Assembly (NCBI RefSeq): GCF_011694515.1
Contig: NZ_CP050192.1
Location: 4,486,521 to 4,550,520 of the forward strand
Source: Mycobacterium sp. DL592
GTDB lineage: Bacteria > Actinomycetota > Actinomycetes > Mycobacteriales > Mycobacteriaceae
Direction of reading: 5' to 3'
DNA: 64,000 bases
Shown here: piece after piece, positions 1 to 64,000 of the stretch
Layout: the number at the start of each line of letters is the position of its first letter
Numbering within the stretch: position 1 is the stretch's first letter
Made by a program: the position numbers and the translations under genes
The notes under the pieces: generated by a model
What the model saw: the letters and a program-made list of their open reading frames with translations, nothing else
The model's database searches: none
Told to the model about the DNA's origin: nothing

Positions 1-2
1 CG

Positions 3-83
3 CTGTACGGCGGGCTGGGTTTCGTGCTGCACCATCACCACCGCTACGTCGATGCCCGGTCGGTGCTCGGTCGTACGCTGTAG
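3..83 (+). CDS. C-terminal end of a GNAT-family acetyltransferase (partial)
   Basis: Only the last 26 codons and the TAG stop lie in the window, reading LYGGLGFVLHHHHRYV to the end. The pattern Y-x-x-L-G-F at the close of a domain is typical of GNAT acetyltransferases (substrate unknown here). In M. tuberculosis a GNAT gene (Rv0428c) lies directly beside xthA, and here the stop is 3 nt before the xthA start, so the two are probably cotranscribed. The assignment rests on this short tail and the position. Confidence 0.6.
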   Translation: MYGGLGFVLHHHHRYVDARSVLGRTL

Positions 84-86
84 CGC

Positions 87-917
87 ATGCCAGCCGACGT
101 CCTTCGCATCGCCACCTGGAACGTGAACTCCATCCGGACCCGGGTGGGCCGGGTGGTCGACTGGCTGCAGCGCGGCGACGTCGACGTGCTGGCCATGCAG
201 GAGACCAAGTGCTCCGACGACCAGTTCCCCACGATGCCGTTCCTGGAGGCCGGCTACGAGGTGGTGCACTGCGGCTTCAACCAGTGGAACGGGGTGGCGA
301 TCGCTTCCCGGGTCGGCCTGGACGACGTGCAGGTGGGCTTCGACGGCCAGCCGTCATGGAGCAAGGACGGCGTGGACGCCAAGGCCGAGGCTCGTGCGCT
401 GGCGGCGACCTGCGCGGGCGTCCAGGTGTGGAGCCTGTACGTCCCCAACGGGCGCACCCTGGACGACCCGCACTATCGGTACAAGCTGGAATGGCTTGCC
501 GCCTTGCGGAATACGGCTGATTCGTGGCTGCAGCGCGATCCGGCTGCTCAGGTCGCCCTGGTCGGCGACTGGAATATCGCACCGACTGACGAGGACGTCT
601 GGGACATCTCGGTTTTCGAGAACTCCACGCACGTCTCCGACGCCGAACGCGCGGCGTTCAACGCGATCGTCGACACTCGATTCACCGATGTGGTGCGTCC
701 GTTCACCCCGGGCCCGGGTGTCTACACCTACTGGGATTACACGCAGCTGGCTTTTCAGAAGCGCCGCGGTATGCGCATCGACTTCATCCTCGGCTCACCG
801 GCGTTGGCGCAGCGGGTGGTACACGGCGAGATCGTGAAAGACGAGCGCCGGCCCGGCAAGAAGGGCGACCCCGCACCCAGCGACCACGCGCCGGTGCTGG
901 TGGACCTGCAGCGCTGA
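87..917 (+). CDS. xthA: Exodeoxyribonuclease III (AP endonuclease)
   Basis: A 276-residue DNA repair nuclease of the exonuclease III/APE1 (EEP) fold. It cleaves abasic sites and removes blocked 3' ends in base excision repair, in the cytoplasm. Family landmarks are in order: WNVNS at 11-15, metal-binding Glu39 in QET, YVPNG at 118-122, GDWNIAP at 160-166 (Asp161, Asn163), RIDF at 230-233 and the C-terminal SDHAPV with Asp266-His267. All catalytic residues are present and the length is normal. The ATG lies 3 nt after the stop of the preceding acetyltransferase, without a clear ribosome binding site, suggesting translational coupling. Confidence 0.97.
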   Translation: MPADVLRIATWNVNSIRTRVGRVVDWLQRGDVDVLAMQETKCSDDQFPTMPFLEAGYEVVHCGFNQWNGVAIASRVGLDDVQVGFDGQPSWSKDGVDAKAEARALAATCAGVQVWSLYVPNGRTLDDPHYRYKLEWLAALRNTADSWLQRDPAAQVALVGDWNIAPTDEDVWDISVFENSTHVSDAERAAFNAIVDTRFTDVVRPFTPGPGVYTYWDYTQLAFQKRRGMRIDFILGSPALAQRVVHGEIVKDERRPGKKGDPAPSDHAPVLVDLQR

Positions 918-926
918 GGCAGCCGC

Positions 927-2009
927 TCAGCTCGGCTCGTTGAGCTTCACCAGCATCTTGCCGATGTTGGCGCCGGTGAACAGACCGTTGAGCGCATCGA
1001 CGCACCTCTCGAGGCCTTCGAAGACCGTCTCGCGGTGCACCAGCAGGCCCTCGGCCTCCCAGCGGCGAAGGTCGGTGTAGGCCTGCTCGAACCGGTCCCA
1101 CATGTCCAGGGCGTTGAAACCCTGCATCGAGGCGGTCTTGGACAGCAGGTTGACGTAGTTGGCCGGGCCGGGGTGCTCGCCGGTCAGGTAGCTGGAGATC
1201 ACGCCGCACAGCACCACCCGCGCCTTCATGGCGAGCCTGCCGAGCACGGCGTCGAGGATCGGGCCGCCGACGTTGTCGAAGTACACGTTGACGCCCTTGG
1301 GGCAATGCTTCTTGAGGGCGGCGCGGACGTCTTCGTTCTTGTAGTCGATGCACGCGTCGAAGCCGAAGTCCTCGACGACGGCCTTGCACTTGTCCGGGCC
1401 GCCGGCGATCCCGACGACGCGCGCCCCGGCGATCTTGGCGATCTGCCCGGCTACTGACCCGGTGGCTCCGGCCGCCGCCGACACGACGACGGTGTCACCC
1501 TCCTGGGGCCGGCCGATGTCGGTCATGCCGAAGTAGGCGGTGGCACCGGTGGGACCGTAGATGCTCATCACCGCCAGGTGGTCGCTGCCGCGCTGCACCG
1601 GGGTGCTGAAGATGTCGTCGCGGATGATGACGTAGTCCTGAAAACCGGTCAGTGTGGTGATGACATCGCCGACCGTGAACGCCTCGCAGCGGGTTTCGAC
1701 GACCTCGCCGATGCCCGCCGCGCGGATCACCTCCCCGATCTGAACCGGCGGCAGATAACCCGGCTGGTCGTTGAGCCAGGTTCGTGCGGCGGCGTCCAGG
1801 CCGACGTAGGTGGTGCGCAGCAGCGCCTCACCCTCGGCCAGGGTGGGCGCCGGTACCGACACCATCTCGGTGTCCTCGGGTTGGACGAGGCCATCCGGAC
1901 GTCGGCGCAGCAGAATCTGGCGATTGGTCAGCGGGGGCACGGTCAGTGAAACTACCGAAGGCGACGACCGTGCCGGGGCCGGTTTCCACACATCGAGACG
2001 CATGAACAC
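927..2009 (-). CDS. NADP-dependent MDR-family oxidoreductase (leukotriene B4 12-hydroxydehydrogenase / CurA type)
   Basis: A zinc-independent medium-chain reductase, likely reducing an activated C=C bond with NADPH. The N-terminal part has the family's TNRQILLRRRP opening. A glycine-rich nucleotide loop (AAAGATGSVAGQIAK) follows mid-protein, then the CIDYKNED and VYFDNVGG segments. No structural zinc cysteine cluster is visible. The full frame gives 360 residues, about 20 more than usual, so the first 20-odd residues may not be translated. Candidate starts are ATG 2009, ATG 2003 or a GTG near 1940. It converges on xthA with a 9-nt gap. The physiological substrate cannot be read from the sequence. 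Confidence 0.85.
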   Translation of the reverse strand: MFMRLDVWKPAPARSSPSVVSLTVPPLTNRQILLRRRPDGLVQPEDTEMVSVPAPTLAEGEALLRTTYVGLDAAARTWLNDQPGYLPPVQIGEVIRAAGIGEVVETRCEAFTVGDVITTLTGFQDYVIIRDDIFSTPVQRGSDHLAVMSIYGPTGATAYFGMTDIGRPQEGDTVVVSAAAGATGSVAGQIAKIAGARVVGIAGGPDKCKAVVEDFGFDACIDYKNEDVRAALKKHCPKGVNVYFDNVGGPILDAVLGRLAMKARVVLCGVISSYLTGEHPGPANYVNLLSKTASMQGFNALDMWDRFEQAYTDLRRWEAEGLLVHRETVFEGLERCVDALNGLFTGANIGKMLVKLNEPS

Positions 2010-2077
2010 TGTGGCGGGCAGGTAAACATTGGGCTAATCGCGTGGCCATCGCCGCGCCGGAAGGCAAGGATCGTCGG

Positions 2078-2362
2078 GTGGGATCGTTTGTTTCTGTCTA
2101 CGTCGATTGGGCTGCCACCATCGAGCAGGTGAGTTCCGCCGCGGCGGGGCTGCCCAAGCCCGAGGGTGTGCTGCGCACTGAAGTGGTGGCCGCCGGTGAC
2201 ACGTTCGGCTGTCGCGTCGCCGTCGACCTGACGGGCGACTTCGACGAACAGCGGGACGGCCCGCGGATCGCCAGGCGTTACGCGACCCAGCTGTCCGAGG
2301 TGCTCGGCGTTCCGGTGTTCGCGCTGCACGACCTGATCCTCGCCGGCCGTTCGGATTGGTGA
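2078..2362 (+). CDS. Conserved hypothetical protein
   Basis: About 94 residues, acidic and soluble, with no signal peptide or membrane segment and no family I recognise. I chose GTG 2078 because AAGGA lies 7 nt upstream. An earlier in-frame GTG at 2042 would add 12 residues (106 in total). The gene is divergent from the MDR oxidoreductase and followed by another small unknown gene on the same strand. Codon usage is high-GC and coding-like throughout. Confidence 0.55.
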   Translation: MGSFVSVYVDWAATIEQVSSAAAGLPKPEGVLRTEVVAAGDTFGCRVAVDLTGDFDEQRDGPRIARRYATQLSEVLGVPVFALHDLILAGRSDW

Positions 2363-2450
2363 GTCGGGACCGTATCCCGGACGTCACGTTGTGTTCGCCG
2401 CCGCATGGTGTGCTGACGGAAGAGTCGGCCGCACTGCGAAGTTGGTGACG

Positions 2451-2798
2451 ATGAGTTCGGACATCCTGATCCCGAAGAGCACTGCACATCAGACGTTGGC
2501 ATGCATCGAGGCGCTCATCGAGTTCCATCGCCGGCAGACGCCGGCGCCCGCGGCCCGCACCATCGGCGATCTGATCGAATTTCGTGAGGCGCTGGAGCAG
2601 AGCGTGCGAGGCTCTCGGGATCGCACCACCCGCGTGGCGGCGCTGACGTTGGCCAGGATCACCGACCGGCTCACCATGTCGGCGCAGGCCGAAATCGGCC
2701 CCGACCAGATGCAGGCCGCGATGTGGCGTACCGCCGGACGGCTGCATCGCTGGGTTGCCGAAGGCGTCCCGGCCCCGCCGCTCAAGCAGTCCCGATAG
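2451..2798 (+). CDS. Conserved hypothetical protein, predicted helical
   Basis: A 115-residue protein starting MSSDILIPKSTAHQ, apparently all-helical (ACIEALIEFHRR, DLIEFREALEQS) with basic and acidic residues interspersed. It has no signal peptide or transmembrane segment. An in-frame ATG at 2391 would add 20 residues of poorer coding character, so ATG 2451 is preferred, although no clear ribosome binding site precedes it. It converges on the MgtC/DUF4010 gene with a 15-nt gap. Function is not recognised. Confidence 0.55.
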   Translation: MSSDILIPKSTAHQTLACIEALIEFHRRQTPAPAARTIGDLIEFREALEQSVRGSRDRTTRVAALTLARITDRLTMSAQAEIGPDQMQAAMWRTAGRLHRWVAEGVPAPPLKQSR

Positions 2799-2813
2799 GG
2801 GCGGGTGCCCGCG

Positions 2814-4061
2814 TCAGCCCCGCATCACGCTGACGGTCAGGGCGACGCCGAACACGACGGCCGGCAGCGCCATCGCGGCGACGAAACCCAGTCCGAAGCG
2901 CCGGCCTCCCGCGGTGAAGGCCAGCACGGCCTTGACAATCAGGTTCGAACCGAGTGCGGCGGCGATCGAGAGCAGGGCGGTGTCGACAGTGATGTCGCCC
3001 TTGGCGGCGAGGCTCGCTGCGGCCACCGACCCGGCGTGCGCGTCGGCAAGGCCGGCGGCGAACGCCGCCAGAACCGCGCCTTGCGGCCCGAATGCGTCGG
3101 CGCCCCAACGGCCGACGAGCAGGGCGCCGGTGAGCACCGCGGCCAGCACCAGCGCGGGGCGCAGGGCGAAGGGCCGGTCTGGCGGTGCCGGCGGGTTCTC
3201 GGCCGGGTGATCCGGCTGCTGCGGGTGCGTCCCGCCCCGGAACACGAGCACCGCTACTGCCAGGAGAACGACGAACCCGGCGGCCACCGGCAACCACAGC
3301 CGTCTCAGTACGTCGGGGTCGACCAGACCGATCACCACGAGTAGTTGCACGAACGTCGCCAGGCTCGCCAGCAGGGCGCCGGCCAGCGGTGCGCGGATAC
3401 CAGCTGTCCGGCTGAGCCGTCCCATCGAGGCGGTGGTCGCCGAGGCGGAGACAAATCCGCCCGCCAGGCCGGTGATCAGCAGACCGCGTTGCGGGCCGAG
3501 CGCTCGAACTCCGATGTAGCCGAGCCAGCCGATGCCGGTCAGCAGCACCACCAGCAGCCAGATCTTCGCCGGATTGAGCACCCCGTAGGGCCCCATCGAC
3601 CGGTCCGGCAGCAGCGGCAGGACCACGAACGCCACCACGAAGAACTTGATGGCGTCCTCGAGTTCGATCTCGCTGACGATCTCGCGGGCGAACCGGTGAA
3701 TCCGGGATTTCGATACCAGCAGAACCACGACCACCACGGCCAGTGCCACCGCCAGCGCCGGTTTGGTGTAGGCAAGCGCGCCAAGCAGATACACGACGAG
3801 CGCGGCGATCTCGGTGGTGGTCCCGGGATCGTCGGAGCTGGTGCGGAAGTACGCCAGCGCCAGCAGCGCCCCGACACCGAGCAACCCGACCAGCACGACG
3901 CGGATGTCGAAACTCGCCGCGACGGCGCCGGCGAGTGCCAGCAGCGCGAACGACCGCGAGCCGGCCGGCAGCTTGCGGCTGTGGCTGCGTTCGCGCTCGA
4001 AGCCGAGCAGCAGCCCGATCGCCAGAGCGACCAGGAACGGCTGGATCTGCTGCCAGGTCAC
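2814..4061 (-). CDS. MgtC/SapB N-domain plus DUF4010 membrane protein
   Basis: An integral membrane protein of about 415 residues. The first ~150 residues resemble the MgtC/SapB domain: a hydrophobic helix, then GLLLGFERERS, then SRSFALLALAG. The rest is a run of hydrophobic helices of the DUF4010 type, including TGLAGGFVSASATTASMGR. MgtC proteins are tied to low-Mg survival and to regulation of membrane ATPases. The role of the DUF4010 fusion is not established. I chose GTG 4061 because GGAGGAG lies just upstream; an ATG at 4136 would add 25 hydrophilic residues in front of the first helix. Confidence 0.8.
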   Translation of the reverse strand: MTWQQIQPFLVALAIGLLLGFERERSHSRKLPAGSRSFALLALAGAVAASFDIRVVLVGLLGVGALLALAYFRTSSDDPGTTTEIAALVVYLLGALAYTKPALAVALAVVVVVLLVSKSRIHRFAREIVSEIELEDAIKFFVVAFVVLPLLPDRSMGPYGVLNPAKIWLLVVLLTGIGWLGYIGVRALGPQRGLLITGLAGGFVSASATTASMGRLSRTAGIRAPLAGALLASLATFVQLLVVIGLVDPDVLRRLWLPVAAGFVVLLAVAVLVFRGGTHPQQPDHPAENPPAPPDRPFALRPALVLAAVLTGALLVGRWGADAFGPQGAVLAAFAAGLADAHAGSVAAASLAAKGDITVDTALLSIAAALGSNLIVKAVLAFTAGGRRFGLGFVAAMALPAVVFGVALTVSVMRG

Positions 4062-4166
4062 CGTCGACTCCTCCGCCCCTCCGGGATGTTCAACGGTAGG
4101 CGCGCACCCGCTGCTGTCAGCAGGGCCGAAAGTCATCCGGGACAGCGGAGATTCGGACTGCCGCCA

Positions 4167-5894
4167 CTAGTCGGCGACGAAGTCCTCGGCGTAGCGGCCG
4201 GGGTTGAACAGCGAGGCGATCGCGCCGATCACCATCATCAGTGCGGCGGCGCCGAACACGACGACCAATCCGGCGTGGAACGGCTCGATGATGAGGTTCG
4301 GGAAGAACGTCTTTCCGGTCAGCACTTCGGTATTGACACCGGGCTGGTTGAGTGCGCCGTGTGGCGCAAGCAGTTCGGCGATCGGGTTGTAGCCGAGGAA
4401 TGCCGCGAACAGGCTGCCGACCGGCGGCAGGTTGGCCACGTCCTGGGCCACCGCGGCCGACACGCCTTGGGCCTGCAGTCCGCGGCTCATCGCATCGGGC
4501 AGGGTGCCCGCAAGTCCCACGATCATCAGGGAGAAGAAGATGCCGATCGACAGCGACGAGCCGGCGTTGAAGAACGTCGCTCGCACGCCGGAGGCGGCCC
4601 CGCGTTGGGCGGCCGGAACACTGGACATGATCGCTGCGGTGTTGGGCGCGGTGAAGATGCCGCCGCCGAGACCGTTGAGGAACACCAGCACGGCGAACAC
4701 CCAGTAGTTGAAGTTCACCGGGATCATCAGCAGCGCCACGAACGTCACCGCCATCAGTACCATGCCGCCGACGGTGAAGGGCCGGGATCCGAATCGGTCG
4801 GCCAGCGACCCCGCGATCGGTGCGGCGGCGAGGAACCCGAATGTGGCGGGCAGTAGATAGATGCCCGCCCACAGCGGGGTGGATTCAAAGCTGTAGCCGT
4901 GCAAGGGAAGCCAGATGCCCTGCAGCCAGATGATGAGCATGAATTGCAGGCCGCCGCGGCCCACCGAGGACATCAACCCGGCGAGGTTTCCCATGCCGAA
5001 CGCCGCGGACCGGAACAACCGGATGTCGACCATCGGCTCCGCGACGCGCAGTTCGATGAGACAGAACACCACCAGCAGCAGCAGTCCGCCGATGATCGAG
5101 CCGAGCACCAGTGGGTTGGTCCAGCCGGTCGTCGAGTCGCCGTAGGGCTGGATTCCGTAGGTGATTCCGATGAGCAGGACGGTCAGCCCGACGCCGAAGG
5201 TGACGGTGCCTGCCCAGTCCATCTTCCCGGGATTGCGCACCCCGAGTTCCTTCAGGGACCGCATGCTCCAGATGGTGCCGATGATGCCGATGGGCACGCC
5301 GACCCAGAACACCGCCTGCCAGTGGATCTCGGAGAGCACGCCGCCGATCAACAACCCGAGGAACGAACCCGCAACGGCGGCAACCATGTTGACGCCCAAT
5401 GCCATTCCGCGCTGATTGGCGGGGAACGCGTCGGTGAGGATGGCCGACGACGAGGACATCAGCATCGCCCCGCCGATCCCCTGGATCACTCGCCACCCGA
5501 TCAGCCAGATCGCCCCAGCATCGAGATGGAACGGATCGAACGACAGCGCGATGGCGGCCAGGGTAAACACCACGAAGCCGATGTTGTACATCTTGACCCG
5601 GCCGAACATGTCACCCAGTCGGCCGAACGGCACCACCAGGACCGCGGTCACCACCAGGTAGCCCATCAGCATCCACAGCAGGTAGCTGACGTTGCCGGGG
5701 GCCAGCGGGTTCAGCCCGATGCCGCGGAAGATCGCGGGCAGGGAGATCAGGACGATCGAGGCGTTGACGGCAGCCAGCAGGATGCCCAGCGTGGTGTTGG
5801 ACAGGACGACCCACTTGTAGTGGGGATGGTCGTGGTCCATCCGCCGCCGGCGGCGGTCGGTTTCGATATCGGCGGCGTCGATCTCGGTGGTCAC
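4167..5894 (-). CDS. MFS drug/metabolite exporter, DHA2 (14-TM, EmrB/QacA) family
   Basis: A 575-residue proton-coupled exporter of the inner membrane. Visible features are MFS motif A (GRLGDMFGRVKMY), the DHA2 'RVIQGIGGAML' motif in TM4 and an antiporter motif C-like segment (AGSFLGLLIGGVLSE) in TM5, with enough hydrophobic segments for 14 helices. The N-terminus is long and charged (TDRRRRRMDHDHPHYK) before TM1. The start is GTG 5894; ATG 5918 is possible. An AT-rich region with a TAAC/GTTA palindrome at 5954-5967 lies about 60 bp upstream. No cognate regulator is adjacent and the substrate is unknown. Confidence 0.88.
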   Translation of the reverse strand: MTTEIDAADIETDRRRRRMDHDHPHYKWVVLSNTTLGILLAAVNASIVLISLPAIFRGIGLNPLAPGNVSYLLWMLMGYLVVTAVLVVPFGRLGDMFGRVKMYNIGFVVFTLAAIALSFDPFHLDAGAIWLIGWRVIQGIGGAMLMSSSSAILTDAFPANQRGMALGVNMVAAVAGSFLGLLIGGVLSEIHWQAVFWVGVPIGIIGTIWSMRSLKELGVRNPGKMDWAGTVTFGVGLTVLLIGITYGIQPYGDSTTGWTNPLVLGSIIGGLLLLVVFCLIELRVAEPMVDIRLFRSAAFGMGNLAGLMSSVGRGGLQFMLIIWLQGIWLPLHGYSFESTPLWAGIYLLPATFGFLAAAPIAGSLADRFGSRPFTVGGMVLMAVTFVALLMIPVNFNYWVFAVLVFLNGLGGGIFTAPNTAAIMSSVPAAQRGAASGVRATFFNAGSSLSIGIFFSLMIVGLAGTLPDAMSRGLQAQGVSAAVAQDVANLPPVGSLFAAFLGYNPIAELLAPHGALNQPGVNTEVLTGKTFFPNLIIEPFHAGLVVVFGAAALMMVIGAIASLFNPGRYAEDFVAD

Positions 5895-5953
5895 GGGCCT
5901 ATCTCGTTTCGTGTGCAATCAATCAGTAGCAGCATCAGGCGCCCACGGCGCAA

Positions 5954-5967
5954 TAACGCATATGTTA
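5954..5967. promoter_or_regulatory. Palindromic operator candidate upstream of the MFS exporter
   Basis: TAACGCATATGTTA forms an inverted repeat with TAAC/GTTA ends. It sits in an unusually AT-rich island 60 bp upstream of the exporter start. Size and placement fit a MarR/TetR-type repressor site; no regulator gene is next to it. Confidence 0.35.
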
Positions 5968-5998
5968 GCTATACAAATCTTTTCAGGCCAATCCGCGT

Positions 5999-6055
5999 CG
6001 AATTTCACCTTTCGCCGCGAAAGACCGAGTAGACCCGCGCAAAACGTGAAACTCG
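5999..6055. repeat. 57-bp hairpin repeat, copy A (flanks the DUF559 gene)
   Basis: The element runs from CGAATTTCACCTTTCGC to AAAACGTGAAACTCG. Its ends are imperfect inverted repeats (CGA-R-TTTCAC-S-TTT-Y-GC), so single strands could fold into a hairpin. Copy B at 6962-7018 is the same length and orientation, with 45 of 57 bases identical by my alignment. Copy A begins 18 nt beyond the stop codon of the DUF559 gene. Confidence 0.8.
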
Positions 6056-6073
6056 ATCCGGGCCCGCCCTTGC

Positions 6074-6928
6074 TTAGGGCTTCCAGCCGCGCGACAGGAG
6101 ATTTCGCCGGGTGCGTTCGACGATCTCGTCATCGCTATGTTCCTTGATGACGTGATCGACCGCCCAACCAAGACTTTCCATGACCGGGCGTAGTCGCACG
6201 TCCTTCACGTAGGAGCGGCGGTCCGTGCGGTGCACATCGCCGTCGTACTCCGAGCCGACCCGAAAACGCTCCCACCCCAGGTCGAGAATCCGCACCGCCC
6301 GCCTGCCGTCGAAAACCGGTACCTGGGTTTCGGGACGCGGGAGACCCGCATCGACGTACAACAGCCGCAGCCTTGTCTCCTGCGGCGAGGCCGCTCCGCC
6401 GTCCACGAGGGGCAGCACCTCGGCCAGCCGTTTCAGACCGCGCACTCCGGGATAACGCTTGGCCAGGAGCACCACATCCTCGGATGAGAACACTTGATTG
6501 CGCATCAGCGCGTCCAACCGCGCGATCGATTCACCGCGCCCCAGGTGCCTGCCGAGATCGAATGCCGCTCGGGCCCGCACGACAACGGGGATACCCGAAA
6601 CTTTGGTGACCTCATCTGGTGCGATCGACTCCTGCCGGACCACCAGGCCTGGTTGGGGCCGCGCGTGACGCGGTGATATCAGTTCGACGGGGGTGTGCGC
6701 GTCGACCCAGTTCGCGCCGTACAGTCCGGACGCCACCACGCCGGTGACCACGGCCTGACAGCCAGTCGCCAACCACGCCGCCTTCGCCCGATCCCACAGC
6801 GTGACGGCCGAGCCCTTGGGCATGTACACACCCCGGAAAAGCGGCTGGTACCAGCGGGCCAGCTCACTCCTGGTGAGCCGACCATCCGTCAGCGCCTCAC
6901 GTCCGATGAACACCTCCCGCTCGGCCAT
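6074..6928 (-). CDS. AbiEi-like / DUF559 (Vsr-like nuclease) domain protein
   Basis: A 284-residue protein. The N-terminal ~100 residues resemble the AbiEi-type regulatory region of type IV toxin-antitoxin proteins (RLTRSELARWYQPLFRGVY). The C-terminal third looks like the DUF559/Vsr-like PD-(D/E)XK fold: Glu184 in SPQETRLRLLY, Asp216 in ILDLGW, Glu227-Tyr-Asp-Gly in GSEYDGDVH, and Lys242. A nuclease activity is therefore plausible but unproven. No AbiEii-type toxin gene is adjacent, so an ordinary type IV toxin-antitoxin pair is not supported. The gene stands alone between an exporter and the thiC leader, and is closely bracketed by two 57-bp hairpin repeats, which suggests a mobile or repeat-associated cassette. 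Confidence 0.8.
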   Translation of the reverse strand: MAEREVFIGREALTDGRLTRSELARWYQPLFRGVYMPKGSAVTLWDRAKAAWLATGCQAVVTGVVASGLYGANWVDAHTPVELISPRHARPQPGLVVRQESIAPDEVTKVSGIPVVVRARAAFDLGRHLGRGESIARLDALMRNQVFSSEDVVLLAKRYPGVRGLKRLAEVLPLVDGGAASPQETRLRLLYVDAGLPRPETQVPVFDGRRAVRILDLGWERFRVGSEYDGDVHRTDRRSYVKDVRLRPVMESLGWAVDHVIKEHSDDEIVERTRRNLLSRGWKP

Positions 6929-6961
6929 GGCGGGAGCCTGTCACCGGGCACCGACACCGAT

Positions 6962-7018
6962 CGACTTTCACCTTCTGCAGCGAAAGGTCGAGTGGGCCGC
7001 TGCGAAACGTGAAACTCG
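6962..7018. repeat. 57-bp hairpin repeat, copy B
   Basis: It runs from CGACTTTCACCTTCTGCAGCG to CGCTGCGAAACGTGAAACTC-G. The two 21-nt arms pair at 17 positions. It is a direct repeat of copy A (12 differences in 57). It lies 33 nt upstream of the DUF559 start and about 55 nt before the thiC riboswitch. Confidence 0.8.
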
Positions 7019-7072
7019 TTGCTCGGCCGCCCGCCGCGGCCTGGGCTACTGTGGGCGGCGGAATACAACCAC

Positions 7073-9583
<2,511 letters not shown>

Positions 9584-9587
<4 letters not shown>

Positions 9588-10207
9588 GCCCGGGCCTGGA
9601 CGACATCGACGGCATCGCGCACGAGCCGGCCGGCACCCCGGCCGGCGTGGTGGTGCTCACCCACGGCGCCGGCGGAAACCGCGACTCGCCGATGCTGATC
9701 CGGATCTGCGACCAGTGGGCGTCCCGCGGTTGGCTGGCGGTGCGCTACAACCTGCCCTACCGGCGGCGTCGGCCCAAGGGACCGCCGTCGGGGTCGGCGG
9801 CCGGGGACCGCGACGGCATCGTCGAGGCCATCATCCTGGCCCGCACCCTGGCCGACGGCCCGGTGATCGCCGGCGGGCACTCCTACGGCGGCAGGCAGAC
9901 CTCGATGGTCGTCGCCGAGCATCCCGATCTGGTGGGGTTGCTCACACCGTTCTCCTATCCGCTGCACCCGCCGGGCAAGCCCGAGCGGCTGCGCACCGAG
10001 CACTTCTCGGCGATCTCGGTGCCGACGGTGTTCACCCAGGGCAGCGCCGACCCGTTCGGGACCATCGAGGAACTGCGCCAGGCCGTCCGTCTCATCCCGG
10101 CTCCCGTGCAGATCGTCGAGGTCAGCGGGGCACGCCACGATCTGGGGTCCAAGACGCTCGACGTGCCCGCACTGGCCGTCGACGCGGCCTTGAAGGCACT
10201 GCCCTAG
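9584..10207 (+). CDS. Alpha/beta hydrolase, dienelactone-hydrolase-like, third gene of the thiCD operon
   Basis: A 207-residue cytoplasmic hydrolase with an oxyanion segment VVVLTHGAGGNRDS, nucleophile elbow GGHSYGGR, GSADPFG around the acid and GARHDLG around the catalytic His. The complete triad suggests an active enzyme; the substrate is unknown. The ATG overlaps the thiD stop (ATGA), so it shares the TPP riboswitch. It corresponds in position to Rv0421c of M. tuberculosis. A role in thiamine salvage or in hydrolysing a pathway by-product is an inference from operon structure alone. Confidence 0.85.
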
Positions 10208-10232
10208 CGCGCGTATGGCGACTCGAGTGACC

Positions 10233-10258
10233 TCGATCGGGGACCTTGGTCCCATCGA
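10233..10258 (+). terminator. Hairpin terminator candidate after the thiCD operon
   Basis: GGGACC-TT-GGTCCC forms a perfect six-pair stem, extended by TCGAT/ATCGA across a 2-nt bulge. It begins 26 nt after the hydrolase stop. There is no U-tract, as is common for mycobacterial intrinsic terminators. Confidence 0.5.
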
Positions 10259-10311
10259 CTGAGGCTGCGCTGGTCCCGGGTGGTTACCGGCGAGTCAGGT
10301 ACCGTCTTTGC

Positions 10312-11796
10312 ATGACCGAGCAGCAGTTCGACGCGATCATCGTCGGCGCCGGTTTCGCCGGAATCGGCGCGGCAATCCAGCTGAAGCGCCTGGGCTTCGA
10401 CGATTTCGTGATCCTGGACCGTGAGGACGACCTGGGCGGGACCTGGTACGTCAACCACTACCCCGGACTGACCGTCGACGTGCCCACCACCACGTACTCC
10501 TACTTCTTCGAGCCCAACCCGAACTGGGACCGGCTGTTCTCCACCGGGGCCGAGATCAAGCAGTACGCCGACGACGTGTCCGCCAAGTACGACATCCGGC
10601 GGCACATGCGGTTCAACTCGGCCGTGGACAGCGCCCGCTGGGACGAGGACGCCGCCCTGTGGCGGGTCACGCTGGCCGGCGGGGACAGCCTGGCCGCGCG
10701 CTATCTGATCACCGCGACCGGGTTCCTGTCACAGCCCAAGACCCCCGAGATCCCGGGTATCGAGAACTTCGAAGGCACAGTTATCCACACCGCCGACTGG
10801 GACAACTCCTTCGACTCGGCCGGGCGCAGGATCGGCATCATCGGCACCGGGGCCACCGCCGTGCAGGTGATCCCGGAGCTGGCCAAGGATGCCGCCGACC
10901 TCACCGTCTACCAGCGGACCGCGATCTACGTCGTGCCCAAGGTGGATATCAGGTTCTCGGCGCGGGCCAAACGGCTGTTCGCCCGGGTGCCGCTGACGCA
11001 GCGGGCCATCCGCACGATCACCGACTCGCTCTACGAGTGGATGGTCTACGTCGGGGTACTGCGCCAGAAGCACTTCGGGCGGATCACCATCGCCGCCGCC
11101 GACCTGGCCAAGATGTGGCGGTTCGCGACCATCCGGGACAAGGAACTGCGCCGCAAGCTCACCCCGGACTACGACTTCGGTTGCAAGCGGCCAACGTTCT
11201 CCAACAAGTACTACCGCACCTTCACCAAGCCCAACGTGCACCTGCAGACCAGCGGGATCGACCATGTCGAGGCCGACGGCATCGTGGCCAACGACGGCAC
11301 CAAGGCCGCGATCGACACCCTGGTTCTGGCAACGGGTTTCGACATCTGGGAAGCGAACTTCCCGGCCTTCGAGGTGATCGGCCGCGACGGCCGCAACCTC
11401 GGGAAGTGGTGGCGGGAGACCCGGTTCCAGGCCTACCAGGGCGTGTCAGTGCCGTACTTCCCGAACTTCCTGAGCCTGGCCAGCCCGTATGCGTTCCTCG
11501 GCCTGAACTTCTTCAACTCGATGGAATACCAGATGCGGCACATGGACCGCCTGCTGGGCGAGGTCAAGCGCCGCGGCGCAACCACATTCGAGATCACCGA
11601 GGATGCCAACAGCCGCTACCTCGACCGCATGACCGAGCTTCTCGGAGACACCTTGTTCGCCAACGGCAACTGCGGCTCGGCGCGGTCGTACTATTTCAAT
11701 CCCAGTGGTGAGGCAACATTGCTGCGGCCGATGTCCACGCGTACCGCGGTGCGTGAGGCCACGACCTATCCGATCAGCGACTACCACATCAGTTAG
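10312..11796 (+). CDS. Flavin-containing monooxygenase, Baeyer-Villiger type
   Basis: A 494-residue FAD- and NADPH-dependent monooxygenase. The FAD-binding loop is VGAGFAGIGAAIQL near the N-terminus. The Baeyer-Villiger fingerprint F-x-G-x-x-x-H-T-x-x-W appears as FEGTVIHTADW, followed by the NADP loop GIIGTGATAVQVIPEL. It probably oxygenates a ketone or aldehyde; the natural substrate is unknown. ATG 10312 begins the canonical MTEQQFDAIIVGAG sequence; in-frame codons back to 10246 look non-coding. The small membrane-protein gene follows 18 nt after the stop and is likely cotranscribed. Confidence 0.92.
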   Translation: MTEQQFDAIIVGAGFAGIGAAIQLKRLGFDDFVILDREDDLGGTWYVNHYPGLTVDVPTTTYSYFFEPNPNWDRLFSTGAEIKQYADDVSAKYDIRRHMRFNSAVDSARWDEDAALWRVTLAGGDSLAARYLITATGFLSQPKTPEIPGIENFEGTVIHTADWDNSFDSAGRRIGIIGTGATAVQVIPELAKDAADLTVYQRTAIYVVPKVDIRFSARAKRLFARVPLTQRAIRTITDSLYEWMVYVGVLRQKHFGRITIAAADLAKMWRFATIRDKELRRKLTPDYDFGCKRPTFSNKYYRTFTKPNVHLQTSGIDHVEADGIVANDGTKAAIDTLVLATGFDIWEANFPAFEVIGRDGRNLGKWWRETRFQAYQGVSVPYFPNFLSLASPYAFLGLNFFNSMEYQMRHMDRLLGEVKRRGATTFEITEDANSRYLDRMTELLGDTLFANGNCGSARSYYFNPSGEATLLRPMSTRTAVREATTYPISDYHIS

Positions 11797-11814
11797 AACC
11801 ACGAAAGGACGTCG

Positions 11815-12075
11815 ATGTCTGCAGAGGGTTTGATCAAGCTCACCGGAGTTGCCGTGGCCGCCACCGGGCTGTCGCACTTCGTGCGCCCCGCACTCTACGA
11901 GTCGGTGACGGCCCAGGCGTTCCCGAACAACACCGTGGCGCACACCTACATCGACGGCGGCATCGAAACCGCGATCGGCCTGGCGTTGGTGGCGCCGAAG
12001 ACCCGCAAGCTCGCGGTCGCCGGATTGCTCGCTTACGGCGCCTATCTGGGCGCAAACATCGCCCGGAACCGCTGA
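11815..12075 (+). CDS. Small membrane protein (DoxX-like), partner of the monooxygenase gene
   Basis: 86 residues with about three hydrophobic stretches (GVAVAATGLSHF, GGIETAIGLALVAP, LAVAGLLAYGAYLGA) and few charges, as in short DoxX-like mycobacterial proteins. GAAAGGA lies 8 nt before ATG 11815. It follows the flavin monooxygenase closely, so a functional link is plausible but unproven. Confidence 0.7.
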   Translation: MSAEGLIKLTGVAVAATGLSHFVRPALYESVTAQAFPNNTVAHTYIDGGIETAIGLALVAPKTRKLAVAGLLAYGAYLGANIARNR

Positions 12076-12206
12076 GCCCGAAGGTCACAACTTCAGCAAG
12101 GTTTACGACCGCGTCAGAATTTTGGCTTAATCTGATCGAGCACGGCGACGCCGTAAGTCGTTGGCTCGCGAGGATGCCACGCTAATCCGGGTCGGGGGAC
12201 CGTGCC

Positions 12207-12245
12207 GGACCGGCGTGGGGGCGCTCTGCGCTCCCACACCGGTCC
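12207..12245 (+). other. Very stable leader hairpin ahead of the APC permease
   Basis: GGACCGG pairs with CCGGTCC, GTGGG with CCCAC and GCGC with GCGC, closing on a TCT triloop. This gives 16 Watson-Crick pairs plus one G-U, with a single mismatch. It ends 22 nt before the permease ATG. The 192-nt gap between genes (12076-12267) also holds a possible promoter (TTTACG near 12102, TTAATC near 12127) and GGGGGACC just 5' of the hairpin. It may be a terminator, an attenuator or part of an aptamer; no known riboswitch class fits completely. Confidence 0.55.
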
Positions 12246-12267
12246 GCATTCATGTTCGGGGCTTACC

Positions 12268-13488
12268 ATGCCGCCGGTGAGCAATCTGCAACGGCGGCTA
12301 GGCACGGGCGACGCCGTCGTCATCGGACTGGGGTCAATGATCGGCGCCGGCATCTTCGTCGCGCTGACCCCGGCTGCGGCAGCGGCGGGTTCGTGGCTGC
12401 TGGTCGGCCTCGCGCTGGCCGGGGCGGTGGCCTACTGCAACGCCACCTCCTCGGCATGGCTGGCCGCCCGCTATCCGACCTCTGGCGGAACCTACGTCTA
12501 CGGCCGCGAACGGCTCGGCCCGTTCTGGGGGTATCTGGCCGGGTGGAGTTTCGTGGTCGGCAAGACCGCATCGTGTGCGGCGATGGCGCTCACCGTCGGG
12601 TTCTACGTCTGGCCGCAGTACGCGCATGCGGTCGCGGTCGCCGCGGTGGTGGCACTGACCGCGGTCAACTATCGCGGCGTGCAGAAGTCGGCGCTCCTCA
12701 CCCGGATCATCGTCGCGGTGGTGCTTGCTGTTCTCGCCGGAGTGATTGTCGCCGTGGGGTTTTCGGGTGTGGCCGAGACCGGGCGGCTGGCGCTCGGCGA
12801 TGGGACGCTGCTCGGTGTGTTGCAGGCAGCCGGGCTGTTGTTCTTTGCATTCGCCGGATACGCCCGCATCGCGACGCTGGGCGAGGAGGTGCGCGACCCG
12901 GCCAGGACGATCCCGCGTGCCATTCCCATCGCGTTGGGGTTGACGCTCGTGGTGTATGCCGCGGTGGCCGTGACCGTGCTCAGTGTGCTCGGGCCCGACC
13001 GGTTGGCAACTGCCGCAGCACCATTGGCTGATGCGGTCCGCGCGGCCGGTGCGGGCTGGCTGGAGCCGGTGGTGCGCGCGGGTGCGGCGGTCGCCGCGCT
13101 GGGGTCGCTGCTGTCGCTGATCCTCGGGGTGTCGAGGACGACACTGGCGATGGCGCGTGACCGGCATCTGCCCGCCGGGCTGGCTGCGGTGCATCCGCGC
13201 TTCGGTGTGCCACACCGGGCCGAGGTGGCGGTCGGCGTGGTCGTCGCCGCACTGGCCGCGGTAGCCGATCTTCGCGGCGTGATCGGCTTTTCGTCGTTCG
13301 CCGTGCTGGTGTACTACGCGATCGCCAATGCCTCGGCATGGACTTTGGGGCTGCGCCGGGTGATCCCGGCCGCTGGACTGGTGGGGTGTGTGGTGCTGGC
13401 ATTCGCGCTGCCGGCGCAATCCGTGGTTGTCGGGGCGGCGGTGCTGGTGCTGGGTGCGGTGGTCTACGCGGTGCGCCGGGCGCGGTAG
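12268..13488 (+). CDS. APC-family amino acid/cation permease
   Basis: A 406-residue inner-membrane transporter with about 12 hydrophobic helices. The family signature in TM1, GLGSMIGAGIFVAL, is intact. The segment TSGGTYVYGRERLGPFWGYLAGW, reported here only in outline, matches the TM2-TM3 region of amino acid permeases, and FFAFAGYARIATLGEEV matches TM6. Substrate cannot be deduced. The start is ATG 12268; GTG 12277 is an alternative. A strong hairpin in the leader suggests post-transcriptional control. The uracil-permease gene follows in the same direction after 61 nt. Confidence 0.88.
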   Translation: MPPVSNLQRRLGTGDAVVIGLGSMIGAGIFVALTPAAAAAGSWLLVGLALAGAVAYCNATSSAWLAARYPTSGGTYVYGRERLGPFWGYLAGWSFVVGKTASCAAMALTVGFYVWPQYAHAVAVAAVVALTAVNYRGVQKSALLTRIIVAVVLAVLAGVIVAVGFSGVAETGRLALGDGTLLGVLQAAGLLFFAFAGYARIATLGEEVRDPARTIPRAIPIALGLTLVVYAAVAVTVLSVLGPDRLATAAAPLADAVRAAGAGWLEPVVRAGAAVAALGSLLSLILGVSRTTLAMARDRHLPAGLAAVHPRFGVPHRAEVAVGVVVAALAAVADLRGVIGFSSFAVLVYYAIANASAWTLGLRRVIPAAGLVGCVVLAFALPAQSVVVGAAVLVLGAVVYAVRRAR

Positions 13489-13549
13489 GCCTGCCCGGTG
13501 GACAGCGTCTTGCCCGATCACCGTGCGCGTCGCGCCCGCATGCGGTTGA

Positions 13550-14845
13550 GTGCTGACCGTGATCCCGCTGACTTGGACGCGCGTCGACTCCCGGCCCGGC
13601 GACAACCTGGTCGTCGGCCCCGATCAGCGGCTGAGCTGGCCGCGCACGGTGGGCCTCGGGGCCCAACACGTGGTCGCGATGTTCGGGGCGACGTTCCTGG
13701 TGCCGGTGCTGACCGGCTTCCCGCCGGCCACCACCCTGCTGTTCTCCGGTGTCGGCACACTGCTGTTCCTGGTGGTCACCGGCAACCGGCTACCGAGTTA
13801 CCTGGGGTCGAGCTTCTCAGTGATCGCGCCGGTGACCGCCGCGGTGGCCTCCCACGGTTCCGGCAGCGCGCTGGGCGGTCTGGTCGCCGTCGGGGTGCTG
13901 CTGATCCTGATCGGCGTCACTGTGCAGGTGGTGGGGACGCGCTGGATCGAGGTGACGCTGCCGCCGGTGGTCACCGGCGCCATCGTCGCGCTCATCGGGT
14001 TCAACCTCGCGCCCGCGGCCAAGACGAACTTCGAGAAGGGCCCGCTGGTCGGCATCGTCACCCTGGTGTTGCTGGTGGCGGCGCTGGCGTTCTTCCGCGG
14101 CATCCTGGGCCGGCTGGCGATCTTCCTCGCGGTCGCCGTCGGCTACCTGCTGGCGCTGGCGCTCGGCGAGGTCGACACGTCCGGCATCGCCGCAGCGGGC
14201 TGGGTGGGGTTACCGACGTTCCAGACGCCCACCTTCACCCTGGCCGTGTTGCCGATGTTCCTGCCCGCGGTGATCGCGCTGGTCGCCGAGAACATCGGCC
14301 ATGTGAAGTCAGTCGGCCAGATGACCGGGGTCGACACCGACCCGCTGACCGGACGCGCCCTGGCCGCCGATGGTGTTTCCACCGTGCTGGCCGGCCTGGG
14401 CGGCGGGTCGGCCACCACCACCTATGCCGAGAACATCGGGGTGATGGCGGCCACCCGGGTCTACTCCACCGCGGCGTACTGGGTGGCCGGGGTGACGGCG
14501 ATCCTGTTGGCGTTGTGTCCCAAGGTCGGCGCCGCGATCTCGGCGATCCCAGCCGGTGTGCTCGGCGGTGCGACGATCGTGCTGTACGGGCTCGTGGGGG
14601 TGCTCGGGGTGCGGATCTGGCTGACCAATCAGGTGGACTTCGGCCTACCGATCAACCAGATGACGGCCGCGATCGCGCTCATCATCGGCATCGCCGACTT
14701 CACCTGGCACATCGGCAGTCTCACGTTCACCGGAATCGCCCTGGGTTCGATCGCAGCGTTGGTGGTCTACCACGGTATGCGGGCCCTAGGCGCGGTGCGC
14801 GCGACCTCCGGGCCGACCATCGAGTCTGCGCACAGATCGCGCTGA
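13550..14845 (+). CDS. NCS2 uracil/xanthine permease
   Basis: A 431-residue nucleobase:cation symporter of the inner membrane. It opens LVVGPDQRLSWPRTVGLGAQHVV, which is typical of uracil permeases. The conserved transport segment is SATTTYAENIGVMAATRVYS, with LVAENIGHVKSVGQMTG before it. Around 14 hydrophobic segments are visible. The start is GTG 13550 or GTG 13559; neither has a clear ribosome binding site. The last eight or so codons (ESAHRSR and stop) lie inside a 56-bp palindromic repeat at 14821-14876, so the repeat has probably replaced the original C-terminus. Confidence 0.9.
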   Translation: MLTVIPLTWTRVDSRPGDNLVVGPDQRLSWPRTVGLGAQHVVAMFGATFLVPVLTGFPPATTLLFSGVGTLLFLVVTGNRLPSYLGSSFSVIAPVTAAVASHGSGSALGGLVAVGVLLILIGVTVQVVGTRWIEVTLPPVVTGAIVALIGFNLAPAAKTNFEKGPLVGIVTLVLLVAALAFFRGILGRLAIFLAVAVGYLLALALGEVDTSGIAAAGWVGLPTFQTPTFTLAVLPMFLPAVIALVAENIGHVKSVGQMTGVDTDPLTGRALAADGVSTVLAGLGGGSATTTYAENIGVMAATRVYSTAAYWVAGVTAILLALCPKVGAAISAIPAGVLGGATIVLYGLVGVLGVRIWLTNQVDFGLPINQMTAAIALIIGIADFTWHIGSLTFTGIALGSIAALVVYHGMRALGAVRATSGPTIESAHRSR

Positions 14846-14876
14846 CGCGAGAAAACACGATCTACACGCAGACTCG
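14821..14876. repeat. 56-bp palindromic repeat overlapping the end of the permease gene
   Basis: The outer arms CGAGTCTGCGCACAGATCG and CGATCTACACGCAGACTCG are inverted repeats matching at 15 of 19 positions. They enclose an 18-nt centre that includes GCTGACGCGAGAAAACA. It differs in sequence from the 57-bp repeats at 5999 and 6962. It supplies the stop codon of the uracil permease and may act as a bidirectional terminator between that gene and lpqL, whose stop is at 14888. Confidence 0.75.
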
Positions 14877-14887
14877 CTGAACCGAAC

Positions 14888-16414
14888 TCAGGGTTCGGTG
14901 AGTAGGTGGCGGGTGCGGTCGTCACGGACCGGGACGCCGTTGCGGCCGGAGATGTCCTGGGCATAGAGACCCACCGCGAACGCCACACCGCCGCCCTGGA
15001 TTTCCAGGCAGGGCCGGTCGATGTGGTCCAGGGTGTCGGTCGGCTTGTGGTAGTTCGGGTCAAACGGCGCATTGGCGGTGCCGCCCCACAGCTTCTGCTG
15101 CTCCTCGGTCTTGTTCTCCTCGGCGCCGGAGAACAGCCCACCGGCGGGGATACCGGCCATGGTGAACGCCTCGTAGTCAGAGCGGCCGTCGAAAGAGGTG
15201 TCCTGGGCGGGCTTTCCGGCCGCCTTGAGGTAGGCGACCAACGTGCGTTCGATACCCGGTGACCCCTCGGGCACCCGGGGCACGGTCTCGTTGCGGCCCG
15301 GTGCAGTGGACTGGTCACCGTCGTAGGTGAAGTAGCCGGGGTTCGGCGAGCCGATCATGTCGAAGTTGAGGTAGAGCGCAATGTCCTTGAGCTGCTCGAC
15401 AGTGAGCGACTCGATGTACTTGGTGGACCCCACGGTCCCGAGTTCCTCGGCACCCCAGAACGCGAACCGCACGGCGTTCTTCACCGGCGGATTGGGACCG
15501 AGCTGGGTGGCCGTCTCCAGGACGGCCGCCACGCCGGACCCATTGTCGTTGATCCCGGGACCGGCCGGGACGCTGTCCAGGTGCGCGCCGACCACCACGA
15601 CGTCGCCTGCCGAGCCGGTCTTGGTCTGGGCGATCACGTTGCGGGCGGTGACGGTCTTGGTGGTCGCCTCGAGCTTGATCGTGGTCGGCCCGGGGTTGGC
15701 GCGTAGCCGCTGGCCGTCGGCCTTGCTCACCCCGACCACCGGGATCGTGGCGTCGGTGTTCTCGCCGAGGGTGGCGCCCATATGTTGCTCGTCGACATTG
15801 TTGGCCACCACCATCGCCACCGCGCCTTCCTTGGCGGCGATCGCCTGCTTCTCGGCGAACGGGCAGCTGCCCCGGTCCACCAGGACGATCGCTCCGCGCA
15901 CCGGTAGGCCGGCGTAGTCGGCGGCCGCGCAGCCCGGGGTCTCGTCGGCCGGCGCGGCGACCAGCGAGCCGCTGACGCCCGCGGGCGGCGTGCCCGGGCT
16001 GAACTCGAGCGCACGGGCCTCCACGGTGGCGCCGCCGACGGTCATCTCGGTCTTGCCGGTCTGGAAGATGCGGGTGGTGAACTCGGGGGTCTGCACGTCG
16101 AAGCCCTTGCCGCGCAGCACACCGGCGACATAGTCGATGCTGGCGTCGAACCCCGGCGTTCCCACCGCCCGCGTGCCGTTGTTGGCGTTGGCGATGTCCT
16201 GCAGCTTCTGCAGGTGCGCCACCAGGGCGTCGACGCTGACCTGTTTGCGTAATGCCTCGGCGAACTCGGCGGCGGGCTTGCCGGCGGGGACCGGTGTGGC
16301 GGTGACAGCCGGTCTGCTGCAGCCGGTCAGGGCGACGGCGGCGGCCAGCACGGCCAGCCAGGTCATCACCGTCGGGTAAGTGCGCTTCACTGCGCCCAGG
16401 GTAGACGTTCGCAT
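14888..16414 (-). CDS. lpqL: Lipoprotein aminopeptidase LpqL (M28 family)
   Basis: An exported zinc aminopeptidase, lipid-anchored outside the membrane. The signal peptide ends at lipobox ALTGC. A PA (protease-associated) domain with paired cysteines (ETPGCAAADY and DRGSCPF) follows. The M28 metal ligands are in GAHLDS (His), GINDNGSG (Asp), WGAEE (Glu-Glu), NFDMIG (Asp) and YHKPTD (His). At 508 residues it matches M. tuberculosis LpqL (Rv0418) closely. The start is ATG 16414 or GTG 16390; the latter gives a conventional short signal peptide. It is divergent from the YraQ-type permease gene. Confidence 0.93.
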   Translation of the reverse strand: MRTSTLGAVKRTYPTVMTWLAVLAAAVALTGCSRPAVTATPVPAGKPAAEFAEALRKQVSVDALVAHLQKLQDIANANNGTRAVGTPGFDASIDYVAGVLRGKGFDVQTPEFTTRIFQTGKTEMTVGGATVEARALEFSPGTPPAGVSGSLVAAPADETPGCAAADYAGLPVRGAIVLVDRGSCPFAEKQAIAAKEGAVAMVVANNVDEQHMGATLGENTDATIPVVGVSKADGQRLRANPGPTTIKLEATTKTVTARNVIAQTKTGSAGDVVVVGAHLDSVPAGPGINDNGSGVAAVLETATQLGPNPPVKNAVRFAFWGAEELGTVGSTKYIESLTVEQLKDIALYLNFDMIGSPNPGYFTYDGDQSTAPGRNETVPRVPEGSPGIERTLVAYLKAAGKPAQDTSFDGRSDYEAFTMAGIPAGGLFSGAEENKTEEQQKLWGGTANAPFDPNYHKPTDTLDHIDRPCLEIQGGGVAFAVGLYAQDISGRNGVPVRDDRTRHLLTEP

Positions 16415-16444
16415 CCCGGTCACCGCGCGGTTAATCTCGACGCC

Positions 16445-17440
16445 GTGGACCCTGCCGCCCCGACCGAGGTCGACACGGTCCGCCGCCCCGCGATCACCTC
16501 GACCGAGGTGCTGGTGGCCGGGCTGGTGGTGTGCGCACTGGTCGGCACCTGGATGCGTGACGGCGTCGCGGGCAACGAACGGCTGGCGACGGCGGGAACC
16601 GTGTTCAGCGGAGTGTTCCTGCAAGCGGTGCCGTTCCTGGTCCTCGGTGTCGTGATCAGCGGGCTGATCGCCGCCTACGTGTCCACCGAACGGCTGGCCC
16701 GCTGGCTGCCCAGCAAGACCCCGGTGGCGGTGCTGGCCGCCGGGGTGGCCGGGGCGGCGCTGCCGGGCTGCGAATGCGGCTCGGTGCCGGTGGCCCGGCG
16801 GCTCTACGGCGAGGGTTCGGTGGGGGCGGCCGCGCTGACCTTCATGCTCAGCGCCCCGGCGATCAACCCGGTGGTCCTGGTGGCGACCGCGGTGGCCTTT
16901 CCCGGTCAGCCGAAGATGGTGCTGGCCCGCTGCGTGGCCTCGCTGGCCACCGCCGTGGTGATGGGCACCCTGTGGTCGCGGTGGGGCCGGCCCGGGTGGG
17001 TCACCCGCCGGATGCCGCGTTCCGAGGACGACGACGCGTCGCGCTGGACGGTGTTCAGCGAGGCCGCCCGCCATGACTTCCTGCAGGCCGGAGGGTATCT
17101 GGTGATCGGCGCCGCCGCGGCCGCGACACTGCGGGTTGTGGTGCCGCCGTGGGTGTTCGAGCATGTGGCCGGGCATCTGTTGCTCGGGGTGGTGACCATG
17201 GCACTGCTGGCGTTCGTGCTGGCGCTGTGCTCGGAAGCCGACGCGTTCGTCGCGGCCAGCCTCACGATGGTGCCGCTGGTTCCGCGGCTGGTGTTCCTGG
17301 TGGTCGGCCCGGCGGTTGACGTGAAACTTGTTGCGATGCAGGCGGGTTTGTTCGGGCGGGCGTTCGCGCTGCGGTTCGCGCCGGTCACCCTGGTGGTCGC
17401 CGCCGTGTTGGCGACAGCGGTGGGGTTGGTGCTGTTGTGA
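16445..17440 (+). CDS. YraQ/DUF318-family permease
   Basis: A 331-residue membrane protein with about eight helices. It contains the family hallmark ALPGCECGSVPVARRLYGEG and the paired helix motif FMLSAPAINPVV. The second half repeats the fold, with LCSEADAFVAASL. Cys-x-Cys in the first loop could bind metal or thiol ligands. In Firmicutes the equivalent pair YcgR-YcgQ belongs to the Zur zinc regulon (family knowledge). The start is GTG 16445, 30 bp from the divergent lpqL start. Its stop overlaps the start of its partner (GTGA), so both are made together. Confidence 0.85.
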   Translation: MDPAAPTEVDTVRRPAITSTEVLVAGLVVCALVGTWMRDGVAGNERLATAGTVFSGVFLQAVPFLVLGVVISGLIAAYVSTERLARWLPSKTPVAVLAAGVAGAALPGCECGSVPVARRLYGEGSVGAAALTFMLSAPAINPVVLVATAVAFPGQPKMVLARCVASLATAVVMGTLWSRWGRPGWVTRRMPRSEDDDASRWTVFSEAARHDFLQAGGYLVIGAAAAATLRVVVPPWVFEHVAGHLLLGVVTMALLAFVLALCSEADAFVAASLTMVPLVPRLVFLVVGPAVDVKLVAMQAGLFGRAFALRFAPVTLVVAAVLATAVGLVLL

Positions 17441-18135
17441 GGCGCGAGACGGAGAACGTGGTGCTGCTGGTCGTCGGGATCGCCGTGGCGATGGTCACGG
17501 TGACGGGCGCCTACACCCGCTACGTCAAGCCGGGGATGCTGCCGTGGCTGGCCGCCTCCGCTGCGGTGTTGATCGGTTTGGCGCTGGTGGCCATCGTGCG
17601 CGACATCCGCGGCGGCGGCGAGCACGGCCACGGGCACACCCACCGCAACGGCGTGGTCTGGCTGCTGGTGGTCCCCGTCGTGTTGCTGATCTTCGTGGTG
17701 CCGCCGCCGCTGAGCGCAAAGGCCACACCACCGGCAACGGTGACAGTGACTCAGGCGCAGTCGTTTCCGCCACTACCCGGCGGTCGGGCGCCCACGGTGT
17801 CACTGCCCGAGGTGTTGATGCGGGTGGCGGTCGGCCGGGTCGGCGGCCTGGACGGTCGCGAACTCACCGTCACCGGGTTCACGATGCACGACGGCGATCG
17901 GGTGTATCTGGCGAAGATCGTCATCTTCTGTTGTGCCGCCGACGCGCAGCTGGCCCGGCTGCAGTTGTCGGGGCCGGCATTGCCGGTCGCGGCGGGGTTG
18001 CCGGACAACACCTGGGTGCGGGTCGAGGGCGCCGTGCCACCCGGCCAACGGTATTCGGGAACCGACTCGATTCCCAGGATCGAGGTGTCCAGCGTGGTGC
18101 GGATCGACCCGCCGACCAACACCTACGGTTCCTGA
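17437..18135 (+). CDS. TIGR03943/DUF1980-family partner of the YraQ permease
   Basis: A 232-residue protein with two or three N-terminal hydrophobic helices, then an external domain. A histidine-rich loop (EHGHGHTHRN) sits between the helices. The external domain carries VIFCCAADAQ, the double-Cys motif of the family, and closes with a YSGTDSIPRIEV segment. It always accompanies YraQ-type permeases and is thought to be part of the same transporter. The His-rich loop and Cys pair suggest a transition metal such as zinc (inference). Its 3' end overlaps the convergent SGNH hydrolase gene by 13 nt. Confidence 0.85.
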   Translation: MRRETENVVLLVVGIAVAMVTVTGAYTRYVKPGMLPWLAASAAVLIGLALVAIVRDIRGGGEHGHGHTHRNGVVWLLVVPVVLLIFVVPPPLSAKATPPATVTVTQAQSFPPLPGGRAPTVSLPEVLMRVAVGRVGGLDGRELTVTGFTMHDGDRVYLAKIVIFCCAADAQLARLQLSGPALPVAAGLPDNTWVRVEGAVPPGQRYSGTDSIPRIEVSSVVRIDPPTNTYGS

Positions 18136-18895
18136 AGCCTCGCCACGAGCAGGTCGGCCACCGCGCGCATGCCTGCTTCGTTGGGGTGGAACGGTTTCGG
18201 CCGCCACCACGCCAGCAGCGAGCCCGCGCCGATGGTCCAGGGCTGCGCCGACCAGGCGTGGTGCTCGCGGCTGGCGTGCGCGGCGCCCACCACCTCACAG
18301 CCGGTGTCCCGGGCCGCCTCAGCGGTGATCTCGGCCAGCCGGTCGGCGACGTGGCGGCCCAGGTCGGCGACGTCGTCGGGCAGCGGCGGAGCCGCCACGC
18401 CCGCGGGGGGCAGCAGAGTCAGGTAGTCCACGAACAGGATTCGCGCCCGCGGGCAGCGCAGGCGCAGGGCCTCCCCCACCTCCCGTAGCGATCCGCCGAC
18501 CGCGTCGAGCGCCCGCTCGCGGGCCGCCGGGTCCAGTAGCTCGCCCAGGCTGGCGCCCAGCACGGGCAGCCGGCGCAGCAGCGGCGGCATGGTCGCGGCG
18601 AACAGCAGGGGTACGTAGCCGACGTCGTTGCCGCCGATGGTGACGGTGACCAGATCCTCGGTGCCGTTGAGCGCGTCGACCTGCGGCGGCGCACCGTTCT
18701 GGCGCTCACGCAGGATGTGGGCGGTGGTGGCACCGGAGTAGGTGACGTCGATCAGGTCGAGGCCGAGCCGCTCGGCGGCCTGGTGCGCGTAGTTGCGCGC
18801 CGAGCGGCCCGCGGCCAACGGCGAGCCGACTGCCCTGGGCTTGATGCCGGGCCCTGCGGCCATCGAACTGCCCAGGGCGACATATCTTTTGGCCA

Positions 18896-18896
<1 letters not shown>
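18123..18896 (-). CDS. SGNH/GDSL hydrolase, last gene of the thiOSG operon
   Basis: A 257-residue esterase-type hydrolase without a signal peptide. SGNH blocks are ALGSSMAAGPG (block I Ser), TYSGATT, VTIGGNDVGY (block III Asn) and PFHPNEAGM (block V His). The ATG 18896 overlaps the thiG stop (ATGA); a GTG 3 nt earlier is also possible. It therefore shares the TPP-riboswitch message of thiO-thiS-thiG. The substrate is unknown. A hydrolase also ends the thiCD operon, so a shared thiamine-related need is worth considering. Confidence 0.85.
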
Positions 18897-19846
<950 letters not shown>

Positions 19847-19850
<4 letters not shown>

Positions 19851-20857
19851 GCGCGTGCCCCCACCAGAAGTTCGGCGGCGACGCGTTCGGCCGTCCACGG
19901 CGCCAGCAGGAATCCGGAACGCCCGTGGCCGGTGGCGACCAGGGTGCGCTCGTCGAGGCGGCCGACGATCGGCAGGTTGTCGGGCGTCATCGGCCGCAGG
20001 CCGGCCGAGCATTCCGCCAGTTCGTACTCGCCGAGGGCGGGCAGCACCTCGCAGGCGTCGTCGAGCAGCTCGCGGACACCGTTGACCGACGGGGCGGTGT
20101 CGCGGCCGTGCTCGTACTGGGTGGCACCGACCACCACGCCGTCGGCGCGCGGCACCAGATAGACCGGCCGGCCGTGCACGCGTGCCCGGATCACCCTGCG
20201 CGGCACCGGCATACAGCCCGGTCGCCACCGCAGCCGCAGCACCTCACCCTTGACCGGCCGCACCGGCAACCCGGGCCACAGCGATGGGGCGTCGATACCG
20301 TTGGCGATGACGACGGTGTCCACGCCGTCGCGGGCGTCGTCGAGGCGCTCGACGGGCCCCGCCCAGCGCACCCCGAGCTGCTCGCAGTGGTCCTGCAGCG
20401 CCTGCACGAGTTTGCGGTTGTCGACCGCGAGTTCGTCCTCGGCGAGGAAACCGTGCCGGATGCCCTGGGCCAGCAGCGGCTCGATATCGCGGGCCGCGGT
20501 GGTGACGGTCACCGGGTAGCCCTGGTCGGTCAGCCAGTCCCCGACGGTACGCAGGTCGGCGGCGTCAGCCCGGTCGACGGCGACCACCAGCGACTCCCGG
20601 GCGGTGACGATGTCGTCGGGCAGACCGTCGAGGAAGCCGTCGTGCCACAGCCGCAGCGACTCCAGGCCGATCGCCAACAACTGGTCCTCACCGGGCCAGC
20701 CCTCACTGCGGGGGGCGAGCATCCCACCGGCCACCCACGAGGCGCCGTGTTGCGGGGCACGATGCACCCGCACCGACAGTCCCGCCTGCGCGGCGCGACG
20801 CGCCACCGCCAGACCGATGACGCCGCCCCCGACGACGCCCAGCGATTCCACCGACAT
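19847..20857 (-). CDS. thiO: Glycine oxidase ThiO
   Basis: A 336-residue FAD-dependent oxidase that makes the imino acetate (dehydroglycine) needed by ThiG. The N-terminal dinucleotide loop is GVVGGGVIGLAVARRAAQAG. The C-terminal part has the D-amino-acid-oxidase-like ECSAGLRPMTPDNLPIVG and ATGHGRSGFLLAPWT. I chose ATG 20857 because GAAAGGG lies 3-9 nt upstream; the frame is open to 20884 but that extends into the riboswitch. It is the first gene of the riboswitch-controlled thiO-thiS-thiG-SGNH operon. Confidence 0.95.
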
Positions 20858-20865
20858 ATCCCTTT

Positions 20866-20958
20866 CGCTTCCCTTCGCCGGCATGACCCGGATCAGGTGG
20901 TGACGGTCTGGAGGTATTGGCCTCCACTCTCAGTCCCGCTCCAGGGACTCCCGTGCCG
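20866..20958 (-). ncRNA. TPP riboswitch controlling thiO-thiS-thiG
   Basis: On the minus strand the motifs run ACGGGAG, GACTGAGAG, CTCCAGACCGTCACCACCTG, TCCGGGTCATGCCGGCG and GAAGGGA, the TPP aptamer core. The aptamer ends about 9 nt before the thiO ATG, so the thiO ribosome binding site lies right at its 3' edge. The 5' edge is about 30 nt from the divergent thiE start, leaving little space for the two promoters. Confidence 0.94.
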
Positions 20959-20988
20959 ACCTTCCACGCTAGCCGCTACCGTCGCGGT

Positions 20989-21672
20989 GTGCACGAACGT
21001 CGAACCAAGCTCGGCTCGAGGCTCTCCGCTGCCCGGCTGTACCTGTGCACCGATGCCCGCCGCGAGCGCGGTGACCTGGCCGAGTTCGCCGACGCGGCAC
21101 TGGCCGGCGGGGTGGACATCATCCAGCTCAGGGACAAGGGCTCGCCCGGCGAGCAGCGGTTCGGGCCGCTGGAGGCCGGCGCCGAGCTGGGTGCGCTGGA
21201 GATCCTGGCCGACGTGGCGCGCCGGCACGGAGCCCTGCTGGCCGTCAACGACCGCGCCGACATCGCCCGTGCCGCCGGTGCCGACGTGCTGCACCTGGGC
21301 CAGGACGACCTGCCGTTGGACGTCGCCCGCGAGATCGTCGGCCCCGACACCGTGATCGGCCGCTCCACGCACGCCTCCGGCGAGGCCGCCCGCGCGCTGA
21401 TGGAGGACGTCGACTACTTCTGCGTGGGACCGTGCTGGCCGACGCCGACCAAACCGGGCCGCCCCGCGCCGGGGCTTGATCTGGTGCGCGAGGTGGCCGG
21501 GATGCGTCCGGACAAGCCGTGGTTCGCCATCGGCGGTATCGACGAGGCGCGCCTGCCCGATGTGCTGGCCGCCGGCGCCCGCCGGGTGGTGGTGGTGCGC
21601 GCGATCACGGCTGCCGCCGATCCGGCCGCGGCGGCGCACCGCCTCGCGTCGGCGCTCAGAACTGCCGGATGA
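20989..21672 (+). CDS. thiE: Thiamine-phosphate synthase ThiE
   Basis: A 227-residue TIM-barrel enzyme that joins HMP-PP and thiazole phosphate into thiamine phosphate. Motifs: [46 protein letters not shown] and WFAIGGI. The start is GTG 20989 ([10 protein letters not shown]), which matches the M. tuberculosis protein; the frame is open further upstream but that part reads through the riboswitch complement. It is divergent from thiO and not preceded by its own riboswitch on this strand. The 3' end overlaps convergent mutT3 by 17 nt. Confidence 0.95.
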
Positions 21673-22237
21673 CCTCGACCGGTGCGCACCAGATGAAGAC
21701 GCCGGTCTCGATCTCCACGGTGTGCGCGCCGGGCAGCCGGCAGGCGTCGTGCTCATGAGGCCGCACCTCGGTGATGCGCAACTGCTGCCAGCTCGCGGCG
21801 AAACCGGGGTGCAACGGCAGGTCGGCCACGTCGTCCTCGGCGACCCACCGCAACTCAGAGCTCTCCCGGTTGGGGATGGTGGTCAGCTGTTCGTGCGCAT
21901 CGGCGATGACGGTCGTGTAGGTCCACGAGGTGTCGTCCCGGCCGGCGACGTGCGCGGTGACGATGGTGCTGCGCACGTTGAGCTGTTCGGCGAGCAGCCC
22001 GGCCTCCTCGTGAGCCTCGCGGATGGCGGCCTGCTCGGGAGTCTCGTCGCTGTCGCGGGCGCCGCCCGGCAGGGCCCAGGTGCCGCCCTGGTGGCTCCAT
22101 GGCGCGCGGTGCTGGAGCAGGACCGCCGGGGTCCCGTCGGGGCGGGGCGCACGCAACAACAGCCCCGCGGCGCCGTGCCGGCCCCAGTAGGGCGTGCCGG
22201 TTTCGGACACCACCCAGCCGTCTCCGTCGCCTCGCAC
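21656..22237 (-). CDS. mutT3: Nudix hydrolase MutT3 (8-oxo-dGTP-type)
   Basis: A 193-residue Nudix enzyme. The box G-x5-E-x7-REU-x-EE-x-G-U is complete: [12 protein letters not shown], then [12 protein letters not shown]. Position beside thiE and closeness to M. tuberculosis Rv0413 (MutT3) support a role in sanitising oxidised nucleotides, with dGTP analogues as likely substrates. The start is GTG 22237 ([11 protein letters not shown]); upstream in-frame codons to 22315 are possible but less conserved in my memory of the family. Confidence 0.85.
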
Positions 22238-22364
22238 GCGTTCAGGATAAGCACGCCACGCCGCTACTCGTCGGCCGATCCAGCCCCATCCGTCACAGGT
22301 GCTCTTAGAATTCACTCAGAATGCGCGATAGGGATCCGGGCGAAGGAAATGAGGTCCGCGCGAG

Positions 22365-23683
22365 GTGACCGTTGAGGTGGCGCACCCGTCGACCGAACCA
22401 TTGGCATGGCGGTCGCCGACCGAGCCCGCCCATCCCCGGTGGTGGTTCTTCAAAACCAGCCCGGGACGCATCCTTGCCATCGGCATCATCCTTGCCACCC
22501 TCGGACTGCTGAGCGCCTTCGCGACCTCGACGACGATCAACAATCGGCAGAGCCAGCTGACCACCGTGCTCAACCACACCGAGCCGTTGGCGTTCGCCGC
22601 CGGGCAGCTCTACACCACGCTGTCGGTGGCCGACGCCGCCGCGGCCACCGCGTTCATCGCCGGCTCCGAACCTCGTGCGGTGCGGCAACGCTACGAGCAG
22701 GCGATCACCGACGCGGCCGTCGCGGTGACGCGGGCGGCGAGCGGCCTGACCGACGAGCCGCTGATCGAGCTGCTCGGCCGGATCAACGCCCGGCTGGCGG
22801 TGTACACCGGGCTCATCGAGACGGCGCGCACCAACAACCGGATGGGCAACCCGGTGGGCTCGTCGTACCTGTCGGAGGCCTCGGCCCTGATGCAGCAGCA
22901 GATCCTGCCCGATGCCCAGCAGCTCTACGAGCAGACCTCGGCGCGGGTCGACGCCGAGACCACCGCCTCCACCCGGATTCCGGCGCCGGTGATCGTCGTC
23001 GTCGCGATCACCTTGGTGTTCGGTGCGTTCGCCCACCGCTGGCTGGCGTCGCACACCAAGCGCAGGGTGAACGTCGGCCTGGTGGCCGGTGGGCTGGCGA
23101 TCGTGATCATGATCATCTGGGTGGGCTCGGCGCTGGCCATCTCCACCGCGGGCAGCAGGGCCGCCAAGGGCACCGCGGCCGAATCACTGAAAACAGTGAC
23201 TACCCTGGCGATCACCGCGCAGCAGGCCCGCGCCGACGAGACGCTGTCCCTGATCCGCCGCGGTGACGAAGACCTTCGCAAGCGGTCCTACTACCAGCGC
23301 GTTGAGACGATGCACCAGCAACTGACCGACTACCTCGCCCGCGAGGACGCGATCGACAAGACCGATCTGGCCGGCGCCGACCAGTTGCTGATGAAGTGGC
23401 GCCAGGCCGACGAGCGGATCAACGCCTACATCTCGGTGGGCAACTACCAAGCCGCGACCCAGGTGGCGTTGGGGACCGGCGAGGACGATTCGACGCCCGC
23501 GTTCGACAAGCTCGACGCCGCACTGTCCAGCGGTATCCGGGAGAGCCGCAACCAGTTGCGTAACGACATCCTGTCGGCCCGCCGGGTGTTGTCGGGGACG
23601 ACGGTCGGTGGGGCCGTGCTCTCGATCGGTGCGGCGATGGCGGTGGCGCTGGGGTTGTGGCCGAGGATGAGCGAGTACCGGGG

Positions 23684-23687
<4 letters not shown>
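22365..23687 (+). CDS. glnX: GlnX transmembrane sensor of the PknG pathway
   Basis: A 440-residue membrane protein. A first helix spans about 35-57, then an extracytoplasmic helical domain to ~205, helices near 207-228 and 240-262, a second helical domain to ~408 and a last helix near 410-434. The layout resembles a four-helix-bundle sensor. In M. tuberculosis and M. smegmatis this gene (Rv0412c, GlnX) with GlnH relays external aspartate/glutamate to PknG (established knowledge). The start is GTG 22365. The TGA overlaps the first ATG of glnH. The promoter should lie in the 127-nt gap shared with divergent mutT3. Confidence 0.9.
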
Positions 23688-27006
<3,319 letters not shown>

Positions 27007-27015
27007 CGTGCACAC

Positions 27016-27891
27016 TCAACGGTGTCCGAAACGCTCCCGCAACACCGGATCGTTCTCCCACCACAGCGTCGACGCCCCGGCCTCCGGGGTCGCGGCCAGG
27101 TCGGCATCCACCCGGGCGGCCTTGGCCTTCTCGTCGCGGCCGAGGGCCCGCATGAGGACCAGGATGAACGGAATGCCGACCACGTCGCCGAGGATCCACA
27201 GGATGCCCGCCCCGACGGACTGGTCCACCCGCTGACTCGGGCCCCAGTCCCGGTGCAGCGAGGCGTAATACGGCCCAGCGACGATCGGGCCGAGCCAGAG
27301 CACCACACCGAGCAGGCCGTCGGCCAGGGCCTCCACCACGCTGATCCCGATGGACAGCAGCGGTGAGTACGGCGTGGGCACCGGGTCGGCTTGCAGGCGC
27401 GCATAGAAATACCCGAACCCGATGACCACCAGGACGACTCGCGTCAGCGCCGCCAGCGGTCCCGTCATCGACGCGACGTACCACGGTGTGAGGTAGAGCA
27501 GCCACGGTGTGGCCAACATGGCAACCGAGGTCACGGGCGGCGACAAGGCCACCCGCATCAGCCGGGACTGCAGCGCCCACTCGACCATCCGGCGACCTCG
27601 CTGCGATCCCGCGCGCAGCGCCGTGAACGGCCGTCCGAGCGCCAACAGGAACGGTACGACGAACAACAGCAGGAGGACCTGCAGCGCCCGGACCCAGAAC
27701 AGCACCGGCGCGTAGACGCCCACGGCGCTGGCCACAGCCAGCACCCAGACCACCAGTCCCGTCCCGAAGCAGACGGCCTGGCCGCGGCCCACCGCTGCGC
27801 CCGCGGCTCGCCGGCAACCGAAGTAGACAGCAGCGAGCCCCGCGATCACCGCAAGCGCGAGCGCGTCGAGAGTCCACGACAGCAGGACCAT
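27016..27891 (-). CDS. CtaG/caa3-type cytochrome c oxidase assembly-family membrane protein
   Basis: A 291-residue protein with about seven hydrophobic helices. Family features are the LFWVRALQVLLLLFVVPFLLALGRPF region, a TPWLLYLTPWY segment and DGLLGVVLWLGPIVAGPYYA. Such proteins are annotated as oxidase assembly factors, although copper delivery has not been shown for all. The C-terminal tail (about 40 residues) is charged and cytoplasmic. It converges with pknG 9 nt apart and lies downstream of ackA on the same strand after 61 nt. Confidence 0.8.
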   Translation of the reverse strand: MVLLSWTLDALALAVIAGLAAVYFGCRRAAGAAVGRGQAVCFGTGLVVWVLAVASAVGVYAPVLFWVRALQVLLLLFVVPFLLALGRPFTALRAGSQRGRRMVEWALQSRLMRVALSPPVTSVAMLATPWLLYLTPWYVASMTGPLAALTRVVLVVIGFGYFYARLQADPVPTPYSPLLSIGISVVEALADGLLGVVLWLGPIVAGPYYASLHRDWGPSQRVDQSVGAGILWILGDVVGIPFILVLMRALGRDEKAKAARVDADLAATPEAGASTLWWENDPVLRERFGHR

Positions 27892-27952
27892 GAACCATGA
27901 CGCTACCGTGCATTGCCTGGGAACCAGCCGTGACGTTGCTGTACAACTTGGC

Positions 27953-29119
27953 CTAGATGACGGTCAGGCACTCCCGGGCGATCGCCAGCTCCTCATTGGT
28001 GGGGATCACCAGCACGGTGGTCGGTGACTTGTCGGCCGAGATGAGACGCGCACCGCGCGAGGGGCTTTCGTTGAGGTGCTCGTCGAGTTCGATGCCCAAC
28101 GGAGCCAACCCCGTCAGTGCGTCGCGCCGCACCGACGCGTCGTTCTCCCCCACTCCCGCGGTGAACGTCAGCACGTCGGTGTGGCCGAGGATCGCCAAGT
28201 ATGCGCCGACGTACTTGCGCAGCCGGTGGATGTAGACGTCGTAGGCCAATTGCGCATGCTCGTCGCCGGACTCGATGCGCTGGTGAACCACCCGGAAGTC
28301 GATCTCACCGGCCAGACCGGACATTCCGGAGTGGCGGTTGAGCATCGACTCGATGTCCTCGATGCCCATCCCGGCGGTGCGCGCCAGATAGCTGATGACG
28401 CCGGGGTCGATGTCGCCGGACCGCGTGCCCATCACCAGGCCTTCCATCGGCGTCAGGCCCATCGACGTGTCGACGGGCCGCCCGCCGGCGATGGCTGAGG
28501 CCGACGCGCCGTTGCCGAGGTGCAGCACGATCTGATTCAGCGATTCCGGGGGAACACCGAGGAAGTCGGCCGCCTGCCGACTGACGTACTGATGCGAGGT
28601 GCCGTGGAAGCCGTAGCGGCGAATCTGCCAGCGCGCAGCCAACTCCCGGTCGATCGCGTATGTCGCGGCGGCGGCGGGCAGGTCATGGAAGAACGCGGTG
28701 TCGAACACGGCTACGTGCGGGAGGTCGGGCAGCAACCGGCGAGCCACCTCGATCCCGAGCACGGCCGGCGGGTTGTGCAGGGGGGCCAGCGACGACAGCT
28801 CGCGCAGTTGGTCGAGTACCGACTCGTCGACCACAATCGGGCGGAACAGCTGCTGCCCGCCGTGAACCACCCGGTGGCCGACGGCGACCAGACCGAGGCT
28901 GTCGAGGTCCTGACCGTCTGCGGTCAGGCTGTCGAATGCCAGCCGCAGCGCTGCCTCGTGGTCGGGGACGCCACCGTCGTCGCCGATCCGCTCGACGATG
29001 CCGTGCGCCACGGATTCGCCGGTATCCGGTTGGATGAGTTGGTATTTCAGCGATGAAGATCCGGAGTTGAGGACCAGAACGGTTCCTGATGTCGCCGGCA
29101 CAGCGGCTCCCGTACCCAT
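27953..29119 (-). CDS. ackA: Acetate kinase
   Basis: A 388-residue ASKHA-fold kinase interconverting acetyl phosphate and ADP with acetate and ATP. Signatures: [13 protein letters not shown] near residue 15, [55 protein letters not shown] and [10 protein letters not shown]. The first dozen residues ([12 protein letters not shown]) extend beyond the usual start but ATG 29119 sits 2 nt from the pta stop, which supports it. It works with Pta in acetate overflow and re-use. Gene order fgd1-pta-ackA is as in M. tuberculosis. Confidence 0.97.
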
Positions 29120-29121
29120 CG

Positions 29122-31194
29122 TCAGTCCTCCTGCGCCTGGATCGCGGTGATCGCGACGGTGTTGACGATGTCCTCCACGAGGGCACCTCGGGACAGGTCG
29201 TTGACCGGTTTGTTCAACCCCTGCAGGACGGGTCCGATCGCGATGGCACCCGCGCTGCGCTGCACAGCCTTGTAGGTGTTGTTGCCGGTGTTGAGGTCCG
29301 GGAAGATGAGCACCGTGGCCCGGCCGGCGACCTGCGAGCCGGGCATCTTCGCGGCGGCCACGGTCTCGTCGACGGCGGCGTCGTACTGGATCGGCCCCTC
29401 CACCAGCAGGCTCGGGGCCCGTGTTCGGACGAGTTCGGTTGCAGCGCGGACTTTCTCGACACCGGCTCCGCTGCCGGAGTCACCGGTCGAGTACGACAGC
29501 ATCGCCACCCTGGGTTCGATACCGAACTGGGCGGCGGTGCGCGCCGAGCTGATCGCGATGTCCGCCAGCTGTTCGGCGGTCGGGTCCGGCACGATCGCGC
29601 AGTCCCCGTAGGCGAGCACCCGATCGCTCAGGCACATCAGGAAGATACTCGACACCGTGGACACGTCGGGCTGGGTCTTGATGATCTCGAATGCCGGGCG
29701 CACCGTGTGCGCGGTGGTGTGGGCCGCGCCCGACACCATGCCGTCGACGATGTCGTTGTGCACCAGCATCGTTCCGAAGTATGAGACGTCGTGGATGATC
29801 TCGCGGGCCTGCTCCAGGCTGACCCCCTTCTTCTTGCGAAGCTCGGCATACTGCGCGGCAAACTGGTCGCAGAGCTCGCTGGTGCGCGGATTGAGCACCG
29901 TGGCCGCACTCAGGTCGACACCCAGTTCGGCTGCACGGGAACGGACTTGAGTTTCCTCACCCAGGATCGTCAACTCGGCGACGCCGCGGCGCAGCAGCCG
30001 GCCCGCGGCGCGCAGGATGCGGTCGTCCTCGCCTTCGGGCAGCACGATGCGCTTGAGGTTCGCCCGGGCCCGTTCCATCAGCTGGTGGGTGAACATCTGC
30101 GGGGTGGTCACCGTCGGGATCGGGATGGACAACCGCTCGAGCAGGTCGGCGATGTCGACGTGGTGTTCCATCAGTTCGATGGCGGTGTCGACCTTGCGCT
30201 GCGAAGTGGCCGTCACTCTGCCCCGCGCACCTGCCACCGCGCTCGCGGTCTCGAAGGTGCCCAGGTCGGTCGCGATGATCGGAAGCCGGAGGCCCAGCCC
30301 GGTCACCAGCTCGGCGATACTGCGGTGCAGCGCCAGACCGCCATTGAGGATGACCGCCGACAGCGACGGAAATCCTTCTGCGGCATGGGCGCTCGCGACC
30401 GCCAGGACCACGTCGGAGCGGTCGCCCGGGGTTATGACGGCAACGCCCTCGGTCAGTCGCTCCACGACATGCTCGGCTGTCATACCCGCGACGAGCACGT
30501 CCATCACCTCGCGGCCCAGCAAGGACTCGTCGCCGTGGATCAGCACACCGTCGACCGCGGTGCGCAAGTCGGCCACCGTCGGCGCCACCAGGAGCGGCTC
30601 CTCGGGCAGCACGTAGACATGCGGGCCCAGCCCCTTGCACGCCTGCGCCACGGCATCCATCTGGGCCGGGTCGCACCGGTTGGCCACCACCGCGGCGGTG
30701 TGCGCGTACTGCAAAGCCAGTTCGGCCAGACACAGTTCGACGACCTGGGCCACTTCCCGCGGCGTGCGGTCGCGGGCCCGTACCGAGAGCACAACGGGCG
30801 CGCCGAGGTTGACCGCGATGCGGGCGTTGACGCTCAGTTCGGTCGGAGTGGCGACATCGGTGTAGTCCGACCCGACGATGACCACGGCGTCGCAGCGGGC
30901 CGCCATCGCGTGGTAGCGGTCGACGATGTCGGCGATGGCCCCTTCGGGATCCTCGTGCAGCCGCTGGTAGCTCACCCCGACGCAGTCGTCGTAGCTCAGT
31001 CCCGCATTGCTGTGGGCCAGTAGCAACTCCAGGATGTAGTCGCGGTCCTCACGGCGGGTGATAGGCCGGAACACGCCGGTTTTGGGCACCGTGGCGGTCA
31101 GACGGTGCAGGATGCCCAGCGCGATGGTCGACTTCCCGGTGTCGCCCTCCGGGGAGGCGATGTAGATCGAGGTCGTTGCGCGCGCGGAGGTCAC
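29122..31194 (-). CDS. pta: Phosphate acetyltransferase (long form)
   Basis: A 690-residue three-domain enzyme converting acetyl-CoA and phosphate to acetyl phosphate. The N-terminal BioD-like P-loop domain has [13 protein letters not shown]. The middle DRTGG-type regulatory domain follows. The catalytic PTA domain from about 370 has [59 protein letters not shown] and FPDLNTGN. Start is GTG 31194, 40 nt after the fgd1 stop. The stop nearly abuts ackA. Confidence 0.96.
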
Positions 31195-31234
31195 GGGCTA
31201 CAGCATTCCTTAGTCCGCGACGACCGCCAGCGAG

Positions 31235-32245
31235 TTAACCGAGTTTTCGCAATCTCGGTGCCAGATCCTTCTCGAAGAGTTCGAGGAACCGGCGCTGGTC
31301 GTGGCCCGGGGCGTGGAAGACGAGGTGGTTGAGCCCGTACTTGACGTACTCGCCGACCTTCTCGACGGCTTCGTCGGGATCCGAGGAGACGATCCACCGC
31401 TTGGCCACTTGTTCGATCGGCAGCGCGTCGGCGGCTTTCTCCATCTCGATCGGGTCGTCGATCGAATGCTTCTGCTCGGCGGTCAACGACAGCGGCGCCC
31501 AGAAGCGCGTATTCTCCAGCGCCAGTTCGGGATCAGTGTCGTAGGAGATTTTGATCTCGATCATCTTGTCGATGTCGTCGACATTGCGCTCAGCGGCCGC
31601 GGCACCTTCAGCGACGGCGGGCAGCAGCTTCTCGGTGTAGAGCTCCACACCCTTGCCCGAGGTGCAGATGAACCCGTCGCCGGCCCGCCCGGCGTACTTG
31701 GCCACCGCGGGGCCGCCCGCGGCGATGTAGACGGGGACGCCACCCTCGGGCACGTCGTAGATCGACGCACCCTTGAGGTGGTAGTAGTCGCCGTCGAAGT
31801 CGACCCGGTCACCGCGCCACAGCTCGCGCATCAGCCGGACCGACTCGCGCAGCCGGGCGAAGCGCTCCTTGAACTCCGGCCACTCGCCGATGAACCCGGT
31901 GGCGATCTCGTTGAGAGCCTCACCGGTGCCCACCCCGAGGAACACCCGGTCGGGGTACAGGCAGGCCATGGTCGCGAAGGCCTGGGCGATCACGGCGGGG
32001 TTGTAGCGGAAGGTCGGGGTCAACACCGACGTGCCCAGCACGATCCGCTCGGTGCGTTCGCCCACCGCGGTCATCCAGGCCAGCGAGAAGGGGGCGTGGC
32101 CACCTTCGTGCCGCCACGGCTGGAAGTGGTCGCTGACCGTCGCACTGTCCATTCCGTGCGCCTCGGCGAGCACTGCCAGCTCGACCAACTCACGCGGCGC
32201 GAACTGCTCCGCCGACGCCTTGTATCCCAGTTTCAGTTCAGCCAC
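31235..32245 (-). CDS. fgd1: F420-dependent glucose-6-phosphate dehydrogenase
   Basis: A 336-residue luciferase-like TIM-barrel enzyme, exactly the length of M. tuberculosis Fgd1. It oxidises glucose 6-phosphate and reduces coenzyme F420, a hydride source found in mycobacteria. Active-site residues Asp39, His40, Trp44 (SDHFQPW) and Glu109 (GVGTGEALN) are present, as is the ICTSGKG phosphate-binding segment. The ATG is 60 bp from the divergent metallo-hydrolase gene. pta and ackA follow in the same direction. Confidence 0.97.
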
Positions 32246-32305
32246 ATCTTCGTTTGTACTCCAATGGCCGCGGGACCGGCGGACCAGGGTACATAGACTT
32301 CAGAC

Positions 32306-33040
32306 ATGCCCGCGGCACTGGAAGCCATCACCGACACCGTGCACGTCGCCAGGACCGAGCTGGTGAACTGGACACTGGTCACCGGCGGCGCGGGCGTCAT
32401 GCTGATCGACGCCGGCTTCCCCGGTAGTCGTGACGATGTTCTGACATCGCTGCGCCAGTTGGGATTCGGGCCGTACGATGTGACCGCGATCCTGCTCACG
32501 CACGCCCATGTCGACCACTTCGGCTCGGCGATCTGGTTCGCCAAGGCCCACGGCACACCGGTCTACTGCCACGCCGCCGAAGTGGGGCACTCCAAACGCG
32601 ATTACCTGGAACAGGCCGGTCCCATTGACCTGCTGGCCCACGCCTGGCAGCCGCGCTGGATCAAGTGGTCATTGGAGATCGCAGCCAAGGGTGCTCTGGT
32701 GCGCGCGGGTATCCCCAGCACCGAAGCGCTCACCGACGAGGTCGCCGAGAGGCTGCCCGGCAGGCCACTGGCCGTGCCGACGCCGGGCCACACCGGCGGG
32801 CACTGTTCGTATCTGGTCGACGGCGTGCTGGTCAGTGGCGACGCGCTGGTGACCGGTCATCCACTGGCCCGCCGCCGCGGGCCGCAACTTCTGCCGGGGC
32901 TGTTCAACCATGACGAGCAGGGCTGCGTACGCAGCCTGGCGGCGCTGGCCATGCTGGAGACCGACACGCTGATCCCCGGCCACGGGCCGGTGTGGCGGGG
33001 GCCTATCCGGGAAGCCGTTCGGCAGGCGACACCTGCTTGA
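32306..33040 (+). CDS. Metallo-beta-lactamase-fold hydrolase
   Basis: A 244-residue cytoplasmic hydrolase with a binuclear metal site: His66-x-His68-x-Asp70-His71 in THAHVDHFG, a further His in TPGHTGGH, Asp in SGDALV and His in PGHGPVW. It matches the position of Rv0406c next to fgd1. The substrate is unknown; these proteins are usually thioesterases or lactonases rather than beta-lactamases. A possible -10 (TACATAGACT) lies before the ATG. Its end overlaps the convergent monooxygenase gene by 38 nt. Confidence 0.85.
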   Translation: MPAALEAITDTVHVARTELVNWTLVTGGAGVMLIDAGFPGSRDDVLTSLRQLGFGPYDVTAILLTHAHVDHFGSAIWFAKAHGTPVYCHAAEVGHSKRDYLEQAGPIDLLAHAWQPRWIKWSLEIAAKGALVRAGIPSTEALTDEVAERLPGRPLAVPTPGHTGGHCSYLVDGVLVSGDALVTGHPLARRRGPQLLPGLFNHDEQGCVRSLAALAMLETDTLIPGHGPVWRGPIREAVRQATPA

Positions 33041-34367
33041 GTTCGAGGTTCTCCCGCAGCGTGGCACCGCTGTACTCAGTGCGGAACACGCTGCGCTCCT
33101 GCAGCAGGGGCACCACGGTGTCGACGAACTCGTCGAGGCCATGCGGCGTGAGGTGGGGCACCAGGATGAACCCGTCGCAGGCATCCGACTGCACATAGTG
33201 GTCGATCTCGGCGGCGACGTGGTCGGCGGTGCCGACGAACTGCTGGCGGCTGGTGACGGCGATGACGAGTTCCCGGATGGACAGGTTCTCGGCTTCGGCG
33301 CGTTCGCGCCAGGCAGCGGCCAACGCCTTGGGGTCGCCGTGGCGGACCCGTCCCTGGGTGACCGTGGGATCGTCGGCGGGTTCGACGTCGGGAAGCGGAC
33401 CGTCGGGGTCGTATCCCGACAGATCGCGTTGCCAGACCTGTTCGAGCATCGCGATGGCGGTCTGGGGGCTGACCTGTTGGCTGCGGATGTGGCGGGCCTT
33501 GTCCTCGGCATCGGCGGCACTGTCGCCGAGCACGAATGTCACACCGGGAAACACCTTGAGCTGGTCGGGATCTCGGCCGTTGGCGGCGGCACGGGCTTTG
33601 ACGTCGGCGTAGTAGCGTTGCCCGGCTTCCAGCGTCCCGTGCACGGTGAACAGCGCGTCGGCGTGTTTGGCGCCGAAGTCGCGGCCCTCGTCTGAGTCGC
33701 CGGCCTGCAGCAGGATCGGGTGACCCTGCGGGGTGGCGGGAAGTGTGGCGATGCCGCGGATGTCGAACTGGTGTCCGTGGTGGGTGACGGTGTGAATGCT
33801 GTCGATGTCGAGGTAGACGCCGGCGGCGGTGTCGGCCACGACCGCGCCGGGAGCCCAACTGTCCCAGAACTCCCGGGCGACGGTGACGAACTCTTCGGCG
33901 CGGCGGTACCGGTCGGCATGGTCGAGGAAGCCGCCGCGGCGGAAGTTCTCCCCGGTGAACGCATCCGACGAGGTGACCATGTTCCAGGCTGCCCGCCCGT
34001 CGGACAGGTGGTCGAGGGTGGCGAATTGTCGTGCCACCTCGAAAGGTTCGTTGAAGGTGGTGTTGATGGTTCCGGCCAGGCCGAGATGGTCGGTGACGGC
34101 GGCCAGCGCGGCGAGCACGGTGAAAGTGTCCGGTCGTCCGACGACGTCGAGGTCGTGGATGCGGCCGCGATGCTCGCGCAGCCGCAGCCCTTCGGCGAGG
34201 AAGAAGAAGTCGAACAGCCCACGCTCGGCGGTGCGCGCCAGGTGGATGAAGGAGTCGAAGTCGACTTGGCTGCCCGACGTCGGATCCGACCACACCGTGG
34301 TGTTGTTGACCCCGGGGAAGTGCGCGGCGAGATGAATTTGCTTGCGCTGCTTGCCTTGCCGTGTCAT
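33003..34367 (-). CDS. NtaA/DmoA-type flavin-dependent monooxygenase
   Basis: A 454-residue luciferase-like (LLM) monooxygenase of the NtaA/SnaA/DszA branch, using reduced FMN. Hallmarks: opening QIHLAAHFPGVNN, GLFDFFFLAEGLR, the INTTFNEPFEVARQFATLDHLS block, GRAAWNMVTS, FRRGGFLDHADRY and ILLQAGDSDEGRDF. Such enzymes oxidise N- or S-linked organic compounds (nitrilotriacetate, dimethyl sulfide, dibenzothiophene sulfone). The ATG 34367 overlaps the preceding gene's stop (ATGA). It is last in a four-gene overlapping operon. Confidence 0.88.
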   Translation of the reverse strand: MTRQGKQRKQIHLAAHFPGVNNTTVWSDPTSGSQVDFDSFIHLARTAERGLFDFFFLAEGLRLREHRGRIHDLDVVGRPDTFTVLAALAAVTDHLGLAGTINTTFNEPFEVARQFATLDHLSDGRAAWNMVTSSDAFTGENFRRGGFLDHADRYRRAEEFVTVAREFWDSWAPGAVVADTAAGVYLDIDSIHTVTHHGHQFDIRGIATLPATPQGHPILLQAGDSDEGRDFGAKHADALFTVHGTLEAGQRYYADVKARAAANGRDPDQLKVFPGVTFVLGDSAADAEDKARHIRSQQVSPQTAIAMLEQVWQRDLSGYDPDGPLPDVEPADDPTVTQGRVRHGDPKALAAAWRERAEAENLSIRELVIAVTSRQQFVGTADHVAAEIDHYVQSDACDGFILVPHLTPHGLDEFVDTVVPLLQERSVFRTEYSGATLRENLELKQVSPAERLPG

Positions 34368-35485
34368 GCCGCCAGCCCCCAGCGTCGGGCCAGCAGTTCG
34401 TGGGAACGCAGGCGGTCGGTGTGGCGGTGGGTGGCGGTGGTGACCACCAGTTCGTCGGCGCCGGTGACCCGTTGCAGCGCCGAAAGCTTGTCGGCGACCT
34501 CGTCGGCGTCTCCCACGAACTGGGTGGCGAGGCGGTCCTCGACGACGGCGCGCTGTTCGTCGGTCAGCGCCGGGCAGGCATCGGGGTCCGGGTAGGGCAC
34601 CGCACCGCCCTGTGCCCGAATCGAATACACCCAGTGGCCGAACGGCGCCGCGAGGTGGCGGGCCGTCGCGGAATCGTCGGCGACGAGGACGTCGGCGGAG
34701 ACCACAACATAGGGCTTCGACAGGAACGGCGACGGGCTGAACGCCGCCCGGTAGGCGTCGACGGCCTCCAGGGCGGTGCCGGGGGTGCTGTGGTAGCTCG
34801 CCACGAACGGCAGGCCGCGGGCTCCGGCGACCGCCGCGCTCTGCCCCTTGCTGCTGCCGAAGACCCACGGAGTCAGGGCCGAGCCCTCTCCGGGTACGGC
34901 GCGGACCGGGTACCCGTCGGCGGTGTGTTTGCCTTCCAGCAAGGCCAGGATGTCACCGACCTGGTCGGCGAAGTCCGGTGGCTGGGCCTCCGGCTGGGTC
35001 AGCACCGTGGCAAGTGCACGCATCTTCGGGCTCGCCAACAGCAACCGGACGTCGAACTGAGGTGGGATCACCACGCCATCGACGTCACGCCAATCCTGTT
35101 GATCGGAAGCCTCTTTCGGTGCCGGACCGCCCTTCTCGACTTCTCGGCGCCGCTGCCCCGATCGGCCCAGCCCCAGGTCGATGCGGCCGGGGTGGAAGGC
35201 ATCGAGGATACCGAAGCTCTCCACGACAGACAGTGCGGTGGTGTAGCCGAGTTGGACCGCGGCAGCGCCGACCCTGATGCGTTCGGTGGCCGCGGCGATC
35301 TGCCCGATCAGCACCGCCGGGCGGGAGCTGGCGACGGCGACGAAGTGGTGTTCGGCGACCCAGTAGCGCCGGTATCCCCAGCCTTCGGCGTGCCGGGCCA
35401 GATCGACCGAATTGCTCAGTGCCGCAGCGGCATCGGAGCCATCGCTGATGGGCGAGAGATCCAAGATGGACAGTGGGACAGTCAT
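34364..35485 (-). CDS. LLM-class flavin monooxygenase (MsnO8-like)
   Basis: A 373-residue bacterial luciferase-like protein with VPLSILDLSPI at the N-terminus, YRRYWVAEHHFVAVASSRPAV and LDAFHPGRIDLGLGRS. It requires reduced flavin and probably acts on the same class of compound as its neighbours. ATG 35485 overlaps the upstream gene's stop by ATGA, and its own stop overlaps the next ATG. I see no flavin reductase gene in the window, so reduced flavin must come from elsewhere. Confidence 0.85.
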   Translation of the reverse strand: MTVPLSILDLSPISDGSDAAAALSNSVDLARHAEGWGYRRYWVAEHHFVAVASSRPAVLIGQIAAATERIRVGAAAVQLGYTTALSVVESFGILDAFHPGRIDLGLGRSGQRRREVEKGGPAPKEASDQQDWRDVDGVVIPPQFDVRLLLASPKMRALATVLTQPEAQPPDFADQVGDILALLEGKHTADGYPVRAVPGEGSALTPWVFGSSKGQSAAVAGARGLPFVASYHSTPGTALEAVDAYRAAFSPSPFLSKPYVVVSADVLVADDSATARHLAAPFGHWVYSIRAQGGAVPYPDPDACPALTDEQRAVVEDRLATQFVGDADEVADKLSALQRVTGADELVVTTATHRHTDRLRSHELLARRWGLAA

Positions 35486-36552
35486 GACAACCTCACCGGG
35501 GCGTAACGGTTTGTGGCGGCCGGCAGCCCGAACCGCTCTCGCAGTGTCTCGCCGTCGCGGTAACTCGACCGGAAGCGGCCTGCACGCTGCAGTGCCGGAA
35601 CCACCTCGTCGGTGATCACGGGCAGGTCGGTGGCGGTGACCGCGGGGCGCAGCCGGAATCCGTCGGCGCCGGCGTCGTGCCATGCGAGCAGAAGATTCAC
35701 CAATTCTGCTGGGGTACCGCCCCATACCAGCGCGTCCGAGCGCAGGTCGGTGTCCCCGGTGAAGCTCACCGCCACGTCGGCGATCACTTTGAGATGGGCG
35801 CCGCCGGCCGCGGCGACCTCACCCAGGATAGAGCCGAGGGACGCCTCGTCGGTCGGCGTGACGAACACGATATCGGTGGAACCGGAAGCGAATTCGTAGA
35901 CCGGCGCCGCGTGGGCCAAGGCAGCGACCACCGGCTGACCCTGCGGCGGCCGGGGCGTGATCGAGGGTCCCTTCACCGAGAAGTAGCGGCCGGTGAAGTC
36001 GATGTAGTGCAGCCTGTCGCGGTCGATGTAGCGCCCGCTGGGCACGTCACGGATCACCGCGTCGTCCTCCCAGCTGTCCCACAGCCGGCGTACCACTTCG
36101 ACGGCATCGGCTGCCTCACCGAACAATTCGCCGGGCTCGGGCTTGGCTCTGCGGCCGAACAGGGCCGCGGCCTGGGTGCTGGGGCTGACCCGCACCTGCC
36201 AGCCCGCGCGACCGCCCGAGACGTAGTCCAGGGTTGCGATCGCCTTGGAGAGGTGGAACGGCTCGGTGTGCGTCACGGTGGCGACGGGGATCAGTCCGAT
36301 GTGCCGCGTCACCGGTGCGATCCGCGCCGCCACCAGGACGGCGTCTGGGCGCACGGCCGGCGGGTAGGTGTCGAAGGTGTCCTCGACCGTCAGGAAGTCC
36401 AGCAGACCCTGTTCGGCGATGCCCGCCGCCCGGGCCCAGTGCCGGCCGCTGGTCACCGGTGCCGCGGCCGGGTCGGCCGACAGCGTGCGCCGCCAGGCCT
36501 CGGGGTGCCAGCCGTACCCGTCGAGCGCGACGCCGAGATGGAGCGGTTTCAC
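35482..36552 (-). CDS. LLM-class flavin monooxygenase
   Basis: A 356-residue TIM-barrel protein starting KPLHLGVALDGYGWHPEAWR. Seen blocks: GLLDFLTVEDTFD, TEPFHLSKAIATLDYVSGGRAGW, FGEAADAVEVVRRLWDSW and GTPAELVNLLLAWHDAGADGF. It belongs with the SnaA/NtaA relatives but is shorter than the third enzyme of the operon. GTG 36552 overlaps the GNAT stop (GTGA). The substrate is unknown. Confidence 0.85.
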   Translation of the reverse strand: MKPLHLGVALDGYGWHPEAWRRTLSADPAAAPVTSGRHWARAAGIAEQGLLDFLTVEDTFDTYPPAVRPDAVLVAARIAPVTRHIGLIPVATVTHTEPFHLSKAIATLDYVSGGRAGWQVRVSPSTQAAALFGRRAKPEPGELFGEAADAVEVVRRLWDSWEDDAVIRDVPSGRYIDRDRLHYIDFTGRYFSVKGPSITPRPPQGQPVVAALAHAAPVYEFASGSTDIVFVTPTDEASLGSILGEVAAAGGAHLKVIADVAVSFTGDTDLRSDALVWGGTPAELVNLLLAWHDAGADGFRLRPAVTATDLPVITDEVVPALQRAGRFRSSYRDGETLRERFGLPAATNRYAPVRLS

Positions 36553-37061
36553 GGTTGCACGAGTTTCTCGAAGGCGACCGGGTACCCCTCGCCTGCTGCG
36601 GGCAGCGGCTCGCTCAGTCGGGTGTAGCCGTGGGACAGGTACAGCGCTTCGGCTTCGGGTTGACGGTCCCCGGTGGTCAAGTAGATCCGCCGATAGCCAC
36701 GCTCGACGATCTCGGCCTCGAGTGCGTCGAGCAGGCGGCCGGCGTGGCCGCGGCGACGGAATCGGTTGTCGGTCCAGATCCGCTTGAGTTCGGCGGTCTC
36801 GTGCCCGTCGACCACACCGAACCTGCGGAACGCGCCACCGGTCACCGGCTCGCCGTCGAGAAGGCCGATCAACAATCCGCCGTGCGGCGGCGCGAACTCG
36901 TCGCCGGGGTAGTTGCGCAGGCCGCCCAGAACCGCATCGACCGACCCGCCATAGCGGGTCGCATACTCCACGGCGAGCTCGCCCAGCAGGGGCTGAGCCA
37001 GGTCGTCATCCTGTCGAACGCGGACGAACCGCAATTCGCTGCCGGCGGTCACAGTCATCAC
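36549..37061 (-). CDS. GNAT-family N-acetyltransferase, first gene of the monooxygenase operon
   Basis: A 170-residue acetyltransferase. Motif A is visible as AELKRIWTDNRFRRRGHAGRLLDALEAE (quoted in outline, with the CoA loop RFRRRGHAGR), followed by YLTTGDRQPEAEALYLSHGYTR. It has the fold for acetylating a small amine. The start is GTG 37061 or ATG 37058. It overlaps the first monooxygenase gene, so acetylation and flavin-dependent oxidation may belong to one catabolic or detoxification route (inference). Confidence 0.85.
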   Translation of the reverse strand: MMTVTAGSELRFVRVRQDDDLAQPLLGELAVEYATRYGGSVDAVLGGLRNYPGDEFAPPHGGLLIGLLDGEPVTGGAFRRFGVVDGHETAELKRIWTDNRFRRRGHAGRLLDALEAEIVERGYRRIYLTTGDRQPEAEALYLSHGYTRLSEPLPAAGEGYPVAFEKLVQP

Positions 37062-37155
37062 CTACCTGTCTACCGCGCCGCGGCCCAGCGCATTCCGCTG
37101 GCGGGTGATCAGCTCGCCGTGATTGAAAATCTGCCCAGGTCGACGGTCGGCGCGG

Positions 37156-37836
37156 TCATTTCGGCGGGGGCAGCTGGGCTTCGATCAGCGGCAGGATCTG
37201 CCGCGCCAGGTACTCGTTGCCGGCCCGGTTCGGGTGCACCCGGTCCCACCCGATGAGGTTCGGGTCATCCCACCACCAGCGCTGCGCGAGCGGGTCGGCG
37301 AATGTCGCACCGATCCGGGCGGCCTCGTCGCGCACGATGTCGCGCACCTGCCACACCTCGGCTGACGGATCGGGCCGCGGCCAGGCCGGCCCGATCACCA
37401 GCAGACGTGCCGACGGGGCGGCGCTGCGCGCCCGCGCCAAGGTGTCCCGCACGGCCGACCGCAGGGTGTCCGGCGCGGTTCCGACGTCGTTGGGACTTCC
37501 GAAGAGCACGACCAGGTCGGTGGACGGCTGGATCACGTCCAGCCGGTCGGCGAACACCCCGCCGCGGGTGCCGATGTGGACGTATCCGGCGCCACCCTCC
37601 CCGGCCACCGTCGGCTGGATCTCGTAGTGCAGGTCGCGTAGCCGGCTCCACACCATCGCGGGCCACAGGTCGGGGTCCTCGGGGTCGTTGTTGACGCCGA
37701 CCGTGTAGGAGTCTCCGATGACCACGATGTGCTCGCCGGGTAGCGCGGCCTGCTGTGCCGGGGTCAGACGGGGCGCGGGAGAGCATGCGGCGACGATCAG
37801 GGCCACGACCACCGCCATCAGAACTGCCCTGCTCAC
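37156..37836 (-). CDS. SGNH-hydrolase lipoprotein
   Basis: A 226-residue exported esterase. A short signal (SRAVLMAVVVALIVAAC) ends in the lipobox VAAC. SGNH motifs are VVIGDSYTVG (Ser), GGAGY (Gly), LFGSPNDVG (Asn) and WDRVHPNRAG (Asp, His), so the catalytic set is complete. It probably acts on a lipid or cell-wall ester outside the membrane. The start is GTG 37836. It lies 94 nt upstream of the GNAT-monooxygenase operon on the same strand and is divergent from the SDR gene. Confidence 0.85.
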   Translation of the reverse strand: MSRAVLMAVVVALIVAACSPAPRLTPAQQAALPGEHIVVIGDSYTVGVNNDPEDPDLWPAMVWSRLRDLHYEIQPTVAGEGGAGYVHIGTRGGVFADRLDVIQPSTDLVVLFGSPNDVGTAPDTLRSAVRDTLARARSAAPSARLLVIGPAWPRPDPSAEVWQVRDIVRDEAARIGATFADPLAQRWWWDDPNLIGWDRVHPNRAGNEYLARQILPLIEAQLPPPK

Positions 37837-37878
37837 GGGGCCACAGCCTACGCACCCGGGACCCCTTCCCACCCATAG

Positions 37879-37892
37879 TTGACACCTGTAAA
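37879..37892. promoter_or_regulatory. Possible operator before the SDR gene
   Basis: TTGACACCTGTAAA is an imperfect palindrome (five of seven arm positions pair: TT.ACA/TGT.AA). It ends 10 nt before the SDR ATG, in the gap shared with the SGNH lipoprotein gene. TetR-type sites of similar form occur ahead of SDR genes in mycobacteria (general knowledge). It is short and could be chance. Confidence 0.3.
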
Positions 37893-37902
37893 GTTCGTCC
37901 CC

Positions 37903-38766
37903 ATGGACAACATCCGCGGCAAGACCATCGCCATCACCGGAGCTGCCCGGGGCATCGGCTTCGCCACTGCCCGCGCCCTGCTGCAGCGGGGTGCCCGCGT
38001 GGTGATCGGTGATCGTGACGTCGCGCTGGAGGAATCCGCGGTCGCCCAGCTCAGCAAGATCGGGCCGGTGTCGGGCTACCCGCTCGACGTCAGCGACGCC
38101 GAGTCGTTCGCCACCTTCCTGGACAAGGCCCGCGCCGACGGCGGCGGCCACATCGACGTGCTGATCAACAACGCCGGGGTGATGCCGGTCGGGCCGTTCC
38201 TGGACCACTCCGAACAAGCCGTCCGCACCGCGGTGGAGGTCAACTTCTACGGTGTGCTGACCGGCTGCCGACTGGTACTTCCCGAGATGGTCAAGCGCCG
38301 CAGCGGGCACATCGTCAACATCGCCTCGATGGCAGGCATGCTGGCCGTGCCGGGCCAAGCCCTTTACGCCGGAACCAAATTCGCGGTGGTCGGGTTGTCC
38401 ACGGCGCTCTCCGACGAGTTTGCGCCGCAGGGAGTGCACGTCAGCTGCGTCATGCCGACGTTCACCAATACCGAGCTCATCGCCGGCACCAACGCCACCG
38501 GCGCCAGCAGGCCCGTCCAGCCCGAAGACATCGCCGCTGCCGTCGTCAAGACGCTCGACAAGCCGAAAACGGCTGTCTCCGTTCCCTATCCGTTGCGGTT
38601 CATCGCCGCTGGGACGGCGTTCCTGCCGCCGCGCGCCCGGCGCTGGCTGAGCGCGAAGTCGGGCACCGACCGCGTGTTCCTCGACTTCGACACAACGGCG
38701 CGTGCCGCCTACGAGCAGCGCGCCCAGGCAGCCACCGGCGTGGTGGAACCTCCGAAGAACGACTAG
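37903..38766 (+). CDS. Short-chain dehydrogenase/reductase
   Basis: A 287-residue Rossmann-fold oxidoreductase of the classical SDR type. Cofactor loop TGAARGIGFA (residues ~11-20), LINNAGVMP, catalytic Ser in IVNIASMAGM and Y-x-x-x-K as YAGTK are in place. The C-terminal tail of about 30 residues (RRWLSAKSG onward) resembles membrane-associated mycobacterial SDRs. ATG 37903 begins the conserved sequence. The substrate is unknown. The 3' end overlaps the convergent unknown gene by 4 nt. Confidence 0.9.
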   Translation: MDNIRGKTIAITGAARGIGFATARALLQRGARVVIGDRDVALEESAVAQLSKIGPVSGYPLDVSDAESFATFLDKARADGGGHIDVLINNAGVMPVGPFLDHSEQAVRTAVEVNFYGVLTGCRLVLPEMVKRRSGHIVNIASMAGMLAVPGQALYAGTKFAVVGLSTALSDEFAPQGVHVSCVMPTFTNTELIAGTNATGASRPVQPEDIAAAVVKTLDKPKTAVSVPYPLRFIAAGTAFLPPRARRWLSAKSGTDRVFLDFDTTARAAYEQRAQAATGVVEPPKND

Positions 38767-39218
38767 CCGAGAACCGGTACGGCATCGCCGGGGCGGTATG
38801 CCTCGATCGGCTCGATGCTCTGTAGCAGCGTCTCCGGCTCAACGGTGTAGAGCTTGCCCTGCTCTCCCCCGGTACCGACCAGCACGGCGGTGACTCGCTC
38901 GGGGAAGTCGTTCTCGGTGCCGGCGAACGTGATCCAGATTCTGGTCACGGGTTCGTACTGCTCGTCGGCGAATTCCGCGGCCGACGGGGCGAAGTACCAG
39001 CTGAGAACCGTCTCGCTGGAGAATTCGGCGTCGAACGTCCATCCGCGGGCGAGCAGCCACTCATCGAAGGTCTCCGCGGCCTGCTCGAGTAAGTGTGGCG
39101 CGTCGTCGAATTGGTCGCCGAGCAGCGCGTCCATCACCGGCTCGGGAATCCACCGTGAGTCGCGGGCGGCCTGCCGCTTCCTGCGGCGGGCCTTCTTGGC
39201 ATCGGAGTGCCGCGACAC
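38763..39218 (-). CDS. Conserved hypothetical protein downstream of metZ
   Basis: A 151-residue protein with a very basic start (SDAKKARRRKRQAARDSR), then an acidic alpha/beta body (FDEWLLARGWTFDAEFS, ITFAGTENDFPERVTAVLVGT). The basic tail could bind nucleic acid or ribosome; no family is recognised. I chose GTG 39218, 2 nt after the metZ stop, so it is the end of the purT-to-metZ strand run. Confidence 0.65.
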   Translation of the reverse strand: MSRHSDAKKARRRKRQAARDSRWIPEPVMDALLGDQFDDAPHLLEQAAETFDEWLLARGWTFDAEFSSETVLSWYFAPSAAEFADEQYEPVTRIWITFAGTENDFPERVTAVLVGTGGEQGKLYTVEPETLLQSIEPIEAYRPGDAVPVLG

Positions 39219-39220
39219 CG

Positions 39221-40429
39221 CTAGCTCAGCGCCCGATCCAGGTCGGCGATCAGGTCCTCGGTGCCCTCCAGGCCCACCGAGATGCGCACCACACCGTCGC
39301 CCAGGCCGATCGCGGCGCGACCTTCCGGCCCCATTGCCCGGTGGGTGGTGGTGGCCGGGTGGGTGATGAGCGACTTGGCGTCGCCGAGGTTGTTGGAGAT
39401 GTCGATGATCTGCAGCTTGTCGAGAACCTCGAACGCGCGGTCCTTGCCACCGTCGAGTTCGAAGGTCACCACAGTTCCGCCGCCGCGCATCTGACGCTTC
39501 GCCAGGTCGAACTGGGGATGGGACTCCAGGAACGGGTACCGCACCCAGTTCACGCCGGGTTGGGCTTCGAGGAACTCGGCGATGCGCTGCGCGGAGCGGT
39601 TCGAGTAGTCCACCCGGACCGACATCGTCTCCAGGCCCTTGAGCAACACCCACGCGTTGAACGCCGACAGCGCTGGCCCGGTGTGGCGCATCAGTTTCTG
39701 GACCGGCCCGTCGATGTATTCCTTGTCACCGAGGATCGCCCCACCGAGGACCCGGCCCTGACCGTCGATGTGCTTGGTGCCCGAGTACACCACGACGTCC
39801 ACCCCGAGCGGGAACCCCTGCTGCAGCAGCGGGGTGGCAAAAACGTTGTCCAGCACCACTTTCGCGCCGGCAGCATGGGCCAGATCCGAGACCGCCGCGA
39901 TGTCGACCAGGGACTGCATCGGGTTGGATGGTGTCTCGAAGAAGACGGCCTTGGTAGGTTTGCTCAGCGCTTCTTCCCACTGCGAGAGGTCCTCGCCGTC
40001 GACGAAGACGGTTTCGACTCCCCAGCGCGGGAGAATCTCGCTACAGACGACGAAACACGAGCCGAACAGGCTGCGGGCGGCCACCAGCCGATCCCCCGCA
40101 CCCAGTAGCGCACCCAGCGAGGTGAACACCGCCGCCATCCCCGAGGCGGTGGCGAACGCCGCAGGGGCGCCTTCGATCAGGCGCAGCCGCTCCTCGAACA
40201 TCGAGATCGTCGGGTTGCCATAGCGGGAGTACACGTAGCGGTCGATCTCGCCGGTGAAGGCCTTCTCGGCCTCGCCCGCCGAGGAGTAGACGTAGCCCGA
40301 CGTCAGGTACATCGCTTCGGCGGTCTCCTCGAAGCCCGACCGCAGCAGGCCGCCGCGCACGCCGATGGTGGCCTGGCTGACCCCGTCGGGCAGCGGCGCG
40401 GGGATGCGCACCGAGGGCACGTCTGTCAT
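39221..40429 (-). CDS. metZ: O-succinylhomoserine sulfhydrylase MetZ
   Basis: A 402-residue PLP enzyme of the Cys/Met metabolism family, making homocysteine directly from an acylhomoserine and sulfide. The PLP lysine is Lys219 in VYSGTKHIDGQGR; Asp194 in LDNVFATP supports the ring nitrogen. Other blocks are YSRYGNPT and SRTSSM-like GMAAVFTSLGALL. Rhodanese and metZ are neighbours in M. tuberculosis too (Rv0390-Rv0391), consistent with a sulfur-transfer link. The ATG is preceded by a purine-rich repeat. Confidence 0.95.
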   Translation of the reverse strand: MTDVPSVRIPAPLPDGVSQATIGVRGGLLRSGFEETAEAMYLTSGYVYSSAGEAEKAFTGEIDRYVYSRYGNPTISMFEERLRLIEGAPAAFATASGMAAVFTSLGALLGAGDRLVAARSLFGSCFVVCSEILPRWGVETVFVDGEDLSQWEEALSKPTKAVFFETPSNPMQSLVDIAAVSDLAHAAGAKVVLDNVFATPLLQQGFPLGVDVVVYSGTKHIDGQGRVLGGAILGDKEYIDGPVQKLMRHTGPALSAFNAWVLLKGLETMSVRVDYSNRSAQRIAEFLEAQPGVNWVRYPFLESHPQFDLAKRQMRGGGTVVTFELDGGKDRAFEVLDKLQIIDISNNLGDAKSLITHPATTTHRAMGPEGRAAIGLGDGVVRISVGLEGTEDLIADLDRALS

Positions 40430-40502
40430 CGCTCGACTCCCACTCGCTCCGGTCCTCGCTCGTACCTCGCTGCGATCCTCACTCGCGATCGTCTTCGGTC
40501 GG
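40430..40502 (-). repeat. Degenerate ~12-nt GAGCGAGG repeat between rhodanese gene and metZ
   Basis: Read on the minus strand, five GCGAG units recur about every 12 nt (GCGAGTGAGGATC, GCAGCGAGGTAC, GAGCGAGGACCG, GAGCGAGTGGGA, GTCGAGCG). The run fills the whole 73-nt gap up to the metZ ATG. Several units look like ribosome binding sites. Similar GCGAG-rich runs occur between genes in other mycobacteria (recollection, unverified). Confidence 0.6.
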
Positions 40503-40916
40503 TCATGACTGCTTCCAGGGCAGGCCGAGGGCCCGCCAGCCGTTGGCACCTCGGTGGCCCTGCTCGTCGAGCTGTCCTTCGAAGCCGTCGAGCATGTTGT
40601 AGGACGGTGCGATACCGGCCGCCGTGGCCGCCTCGGCCGCGGGGATCGAGCGGTTGCCCGAGCGACAGATGAAGACCACGGGGCGCTCGCCGGGCGTGAC
40701 CCCGGCGGCGATCAGCTCGGCGACGAAGTCGGCGTTGCGCTGGCCGTTGCTGCGATTCCACTCCACGAACACCACGTCGCGGCCCAGGCTGGTCAGATCG
40801 GGTACGCCCACCCACCGCCATTCGGCGTCGGTACGACAGTCGACCAGCACCGCTTCCGGGTTCTCGCTGAGCAGTTTCCAGCTGTCCTCGGGGGTGATGT
40901 CACCTGCATAGCTCAC
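40503..40916 (-). CDS. Rhodanese-like sulfurtransferase
   Basis: A 137-residue single-domain rhodanese starting SYAGDITPEDSWKLL. DCRTDAEW marks the first conserved strand. The active-site loop is FICRSGNRS, with the catalytic cysteine in C-R-S-G-N-R. NMLDGFEG and NGWRALGLPW close the domain. It likely passes sulfane sulfur, perhaps toward MetZ. The start is GTG 40916. Confidence 0.9.
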   Translation of the reverse strand: MSYAGDITPEDSWKLLSENPEAVLVDCRTDAEWRWVGVPDLTSLGRDVVFVEWNRSNGQRNADFVAELIAAGVTPGERPVVFICRSGNRSIPAAEAATAAGIAPSYNMLDGFEGQLDEQGHRGANGWRALGLPWKQS

Positions 40917-40960
40917 GGCCGTGAGTCTCGCACATGCCCCTGAGATGAATCGAGTGCTGG

Positions 40961-41398
40961 CTAGGCAGGACTCGGTGAACAGACCTTCCAGTCCCCGCTC
41001 TCCCGGACGAACGTCATCGGCGTATCCAGGCGCTTGTCGGGTGTGCGCTCGAAGTGATAGACCACGGTCGCGGTGGCCCGATCGCCGTCGATCTTCACAC
41101 CCGTGACGTCGTCGACGTACCGAGCTCCGCGCGCCGACTTCGACTGTTGTTGGTGCGCAAGCACATCGGCTTCGGTGGCCTGCTGCGCGGCGCATGTGTA
41201 CTTACGGAAGTCCGGATAGTTCTCGCGTTGCAGGGCGTCGTTCTGGCCCACCGCGGCGCGGCCCACCCGGGTGTCCTCGGTCATGCCGTCACCGCGGATC
41301 AGCCACGAGATGCCGAATCCGATCAGGACGATCGCAGCCACCCCCAGCGCGATGAGGATCGGCATCGGGCTCGACCCGGTGTTGTCTTCGTCGGTCAT
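40961..41398 (-). CDS. Membrane-anchored protein with a DUF4878/NTF2-like domain
   Basis: A 145-residue protein with one N-terminal transmembrane helix (PMPILIALGVAAIVLIGFGI) and an external domain ending ESGDWKVCSPSPA. Two cysteines (KYTCAAQQ and KVCSP) may form a disulfide. The shape resembles the Rv0361-like protein at 52900-53634. ATG 41398 overlaps the purT stop (ATGA), placing it in the purT operon; no function is known. Confidence 0.7.
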   Translation of the reverse strand: MTDEDNTGSSPMPILIALGVAAIVLIGFGISWLIRGDGMTEDTRVGRAAVGQNDALQRENYPDFRKYTCAAQQATEADVLAHQQQSKSARGARYVDDVTGVKIDGDRATATVVYHFERTPDKRLDTPMTFVRESGDWKVCSPSPA

Positions 41399-42576
41399 GA
41401 CTGCCACAGCCTCCGCAGGGTGGTCGAAACCTGGCGCACCCGGTCACGGGCGGTGGTGACGTCGCCTGCCGTCGCCAAAGCCAGGACCAGCCGGCGGCGG
41501 GACGCGTCCTCGTGGCGTCCGAACAGCCTGACGTCGCTTTCGGGCACGGTCATCGCCTCGGCGAGCACCGCGGCGGGTTCCGGCAGTCGCTCGGGTCGAC
41601 CATCGGCCTCGCCGGCGTAGGTGACCTCGGCGGCGCCGGGCGAGATCATGATGGTGTCGACAGGCAGGCCAAGCACCGCGCGGGCGTGCAACTCGAACTC
41701 CGAGAGCCGCTGGGTGCGCAACGTCACCAGGGCGCTGTCGCTGGGCCGCACCCGGACGTCGGAGAAGTACACCTCGTCGCCGCGAACCAGCAGTTCTACC
41801 GCGAACACCCCGCGACCGCCGAGGGCCCGCACGATCCGCGCGGCGACCGACTTCGCCGCGCCGAGCGCGGCCAGCGTCATGTGTTGCGGCTGCCAGGACT
41901 CCAGGACGACGCCGTCGAGCTGGCGGTAGCCGATCGGTTCGCAGAAATGCAGCTGCGGCCCGGCGGGGCCCTCGGTGCGCACCGTGAGCAGCGTGACGGC
42001 GTAGTCGATCTCGACGACGGTCTCGGCGAGCACCCGGTTGTGCGGCACCCGCCCGCCGGCGTCGGCGGCCCGCTGCCAGGCCGGCTCGACATCATCGGGG
42101 CGGAGCAGCACGGACTGGCCCTGGCCGGGTGCGCCCACTACAGGCTTGACCACGAGCGGGAATCCGGCGTGCTCGGCGATCGCCGTGAGCTCTGCGACCG
42201 ACCCGGCGAACCAGAAGGGTGCCGTCGGCAGGCCCAGGTCGTCGGCGGCGAGCTTGCGAATGCCCTCGCGGTCCAGGCTCAGCCGGGTGGCATGCACCGA
42301 GGGCACCACCTGGGCGGCACCGCTGTCCTCCACGGTGCGCAGCGCATCGATGGCCACCGCGTTTGTGTTCACCACGAGATAGTCGGGACGGCTCTGGCTG
42401 ACCGCGGCGGCGAGCTCCTCGGGATCGGTCACCGACACCACGAGGGCCTCGTCGGCGGCGTCGTGTGCCGGGGCCCCGGCGTAGCGGTCGACGGCGATCA
42501 CCTCGGCGCCCAGGCGCTGGAAGGCCAGCACCAGCTCGCGGCTCAGCTCACCGGATCCCACCAGCATCACACGCAT
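41395..42576 (-). CDS. purT: Formate-dependent phosphoribosylglycinamide formyltransferase PurT
   Basis: A 393-residue ATP-grasp enzyme using formate and ATP to formylate GAR in purine synthesis. Seen: VMLVGSGELSRELVLAFQRLGAEV at the start, FPLVVKPVVGAPGQGQSVL in the ATP-grasp core, GGRGVFAVELLVRGDEVYFSDVRVRPSDS (metal and ATP site, quoted in outline) and a C-terminal FGRHEDASRRRLVLALA. ATG 42576 is preferred over TTG 42585. It begins the run of overlapping genes through metZ, after the AAA ATPase gene 21 nt upstream. Confidence 0.94.
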   Translation of the reverse strand: MRVMLVGSGELSRELVLAFQRLGAEVIAVDRYAGAPAHDAADEALVVSVTDPEELAAAVSQSRPDYLVVNTNAVAIDALRTVEDSGAAQVVPSVHATRLSLDREGIRKLAADDLGLPTAPFWFAGSVAELTAIAEHAGFPLVVKPVVGAPGQGQSVLLRPDDVEPAWQRAADAGGRVPHNRVLAETVVEIDYAVTLLTVRTEGPAGPQLHFCEPIGYRQLDGVVLESWQPQHMTLAALGAAKSVAARIVRALGGRGVFAVELLVRGDEVYFSDVRVRPSDSALVTLRTQRLSEFELHARAVLGLPVDTIMISPGAAEVTYAGEADGRPERLPEPAAVLAEAMTVPESDVRLFGRHEDASRRRLVLALATAGDVTTARDRVRQVSTTLRRLWQS

Positions 42577-42597
42577 GATGCCCAAGGATAGGTGCGC

Positions 42598-43713
<1,116 letters not shown>

Positions 43714-43721
43714 GGCGTCAG

Positions 43722-44204
43722 CTAACCAGGCGGTGCCGACAGGTCGGCGCGGAACCCGCCCATGGCGGCCAGCACCGCAGCGAAGACCCGGTGGGCCGCT
43801 TCCAGGTCGGAGTCCGACAACTCGGCCAGCGCACGATGGGTGTGGGTGGCCAGCGGGGTGAAGAACGCGCGGCCTACCTCGATGCCGTGGTCGGCGTAGC
43901 GCAGGATCACTTTGCGGCGGTCGGCCGGATGGGCTTCGCGGCGTAGGTGCCCGGATTCGATCATCCGCTCCACCTGGTAGGTGATGGCCGCGCCCGACAT
44001 CCCCATCCGGCTCTTGAGCTCCCCCGCGGTCAGCGGGGTACCTGCGTTCTCGGCGACCATGATGTGCGTCAGCGCGCGGAAGTCGTTCGCGGACATGTCA
44101 TGGACGGCGGCGAACACCCGGCCGATCTGGTCGGACTCAGCGGACAGTGCCTGTACGTCGGCGACCACCGCGGATTCCAGCGATGCCCGCCGCGTTTCGT
44201 CCAT
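43722..44204 (-). CDS. MarR-family transcriptional regulator
   Basis: A 160-residue winged-helix regulator. The DNA-binding part is TAGELKSRMGMSGAAITYQVERMIESGHLRREAHPADRRKVIL (outlined), with the family's wing motif DRRKV. It is divergent from the MMPL transporter gene with a short shared control region, and probably represses it and itself. ATG 44204 has GGGAG upstream; ATG 44216 with AAGGGA is also possible. Confidence 0.9.
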   Translation of the reverse strand: MDETRRASLESAVVADVQALSAESDQIGRVFAAVHDMSANDFRALTHIMVAENAGTPLTAGELKSRMGMSGAAITYQVERMIESGHLRREAHPADRRKVILRYADHGIEVGRAFFTPLATHTHRALAELSDSDLEAAHRVFAAVLAAMGGFRADLSAPPG

Positions 44205-44220
44205 GACTCCCAGCATATCC

Positions 44221-44242
44221 CTTAAGTAGATGAACTGTTAAG
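44221..44242. promoter_or_regulatory. MarR operator candidate between marR and MMPL genes
   Basis: CTTAA and TTAAG form an inverted repeat separated by 12 nt in an AT-rich stretch. It lies 12 nt before the MMPL ATG and about 17 nt before the MarR start, so one bound dimer could block both genes. Confidence 0.5.
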
Positions 44243-44253
44243 AAAATGAAGCT

Positions 44254-46386
44254 ATGCTGATCGCCATGCGTAAGACGCCTCAACCCGCCCCGCCGCTGTG
44301 GGACCGCCTCGGCGAATTGCTCGCAGTCCGCTTCTCCTGGGTGATCGCGCTGCTCGTGGCCATGATCGGCGTCGGGCTGATGGGCGCGCTCGGGGAGAGC
44401 GCCTCGGCCGACAAGTCGCCGGTCTCCCTGCCGCCCGGTGCGGAGTCGGCGAAAGCAGCCGCGTTGCTCAAGGAATTCCCCGGCGGCGACCAGGCGCCGG
44501 TAATCCTCGTCGTCACCCGCGGTGACGGCGGCACGCTGTCGCCATCGGATCTCGCCGCCGCCGAGGACGCCCGCGCCCGCATGGTGTCCGTCGCCGGCCC
44601 CGCGGGACCACCGATCCCAGTCGTTCCCTCGACCGACGGCAAGGCAGCCCTGGCGCCGGTGCCGCTGGACGCCACGCTGTCCGGGTTTGCGTTGTCCGAC
44701 AAGGTCAAGGAACTGCGGGAGGCCGCCAAGGACGGCCTGCCGGGCGATCTGGTGGTCAACGTCACCGGCGGGCCGGCGTTCGGCGCCGATATCGCCAACG
44801 CCTTCTCCGGCGCCAACATCACCCTGCTGGCGGTGACCGGCGCGGTGGTGGCGCTGCTGCTGATCGTCACCTACCGCTCCCCTGTGCTGTGGTTGGTCCC
44901 GCTGCTGGTGATCGCATTCGCCGACCGGGTGGCGGCCGTATTGGGCTCGGCCATCGCCGACGCCAGCGGGATGACGGCGGACGGTTCGACGTCGGGTATC
45001 ACCAGCGTGCTGGTGTTCGGTGCGGGCACTAACTATGCGCTGCTGCTGATTTCGCGCTACCGCGAGGAACTGCGCCGCACACCGGAGCCGCGCGGCCGGC
45101 GACATCAGACCGAGCATCACCGCCGGGCCCTGCAGACCGCGGTGCGCCACGCCGGCCCGGCCATCGTGGCCAGTAACGCCACCGTGGTACTCGCGCTGCT
45201 GACACTGCTGTTCGCGTCGTCACCGAGCACTCGCAGCCTCGGCGTGCAGGCCGCGTCGGGGCTGCTGGTGGCCGCCGTATTCGTGCTGCTGGCACTCCCG
45301 CCGCTGCTGGCCCTGTTCGGCCGGAAGTTGTTCTGGCCCTTCGTCCCCAAGGCCGGCTCCGAGGAGATCACCACCACCGGCGCGTGGCATCGGGTGGCCG
45401 ACTGGGTGTCCCGGCACGCCACCCGGGTCGCCGTCATCTCGATCGCGGCACTGGCCGTGCTCGCCACCGGCCTGCTGGCAACCCCGGTGGGCCTCAACCA
45501 GATCGACCAGTTCCGCGTCAGCGCAGACTCCGTCACCGGCTTCAAGACCCTGTCAGCGCACTACCCCAGCGGCCTGACCGATCCGACCCGGGTGTTCGCT
45601 CACACCGACAAGGCCGACGCCGTCGCCGCCGCGATCCAGGGCACCCCCGGCGTGGTGTCGGTGAACCCCGCCGGCCAGTCGGCCACCGGACTGACCCAGT
45701 GGCAGGTCGTCACCGACGCCGCACCAGGCTCGCAGAAGGCATTCGATACCGTTGCTGCGCTTCGCAATTCCCTCAGGGATGCCGACCCCGGAGCGCTCGT
45801 CGGCGGCTCCGACGCGCAGGCGCTGGACGCCAAGACCGCGGCGATCCACGATCGCTGGGTGGTGATCCCCGCGATCCTGATCATCGTGCTCGCGGTGCTC
45901 TACGTGCTCCTGCGGGCGGCGATCGCACCGCTGGTACTGGTGGCAGCCACCGTGCTATCGACGATGGCCGCCCTCGGACTGGGCGGTTGGGTCAGCGTTC
46001 ACGTGCTCGGCTTCCCGGCCCTGGACATCAGCACGCCGCTGTTCGCCTTCCTGTTCCTGGTGGCCCTCGGCGTCGACTACACGATCTTCCTGGTCACCAG
46101 GGCCCGCGAGGAGACACCGGCCTACGGCACCCGCGGCGGTATCGTTCGGGCGGTGTCGGCCACCGGTGCGGTGATCACCAGTGCGGGAATCGTTTTGGCG
46201 GCGGTGTTCTGCGTTCTCGGCGTGCTGCCGCTGATCGTGCTGACCCAGCTGGGCATCATCGTGGGCCTGGGCATCCTGCTGGATACCTTTGTGGTGCGCA
46301 CCGTGGTGATCCCGGCGCTGTTCACGTTGATCGGCCCGCGGATCTGGTGGCCGGCGTTCACCCGCGACGAGATCGAGGCGCGCTAG
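44254..46386 (+). CDS. MMPL-family RND transporter
   Basis: A 710-residue membrane transporter. It has one helix near the N-terminus, a ~150-residue external loop, a block of five to six helices (with SVLVFGAGTNYALLLISRYREELRR, outlined), a second external loop and a final helix block ending DTFVVRTVVIPAL. The segment LFLVALGVDYTIFLVTRARE carries the Asp-Tyr pair of the proton relay. It likely exports lipids or drugs. The start is ATG 44254 (ATG 44266 possible). It is under probable MarR control. Confidence 0.92.
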   Translation: MLIAMRKTPQPAPPLWDRLGELLAVRFSWVIALLVAMIGVGLMGALGESASADKSPVSLPPGAESAKAAALLKEFPGGDQAPVILVVTRGDGGTLSPSDLAAAEDARARMVSVAGPAGPPIPVVPSTDGKAALAPVPLDATLSGFALSDKVKELREAAKDGLPGDLVVNVTGGPAFGADIANAFSGANITLLAVTGAVVALLLIVTYRSPVLWLVPLLVIAFADRVAAVLGSAIADASGMTADGSTSGITSVLVFGAGTNYALLLISRYREELRRTPEPRGRRHQTEHHRRALQTAVRHAGPAIVASNATVVLALLTLLFASSPSTRSLGVQAASGLLVAAVFVLLALPPLLALFGRKLFWPFVPKAGSEEITTTGAWHRVADWVSRHATRVAVISIAALAVLATGLLATPVGLNQIDQFRVSADSVTGFKTLSAHYPSGLTDPTRVFAHTDKADAVAAAIQGTPGVVSVNPAGQSATGLTQWQVVTDAAPGSQKAFDTVAALRNSLRDADPGALVGGSDAQALDAKTAAIHDRWVVIPAILIIVLAVLYVLLRAAIAPLVLVAATVLSTMAALGLGGWVSVHVLGFPALDISTPLFAFLFLVALGVDYTIFLVTRAREETPAYGTRGGIVRAVSATGAVITSAGIVLAAVFCVLGVLPLIVLTQLGIIVGLGILLDTFVVRTVVIPALFTLIGPRIWWPAFTRDEIEAR

Positions 46387-47066
46387 CGGTCGTTCTGGTA
46401 CTCGTCGCGGTGGCGCTCGAAAACGCCTGCCCGGGTGAGTAATAGAACACTGACGATCAACACCCAGATCGGGAACGCCATGACGATCCACATGTTCAGT
46501 TCGCTGGCCACGATGATGCCCAAGGCCGCAATGTATGTCACAGCGACCAGCCAGCGCGGCATCAGGTCGGTGCGCAACCAGATCGTCGCCAGCGACATCA
46601 TGAAGACGGCGGCCATCTTCACCGCGTAGGTCTTCGACAGCGCGAGCACCGTCATCTGGCCGAACAGCGCGACGTCGGTGTTGATCTCGGTACCCGCGAC
46701 CGCCATGTTGCTGCCCGCCAGCCCCGCTCCCACCGCCGATGTCGCGAACATCATCGCCAGGAACAGCAGTCCGCTGCCCAGGAACACCGTGGAGAAGAAG
46801 CGGTCCTCGTAGCGCCCGAAGCCGTCACGGATCACGCCGATGAACCACAGGAAGCTGATTCCCGCGAACGGCATGAGCTTGCCTGCGAGGTCCATCTTGG
46901 CGCTGCCGGTGTCGAGCCACTGCGACCCGGGCGAGCCACCCTCGGGCAGCGCGGTCCTGATCAGGATCAGCGCCGCCCCGAACAACAGCGCGAACAGCAC
47001 GCCGGCCAAGGCCGCCGCCCGCGGGGTGGTCAGTGCCTTGAGGGTCTTGGATCGGTGTTCAACCAC
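46383..47066 (-). CDS. Integral membrane protein of unknown function
   Basis: A 227-residue protein with about six hydrophobic helices, among them AALAGVLFALLFGAALILI, VFLGSGLLFLAMMFATSAVGAG and MWIVMAFPIWVLIVSVLLL. Both ends are charged (VEHRSKTLK, FERHRDEYQNDR). I recognise no transporter motif. The start is GTG 47066; its end overlaps the convergent MMPL gene by 4 nt. Confidence 0.7.
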   Translation of the reverse strand: MVEHRSKTLKALTTPRAAALAGVLFALLFGAALILIRTALPEGGSPGSQWLDTGSAKMDLAGKLMPFAGISFLWFIGVIRDGFGRYEDRFFSTVFLGSGLLFLAMMFATSAVGAGLAGSNMAVAGTEINTDVALFGQMTVLALSKTYAVKMAAVFMMSLATIWLRTDLMPRWLVAVTYIAALGIIVASELNMWIVMAFPIWVLIVSVLLLTRAGVFERHRDEYQNDR

Positions 47067-47085
47067 GCCGCCATGGTGACAGATG

Positions 47086-50508
<3,423 letters not shown>

Positions 50509-50510
50509 AC

Positions 50511-50570
50511 GAAGACCGGGGCGTGGCCGCAACGACCCCCTCTTTCGTTGCCACCTCAACCCCGGTCTTC
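50511..50570. terminator. Long hairpin between convergent protease and TetR genes
   Basis: GAAGACCGGGG pairs with CCCCGGTCTTC, an 11-bp outer stem. The inner arms GTGGCcgCAACGA and TCGTTGCCAC pair again with a bulge. It starts 3 nt after the protease stop. Lacking a U-tract, it is best seen as a bidirectional terminator, although it could also be a structured RNA. Confidence 0.6.
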
Positions 50571-50592
50571 ATACCCCGGTAGGCATGGATAA

Positions 50593-50610
50593 ACATACCG
50601 GCATGTATGT
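50593..50610. promoter_or_regulatory. ACATAC/GTATGT palindrome in the gap between convergent genes
   Basis: ACATAC-CGGCAT-GTATGT is a perfect 6-bp-arm palindrome with a 6-nt spacer, a typical TetR operator shape. It stands 46 nt beyond the tetR stop, in an AT-rich 85-nt tract where no gene starts. Its purpose is unclear. Confidence 0.4.
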
Positions 50611-50655
50611 GAGTGCAGAAGTGACTTTTGTCCCTATTTACGAGACCGTCATTAA

Positions 50656-51300
50656 TTAGCCATTCGCTGACGCCAGCCACGCGGCGAGGTCTTCGTGCAC
50701 CGTCCTGCGCAGGACAGTGGTGGCGGTCTCCCAGCGACGCCGGGCCTGGGCCTTGTCGGCATCGACGAAGCTCGGGATGAGGATGCCCCGCAGGGTGTCC
50801 ATCGCGGTGTAGACGAACTCGAGCATCGCCGAGTGCAAGTGGTGCGGCACCGGCTCGAGCACTGCCGCCGTCACCGCACTGGCTGCGATCGGCGCAAACT
50901 TCGCCACCTCGCGGGCGAGCTCGGGATCGGTGCGCCCGGCGACCCAAAGTTCAACTACCGGAACAAATCCCGGTGCAACATGCACTTGCCAGATGAGTTC
51001 CAGGACCGCACCGATCGGGTCGGCGGCCCGAGTGAAGCCGTCCCTGAAGCCGGTGACCACGGTGGTGACGGTCTTGGCCGTCATGTGGTGCATCGCGGCG
51101 GTCATCAACTCGTGCTTGGAGCCGAAGTGATGGATCTGCGCGCCGCGGGTCAGGCCCGCAACCTCGGCGATGCGCGGAGTGGTCGTGCCGGCGTATCCGT
51201 GCGTCGTCAGGCACTCGACCGTCGCGTCCAGCAACCGCGCGCGGGTCGCGGCGCTGCGTTCCTCTTGGGTCCGCCTGGGTTTGTTCTGCGCTGTCGGCAC
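50656..51300 (-). CDS. TetR-family transcriptional regulator
   Basis: A 214-residue repressor. The helix-turn-helix is ATRARLLDATVECLTTHGYAGTT followed by IAEVAGLTRGAQIHHFGSK (each outlined), the standard TetR N-domain. The C-terminal domain is typical of ligand-binding TetR proteins. The start is GTG 51300 (VPTAQNKPRR) or GTG 51318. It is divergent from the zinc exporter gene and could regulate it or a distant gene. Confidence 0.88.
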   Translation of the reverse strand: MPTAQNKPRRTQEERSAATRARLLDATVECLTTHGYAGTTTPRIAEVAGLTRGAQIHHFGSKHELMTAAMHHMTAKTVTTVVTGFRDGFTRAADPIGAVLELIWQVHVAPGFVPVVELWVAGRTDPELAREVAKFAPIAASAVTAAVLEPVPHHLHSAMLEFVYTAMDTLRGILIPSFVDADKAQARRRWETATTVLRRTVHEDLAAWLASANG

Positions 51301-51405
51301 GACTCGAATCCTACTCACGGTCGGTTTCGAAGGGAAGTTACATTCCCAATGGTACGTAAATGTCGCCGGCAGCGGAGGAACTCGCGCCAGCTCGCCGCTT
51401 GCGAC

Positions 51406-51425
51406 ATATGCATCTTCATGCATAT
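51406..51425. promoter_or_regulatory. SmtB/ArsR-type operator candidate before zitA
   Basis: ATATGCAT-CTTC-ATGCATAT is a perfect inverted repeat with 8-bp arms. It ends 10 nt before ATG 51436. In M. smegmatis the CDF exporter gene zitA is controlled by the zinc sensor SmtB through an inverted repeat in its promoter (established knowledge, from memory). Metal-sensing ArsR/SmtB proteins bind AT-rich repeats of this type. Confidence 0.6.
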
Positions 51426-51435
51426 ATTGCTCGGC

Positions 51436-52332
51436 ATGGGAGCAGGACACGACCACAGCCACGGCGCAGATACCCGGGTGAGCCGGATGCTCATCGCGGC
51501 GGCGATCCTGACCGTGTTCTTCGCCATCGAACTGACGACGGCGCTGATGATCGGGTCGATCGCCCTACTCGCGGACGCCGGACACATGCTGACCGACCTG
51601 GTCGCGATGTTCATGGGCCTCACCGCGGTGCTGCTGGCCAAACACGGGCCAGCCTCCGCGGCTCGCACCTACGGCTGGCACCGCGCCGAGGTGTTCACCG
51701 CCGTTGCCAACGCCGTGCTGCTGATCGGCCTCGCGGTGTTCATCCTCTACGAGTCGTTCGAGCGGTTGGGGAATGCGCCCGAGGTCCCCGGTGTGCCGAT
51801 GATCGTGGTGGCTATCGCGGGCCTGATCGCCAACGCGGTGGTCGTGCTCCTGCTGCGGTCTCAGTCCGAACACAGCCTGGCCGTCAAAGGCGCCTACATG
51901 GAGGTGGTGGCCGACACCGTCGGCTCCATCGGGGTGCTAATCGCCGGTATCGTCACCGTCACCACCCGGTGGCCGTACGCCGACGTGGTGGTCGCGGTCT
52001 TCGTCGCGCTGTGGGTGTTGCCCAGGGCGATCGCCCTCGCCAGGGCGGCCCTGCGGATTCTGTCCGAGTCCTCCCCGCGCCACATCGACGTCGACGAACT
52101 GCGCTCCGCACTGGCCGCGGTCGACGGGGTCACCGAGGTTCACGATCTGCACGTGTGGACGCTGGTACCCGGCAAGGACATGGTGACCGCACACCTGAGC
52201 AGCGACGGAAACTCAGCCCGGGTCCTCGACGACGCCCGGGCGGTGCTGGCCGCCCGCGGTCTCGAACATGCGACCGTCCAGGTCGAGCCGCCCGGCTGCG
52301 CCGACGACTGCCCCGGTCAGACGGACTGGTAG
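51436..52332 (+). CDS. zitA: Cation diffusion facilitator, zinc exporter ZitA-like
   Basis: A 298-residue CDF transporter with six helices and a cytoplasmic C-terminal domain. The N-terminus GAGHDHSHGAD is histidine-rich. The metal site residues lie in ALLADAGHMLTDLVAMF (HxxxD of TM2) and YMEVVADTVGSIGVL (TM5). It exports zinc, perhaps with other divalent metals, in exchange for protons. The start is ATG 51436; ATG 51418 lies inside the operator-like palindrome and is less likely. The location near fba and purA matches M. smegmatis zitA. Confidence 0.88.
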   Translation: MGAGHDHSHGADTRVSRMLIAAAILTVFFAIELTTALMIGSIALLADAGHMLTDLVAMFMGLTAVLLAKHGPASAARTYGWHRAEVFTAVANAVLLIGLAVFILYESFERLGNAPEVPGVPMIVVAIAGLIANAVVVLLLRSQSEHSLAVKGAYMEVVADTVGSIGVLIAGIVTVTTRWPYADVVVAVFVALWVLPRAIALARAALRILSESSPRHIDVDELRSALAAVDGVTEVHDLHVWTLVPGKDMVTAHLSSDGNSARVLDDARAVLAARGLEHATVQVEPPGCADDCPGQTDW

Positions 52333-52391
52333 CTCAGACCAGATTGTCCGGCTCCTCCTCCGCCTCGTTCCTCGGCGGCATCGTCGCCGAA

Positions 52392-52808
52392 CTAGACCAG
52401 GCCCAGAGCGGGACGGGCCGCCGGGTCGCAATCGTCGAGCAGGTCCAGGCACCGGGCGAACTCGTCGGTCTCACCGATGGTGTCGGCCGCGCGCGCCAGT
52501 GCGGCTACGCAGCGCAAGAAGCCGCGATTGGGTTCGTGATGGAACGGAACGGGACCGAATCCCTTCCAGCCGTTGCGGCGCAGCTGGTCCAGACCGCGGT
52601 GGTATCCGGTCCGCGCGTATGCGTAGGCGGTGATCGCCTTGTCGTCGGCCAGCGCGTCCTCGGCCAGGCACGCCCACGCCACCGAGGCCGTCGGGTGCGC
52701 GGCCGCCACGATCGCCGGGTTCTCGCCGGCCTCCAGCTCGGCTTCGGCCTCGATGTCACCGGGCAACAAGACTGGTGCGGGCCCGAGCAGATCCCCAAAT
52801 GACGTCAT
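52392..52808 (-). CDS. DUF3151 protein (Rv0360c-like)
   Basis: A 138-residue, mostly helical protein opening MTSFGDLLGPAPVLLPGD. It has the DUF3151 landmarks HPTASVAWACLAEDAL, YAYARTGYHRGLDQLRRNGWKG (outlined) and FLRCVAALARAA. Function is unknown and the family is confined largely to actinobacteria. ATG 52808 is divergent from the Rv0361-like gene, as in M. tuberculosis. Confidence 0.88.
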   Translation of the reverse strand: MTSFGDLLGPAPVLLPGDIEAEAELEAGENPAIVAAAHPTASVAWACLAEDALADDKAITAYAYARTGYHRGLDQLRRNGWKGFGPVPFHHEPNRGFLRCVAALARAADTIGETDEFARCLDLLDDCDPAARPALGLV

Positions 52809-52899
52809 CGGACCATTGTGCCGTGCCGCCGCGGCCCGGCGGCACCACCCAACCGATAGGGTCAATGACACCAGCACTCGAGGAGGACCGCAGCACGCC

Positions 52900-53634
52900 A
52901 TGTCGAACCCGCCCGGGCCCGACCACGACGCCGACGAACCCGGCGTCGAAGACCACGGCGATCAGCCGCCCGACGAAGCCGAACGCACCACAGAGGTGTT
53001 CGCGGCGGCCGACCCCAGCCCTGAACGTCGTTACACCGCACCAGGTTTCGATGCCGGCTCCACACAGATCATCGACCGCCCGCCGCCGGACCCGGAGACC
53101 GAGATCATCTCCACACCGACCGAGGTCTTCCCCGTCGCCGAGACACCGGTACGTACCGGCCCGCAGCTGATCCTGCCGCGCGAGCCACTGACGCGGCGAC
53201 GCAGCTGGGGTCTGGTGATCGCGGTCATCGCCGGCATCGCGGTGCTGGCGGCCGTGGCGATCCTGGCCGTCATCCTGTTCACCCGGAGCAACGCACCCAA
53301 GGTGTCCCAGGAAGAGCTCGTCCGCACCACAATCGAGAACTTCGACACCGCCGTGCAGAGCGGGGACCTGGCGACGCTGCGCACCATCACCTGTGGGCCG
53401 ACCCGGGACAGCTACGTCAACTACGACGAACGGGCCTGGACCGACACCCACGCGCGGGTGGCCGCCGCCCGCCAATACCCGGTGGTGGCCAGCATCGACG
53501 AGGTCGTGGTGAACGGCGAGCACGCCGAAGCCAATGTCACCTCGTTCATGGCGTTCGACCCCTCGACCCGCTCAACCCGCAGCTTCGACCTGCAGTTCCG
53601 CGACAACCAGTGGAAGATCTGCCAGGCCTCCTAG
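52900..53634 (+). CDS. Membrane-anchored protein with a DUF4878/NTF2-like domain (Rv0361-like)
   Basis: A 244-residue protein. The first ~100 residues are acidic and disordered with TEVF-type repeats (TTEVFAA, PTEVFPV) that could be phosphorylated at threonine. One helix follows (WGLVIAVIAGIAVLAAVAIL), then an external domain with two cysteines (TITCGP, KICQAS). AGGAGG lies 13 nt before ATG 52900. The external domain resembles that of the protein at 40961-41398. Function is unknown. Confidence 0.82.
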   Translation: MSNPPGPDHDADEPGVEDHGDQPPDEAERTTEVFAAADPSPERRYTAPGFDAGSTQIIDRPPPDPETEIISTPTEVFPVAETPVRTGPQLILPREPLTRRRSWGLVIAVIAGIAVLAAVAILAVILFTRSNAPKVSQEELVRTTIENFDTAVQSGDLATLRTITCGPTRDSYVNYDERAWTDTHARVAAARQYPVVASIDEVVVNGEHAEANVTSFMAFDPSTRSTRSFDLQFRDNQWKICQAS

Positions 53635-53649
53635 CGAGTTCGGCGCGGG

Positions 53650-54687
53650 TCAGCCCGCGGAGACCGAACGGCCGGCGCTGTGCAGGTCGTTGCAGGCCTC
53701 GACGACCCGCTCGGACATGCCCGCCTCTGCCTTCTTGAGGTAGCTGCGCGGGTCGTACACCTTCTTGTTGCCCACCTCGCCGTCGACCTTGAGCACCCCG
53801 TCGTAATTGGCGAACATGTGACCGGCCAGCGGCCGGGTGAACGCGTACTGGGTGTCGGTATCGACGTTCATCTTCACCACGCCGTACTTCAGGGCGTCCT
53901 CGATCTCGGACTTCAGCGAGCCCGAGCCGCCGTGGAAGACGAAGTCGAACGGCTTGGAACCCTCCGGCAGGCCCAGCTTGGCCGACGCCACCCGCTGGCC
54001 CTCGGCGAGCACCTCCGGCTTGAGCACCACATTGCCCGGCTTGTAGACGCCGTGGACGTTGCCGAACGTCGCGGCCAGCAGGTACTTGCCGTGCTCACCT
54101 GCGCCGAGCGCGTCGATCGTCGCCTCGAAGTCCTCAGAACTGGTGTAGAGCTTCTCGTTGATCTCGGCTTCCACACCGTCCTCTTCACCGCCGACCACGC
54201 CGATCTCCACCTCGAGGATGATCTTGGCGGCCGCAGCCTGCTTCAGCAGTTCCTGGGCAATCGACAGGTTCTCCGTGATCGGGACGGCCGACCCATCCCA
54301 CATATGCGACTGGAACAGCGGATCATTGCCCTTGGCGACCCGCTCGGCCGAGATGGCCAGCAGTGGGCGCACGTAGGTGTCCAGCTTGTCCTTCGGGCAG
54401 TGGTCGGTGTGCAGGGCGACGGTGATCGGGTACTTCGCCGCGATCACATGCGCGAACTCGGCCAGTGCCACCGCACCGGTGACCATGTCCTTGACCCCCA
54501 GACCGGAGCCGAACTCCGCGCCACCTGTCGAGAACTGGATGATCCCGTCGCTGCCGGCGTCGGCGAAGCCCTTGATGGCGGCGTTGATGCTCTCCGAGCC
54601 CACGCAGTTGATGGCGGGGAACGCAAAGGAGTGCTCCTTGGCGCGGGCCAGCATCTCCGCGTAGACCTCGGGGGTGGCGATGGGCAT
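53650..54687 (-). CDS. fba: Class II fructose-bisphosphate aldolase
   Basis: A 345-residue zinc aldolase of glycolysis and gluconeogenesis. Asp95-His96 (HTDHCPK) supply catalytic and zinc-binding residues. Further ligands are in EVEIGVVGGEEDG, FGNVHGVYKPG and FHGGSGS. It is the only aldolase type in M. tuberculosis (Rv0363c), where it is essential. A GAGAGGAAG ribosome binding site precedes ATG 54687. Unlike M. tuberculosis, no mgtE gene lies between it and the Rv0361-like gene. Confidence 0.97.
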   Translation of the reverse strand: MPIATPEVYAEMLARAKEHSFAFPAINCVGSESINAAIKGFADAGSDGIIQFSTGGAEFGSGLGVKDMVTGAVALAEFAHVIAAKYPITVALHTDHCPKDKLDTYVRPLLAISAERVAKGNDPLFQSHMWDGSAVPITENLSIAQELLKQAAAAKIILEVEIGVVGGEEDGVEAEINEKLYTSSEDFEATIDALGAGEHGKYLLAATFGNVHGVYKPGNVVLKPEVLAEGQRVASAKLGLPEGSKPFDFVFHGGSGSLKSEIEDALKYGVVKMNVDTDTQYAFTRPLAGHMFANYDGVLKVDGEVGNKKVYDPRSYLKKAEAGMSERVVEACNDLHSAGRSVSAG

Positions 54688-54788
54688 GGCACTTCCTCTC
54701 GGCATGTTCGGCGGCAACCGAGTCAGTATGACAAGAAGCCGGTCGGCTGGCACAGGGCGCTCGGCCACCACCGGTACCCTTGGGCGTC

Positions 54789-55469
54789 GTGACCATCACC
54801 ACCCTGGCGCTCATGCCGGATTTTCTCGACCCGATCAAACTGATCGAGCAGTTCGGCGCCTGGGCTCTGGTCGGCATTCTCGTCGTCGTCTTCGTCGAGT
54901 CCGGGGTGCTGTTCCCGGTGCTGCCGGGCGACACCCTGCTCTTCGTGGCGGGCATGCTCGCCGCCGGAACCGCCGCGCGCGGCGCCGCGGTGGACGCCAA
55001 CTTTCAGTTGTGGCAGCTGCTGGTGTTCATCCCGATCGCCGCCATTCTCGGCGGCCAGGCCGGCTATTTCATCGGCCGCTTCCTCGGCACGGCGATGTTC
55101 AAGCCGAACGCGCGGATTCTCAAACAGCGCTACCTCGACGAGGCCCACCTGTTCTTCGAGCAGCGCGGGCCGTTCGCGATCGTCCTCGCCCGATTCGTCC
55201 CGATCGTGCGCACCCTGGCCCCGATCACGGCGGGCGCGGCCAAGATGAAGTACGCCATCTTCACGCTCTACAACGTCATCGGCGCGATCGCGTGGGGTGT
55301 CGGCCTGACTCTGCTCGGCTATGGCCTCGGCCAGTTCGAGATCATCCAGAAACTGATCGAGCCGATCTTCATCCTGATCGCGGTCGCCTCGATCGCACCG
55401 ATGGTGTGGGAGTGGTACCGGCGCCGCAAAGCGGCCGGCACGGAGACCGACCCGGTCACCGAGCCGTAA
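54789..55469 (+). CDS. DedA-family membrane protein (Rv0364-like)
   Basis: A 226-residue membrane protein with the DedA features VFVESGVLFPVLPGDTLLF, GGQAGYFIGRFLG and FVPIVRTLAPITAGAAKM. DedA proteins are lipid flippases or scramblases linked to undecaprenyl phosphate recycling and proton motive force. The start is GTG 54789; TTG 54780 is possible. It is divergent from fba. Confidence 0.88.
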   Translation: MTITTLALMPDFLDPIKLIEQFGAWALVGILVVVFVESGVLFPVLPGDTLLFVAGMLAAGTAARGAAVDANFQLWQLLVFIPIAAILGGQAGYFIGRFLGTAMFKPNARILKQRYLDEAHLFFEQRGPFAIVLARFVPIVRTLAPITAGAAKMKYAIFTLYNVIGAIAWGVGLTLLGYGLGQFEIIQKLIEPIFILIAVASIAPMVWEWYRRRKAAGTETDPVTEP

Positions 55470-55549
55470 CCGGCCTCAACCGGCGCCGTCGGGGCGACGA
55501 TGACCGACCCCTCGTCCAGCTAGATCACAGGAAACGTCCAGCAGTTCTG

Positions 55550-55574
55550 CCAGAAACCGCGTCTACCTTTCTGG
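55550..55574 (+). promoter_or_regulatory. CCAGAAA/TTTCTGG inverted repeat in the leader of a small secreted protein gene
   Basis: Perfect 7-bp arms separated by 11 nt, lying 26 nt before ATG 55601. It may be an operator or an RNA hairpin before the ribosome binding site GAAAGGA at 55584-55590. Confidence 0.4.
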
Positions 55575-55600
55575 AAACTGTACGAAAGGACACAGGTTTC

Positions 55601-55840
55601 ATGAAGCTGATTCTCAAGGCCGTGGCAGTAACAGCAGGTATTGGCATGGCAACCCTGTTCGGTGGGACCGCGGTCGCGCTCGCCAGCCCGACATCCACGC
55701 TGACAATTCAGGACGGCGACAGCGGTGCCGACGGCGCGGCCATCGACTCCGACGGCACGCAGGGCAGCTTCAAGGCGGCGATGGACGGTTCGCAGACCGG
55801 CCCGATCATGGTTGCCACCCCCCAGGACAAGGCGCACTGA
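55601..55840 (+). CDS. Small secreted protein of unknown function
   Basis: 79 residues. A lysine start (MKLILK), a hydrophobic core (AVAVTAGIGMATLFGGTAVAL) and a predicted signal peptidase cut after ALA. The mature part is about 50 residues, acidic, Gly/Ser/Asp-rich and cysteine-free. GAAAGGA sits 10 nt upstream. No family recognised. Confidence 0.7.
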   Translation: MKLILKAVAVTAGIGMATLFGGTAVALASPTSTLTIQDGDSGADGAAIDSDGTQGSFKAAMDGSQTGPIMVATPQDKAH

Positions 55841-55865
55841 AACAACGGATAGCCGCGTCAGGCCG

Positions 55866-56165
55866 TCACGGCCAGGACGACGGCGCCGGGCCGGCCGGAG
55901 GCTTGGGCGACAGGTTGGCTCCCGGCATCTGCGAGTTCTGCAGCGCCGCCATGCACAGGCCCAGCCTGCCCGGCAGGCACACGCCGCCCGTCCCGCTAAT
56001 CTGCGTCTGCGACTGAGACCAGCACACTCCCGTGGTGGGGTCGAGGACCTGGCCACCCGCGCACGCCGCGTGCGCCGCCGGTGCGGTAACCAGCGGCGCC
56101 GACATCAGCAGCGCGCCGCAGAGTGAAGCCAACAGCAAGCTTGGTGCCGTGAGTCGGATGTTCAT
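55866..56165 (-). CDS. Small secreted cysteine-containing protein
   Basis: 99 residues with a signal peptide cut after AHA-A. The mature protein of about 65 residues has four cysteines (ACAGG, GVCWS, GVCLPG, GLCMA), suggesting two disulfides, and a proline-rich tail (PKPPAGPAP). It resembles small exported mycobacterial proteins of unknown role. It is convergent with the other small secreted gene, 25 nt apart. Confidence 0.75.
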   Translation of the reverse strand: MNIRLTAPSLLLASLCGALLMSAPLVTAPAAHAACAGGQVLDPTTGVCWSQSQTQISGTGGVCLPGRLGLCMAALQNSQMPGANLSPKPPAGPAPSSWP

Positions 56166-56219
56166 GTCGATGCTTCTCCGTCGATGAGCAGTGCTACGTA
56201 GGTCTGATGGGGGTGACGG

Positions 56220-56924
56220 TCACGCCGGCGGAGTGATCTTGGTCTTCTCGTCGATCAGGTTGGCAGCATCGATGATCACGCCCTGCTGACCGTCGATGGC
56301 ATCGCCATTGAGTTGAAGGACGAACAACCCGTCCTTGGCGGGGACCACGACCGTCTTCTGTGCGGCGATGCGCTGCTGACCATCCTTGGTGTAGGTGCCC
56401 GCCGACTGAACCGCGTCGAATCCGGACAGCGAGGTCTTGGTCGGCTCGGTCACCGGCTTGTAGTCCGGCAGAGCCTTCAACTGGTTCGGCGCGTACTCGA
56501 GAATCTTTGCGGCATCGACGTTTCCGGTCAGCTTCGAGGCGATCGCATACATGTACGGCGGATCGTTCGGGTCCTGCGGCTTGTCGTAGATGATCGCCCC
56601 GTACGCCCAGTCCGGCGTCTTGTCACCGGCGAGACTCCAATCCGGGGGGAACGGAAAATCGAACTTCGGCGTTCCGGCCTGGTTGGGCTTTATCGGCGTC
56701 TCAGCGATGTTGTTCTGGGTGATGTACTCGTTGATCGTCATCGCGGCACCGGTGGCGGGCGCGGCACTGGAGCTCGGGACTGCGCTCGATGATGCGACCA
56801 CAGTGGCCGAGGTCGACGCCGTCTCGGTCTTCTCGGTCTTAGTGGCGGACGAACAACCGACCAGCAGGAGACCTACCGATACGGTTGCGAGTCCCATGGT
56901 CGTCACGGCCGCAATGCTCTTCAT
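56220..56924 (-). CDS. LpqN/LpqT-family lipoprotein
   Basis: A 234-residue lipoprotein with lipobox LLVGC, a Ser/Thr/Ala-rich linker (about 40 residues) and the LpqN/LpqT domain: INEYITQNNI, FPFPPDWSLAG, YDKPQDPNDPPY and a closing DAANLIDEKTKI. Mycobacterial LpqN binds trehalose mycolate carriers, but members differ in role. AAGGAGAAGG precedes ATG 56924. It is divergent from the lipase gene. Confidence 0.88.
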   Translation of the reverse strand: MKSIAAVTTMGLATVSVGLLLVGCSSATKTEKTETASTSATVVASSSAVPSSSAAPATGAAMTINEYITQNNIAETPIKPNQAGTPKFDFPFPPDWSLAGDKTPDWAYGAIIYDKPQDPNDPPYMYAIASKLTGNVDAAKILEYAPNQLKALPDYKPVTEPTKTSLSGFDAVQSAGTYTKDGQQRIAAQKTVVVPAKDGLFVLQLNGDAIDGQQGVIIDAANLIDEKTKITPPA

Positions 56925-57145
56925 CGGTCGCCTTCTCCTTCGGTCGCGTGCTGAGCAGAGAATAGGCAACGACAAGGCAGGACTGGCCGGATTTCCCGCC
57001 TGCTCCCGGCAGTAGTTTCGAGCGCAATCACATTGGGGGGCGCGCGGATTCGACCAGCAAATCGCGTCCCATTCCCTTCACCCGCTACGCCTGTCGCATG
57101 AGCCCGGCGCGTACGACTCAGCAAGGCGCAGCTCGGTCGTCTGAA

Positions 57146-57161
57146 TTGACGAGATCGTCAA
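57146..57161. promoter_or_regulatory. TTGACGA/TCGTCAA operator candidate before the lipase gene
   Basis: TTGACGAGATCGTCAA has perfect 7-bp arms around a 2-nt centre. It lies 79 nt before the lipase ATG, followed by TACGAT, a possible -10 box. The surrounding 315-nt gap (56925-57239) shared with the lipoprotein gene shows no gene; apart from this palindrome and the ribosome binding sites I see nothing in it. Confidence 0.5.
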
Positions 57162-57239
57162 CTACGATGGCGGCGATCGGAGGTCATGACGCATGCCAAT
57201 CCAGGCCATCCGCACCCTGCAGCGCGGCGGGGAGCTCTG

Positions 57240-58334
57240 ATGACCGCAGAGTCCGCCGCCGCGCACGTGCTGGCCGATATCGCCAAGTTTCCGCTGCGGA
57301 TCGGGGCTCACGCGGCCCGCAGTGGAGTCGAGACCGGACTACATCTCGGTGCAAATGTGGTGGCAGCCGGCGTGAAAGTCGGCGAAGAGGTCGAACGGCC
57401 CGCGGTGGCGGCGATGCGGGCCGCGGGTATCAAGGCCGACTCGGTGCTGACCGCGGGCGGCACAAAGGTGGACTACGACTTCTTCGCCGGGGTGACACCG
57501 GAGATCATCAACCCCGGTGGAACGCTGCCCGGCGCCAACGAGTGGGATCGTCCAATGTCAAAGACACATCCCAACCCGGTTGTACTCATGCACGGCACCG
57601 CCGGCGGCGCCCAGACCAACTGGGGTGCTTATGTTCCGTTGCTCGTCGAGCAGGGTTTCTCGCCGTTCACGATGACGTTCGGCGCGGCCAAGGGCGCACC
57701 TTGGCCGCTGTCGGCGCTGGGCGGGATGGCGCCCATCGAGGACTCGGCGGCTGAGTTCGGCGTGTTCGTCGACAAAGTGCTCAAGGCCACGGGCGCGAAA
57801 CAGGTTGACGTCGTTGGCCATTCGCAGGGCACAATCGTTCCGGAGTACTACGCGAAATTCCTCGGTGGAGCCGCCAAGATCCGCACCTACGTCTCGCTGG
57901 CACCGCTATGGCAGGGCACCGAGGTGTTCACCAACAAGCTGATCGGGACGGTCGAGTTCCACGTCGCACTCGACGCCGCCCACCACGTGCATTTCGCCTC
58001 TGCGCAACAGATGATCCGCGGGTCGGAATTCATCGAGAAGCTCAATTCCCATGGCGGACCGTATGTTCCGGGTATCCGCTACGTCAACATATCCACCCGC
58101 TACGACGAGTTCGTCCGGCCCTACACCAGCGGCCAGGTTCCGGGCGGACCCAAGGACGACGTCGTCAACGTCGTAGTCCAGGACACCTGCTCCGACGACT
58201 TCAGCGACCACTTGGCCATTGCCGGCTCCCGCCGTGCGGCAACCATGGTGCTCAACGCCCTCGACGGCAGTGCCGATCCCGCGCACGGCCCGCGCGAGGT
58301 GCCGTGCGAACTGGTGCCCCCGATTCTGGGCTGA
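57240..58334 (+). CDS. Alpha/beta-hydrolase lipase (class 2 / LipA-EstA type)
   Basis: A 364-residue lipase. The oxyanion segment is VVLMHGTAGGAQTNWGAY, the nucleophile Ser is in VVGHSQGT, and Asp and His come from the C-terminal half (RYDEFVRPY, DHLAIAGS). About 100 residues precede the domain, with an amphipathic helix (HAARSGVETGLHLGANVVAAGVKVG, outlined) but no signal peptide. It probably hydrolyses triacylglycerol or similar esters. GGGGAG lies 9 nt before ATG 57240; an ATG at 57186 is less likely. Confidence 0.85.
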   Translation: MTAESAAAHVLADIAKFPLRIGAHAARSGVETGLHLGANVVAAGVKVGEEVERPAVAAMRAAGIKADSVLTAGGTKVDYDFFAGVTPEIINPGGTLPGANEWDRPMSKTHPNPVVLMHGTAGGAQTNWGAYVPLLVEQGFSPFTMTFGAAKGAPWPLSALGGMAPIEDSAAEFGVFVDKVLKATGAKQVDVVGHSQGTIVPEYYAKFLGGAAKIRTYVSLAPLWQGTEVFTNKLIGTVEFHVALDAAHHVHFASAQQMIRGSEFIEKLNSHGGPYVPGIRYVNISTRYDEFVRPYTSGQVPGGPKDDVVNVVVQDTCSDDFSDHLAIAGSRRAATMVLNALDGSADPAHGPREVPCELVPPILG

Positions 58335-58338
58335 GCGG

Positions 58339-59001
58339 CTATGCGGTGCGTCGCCGGCCCAAGACCACAACGAGGATGAGTAGGGCGAGCGCGGCGAGGC
58401 CTGCCACGGCGTACTTCGTCGCGGCAGTACCCCCTGCCAACTCCAGCAGGTCGATGGGCTCCGGTTCGGGGGCAGCGGCCGGCGTCGGACGCGGGGCCGG
58501 CTCGGCCGCCGGGGTGGTCGCGGCGACGGGCTCCACGACCGCGTCGGCCGGCGCCTTACCTTCACCGAGCTTGGCCTCCAGCGCGTCGACGAACTGTCCG
58601 AGCAGTTTCTCCGAAACCTGTTGGAGCATGCTGCTGCCGAACTGAGCGAGCTTCCCGACGATCTTGAGGTCGGTGTCGACACTGACACGGGTGCTCTGAC
58701 CCGCCTCGTGCAGCTGAAGGGTGACGACCGCCGCGGCATTGCCGGTCCCACGCGCCTCCTTGCCGCGTCCGTCGATCAGCGCGCGGTGTGCGACCTCGTC
58801 GCGTTCCAGGAAGTGCGCCTTGCCGTTGAACTCACTGGTGACCGGACCCACTTTGACCTTCACCTTGCCGATGAAGTCGTCACCCTCGCGGCCCACCAAC
58901 TGCGCGCCAGGCATCAACGGGACAACCTGCTCCATATCGCTGAGCACGGCCCAGGCCTGCTCGATCGGAACGCTGACGGTGAATTCGTTGGCGATCTTCA
59001 T
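58339..59001 (-). CDS. coxG: CoxG-family SRPBCC protein with C-terminal membrane anchor
   Basis: A 220-residue protein. The SRPBCC/CoxG domain spans 1-145: IANEFTVSVPIEQAWAVLSD, MPGAQLVG and VKVKVGPVTSEFNGKAHF. A Pro/Ala linker follows, then a single helix (YAVAGLAALALLILVVVLG) ending in basic residues. CoxG proteins recruit CO dehydrogenase to the membrane or handle quinone-like ligands. ATG 59001 overlaps the XdhC stop (ATGA). No CO dehydrogenase structural gene is in the window. Confidence 0.85.
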   Translation of the reverse strand: MKIANEFTVSVPIEQAWAVLSDMEQVVPLMPGAQLVGREGDDFIGKVKVKVGPVTSEFNGKAHFLERDEVAHRALIDGRGKEARGTGNAAAVVTLQLHEAGQSTRVSVDTDLKIVGKLAQFGSSMLQQVSEKLLGQFVDALEAKLGEGKAPADAVVEPVAATTPAAEPAPRPTPAAAPEPEPIDLLELAGGTAATKYAVAGLAALALLILVVVLGRRRTA

Positions 59002-60140
59002 GGGGTCTCCTCATCGGTGGTGTCGTCGTCATGGTGAATCCGGCCTGCGATGTCTGACAGTGGACGCCCGCCGCCACCCCACTGCCGGGCGATGATCTCC
59101 GCGGCGATTGACACCGCGGTCTCTTGTGGTGTGCGCGCGCCCAGATCCAGTCCGATCGGGCTCGCCAGCCGGCTCAGCTCGGCGTCGGTCAGGCCTGCGT
59201 CACGCAGCCGGGCCAGCCGGTCGTCGTGGGTGCGGCGCGAGCCCATCGCCCCGATGTAGCCCACGTCGAGGCGCAGCGCCACCTCCAGCAGTGGGACATC
59301 GAACTTGGCGTCGTGGGTGAGCACGCAGATGACCGTGCGGGCATCGACGGCCCCTGCGTCGGCCTGCTCCGACAGGTAGCGGTGCGGCCAGTCCACGACT
59401 ACCTCGTCGGCGGTGGGGAATCGCGCACTGGTCGCGAAAACCGGCCGCGCGTCGCACACCGTCACCCGATAGCCGAGGAACGAACCCTGTTGAGCCACCG
59501 CGGCGGCGAAGTCGATCGCGCCGAAGACCAGCATCCGCGGGCGCGGTGCGTGGCTGGCAACGAACACCTCCATCCCTTCGCCGCGGCGCTGCCCGTCGGG
59601 GCCGTAGGTCAACACCTCGCTCCGTCCGGCCGCCAGCAACCCCCGTGCGTCGTCGGTGACCGCGTTGTCGGCGCGTTCCGATCCCAGCGTCCCTTCGACC
59701 CGCTCAGGCTCGATGACCAGCCGCCGGCCGATCCGCGCGGCGTCGTCGTGGCTGATCACAGTCGCGACCGCGACGGGGCGATGACCGTTGATCGCGTCGA
59801 CGACACTGTCGATGTGGGGAAAAGTATTGCGCGACAACGGTTCCACAAACACGTCGAGAACTCCGCCACAGGTGAGTCCGACGGCGAAGGCGTCGTCGTC
59901 GCTGACACCATAGCGCTGCAGTCGGGGCACACCGGTCTCGACGACCTCCACGGCGCTCTCGTAGACCGCACCCTCCACGCAGCCGCCGGACACCGACCCG
60001 GCGACCGAGCCGTCGGGCGCCACCACCATCGCGGCACCGGGCTGCCGTGGCGCCGAACGGAAAGTGCGCACGACAGTAGCCAGGCCGGCGGTTTCGCCGG
60101 ACCGCCAGATCGCGACGAGTTCCGCGAGGACGTCCTGCAC
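58998..60140 (-). CDS. xdhC: XdhC/CoxI-family molybdenum cofactor chaperone
   Basis: A 380-residue protein with an N-terminal XdhC_CoxI domain (ATVVRTFRSAPRQPGAAM, SVSGGCVEGAVYE with the conserved Cys) and a C-terminal Rossmann domain (LVFGAIDFAAAVA, YIGAMGSRRTHDDR). Members protect and insert sulfurated molybdenum cofactor into xanthine or CO dehydrogenase-type enzymes. The start is GTG 60140. It resembles Rv0376c, which lies in the CO dehydrogenase cluster of M. tuberculosis. Confidence 0.9.
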   Translation of the reverse strand: MQDVLAELVAIWRSGETAGLATVVRTFRSAPRQPGAAMVVAPDGSVAGSVSGGCVEGAVYESAVEVVETGVPRLQRYGVSDDDAFAVGLTCGGVLDVFVEPLSRNTFPHIDSVVDAINGHRPVAVATVISHDDAARIGRRLVIEPERVEGTLGSERADNAVTDDARGLLAAGRSEVLTYGPDGQRRGEGMEVFVASHAPRPRMLVFGAIDFAAAVAQQGSFLGYRVTVCDARPVFATSARFPTADEVVVDWPHRYLSEQADAGAVDARTVICVLTHDAKFDVPLLEVALRLDVGYIGAMGSRRTHDDRLARLRDAGLTDAELSRLASPIGLDLGARTPQETAVSIAAEIIARQWGGGGRPLSDIAGRIHHDDDTTDEETP

Positions 60141-60255
60141 GGCATCAAACGTAGGCGACGGACCCCGGACCCGGCACCCGCGGGGTCGGCGAAATCCTAA
60201 GCGAAGTGCTGAAATCTCAGCCGGATTACGGGGTCTGGCACCGCCTCGGTCATGA

Positions 60256-61284
60256 TCACGCCAGCATGACCACCGCGGCGTAGCCGTCGTGATCACCGGT
60301 ACTCGCCGCCCGGGTTGAATACGTGTTGCCCAGGTTCACCAGACCCAGATCGGTACCCCCGGCGCGGACCAGACCGGCCCGCAATGCCTCCCGTGCAGTG
60401 CGGAACGACACGTACAGATGTTTGGGCAGAAGCTGATACAGCCCGACCCGCTCGCGACTGAACGACGCCGTCCACACATACCCTGTCCCGCCGGGAAGCG
60501 GCGCAGGACCGAAAACCCGGCCATGGTTGTTGGGCAGCAGGAAGTTTCCGTCTGAATACGCCTGCAGGGTGGCGGCGGGCAATTGGGTGTAGACGACCCC
60601 GTCGATGATTCCGGTGAAGCCGGTGCTGTGGATCGACACGCTGGGGAACCCCGCCGCGGCCATCGCGGCATCGAGCCGCTGGATGGACTGCGCCACCGAG
60701 GTCGACGTCGAATCGACGATGACGATGTTGATCGGCTCGTAGAGCGTCTTACATCCGTGCTTTACTCCGCCCCAGTCAGCGACCTGGTTGCCGGACTGCA
60801 GCATCCACTTCCCGATGTCGCCGTACGGCGTGTGGGCGGCGTCGGTGGCCGAGGGCGGCTCGACGGTGACGACCCCGCCGGCAGGCACGTGCCAGCTGGC
60901 GACCCAGTCGAGGGCCTCCGAGATATCGCTGGGCGTGGGCCCGCTGACCCGCGGAGCCGCGCGGGCGGCGGTAGTCGTCGTGGCGTGGACGGCGGTGACC
61001 ACCGACGCCGACGGGGCTCTGCGGGTCCCGCCCGCGACGACGGGTGTCCGGGAGGGCGGCGCGACCGCTGCGGCAGGCTCAGCCGTGGTGCGCCGGGTAC
61101 GCGCGGTCGCAGCGGCGGCTCTGGCGGTCGGACCTGCCGAATGCGCCGCGGCGCCGACCGACGAGCCCGACGCCGAGCCAACGTCTGCTGCTGCGGCCCC
61201 GTGGCCGGTCGCGAGAACGGCCGCACCCAGCCCGAACGTCACGGCGGCGGCGTACAACCACGACTTGGATGTCGCTCGCCGCAT
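60256..61284 (-). CDS. Secreted alanine/threonine-rich protein of a mycobacterial family
   Basis: A 342-residue exported protein. The signal (KSWLYAAAVTFGLGAAVL) is cut near GAAAAD. A low-complexity Ala/Thr/Arg linker runs to about 120. A folded domain of ~220 residues follows (GKWMLQSGNQVADWGG, LYEPINIVIVDSTSTS, RLDAAMAAAGFPSVSIHSTG). The domain looks like a known mycobacterial exported family without assigned function. The long low-complexity tract could be glycosylated. ATG 61284. Confidence 0.75.
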   Translation of the reverse strand: MRRATSKSWLYAAAVTFGLGAAVLATGHGAAAADVGSASGSSVGAAAHSAGPTARAAAATARTRRTTAEPAAAVAPPSRTPVVAGGTRRAPSASVVTAVHATTTTAARAAPRVSGPTPSDISEALDWVASWHVPAGGVVTVEPPSATDAAHTPYGDIGKWMLQSGNQVADWGGVKHGCKTLYEPINIVIVDSTSTSVAQSIQRLDAAMAAAGFPSVSIHSTGFTGIIDGVVYTQLPAATLQAYSDGNFLLPNNHGRVFGPAPLPGGTGYVWTASFSRERVGLYQLLPKHLYVSFRTAREALRAGLVRAGGTDLGLVNLGNTYSTRAASTGDHDGYAAVVMLA

Positions 61285-61339
61285 GTCAGTGCTCCACGGG
61301 TCATCCGGACCGGTCGTGCAGGAGCATACGGGCAGAGCT

Positions 61340-61356
61340 GTGCGCCGATGGCGCAC
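61340..61356 (-). terminator. Hairpin terminator candidate after the nhaA gene
   Basis: GTGCGCC-GAT-GGCGCAC is a perfect 7-bp stem with a 3-nt loop, 16 nt beyond the nhaA stop on the minus strand. It has no U-tract. Confidence 0.45.
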
Positions 61357-61371
61357 TCGGGCAACTCCGGC

Positions 61372-63186
61372 TCAGCGGGCCCGGGTGGCCTCCAGCGCGC
61401 GAATCAGACTGGCCGAGTCATAGGGACCCTTGTGCCGGATCCCGTTGACGAAGAACGTCGGCGTCCCATTGAGGTCCATCACCTCGGCGTCCTGTGCGTC
61501 GTCCTCGACGCGGTGCAACACCCTGGCCGAGTGCACGTCGTCGTCGAACTGTGCGATGTCGCAGCCGACCTGGTCGGCGTAGCGATAGATGTGCTGCCAC
61601 TCCAGGTAGTCCTGGAACTCGAACATCGTGCTGGCCATCTCGAAGAACTTGCCCTGCAACGCGGCCGCTTCGCTGGCGCGTGCGGCATCCCCCGATCGCG
61701 GATGCACCCTCTCCAACGGCAAATGCCGCCATACGTAACGTAATTCGTCGCCGAAGTGCGCCCGGACCTCGTCGATCGAACCGGTCGCCCGGCTGCAGAA
61801 CGGGCATTCGAAGTCGCCGTACTCGACCAACGTCAGGGGAGCATCGACGCGGCCGCGGATGTGGTCGCGCCCGGGCTCGACGTCGCGCACCAGCTTGAGC
61901 CCCACCGGGACCGGGGGGCTCAGCCGGTCGGTGAGCCGGAAGATGGCCCAGCCCAACGTGAATGCCAACACCGACGCGACCAGTACGCCCACCCGGGCCA
62001 GATCCTGCGACCTCGGGTCCTTGATGGCGATGTCGACGATGAACAGCGCGATGGTGAATCCGATACCGGAGAGCGCGGCGCCGCCTGCGACCCGCCGCAG
62101 GCTCAGCCCCGGCGCCAACCGGCCGAATCCGGAGCGCTGGACCAACCAGGTGGCGCCGGTGATGCCGATCAGCTTGCCGGCCACTAGGCCGACGACCACA
62201 CCCCAGGTCAACGGGGAACCCACGGCTTCGGCGATGGTCGAGGAATCCAGGTGGACTCCCGCGTTGGCCAGCGCGAAGACCGGCAGCACCCCGAACGACA
62301 CGTAGGGGCCGAACGCGGTCACGAGTCGCTCGTTGATCGAGATGGAGTCGCGCAGGCTGCGGGTGGCGGCCCGGGCGTACTGCGAGTTGGGCGACTGCCG
62401 GAACGCCCGGATCACCTCGACGGCCGCCTCGACCCGCTGGCGCTCCGGCGTGAACACCGGGATGACAAGGGCGACGGCAACTCCCGCCAGCGTCGGGTGC
62501 ACTCCCCCGGCGAACAACGCCAGCCACAGCCCGACGGCCAGGACGGAATACCCCGGCCCGCGCGCCGCCGCGGGCAGATACCGCACACCGATCAGGCCGG
62601 CCAGCAGCACGACGGCGACCAGCAGGGGAACCACCCGGATCTTCTCGGAGTAGAACAGCGCGATCGCCACCAGGGCGCCGACATCGTCGACGACCGCCAA
62701 CGTCAGCAGGAAGGTCCGCAATCGCGCCGGGTACTTCGGGGCGATGATCGCCAACGCACCGACCAGGAAGGCGGTGTCGGTCGAGATGACCACACCCCAC
62801 GCGCGGGCGTCGTCTCCGGACGGGTTGAACAGCAGGAAGATCAACGCGGGCAACGTCAGCCCGGCGAGCGCGGCCACCACGGGAACCATCGCGCGAGAAC
62901 GCTCGGTGAGCTCACCAATGGTGAACTGCGCCTTGACCTCCAGGCCGACGATGAAGAAGAAGAACGCCATCAGGGCGTCGTTGACCAGCTCCTTGACGGT
63001 CAGCTCGGCGTGCATGTTGCCGACACTGAGCCCTACCGAAGTCTCCCAGAACTCTGAATAGGTGTGCGCCCAGGGCGAATTCGCCCACAGCACGGCCACC
63101 AGGGTGAACGTCAGCAGTAGCGCGGCTGCGGCATTCTCGCCGAAGCGTTTGGCGGTCGGGTCCCGACCGACTCGTGATGCCCTCAC
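61372..63186 (-). CDS. nhaA: NhaA Na+/H+ antiporter fused to a DsbA/thioredoxin domain
   Basis: A 604-residue fusion. Residues ~1-400 are NhaA: FFFFIVGLEVK, ISTDTAFLVGAL, the essential Asp pair in LAVVDDVGALVAI, and GGAALSGIGFTIALFI. Residues ~430-604 form a DsbA-like thioredoxin domain with CPFC in YGDFECPFCSRATG and a cis-Pro loop NGTPTFFVNG. The antiporter exports Na+ for pH and salt control. The redox domain would face one side of the membrane; its job is unknown. GTG 63186 overlaps the GH76 stop by 4 nt. Confidence 0.92.
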   Translation of the reverse strand: MRASRVGRDPTAKRFGENAAAALLLTFTLVAVLWANSPWAHTYSEFWETSVGLSVGNMHAELTVKELVNDALMAFFFFIVGLEVKAQFTIGELTERSRAMVPVVAALAGLTLPALIFLLFNPSGDDARAWGVVISTDTAFLVGALAIIAPKYPARLRTFLLTLAVVDDVGALVAIALFYSEKIRVVPLLVAVVLLAGLIGVRYLPAAARGPGYSVLAVGLWLALFAGGVHPTLAGVAVALVIPVFTPERQRVEAAVEVIRAFRQSPNSQYARAATRSLRDSISINERLVTAFGPYVSFGVLPVFALANAGVHLDSSTIAEAVGSPLTWGVVVGLVAGKLIGITGATWLVQRSGFGRLAPGLSLRRVAGGAALSGIGFTIALFIVDIAIKDPRSQDLARVGVLVASVLAFTLGWAIFRLTDRLSPPVPVGLKLVRDVEPGRDHIRGRVDAPLTLVEYGDFECPFCSRATGSIDEVRAHFGDELRYVWRHLPLERVHPRSGDAARASEAAALQGKFFEMASTMFEFQDYLEWQHIYRYADQVGCDIAQFDDDVHSARVLHRVEDDAQDAEVMDLNGTPTFFVNGIRHKGPYDSASLIRALEATRAR

Positions 63187-64000
63187 TGGGACACCGTGTG
63201 TGCGGCCTCCATCAGCATCCATCCTGACAGCTGCACAGACAGGTCGCGCTCCGGTGTCGCCGACGAGTTCACCGCGCCCTCGACGAACTGCGCCTCCTTG
63301 CCACCGACGGCGGGGACCTCGGCGGTCTGGTCCCAGAAGGCACCGAAGAGCGGCAACCCCTCGACGCTCTGGCGGTTGTCCCATGCCGCTTGCGCCGACG
63401 CCAGCACGATCCTGCGGGCGGTGTCGCGGGCAGCGACGTCCTCGGCGGAGTCACCCGGCAAGTCGGTCGCCGTCAGCGCCAGATAGCGGGCGGTGATCCC
63501 GGCGAACAGGCCGCCGTCGCCGCCGCCCGCCCCCTTGATCACGCCGCCAGGGGCCATGTGCGCGTCGATCGCCGCGACCAGTCGCCGCACCCGGGCCGGG
63601 TGCCGCGCGTCGGAGGTTCGCACCGCCAGTTCGGTTTCCAGGCCCAGCACCACGCCCTGGCAGTAGGTGTACTGGGCGCGCACCAGCGAGCCCGCCTTGA
63701 TGCCGTCGAACACCAGATGGGTCTCGGGATCGATCAGCGTCTCGTCGATCCAGTCGGCCATCTGCTGAGCACGACGCAACCGGTCGCCGAAGCGGGCCAA
63801 GAAGATTCCGGCCGGGCCGTTGGCGGGCGCGTTGAAGAACTGATCCTGCTTGCGCCAGGGGATTCCGCCGCCGTCCTCGGGGACCCAGGATTTCACGAAC
63901 TGCTCGGAGAGGGTCTTGAGAGCACGCTCGCGTTCGACACCGGCGAGCCGGCCGGCACGTTCCAATGCCAGCGCCAGCCACGCCATGTCGTCGTAGTAAC
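63183..64000 (-). CDS. Glycoside hydrolase family 76 (alpha-1,6-mannanase-like), 5' end beyond window
   Basis: The 271 visible C-terminal codons begin in YYDDMAWLALAL, whose Asp-Asp pair is the catalytic signature of GH76. Further blocks are WKTREQD-like GGGIPWRKQDQFFNA, ANGPAGIFLARF and a C-terminal AFWDQTAEVPA region. It matches the Rv0365c position next to Rv0364 in M. tuberculosis. Probable substrates are alpha-1,6-mannan chains (mannan or lipomannan). Its stop overlaps the nhaA start. Confidence 0.85.
   Translation of the reverse strand, partial: YYDDMAWLALALERAGRLAGVERERALKTLSEQFVKSWVPEDGGGIPWRKQDQFFNAPANGPAGIFLARFGDRLRRAQQMADWIDETLIDPETHLVFDGIKAGSLVRAQYTYCQGVVLGLETELAVRTSDARHPARVRRLVAAIDAHMAPGGVIKGAGGGDGGLFAGITARYLALTATDLPGDSAEDVAARDTARRIVLASAQAAWDNRQSVEGLPLFGAFWDQTAEVPAVGGKEAQFVEGAVNSSATPERDLSVQLSGWMLMEAAHTVSQ

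What the first reader, a model, noticed from the sequence alone, without database searches (positions are those of the whole stretch)
5999..7018. Nuclease gene framed by two 57-bp hairpin repeats: possible repeat-associated mobile cassette
A lone DUF559/AbiEi-like gene (PD-(D/E)XK residues seen at Glu184, Asp216, Glu227) is bracketed by two equal-length direct repeats. They lie 18 nt past its stop and 33 nt before its start, and are 45/57 identical. Each repeat is itself a near-palindrome with arms CGA-N-TTTCAC-S-TT. This resembles the REP/RAYT arrangement, where a nuclease acts on dispersed hairpins, but with a Vsr-like domain instead of a Y1 transposase. The idea that the nuclease recognises or mobilises these hairpins is inference.
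Basis: partly seen in the sequence, partly recalled or inferred. Interest (0 to 1): 0.75.

Follow-up and report, generated by a model that had tools for sequence, protein, structure and literature searches.

The report
Nuclease genes with matching DNA hairpins
Mycobacteria carry a family of DNA-cutting-enzyme genes, mostly framed by their own matching 57-letter hairpins that are also scattered alone around the genome, which looks like an undescribed kind of small mobile DNA system.

Summary
The window gene (6074-6928, minus strand) encodes an AbiEi-like N-terminal module joined to a Vsr/I-Bth0305I-like nuclease domain. It lies between two 57-nt hairpins (5999-6055, 6962-7018; 45/57 identical). 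All 98 genus genomes searched have 1-16 matches to the protein. Of 80 named mycobacterial loci, 65 have such a hairpin on at least one side of the gene, against 1 of 775 control windows. Length is fixed at 57 nt. One loop class keeps the motif ACTCGnnCTT, while stems differ between gene subfamilies and covary (18 of 20 pairs). The stem follows the protein even when the gene sits elsewhere (0.74 against 0.45 identity). Hairpins with the window stem, solos included, occur in 6 of 6 genomes with the window gene and 1 of 92 without it. Hairpins and hairpin-gene-hairpin units are present or absent at orthologous sites, and the gene has inverted repeatedly between its hairpins. It is organised like REP/RAYT, but with an unrelated nuclease. 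Mobilisation by the nuclease is inferred, not shown. Ten literature searches found no described equivalent.

The parts
6074..6928 (-). 284-aa AbiEi-like + Vsr/EDxHD-like nuclease gene (MTES_1575/DUF559 group)
6962..7018 (-). 57-nt hairpin, upstream copy (33 nt before the start codon)
   Evidence: CM R1 64.5 bits, E 3.5e-19 (this copy is in the model's own alignment A1)
5999..6055 (-). 57-nt hairpin, downstream copy (18 nt after the stop codon)
   Evidence: CM R1 60.8 bits, E 6.3e-18 (this copy is in the model's own alignment A1)
5999..7018 (.). whole hairpin-gene-hairpin unit, about 1.02 kb, absent as a unit from empty sites in related genomes
   Evidence: MFS-thiC intergenic regions without gene or hairpin in L058, L060, L069, L070, L071, L072 (best 57-nt score 17-19 in each)
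7065..7180 (+). TPP riboswitch of the neighbouring thiC-like gene (host context, not part of the unit)
   Evidence: Rfam RF00059, 63.4 bits
7171..8754 (+). right neighbour, thiC-like gene (context)
   Evidence: ORF; name from own knowledge plus the TPP riboswitch
4167..5918 (-). left neighbour, MFS-type transporter gene (context)
   Evidence: ORF; conserved neighbour in L029-L033; name from own knowledge

Best explanation
The window holds one unit of a family of small hairpin-ended elements in which an AbiEi-like module fused to a Vsr/EDxHD-type nuclease is the dedicated enzyme for its own 57-nt hairpin. SHOWN by sequence comparison: gene subfamilies have their own stem sequences, loop motifs are shared across subfamilies, the hairpins also exist as solo copies, the stem follows the protein to other sites, units and solos are present or absent at orthologous sites, and the gene has flipped between its hairpins more than once. 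INFERRED: the nuclease binds the folded motif-bearing strand of its cognate hairpin, probably when replication or transcription exposes single strands, and cuts at or near its CGA/TCG base. Cutting one hairpin yields solo copies (REP-like); two hairpins acting together move the gene (cassette) or, by repair through the paired inner arms, invert it. Insertion makes no detectable target duplication. It works like a REPtron but uses an unrelated enzyme.
For: Hairpins at 65 of 80 gene loci against 1 of 775 control windows. Fixed 57-nt length and 18 of 20 pairs with changes on both sides (shuffled mean 13.9, 1 of 500 shuffles as high; covariation score 0 of 500). Window-stem hairpins in 6 of 6 genomes with the gene against 1 of 92 without. 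Stem identity 0.74 for proteins of 68% identity or more at different sites (34 pairs) against 0.45 for pairs under 60% (1294 pairs); stem and protein identity correlate over 65 loci (Spearman 0.252, 0 of 500 permutations as high). Similar proteins at unlike sites: L134/L136 85%, L135/L138 84%, L135/L140 82%. Empty site without gene or hairpins. Solo at the L104 site filled in G000, G053, G093, G043, empty in G009, G024, G018; L105 solo absent in G018. Gene inverted in G004 and G053, which are not sisters; also L163, L192 and L196 relative to homologs at the same site. G.T mismatches exceed A.C on the motif strand (149 to 69; ratio 2.16, maximum of 1000 shuffles 1.85). Purifying selection and conserved catalytic residues. 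Fold AbiEi + I-Bth0305I/Vsr. A review states that I-Bth0305I dimerises on a target of nearly 60 bp (PMC3943268, passages).
Against: No transposition or cleavage was observed. No target duplication, so no positive insertion signature. Solos at two sites are shared by several species, so movement is slow or old. The flips could be ordinary homologous recombination between inverted arms. Ortholog L130 has no upstream hairpin above threshold. L131/L134 have 80% similar proteins but 0.38 stem identity. The six genomes with the window gene are related, so 6/6 against 1/92 is not 98 independent points. For protein pairs under 60% identity the stem-protein correlation is weak (Spearman 0.093, 10 of 500 permutations as high).
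Confidence: 0.62

Rival explanations
1. The hairpins are regulatory sites: the AbiEi-like module binds (or the nuclease cleaves the mRNA at) hairpins next to its own gene for autoregulation, and the solo copies are other regulated genes or passively copied sites.
For: The upstream hairpin is found more often than the downstream one (60 against 43 of 80). AbiEi profiles match the N-terminal module; AbiEi antitoxins autoregulate (own knowledge). G.T tolerance fits RNA as well as ssDNA.
Against: Does not explain a downstream copy at 43 of 80 loci, inverted pairs, absence of gene and hairpins together at empty sites, solos absent at orthologous sites, or own-genome solos with stems that I could not match to any own-genome gene of the family (by eye).
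Confidence: 0.17
2. The hairpins are MITE- or REP-like repeats spread by some other enzyme; the nuclease gene is a passenger caught between two copies.
For: 26 of 30 own-genome places are solo. REP-like elements that seem to lack a dedicated transposase (CGTC REPs) are described (PMC3733652, passages).
Against: Stem sequence tracks the nuclease sequence across sites and genomes. Most loci of this one nuclease family are so framed (65 of 80). A relative in another family of the order has a similar layout (L296).
Confidence: 0.1
3. A homing-endonuclease-like selfish gene: the nuclease cuts a target that the inserted unit destroys, and spreads by repair copying; the hairpins are the edges or recognition half-sites.
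Against: The six empty sites carry no 57-nt hairpin to be recognised. Solo hairpins at many sites are not expected from homing.
Confidence: 0.08

Closest known systems
REP/RAYT (TnpA-REP) systems, REPtrons
   Same: A single-enzyme gene framed by cognate imperfect hairpins that are also dispersed in the genome; specific stems plus a short conserved motif; strand asymmetry (PMC8266576 and PMC3733652, passages).
   Different: The enzyme is an AbiEi-like + Vsr/EDxHD nuclease, not a Y1 HUH transposase. The element is 57 nt long with the conserved motif in a 17-nt loop; no GTAG tag at its end.
EDxHD homing endonuclease I-Bth0305I / Vsr endonuclease
   Different: N-terminal AbiEi-like module; not in an intron or intein here; framed by hairpins; matches in 98 of 98 genus genomes, 1-16 each.
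AbiEi antitoxin / Rv2827c
   Different: Carries its own nuclease domain; the window neighbours are an MFS and a thiC-like gene, not an AbiEii-type gene.
IS200/IS605 and MITEs
   Same: Hairpin ends, no target duplication seen, non-autonomous copies.
   Different: No HUH domain found by Pfam. The end is an entire 57-nt hairpin of fixed length. Comparison with these families rests on own knowledge.

Membership tests
REP/RAYT (REPtron) | Y1 (HUH) tyrosine transposase encoded between the repeats | tested here: not met
   Pfam scan of the window protein and 10 relatives gives only MTES_1575, DUF559, AbiEi and PvuRts1I-like matches; fold is AbiEi + Vsr-like
REP/RAYT (REPtron) | gene flanked by cognate hairpins that are also dispersed in the genome | tested here: met
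REP/RAYT (REPtron) | GTAG (or CGTC) tag at one end of the repeat | tested here: not met
   ends are CGA...TCG; the conserved motif is in the loop
REP/RAYT (REPtron) | strand-specific recognition and cleavage of the single-stranded hairpin | not testable with these tools
   G.T over A.C excess on the motif strand is only indirect
EDxHD homing endonuclease | EDxHD/Vsr-type catalytic domain | tested here: met
   assignment of E184, D216, H233, D243 to the motif is my inference
EDxHD homing endonuclease | inserts into and disrupts its own recognition site in the empty allele | tested here: inconclusive
   empty MFS-thiC sites lack the hairpin; what the enzyme would recognise there is unknown
Type IV AbiE toxin-antitoxin | adjacent AbiEii nucleotidyltransferase toxin gene | tested here: not met
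   neighbours in the window and in orthologs L029-L033 are the MFS and thiC-like genes
DDE-type IS or MITE | target-site duplication | tested here: not met
   43 solos from 41 loci: 3 matches of 3 nt against 2.2 expected, 1 of 4 nt against 1.3, none of 5-8 nt; 2-nt matches 16 against 8.7, which may reflect extension of the stem
DUF559 (PF04480) / MTES_1575 (PF18741) | score above the curated cut-off | tested here: not met
   window protein: only PF18741 at 14.2 bits, cut-off 38.2; its paralogs L011 and L014 pass PF04480

The most novel reading that the evidence does not exclude
A previously undescribed class of bacterial mobile element, convergent with REP/RAYT: a Vsr/EDxHD nuclease fused to an AbiEi-like module recognises a folded 57-nt single-strand hairpin through a shared loop motif plus a subfamily-specific stem. 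It disperses the hairpin alone or the hairpin-gene-hairpin cassette and flips the gene between its hairpins, in several parallel, mutually specific sets per genome across mycobacteria and in at least one other family of the order.
Probability: 0.55. Interest if true: 0.92.

Novelty: categorically new. Interest (0 to 1): 0.86.

Why it matters
REP/RAYT is the known example of an enzyme that lives with, and is thought to spread, its own dispersed hairpins. Here an unrelated nuclease appears to have reached the same arrangement, with several nuclease-hairpin pairs per genome. If the enzyme acts on the hairpins it gives a ready-made set of sequence-specific hairpin nucleases with natural specificity variants, explains a class of dispersed hairpins in mycobacteria, and gives a hypothesis for the many genes of this family that sources name only 'hypothetical protein'.

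Tried and rejected
Deletion-scar (solo-LTR-like) origin of solos: unlikely for this stem family. Each of the six genomes with the window gene shows one ortholog (83-100%), at the MFS-thiC site, and its next-best listed match is about 44-52% identical; yet together they hold about 20 solos elsewhere (counted by eye). Duplex-palindrome (dimer operator) reading: the loop is conserved but asymmetric, and G.T mismatches outnumber A.C beyond column make-up; related sequences make this suggestive only. Target duplication: none. Phage or virus carriage: no relative in phages or, by the pattern scan, in viral contigs. Plasmids: 6 records, none mycobacterial, 29-35% identity. Known RNA family: only the TPP riboswitch in 5850-7250. 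Defence: PADLOC gives AbiEi profiles and a few weak others.

Loss or gain at the empty site is unresolved: G009 falls inside the clade of gene carriers (the label needs 2 changes), but one clade of carriers is not rejected (p-AU 0.084). A test of whether inner arms of hairpin pairs resemble each other more than outer arms, as recurrent inversion would predict, gave no general support: in 29 direct pairs outer exceeded inner in 16 and the reverse in 7; in 10 inverted pairs 4 and 4.

Literature: ten searches listed no paper that links this nuclease family to hairpin repeats, by title and abstract; most listed papers were not opened. An older survey lists stem-loop families in M. tuberculosis without known identity, such as Myt-1, 72 nt, 75 copies (PMC2267715, passages); whether any is this family was not testable here. 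Most subscription journals are not in the library.

Full report
OBSERVATION. The ORF 6074-6928 (-) and the two repeats are as described. The exact repeat units are 57 nt, 5999-6055 and 6962-7018, both with the loop motif on the minus strand; 45 of 57 positions agree (counted by eye on the printed sequences). They are the only model matches in the 64-kb window with E below 0.5.

RELATIVES AND THEIR OWN HAIRPINS. The own genome has the window gene plus seven further places with relatives (and a marginal eighth, L021, E 0.012), two of them fragmentary. Four of these seven (L023, L024, L026, L028) have flanking direct repeats of 57-66 nt, each with a different sequence; L022, L025 and L027 have a strong hairpin directly beside the gene. 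The repeats at L026 fold poorly. In 34 loci (5 own, 29 from other genus genomes) the upstream and downstream flanks resemble each other above the 95th percentile of 1122 mismatched pairs in 18. Of the 15 loci without such a hairpin, 9 still have matching flanks with an alignment score above 50, several with a second loop motif, GACACGCCG. L130, L178, L184 and L206 show little. A few of the 80 are the same records as G-handle loci.

ANATOMY OF THE HAIRPIN. 45 copies align over 57 columns without a gap. The ends are CGA...TCG, the stem has 20 pairs and the loop 17 nt with ACTCGnnCTT. 88.1% of cells pair (shuffled 66.1%), 18 of 20 pairs show changes on both sides (shuffled 13.9), and the covariation score is 0.589 against 0.201 shuffled and at most 0.160 when the pairing is slid. 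The copies were chosen for being hairpin-like, so percent paired is biased upward; the compensatory changes are the stronger point. In 109 non-redundant copies G.T exceeds A.C, 149 to 69 (ratio 2.16; shuffled mean 1.56, maximum 1.85 of 1000), as expected if the motif strand folds alone; shared ancestry makes these counts non-independent.

COGNATE RELATION. A pattern for the window stem (TTTCAC arms, up to 2 mismatches) was run in 98 genus genomes. Counted by eye from the printed matches, real hairpins occur in G000 (6), G004 (6), G024 (3), G043 (4), G053 (7) and G093 (6), which are exactly the six genomes with an 83-100% ortholog. Thirteen of the other 92 genomes have pattern matches, but only one match, in G018, scores as a hairpin (27.0; the best match with a locus in each of the other twelve scores 20 or less, and the second matches in G018, G005, G031 and G012 lack the loop motif). 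That copy lies at a site shared with G000. The six are related species, so this is one clade-level contrast; G009 falls in the same clade but lacks the gene, the flanking hairpins and any pattern match. Independently, over 65 loci with hairpins, protein pairs of 68% identity or more at different sites have mean stem identity 0.74 (34 pairs), against 0.45 for pairs under 60% at different sites (1294 pairs) and 0.45-0.47 for pairs under 60% that share flanks (319 pairs). So the stem follows the protein, not the place. Exception: L131/L134.

MOBILITY. At the window locus, of 16 genomes examined, five have the unit, six have an MFS-thiC intergenic region without gene or hairpin (L058, L060, L069-L072), and in five the MFS gene was not found beside thiC. 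L058 against L033 shows the unit arriving as a whole; no clear duplication. Similar genes with similar hairpins occur at unlike sites (L134/L136, L135/L138, L135/L140). A solo (L104) is present in G000, G053, G093, G043 and cleanly absent in G009, G024, G018; in G004 about 2.1 kb of other sequence lies there. A second (L109) is recognisable in G000, G018, G053, G004, G093, G024 and absent in G043; G009 could not be judged. A third (L105) is absent in G018. 43 solos show no duplication of 3 nt or more beyond chance. Own genome: 30 distinct places at E 1e-3 or better, 4 at nuclease genes, 26 solo; a lower bound, since 150 of 1310 candidates were scored.

INVERSION. In G004 and G053 the gene points the other way between hairpins of unchanged orientation. 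They are not sisters: (G093,G004) and (G024,G053), each 100/99, so at least two flips. Inverted genes at shared sites also occur for L163, L192 and L196 relative to their homologs. Whether the nuclease or ordinary recombination between arms does this is open; a test for arm homogenisation gave no general support.

BREADTH. The hairpin model finds matches in 25 of 25 genus genomes and in 4 of 16 others of the order, 1-4 matches each. In three genomes of one other family, relatives of the nuclease exist. Of the 7 loci there, one (L296) is flanked by two 69-71-nt palindromic direct repeats with a GACACGCC loop, L297 has one such hairpin and L298 has a pair of palindromes; the other four show no matching pair.

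MECHANISM AND STATUS. I commit to a dedicated nuclease-hairpin system that disperses hairpins and cassettes (0.62). Recognition, cutting, the strand and the insertion chemistry are inferred. It works like a REPtron but fails its defining enzyme test, so I do not file it there; it shares a catalytic fold with EDxHD homing endonucleases but not, as far as tested, their lifestyle.

Noticed in passing
L223 (G004:C1:4413300-4414000) and L220 (G004:C1:4169000-4169650): Clusters of three and two hairpins, of two different stem families in L223, lie close together, like REP clusters (BIMEs).
   Followed up: no
L120, L121, L124-L127 (own genome): Solo hairpins with CGAGATCGACGAAATGGCGC-type stems have no matching own-genome nuclease that I recognised, but similar stems frame genes in other species (L164, L172, L175, L177, L199): possible orphans left after gene loss.
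   Followed up: partly
L114, L116, L117 (own genome): A third solo stem family (TGAGTnAG arms), with pairing that runs beyond the 57 nt in L114 and L116 and no framed gene seen.
   Followed up: no
G004:C1:2104831-2106907: About 2.1 kb of extra sequence sits at the site orthologous to the L104 solo hairpin in G004.
   Followed up: no
L191, L197 (clear); L188, L193 (by eye): Outer arms of the two end hairpins pair with each other and inner arms with each other better than within each hairpin.
   Followed up: partly
L026 and L028 (own genome): Two nuclease paralogs are broken into fragments while their flanking repeats remain.
   Followed up: partly
L027 (G000:C1:4158500-4164000), gene 1767-3170: A distant 467-aa relative (AbiEi_4 and MTES_1575 weak) with a strong hairpin directly after its stop codon.
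   Followed up: no
window 7065-7180: TPP riboswitch between the upstream hairpin and the thiC-like gene; the unit ends 46 nt before it.
   Followed up: yes
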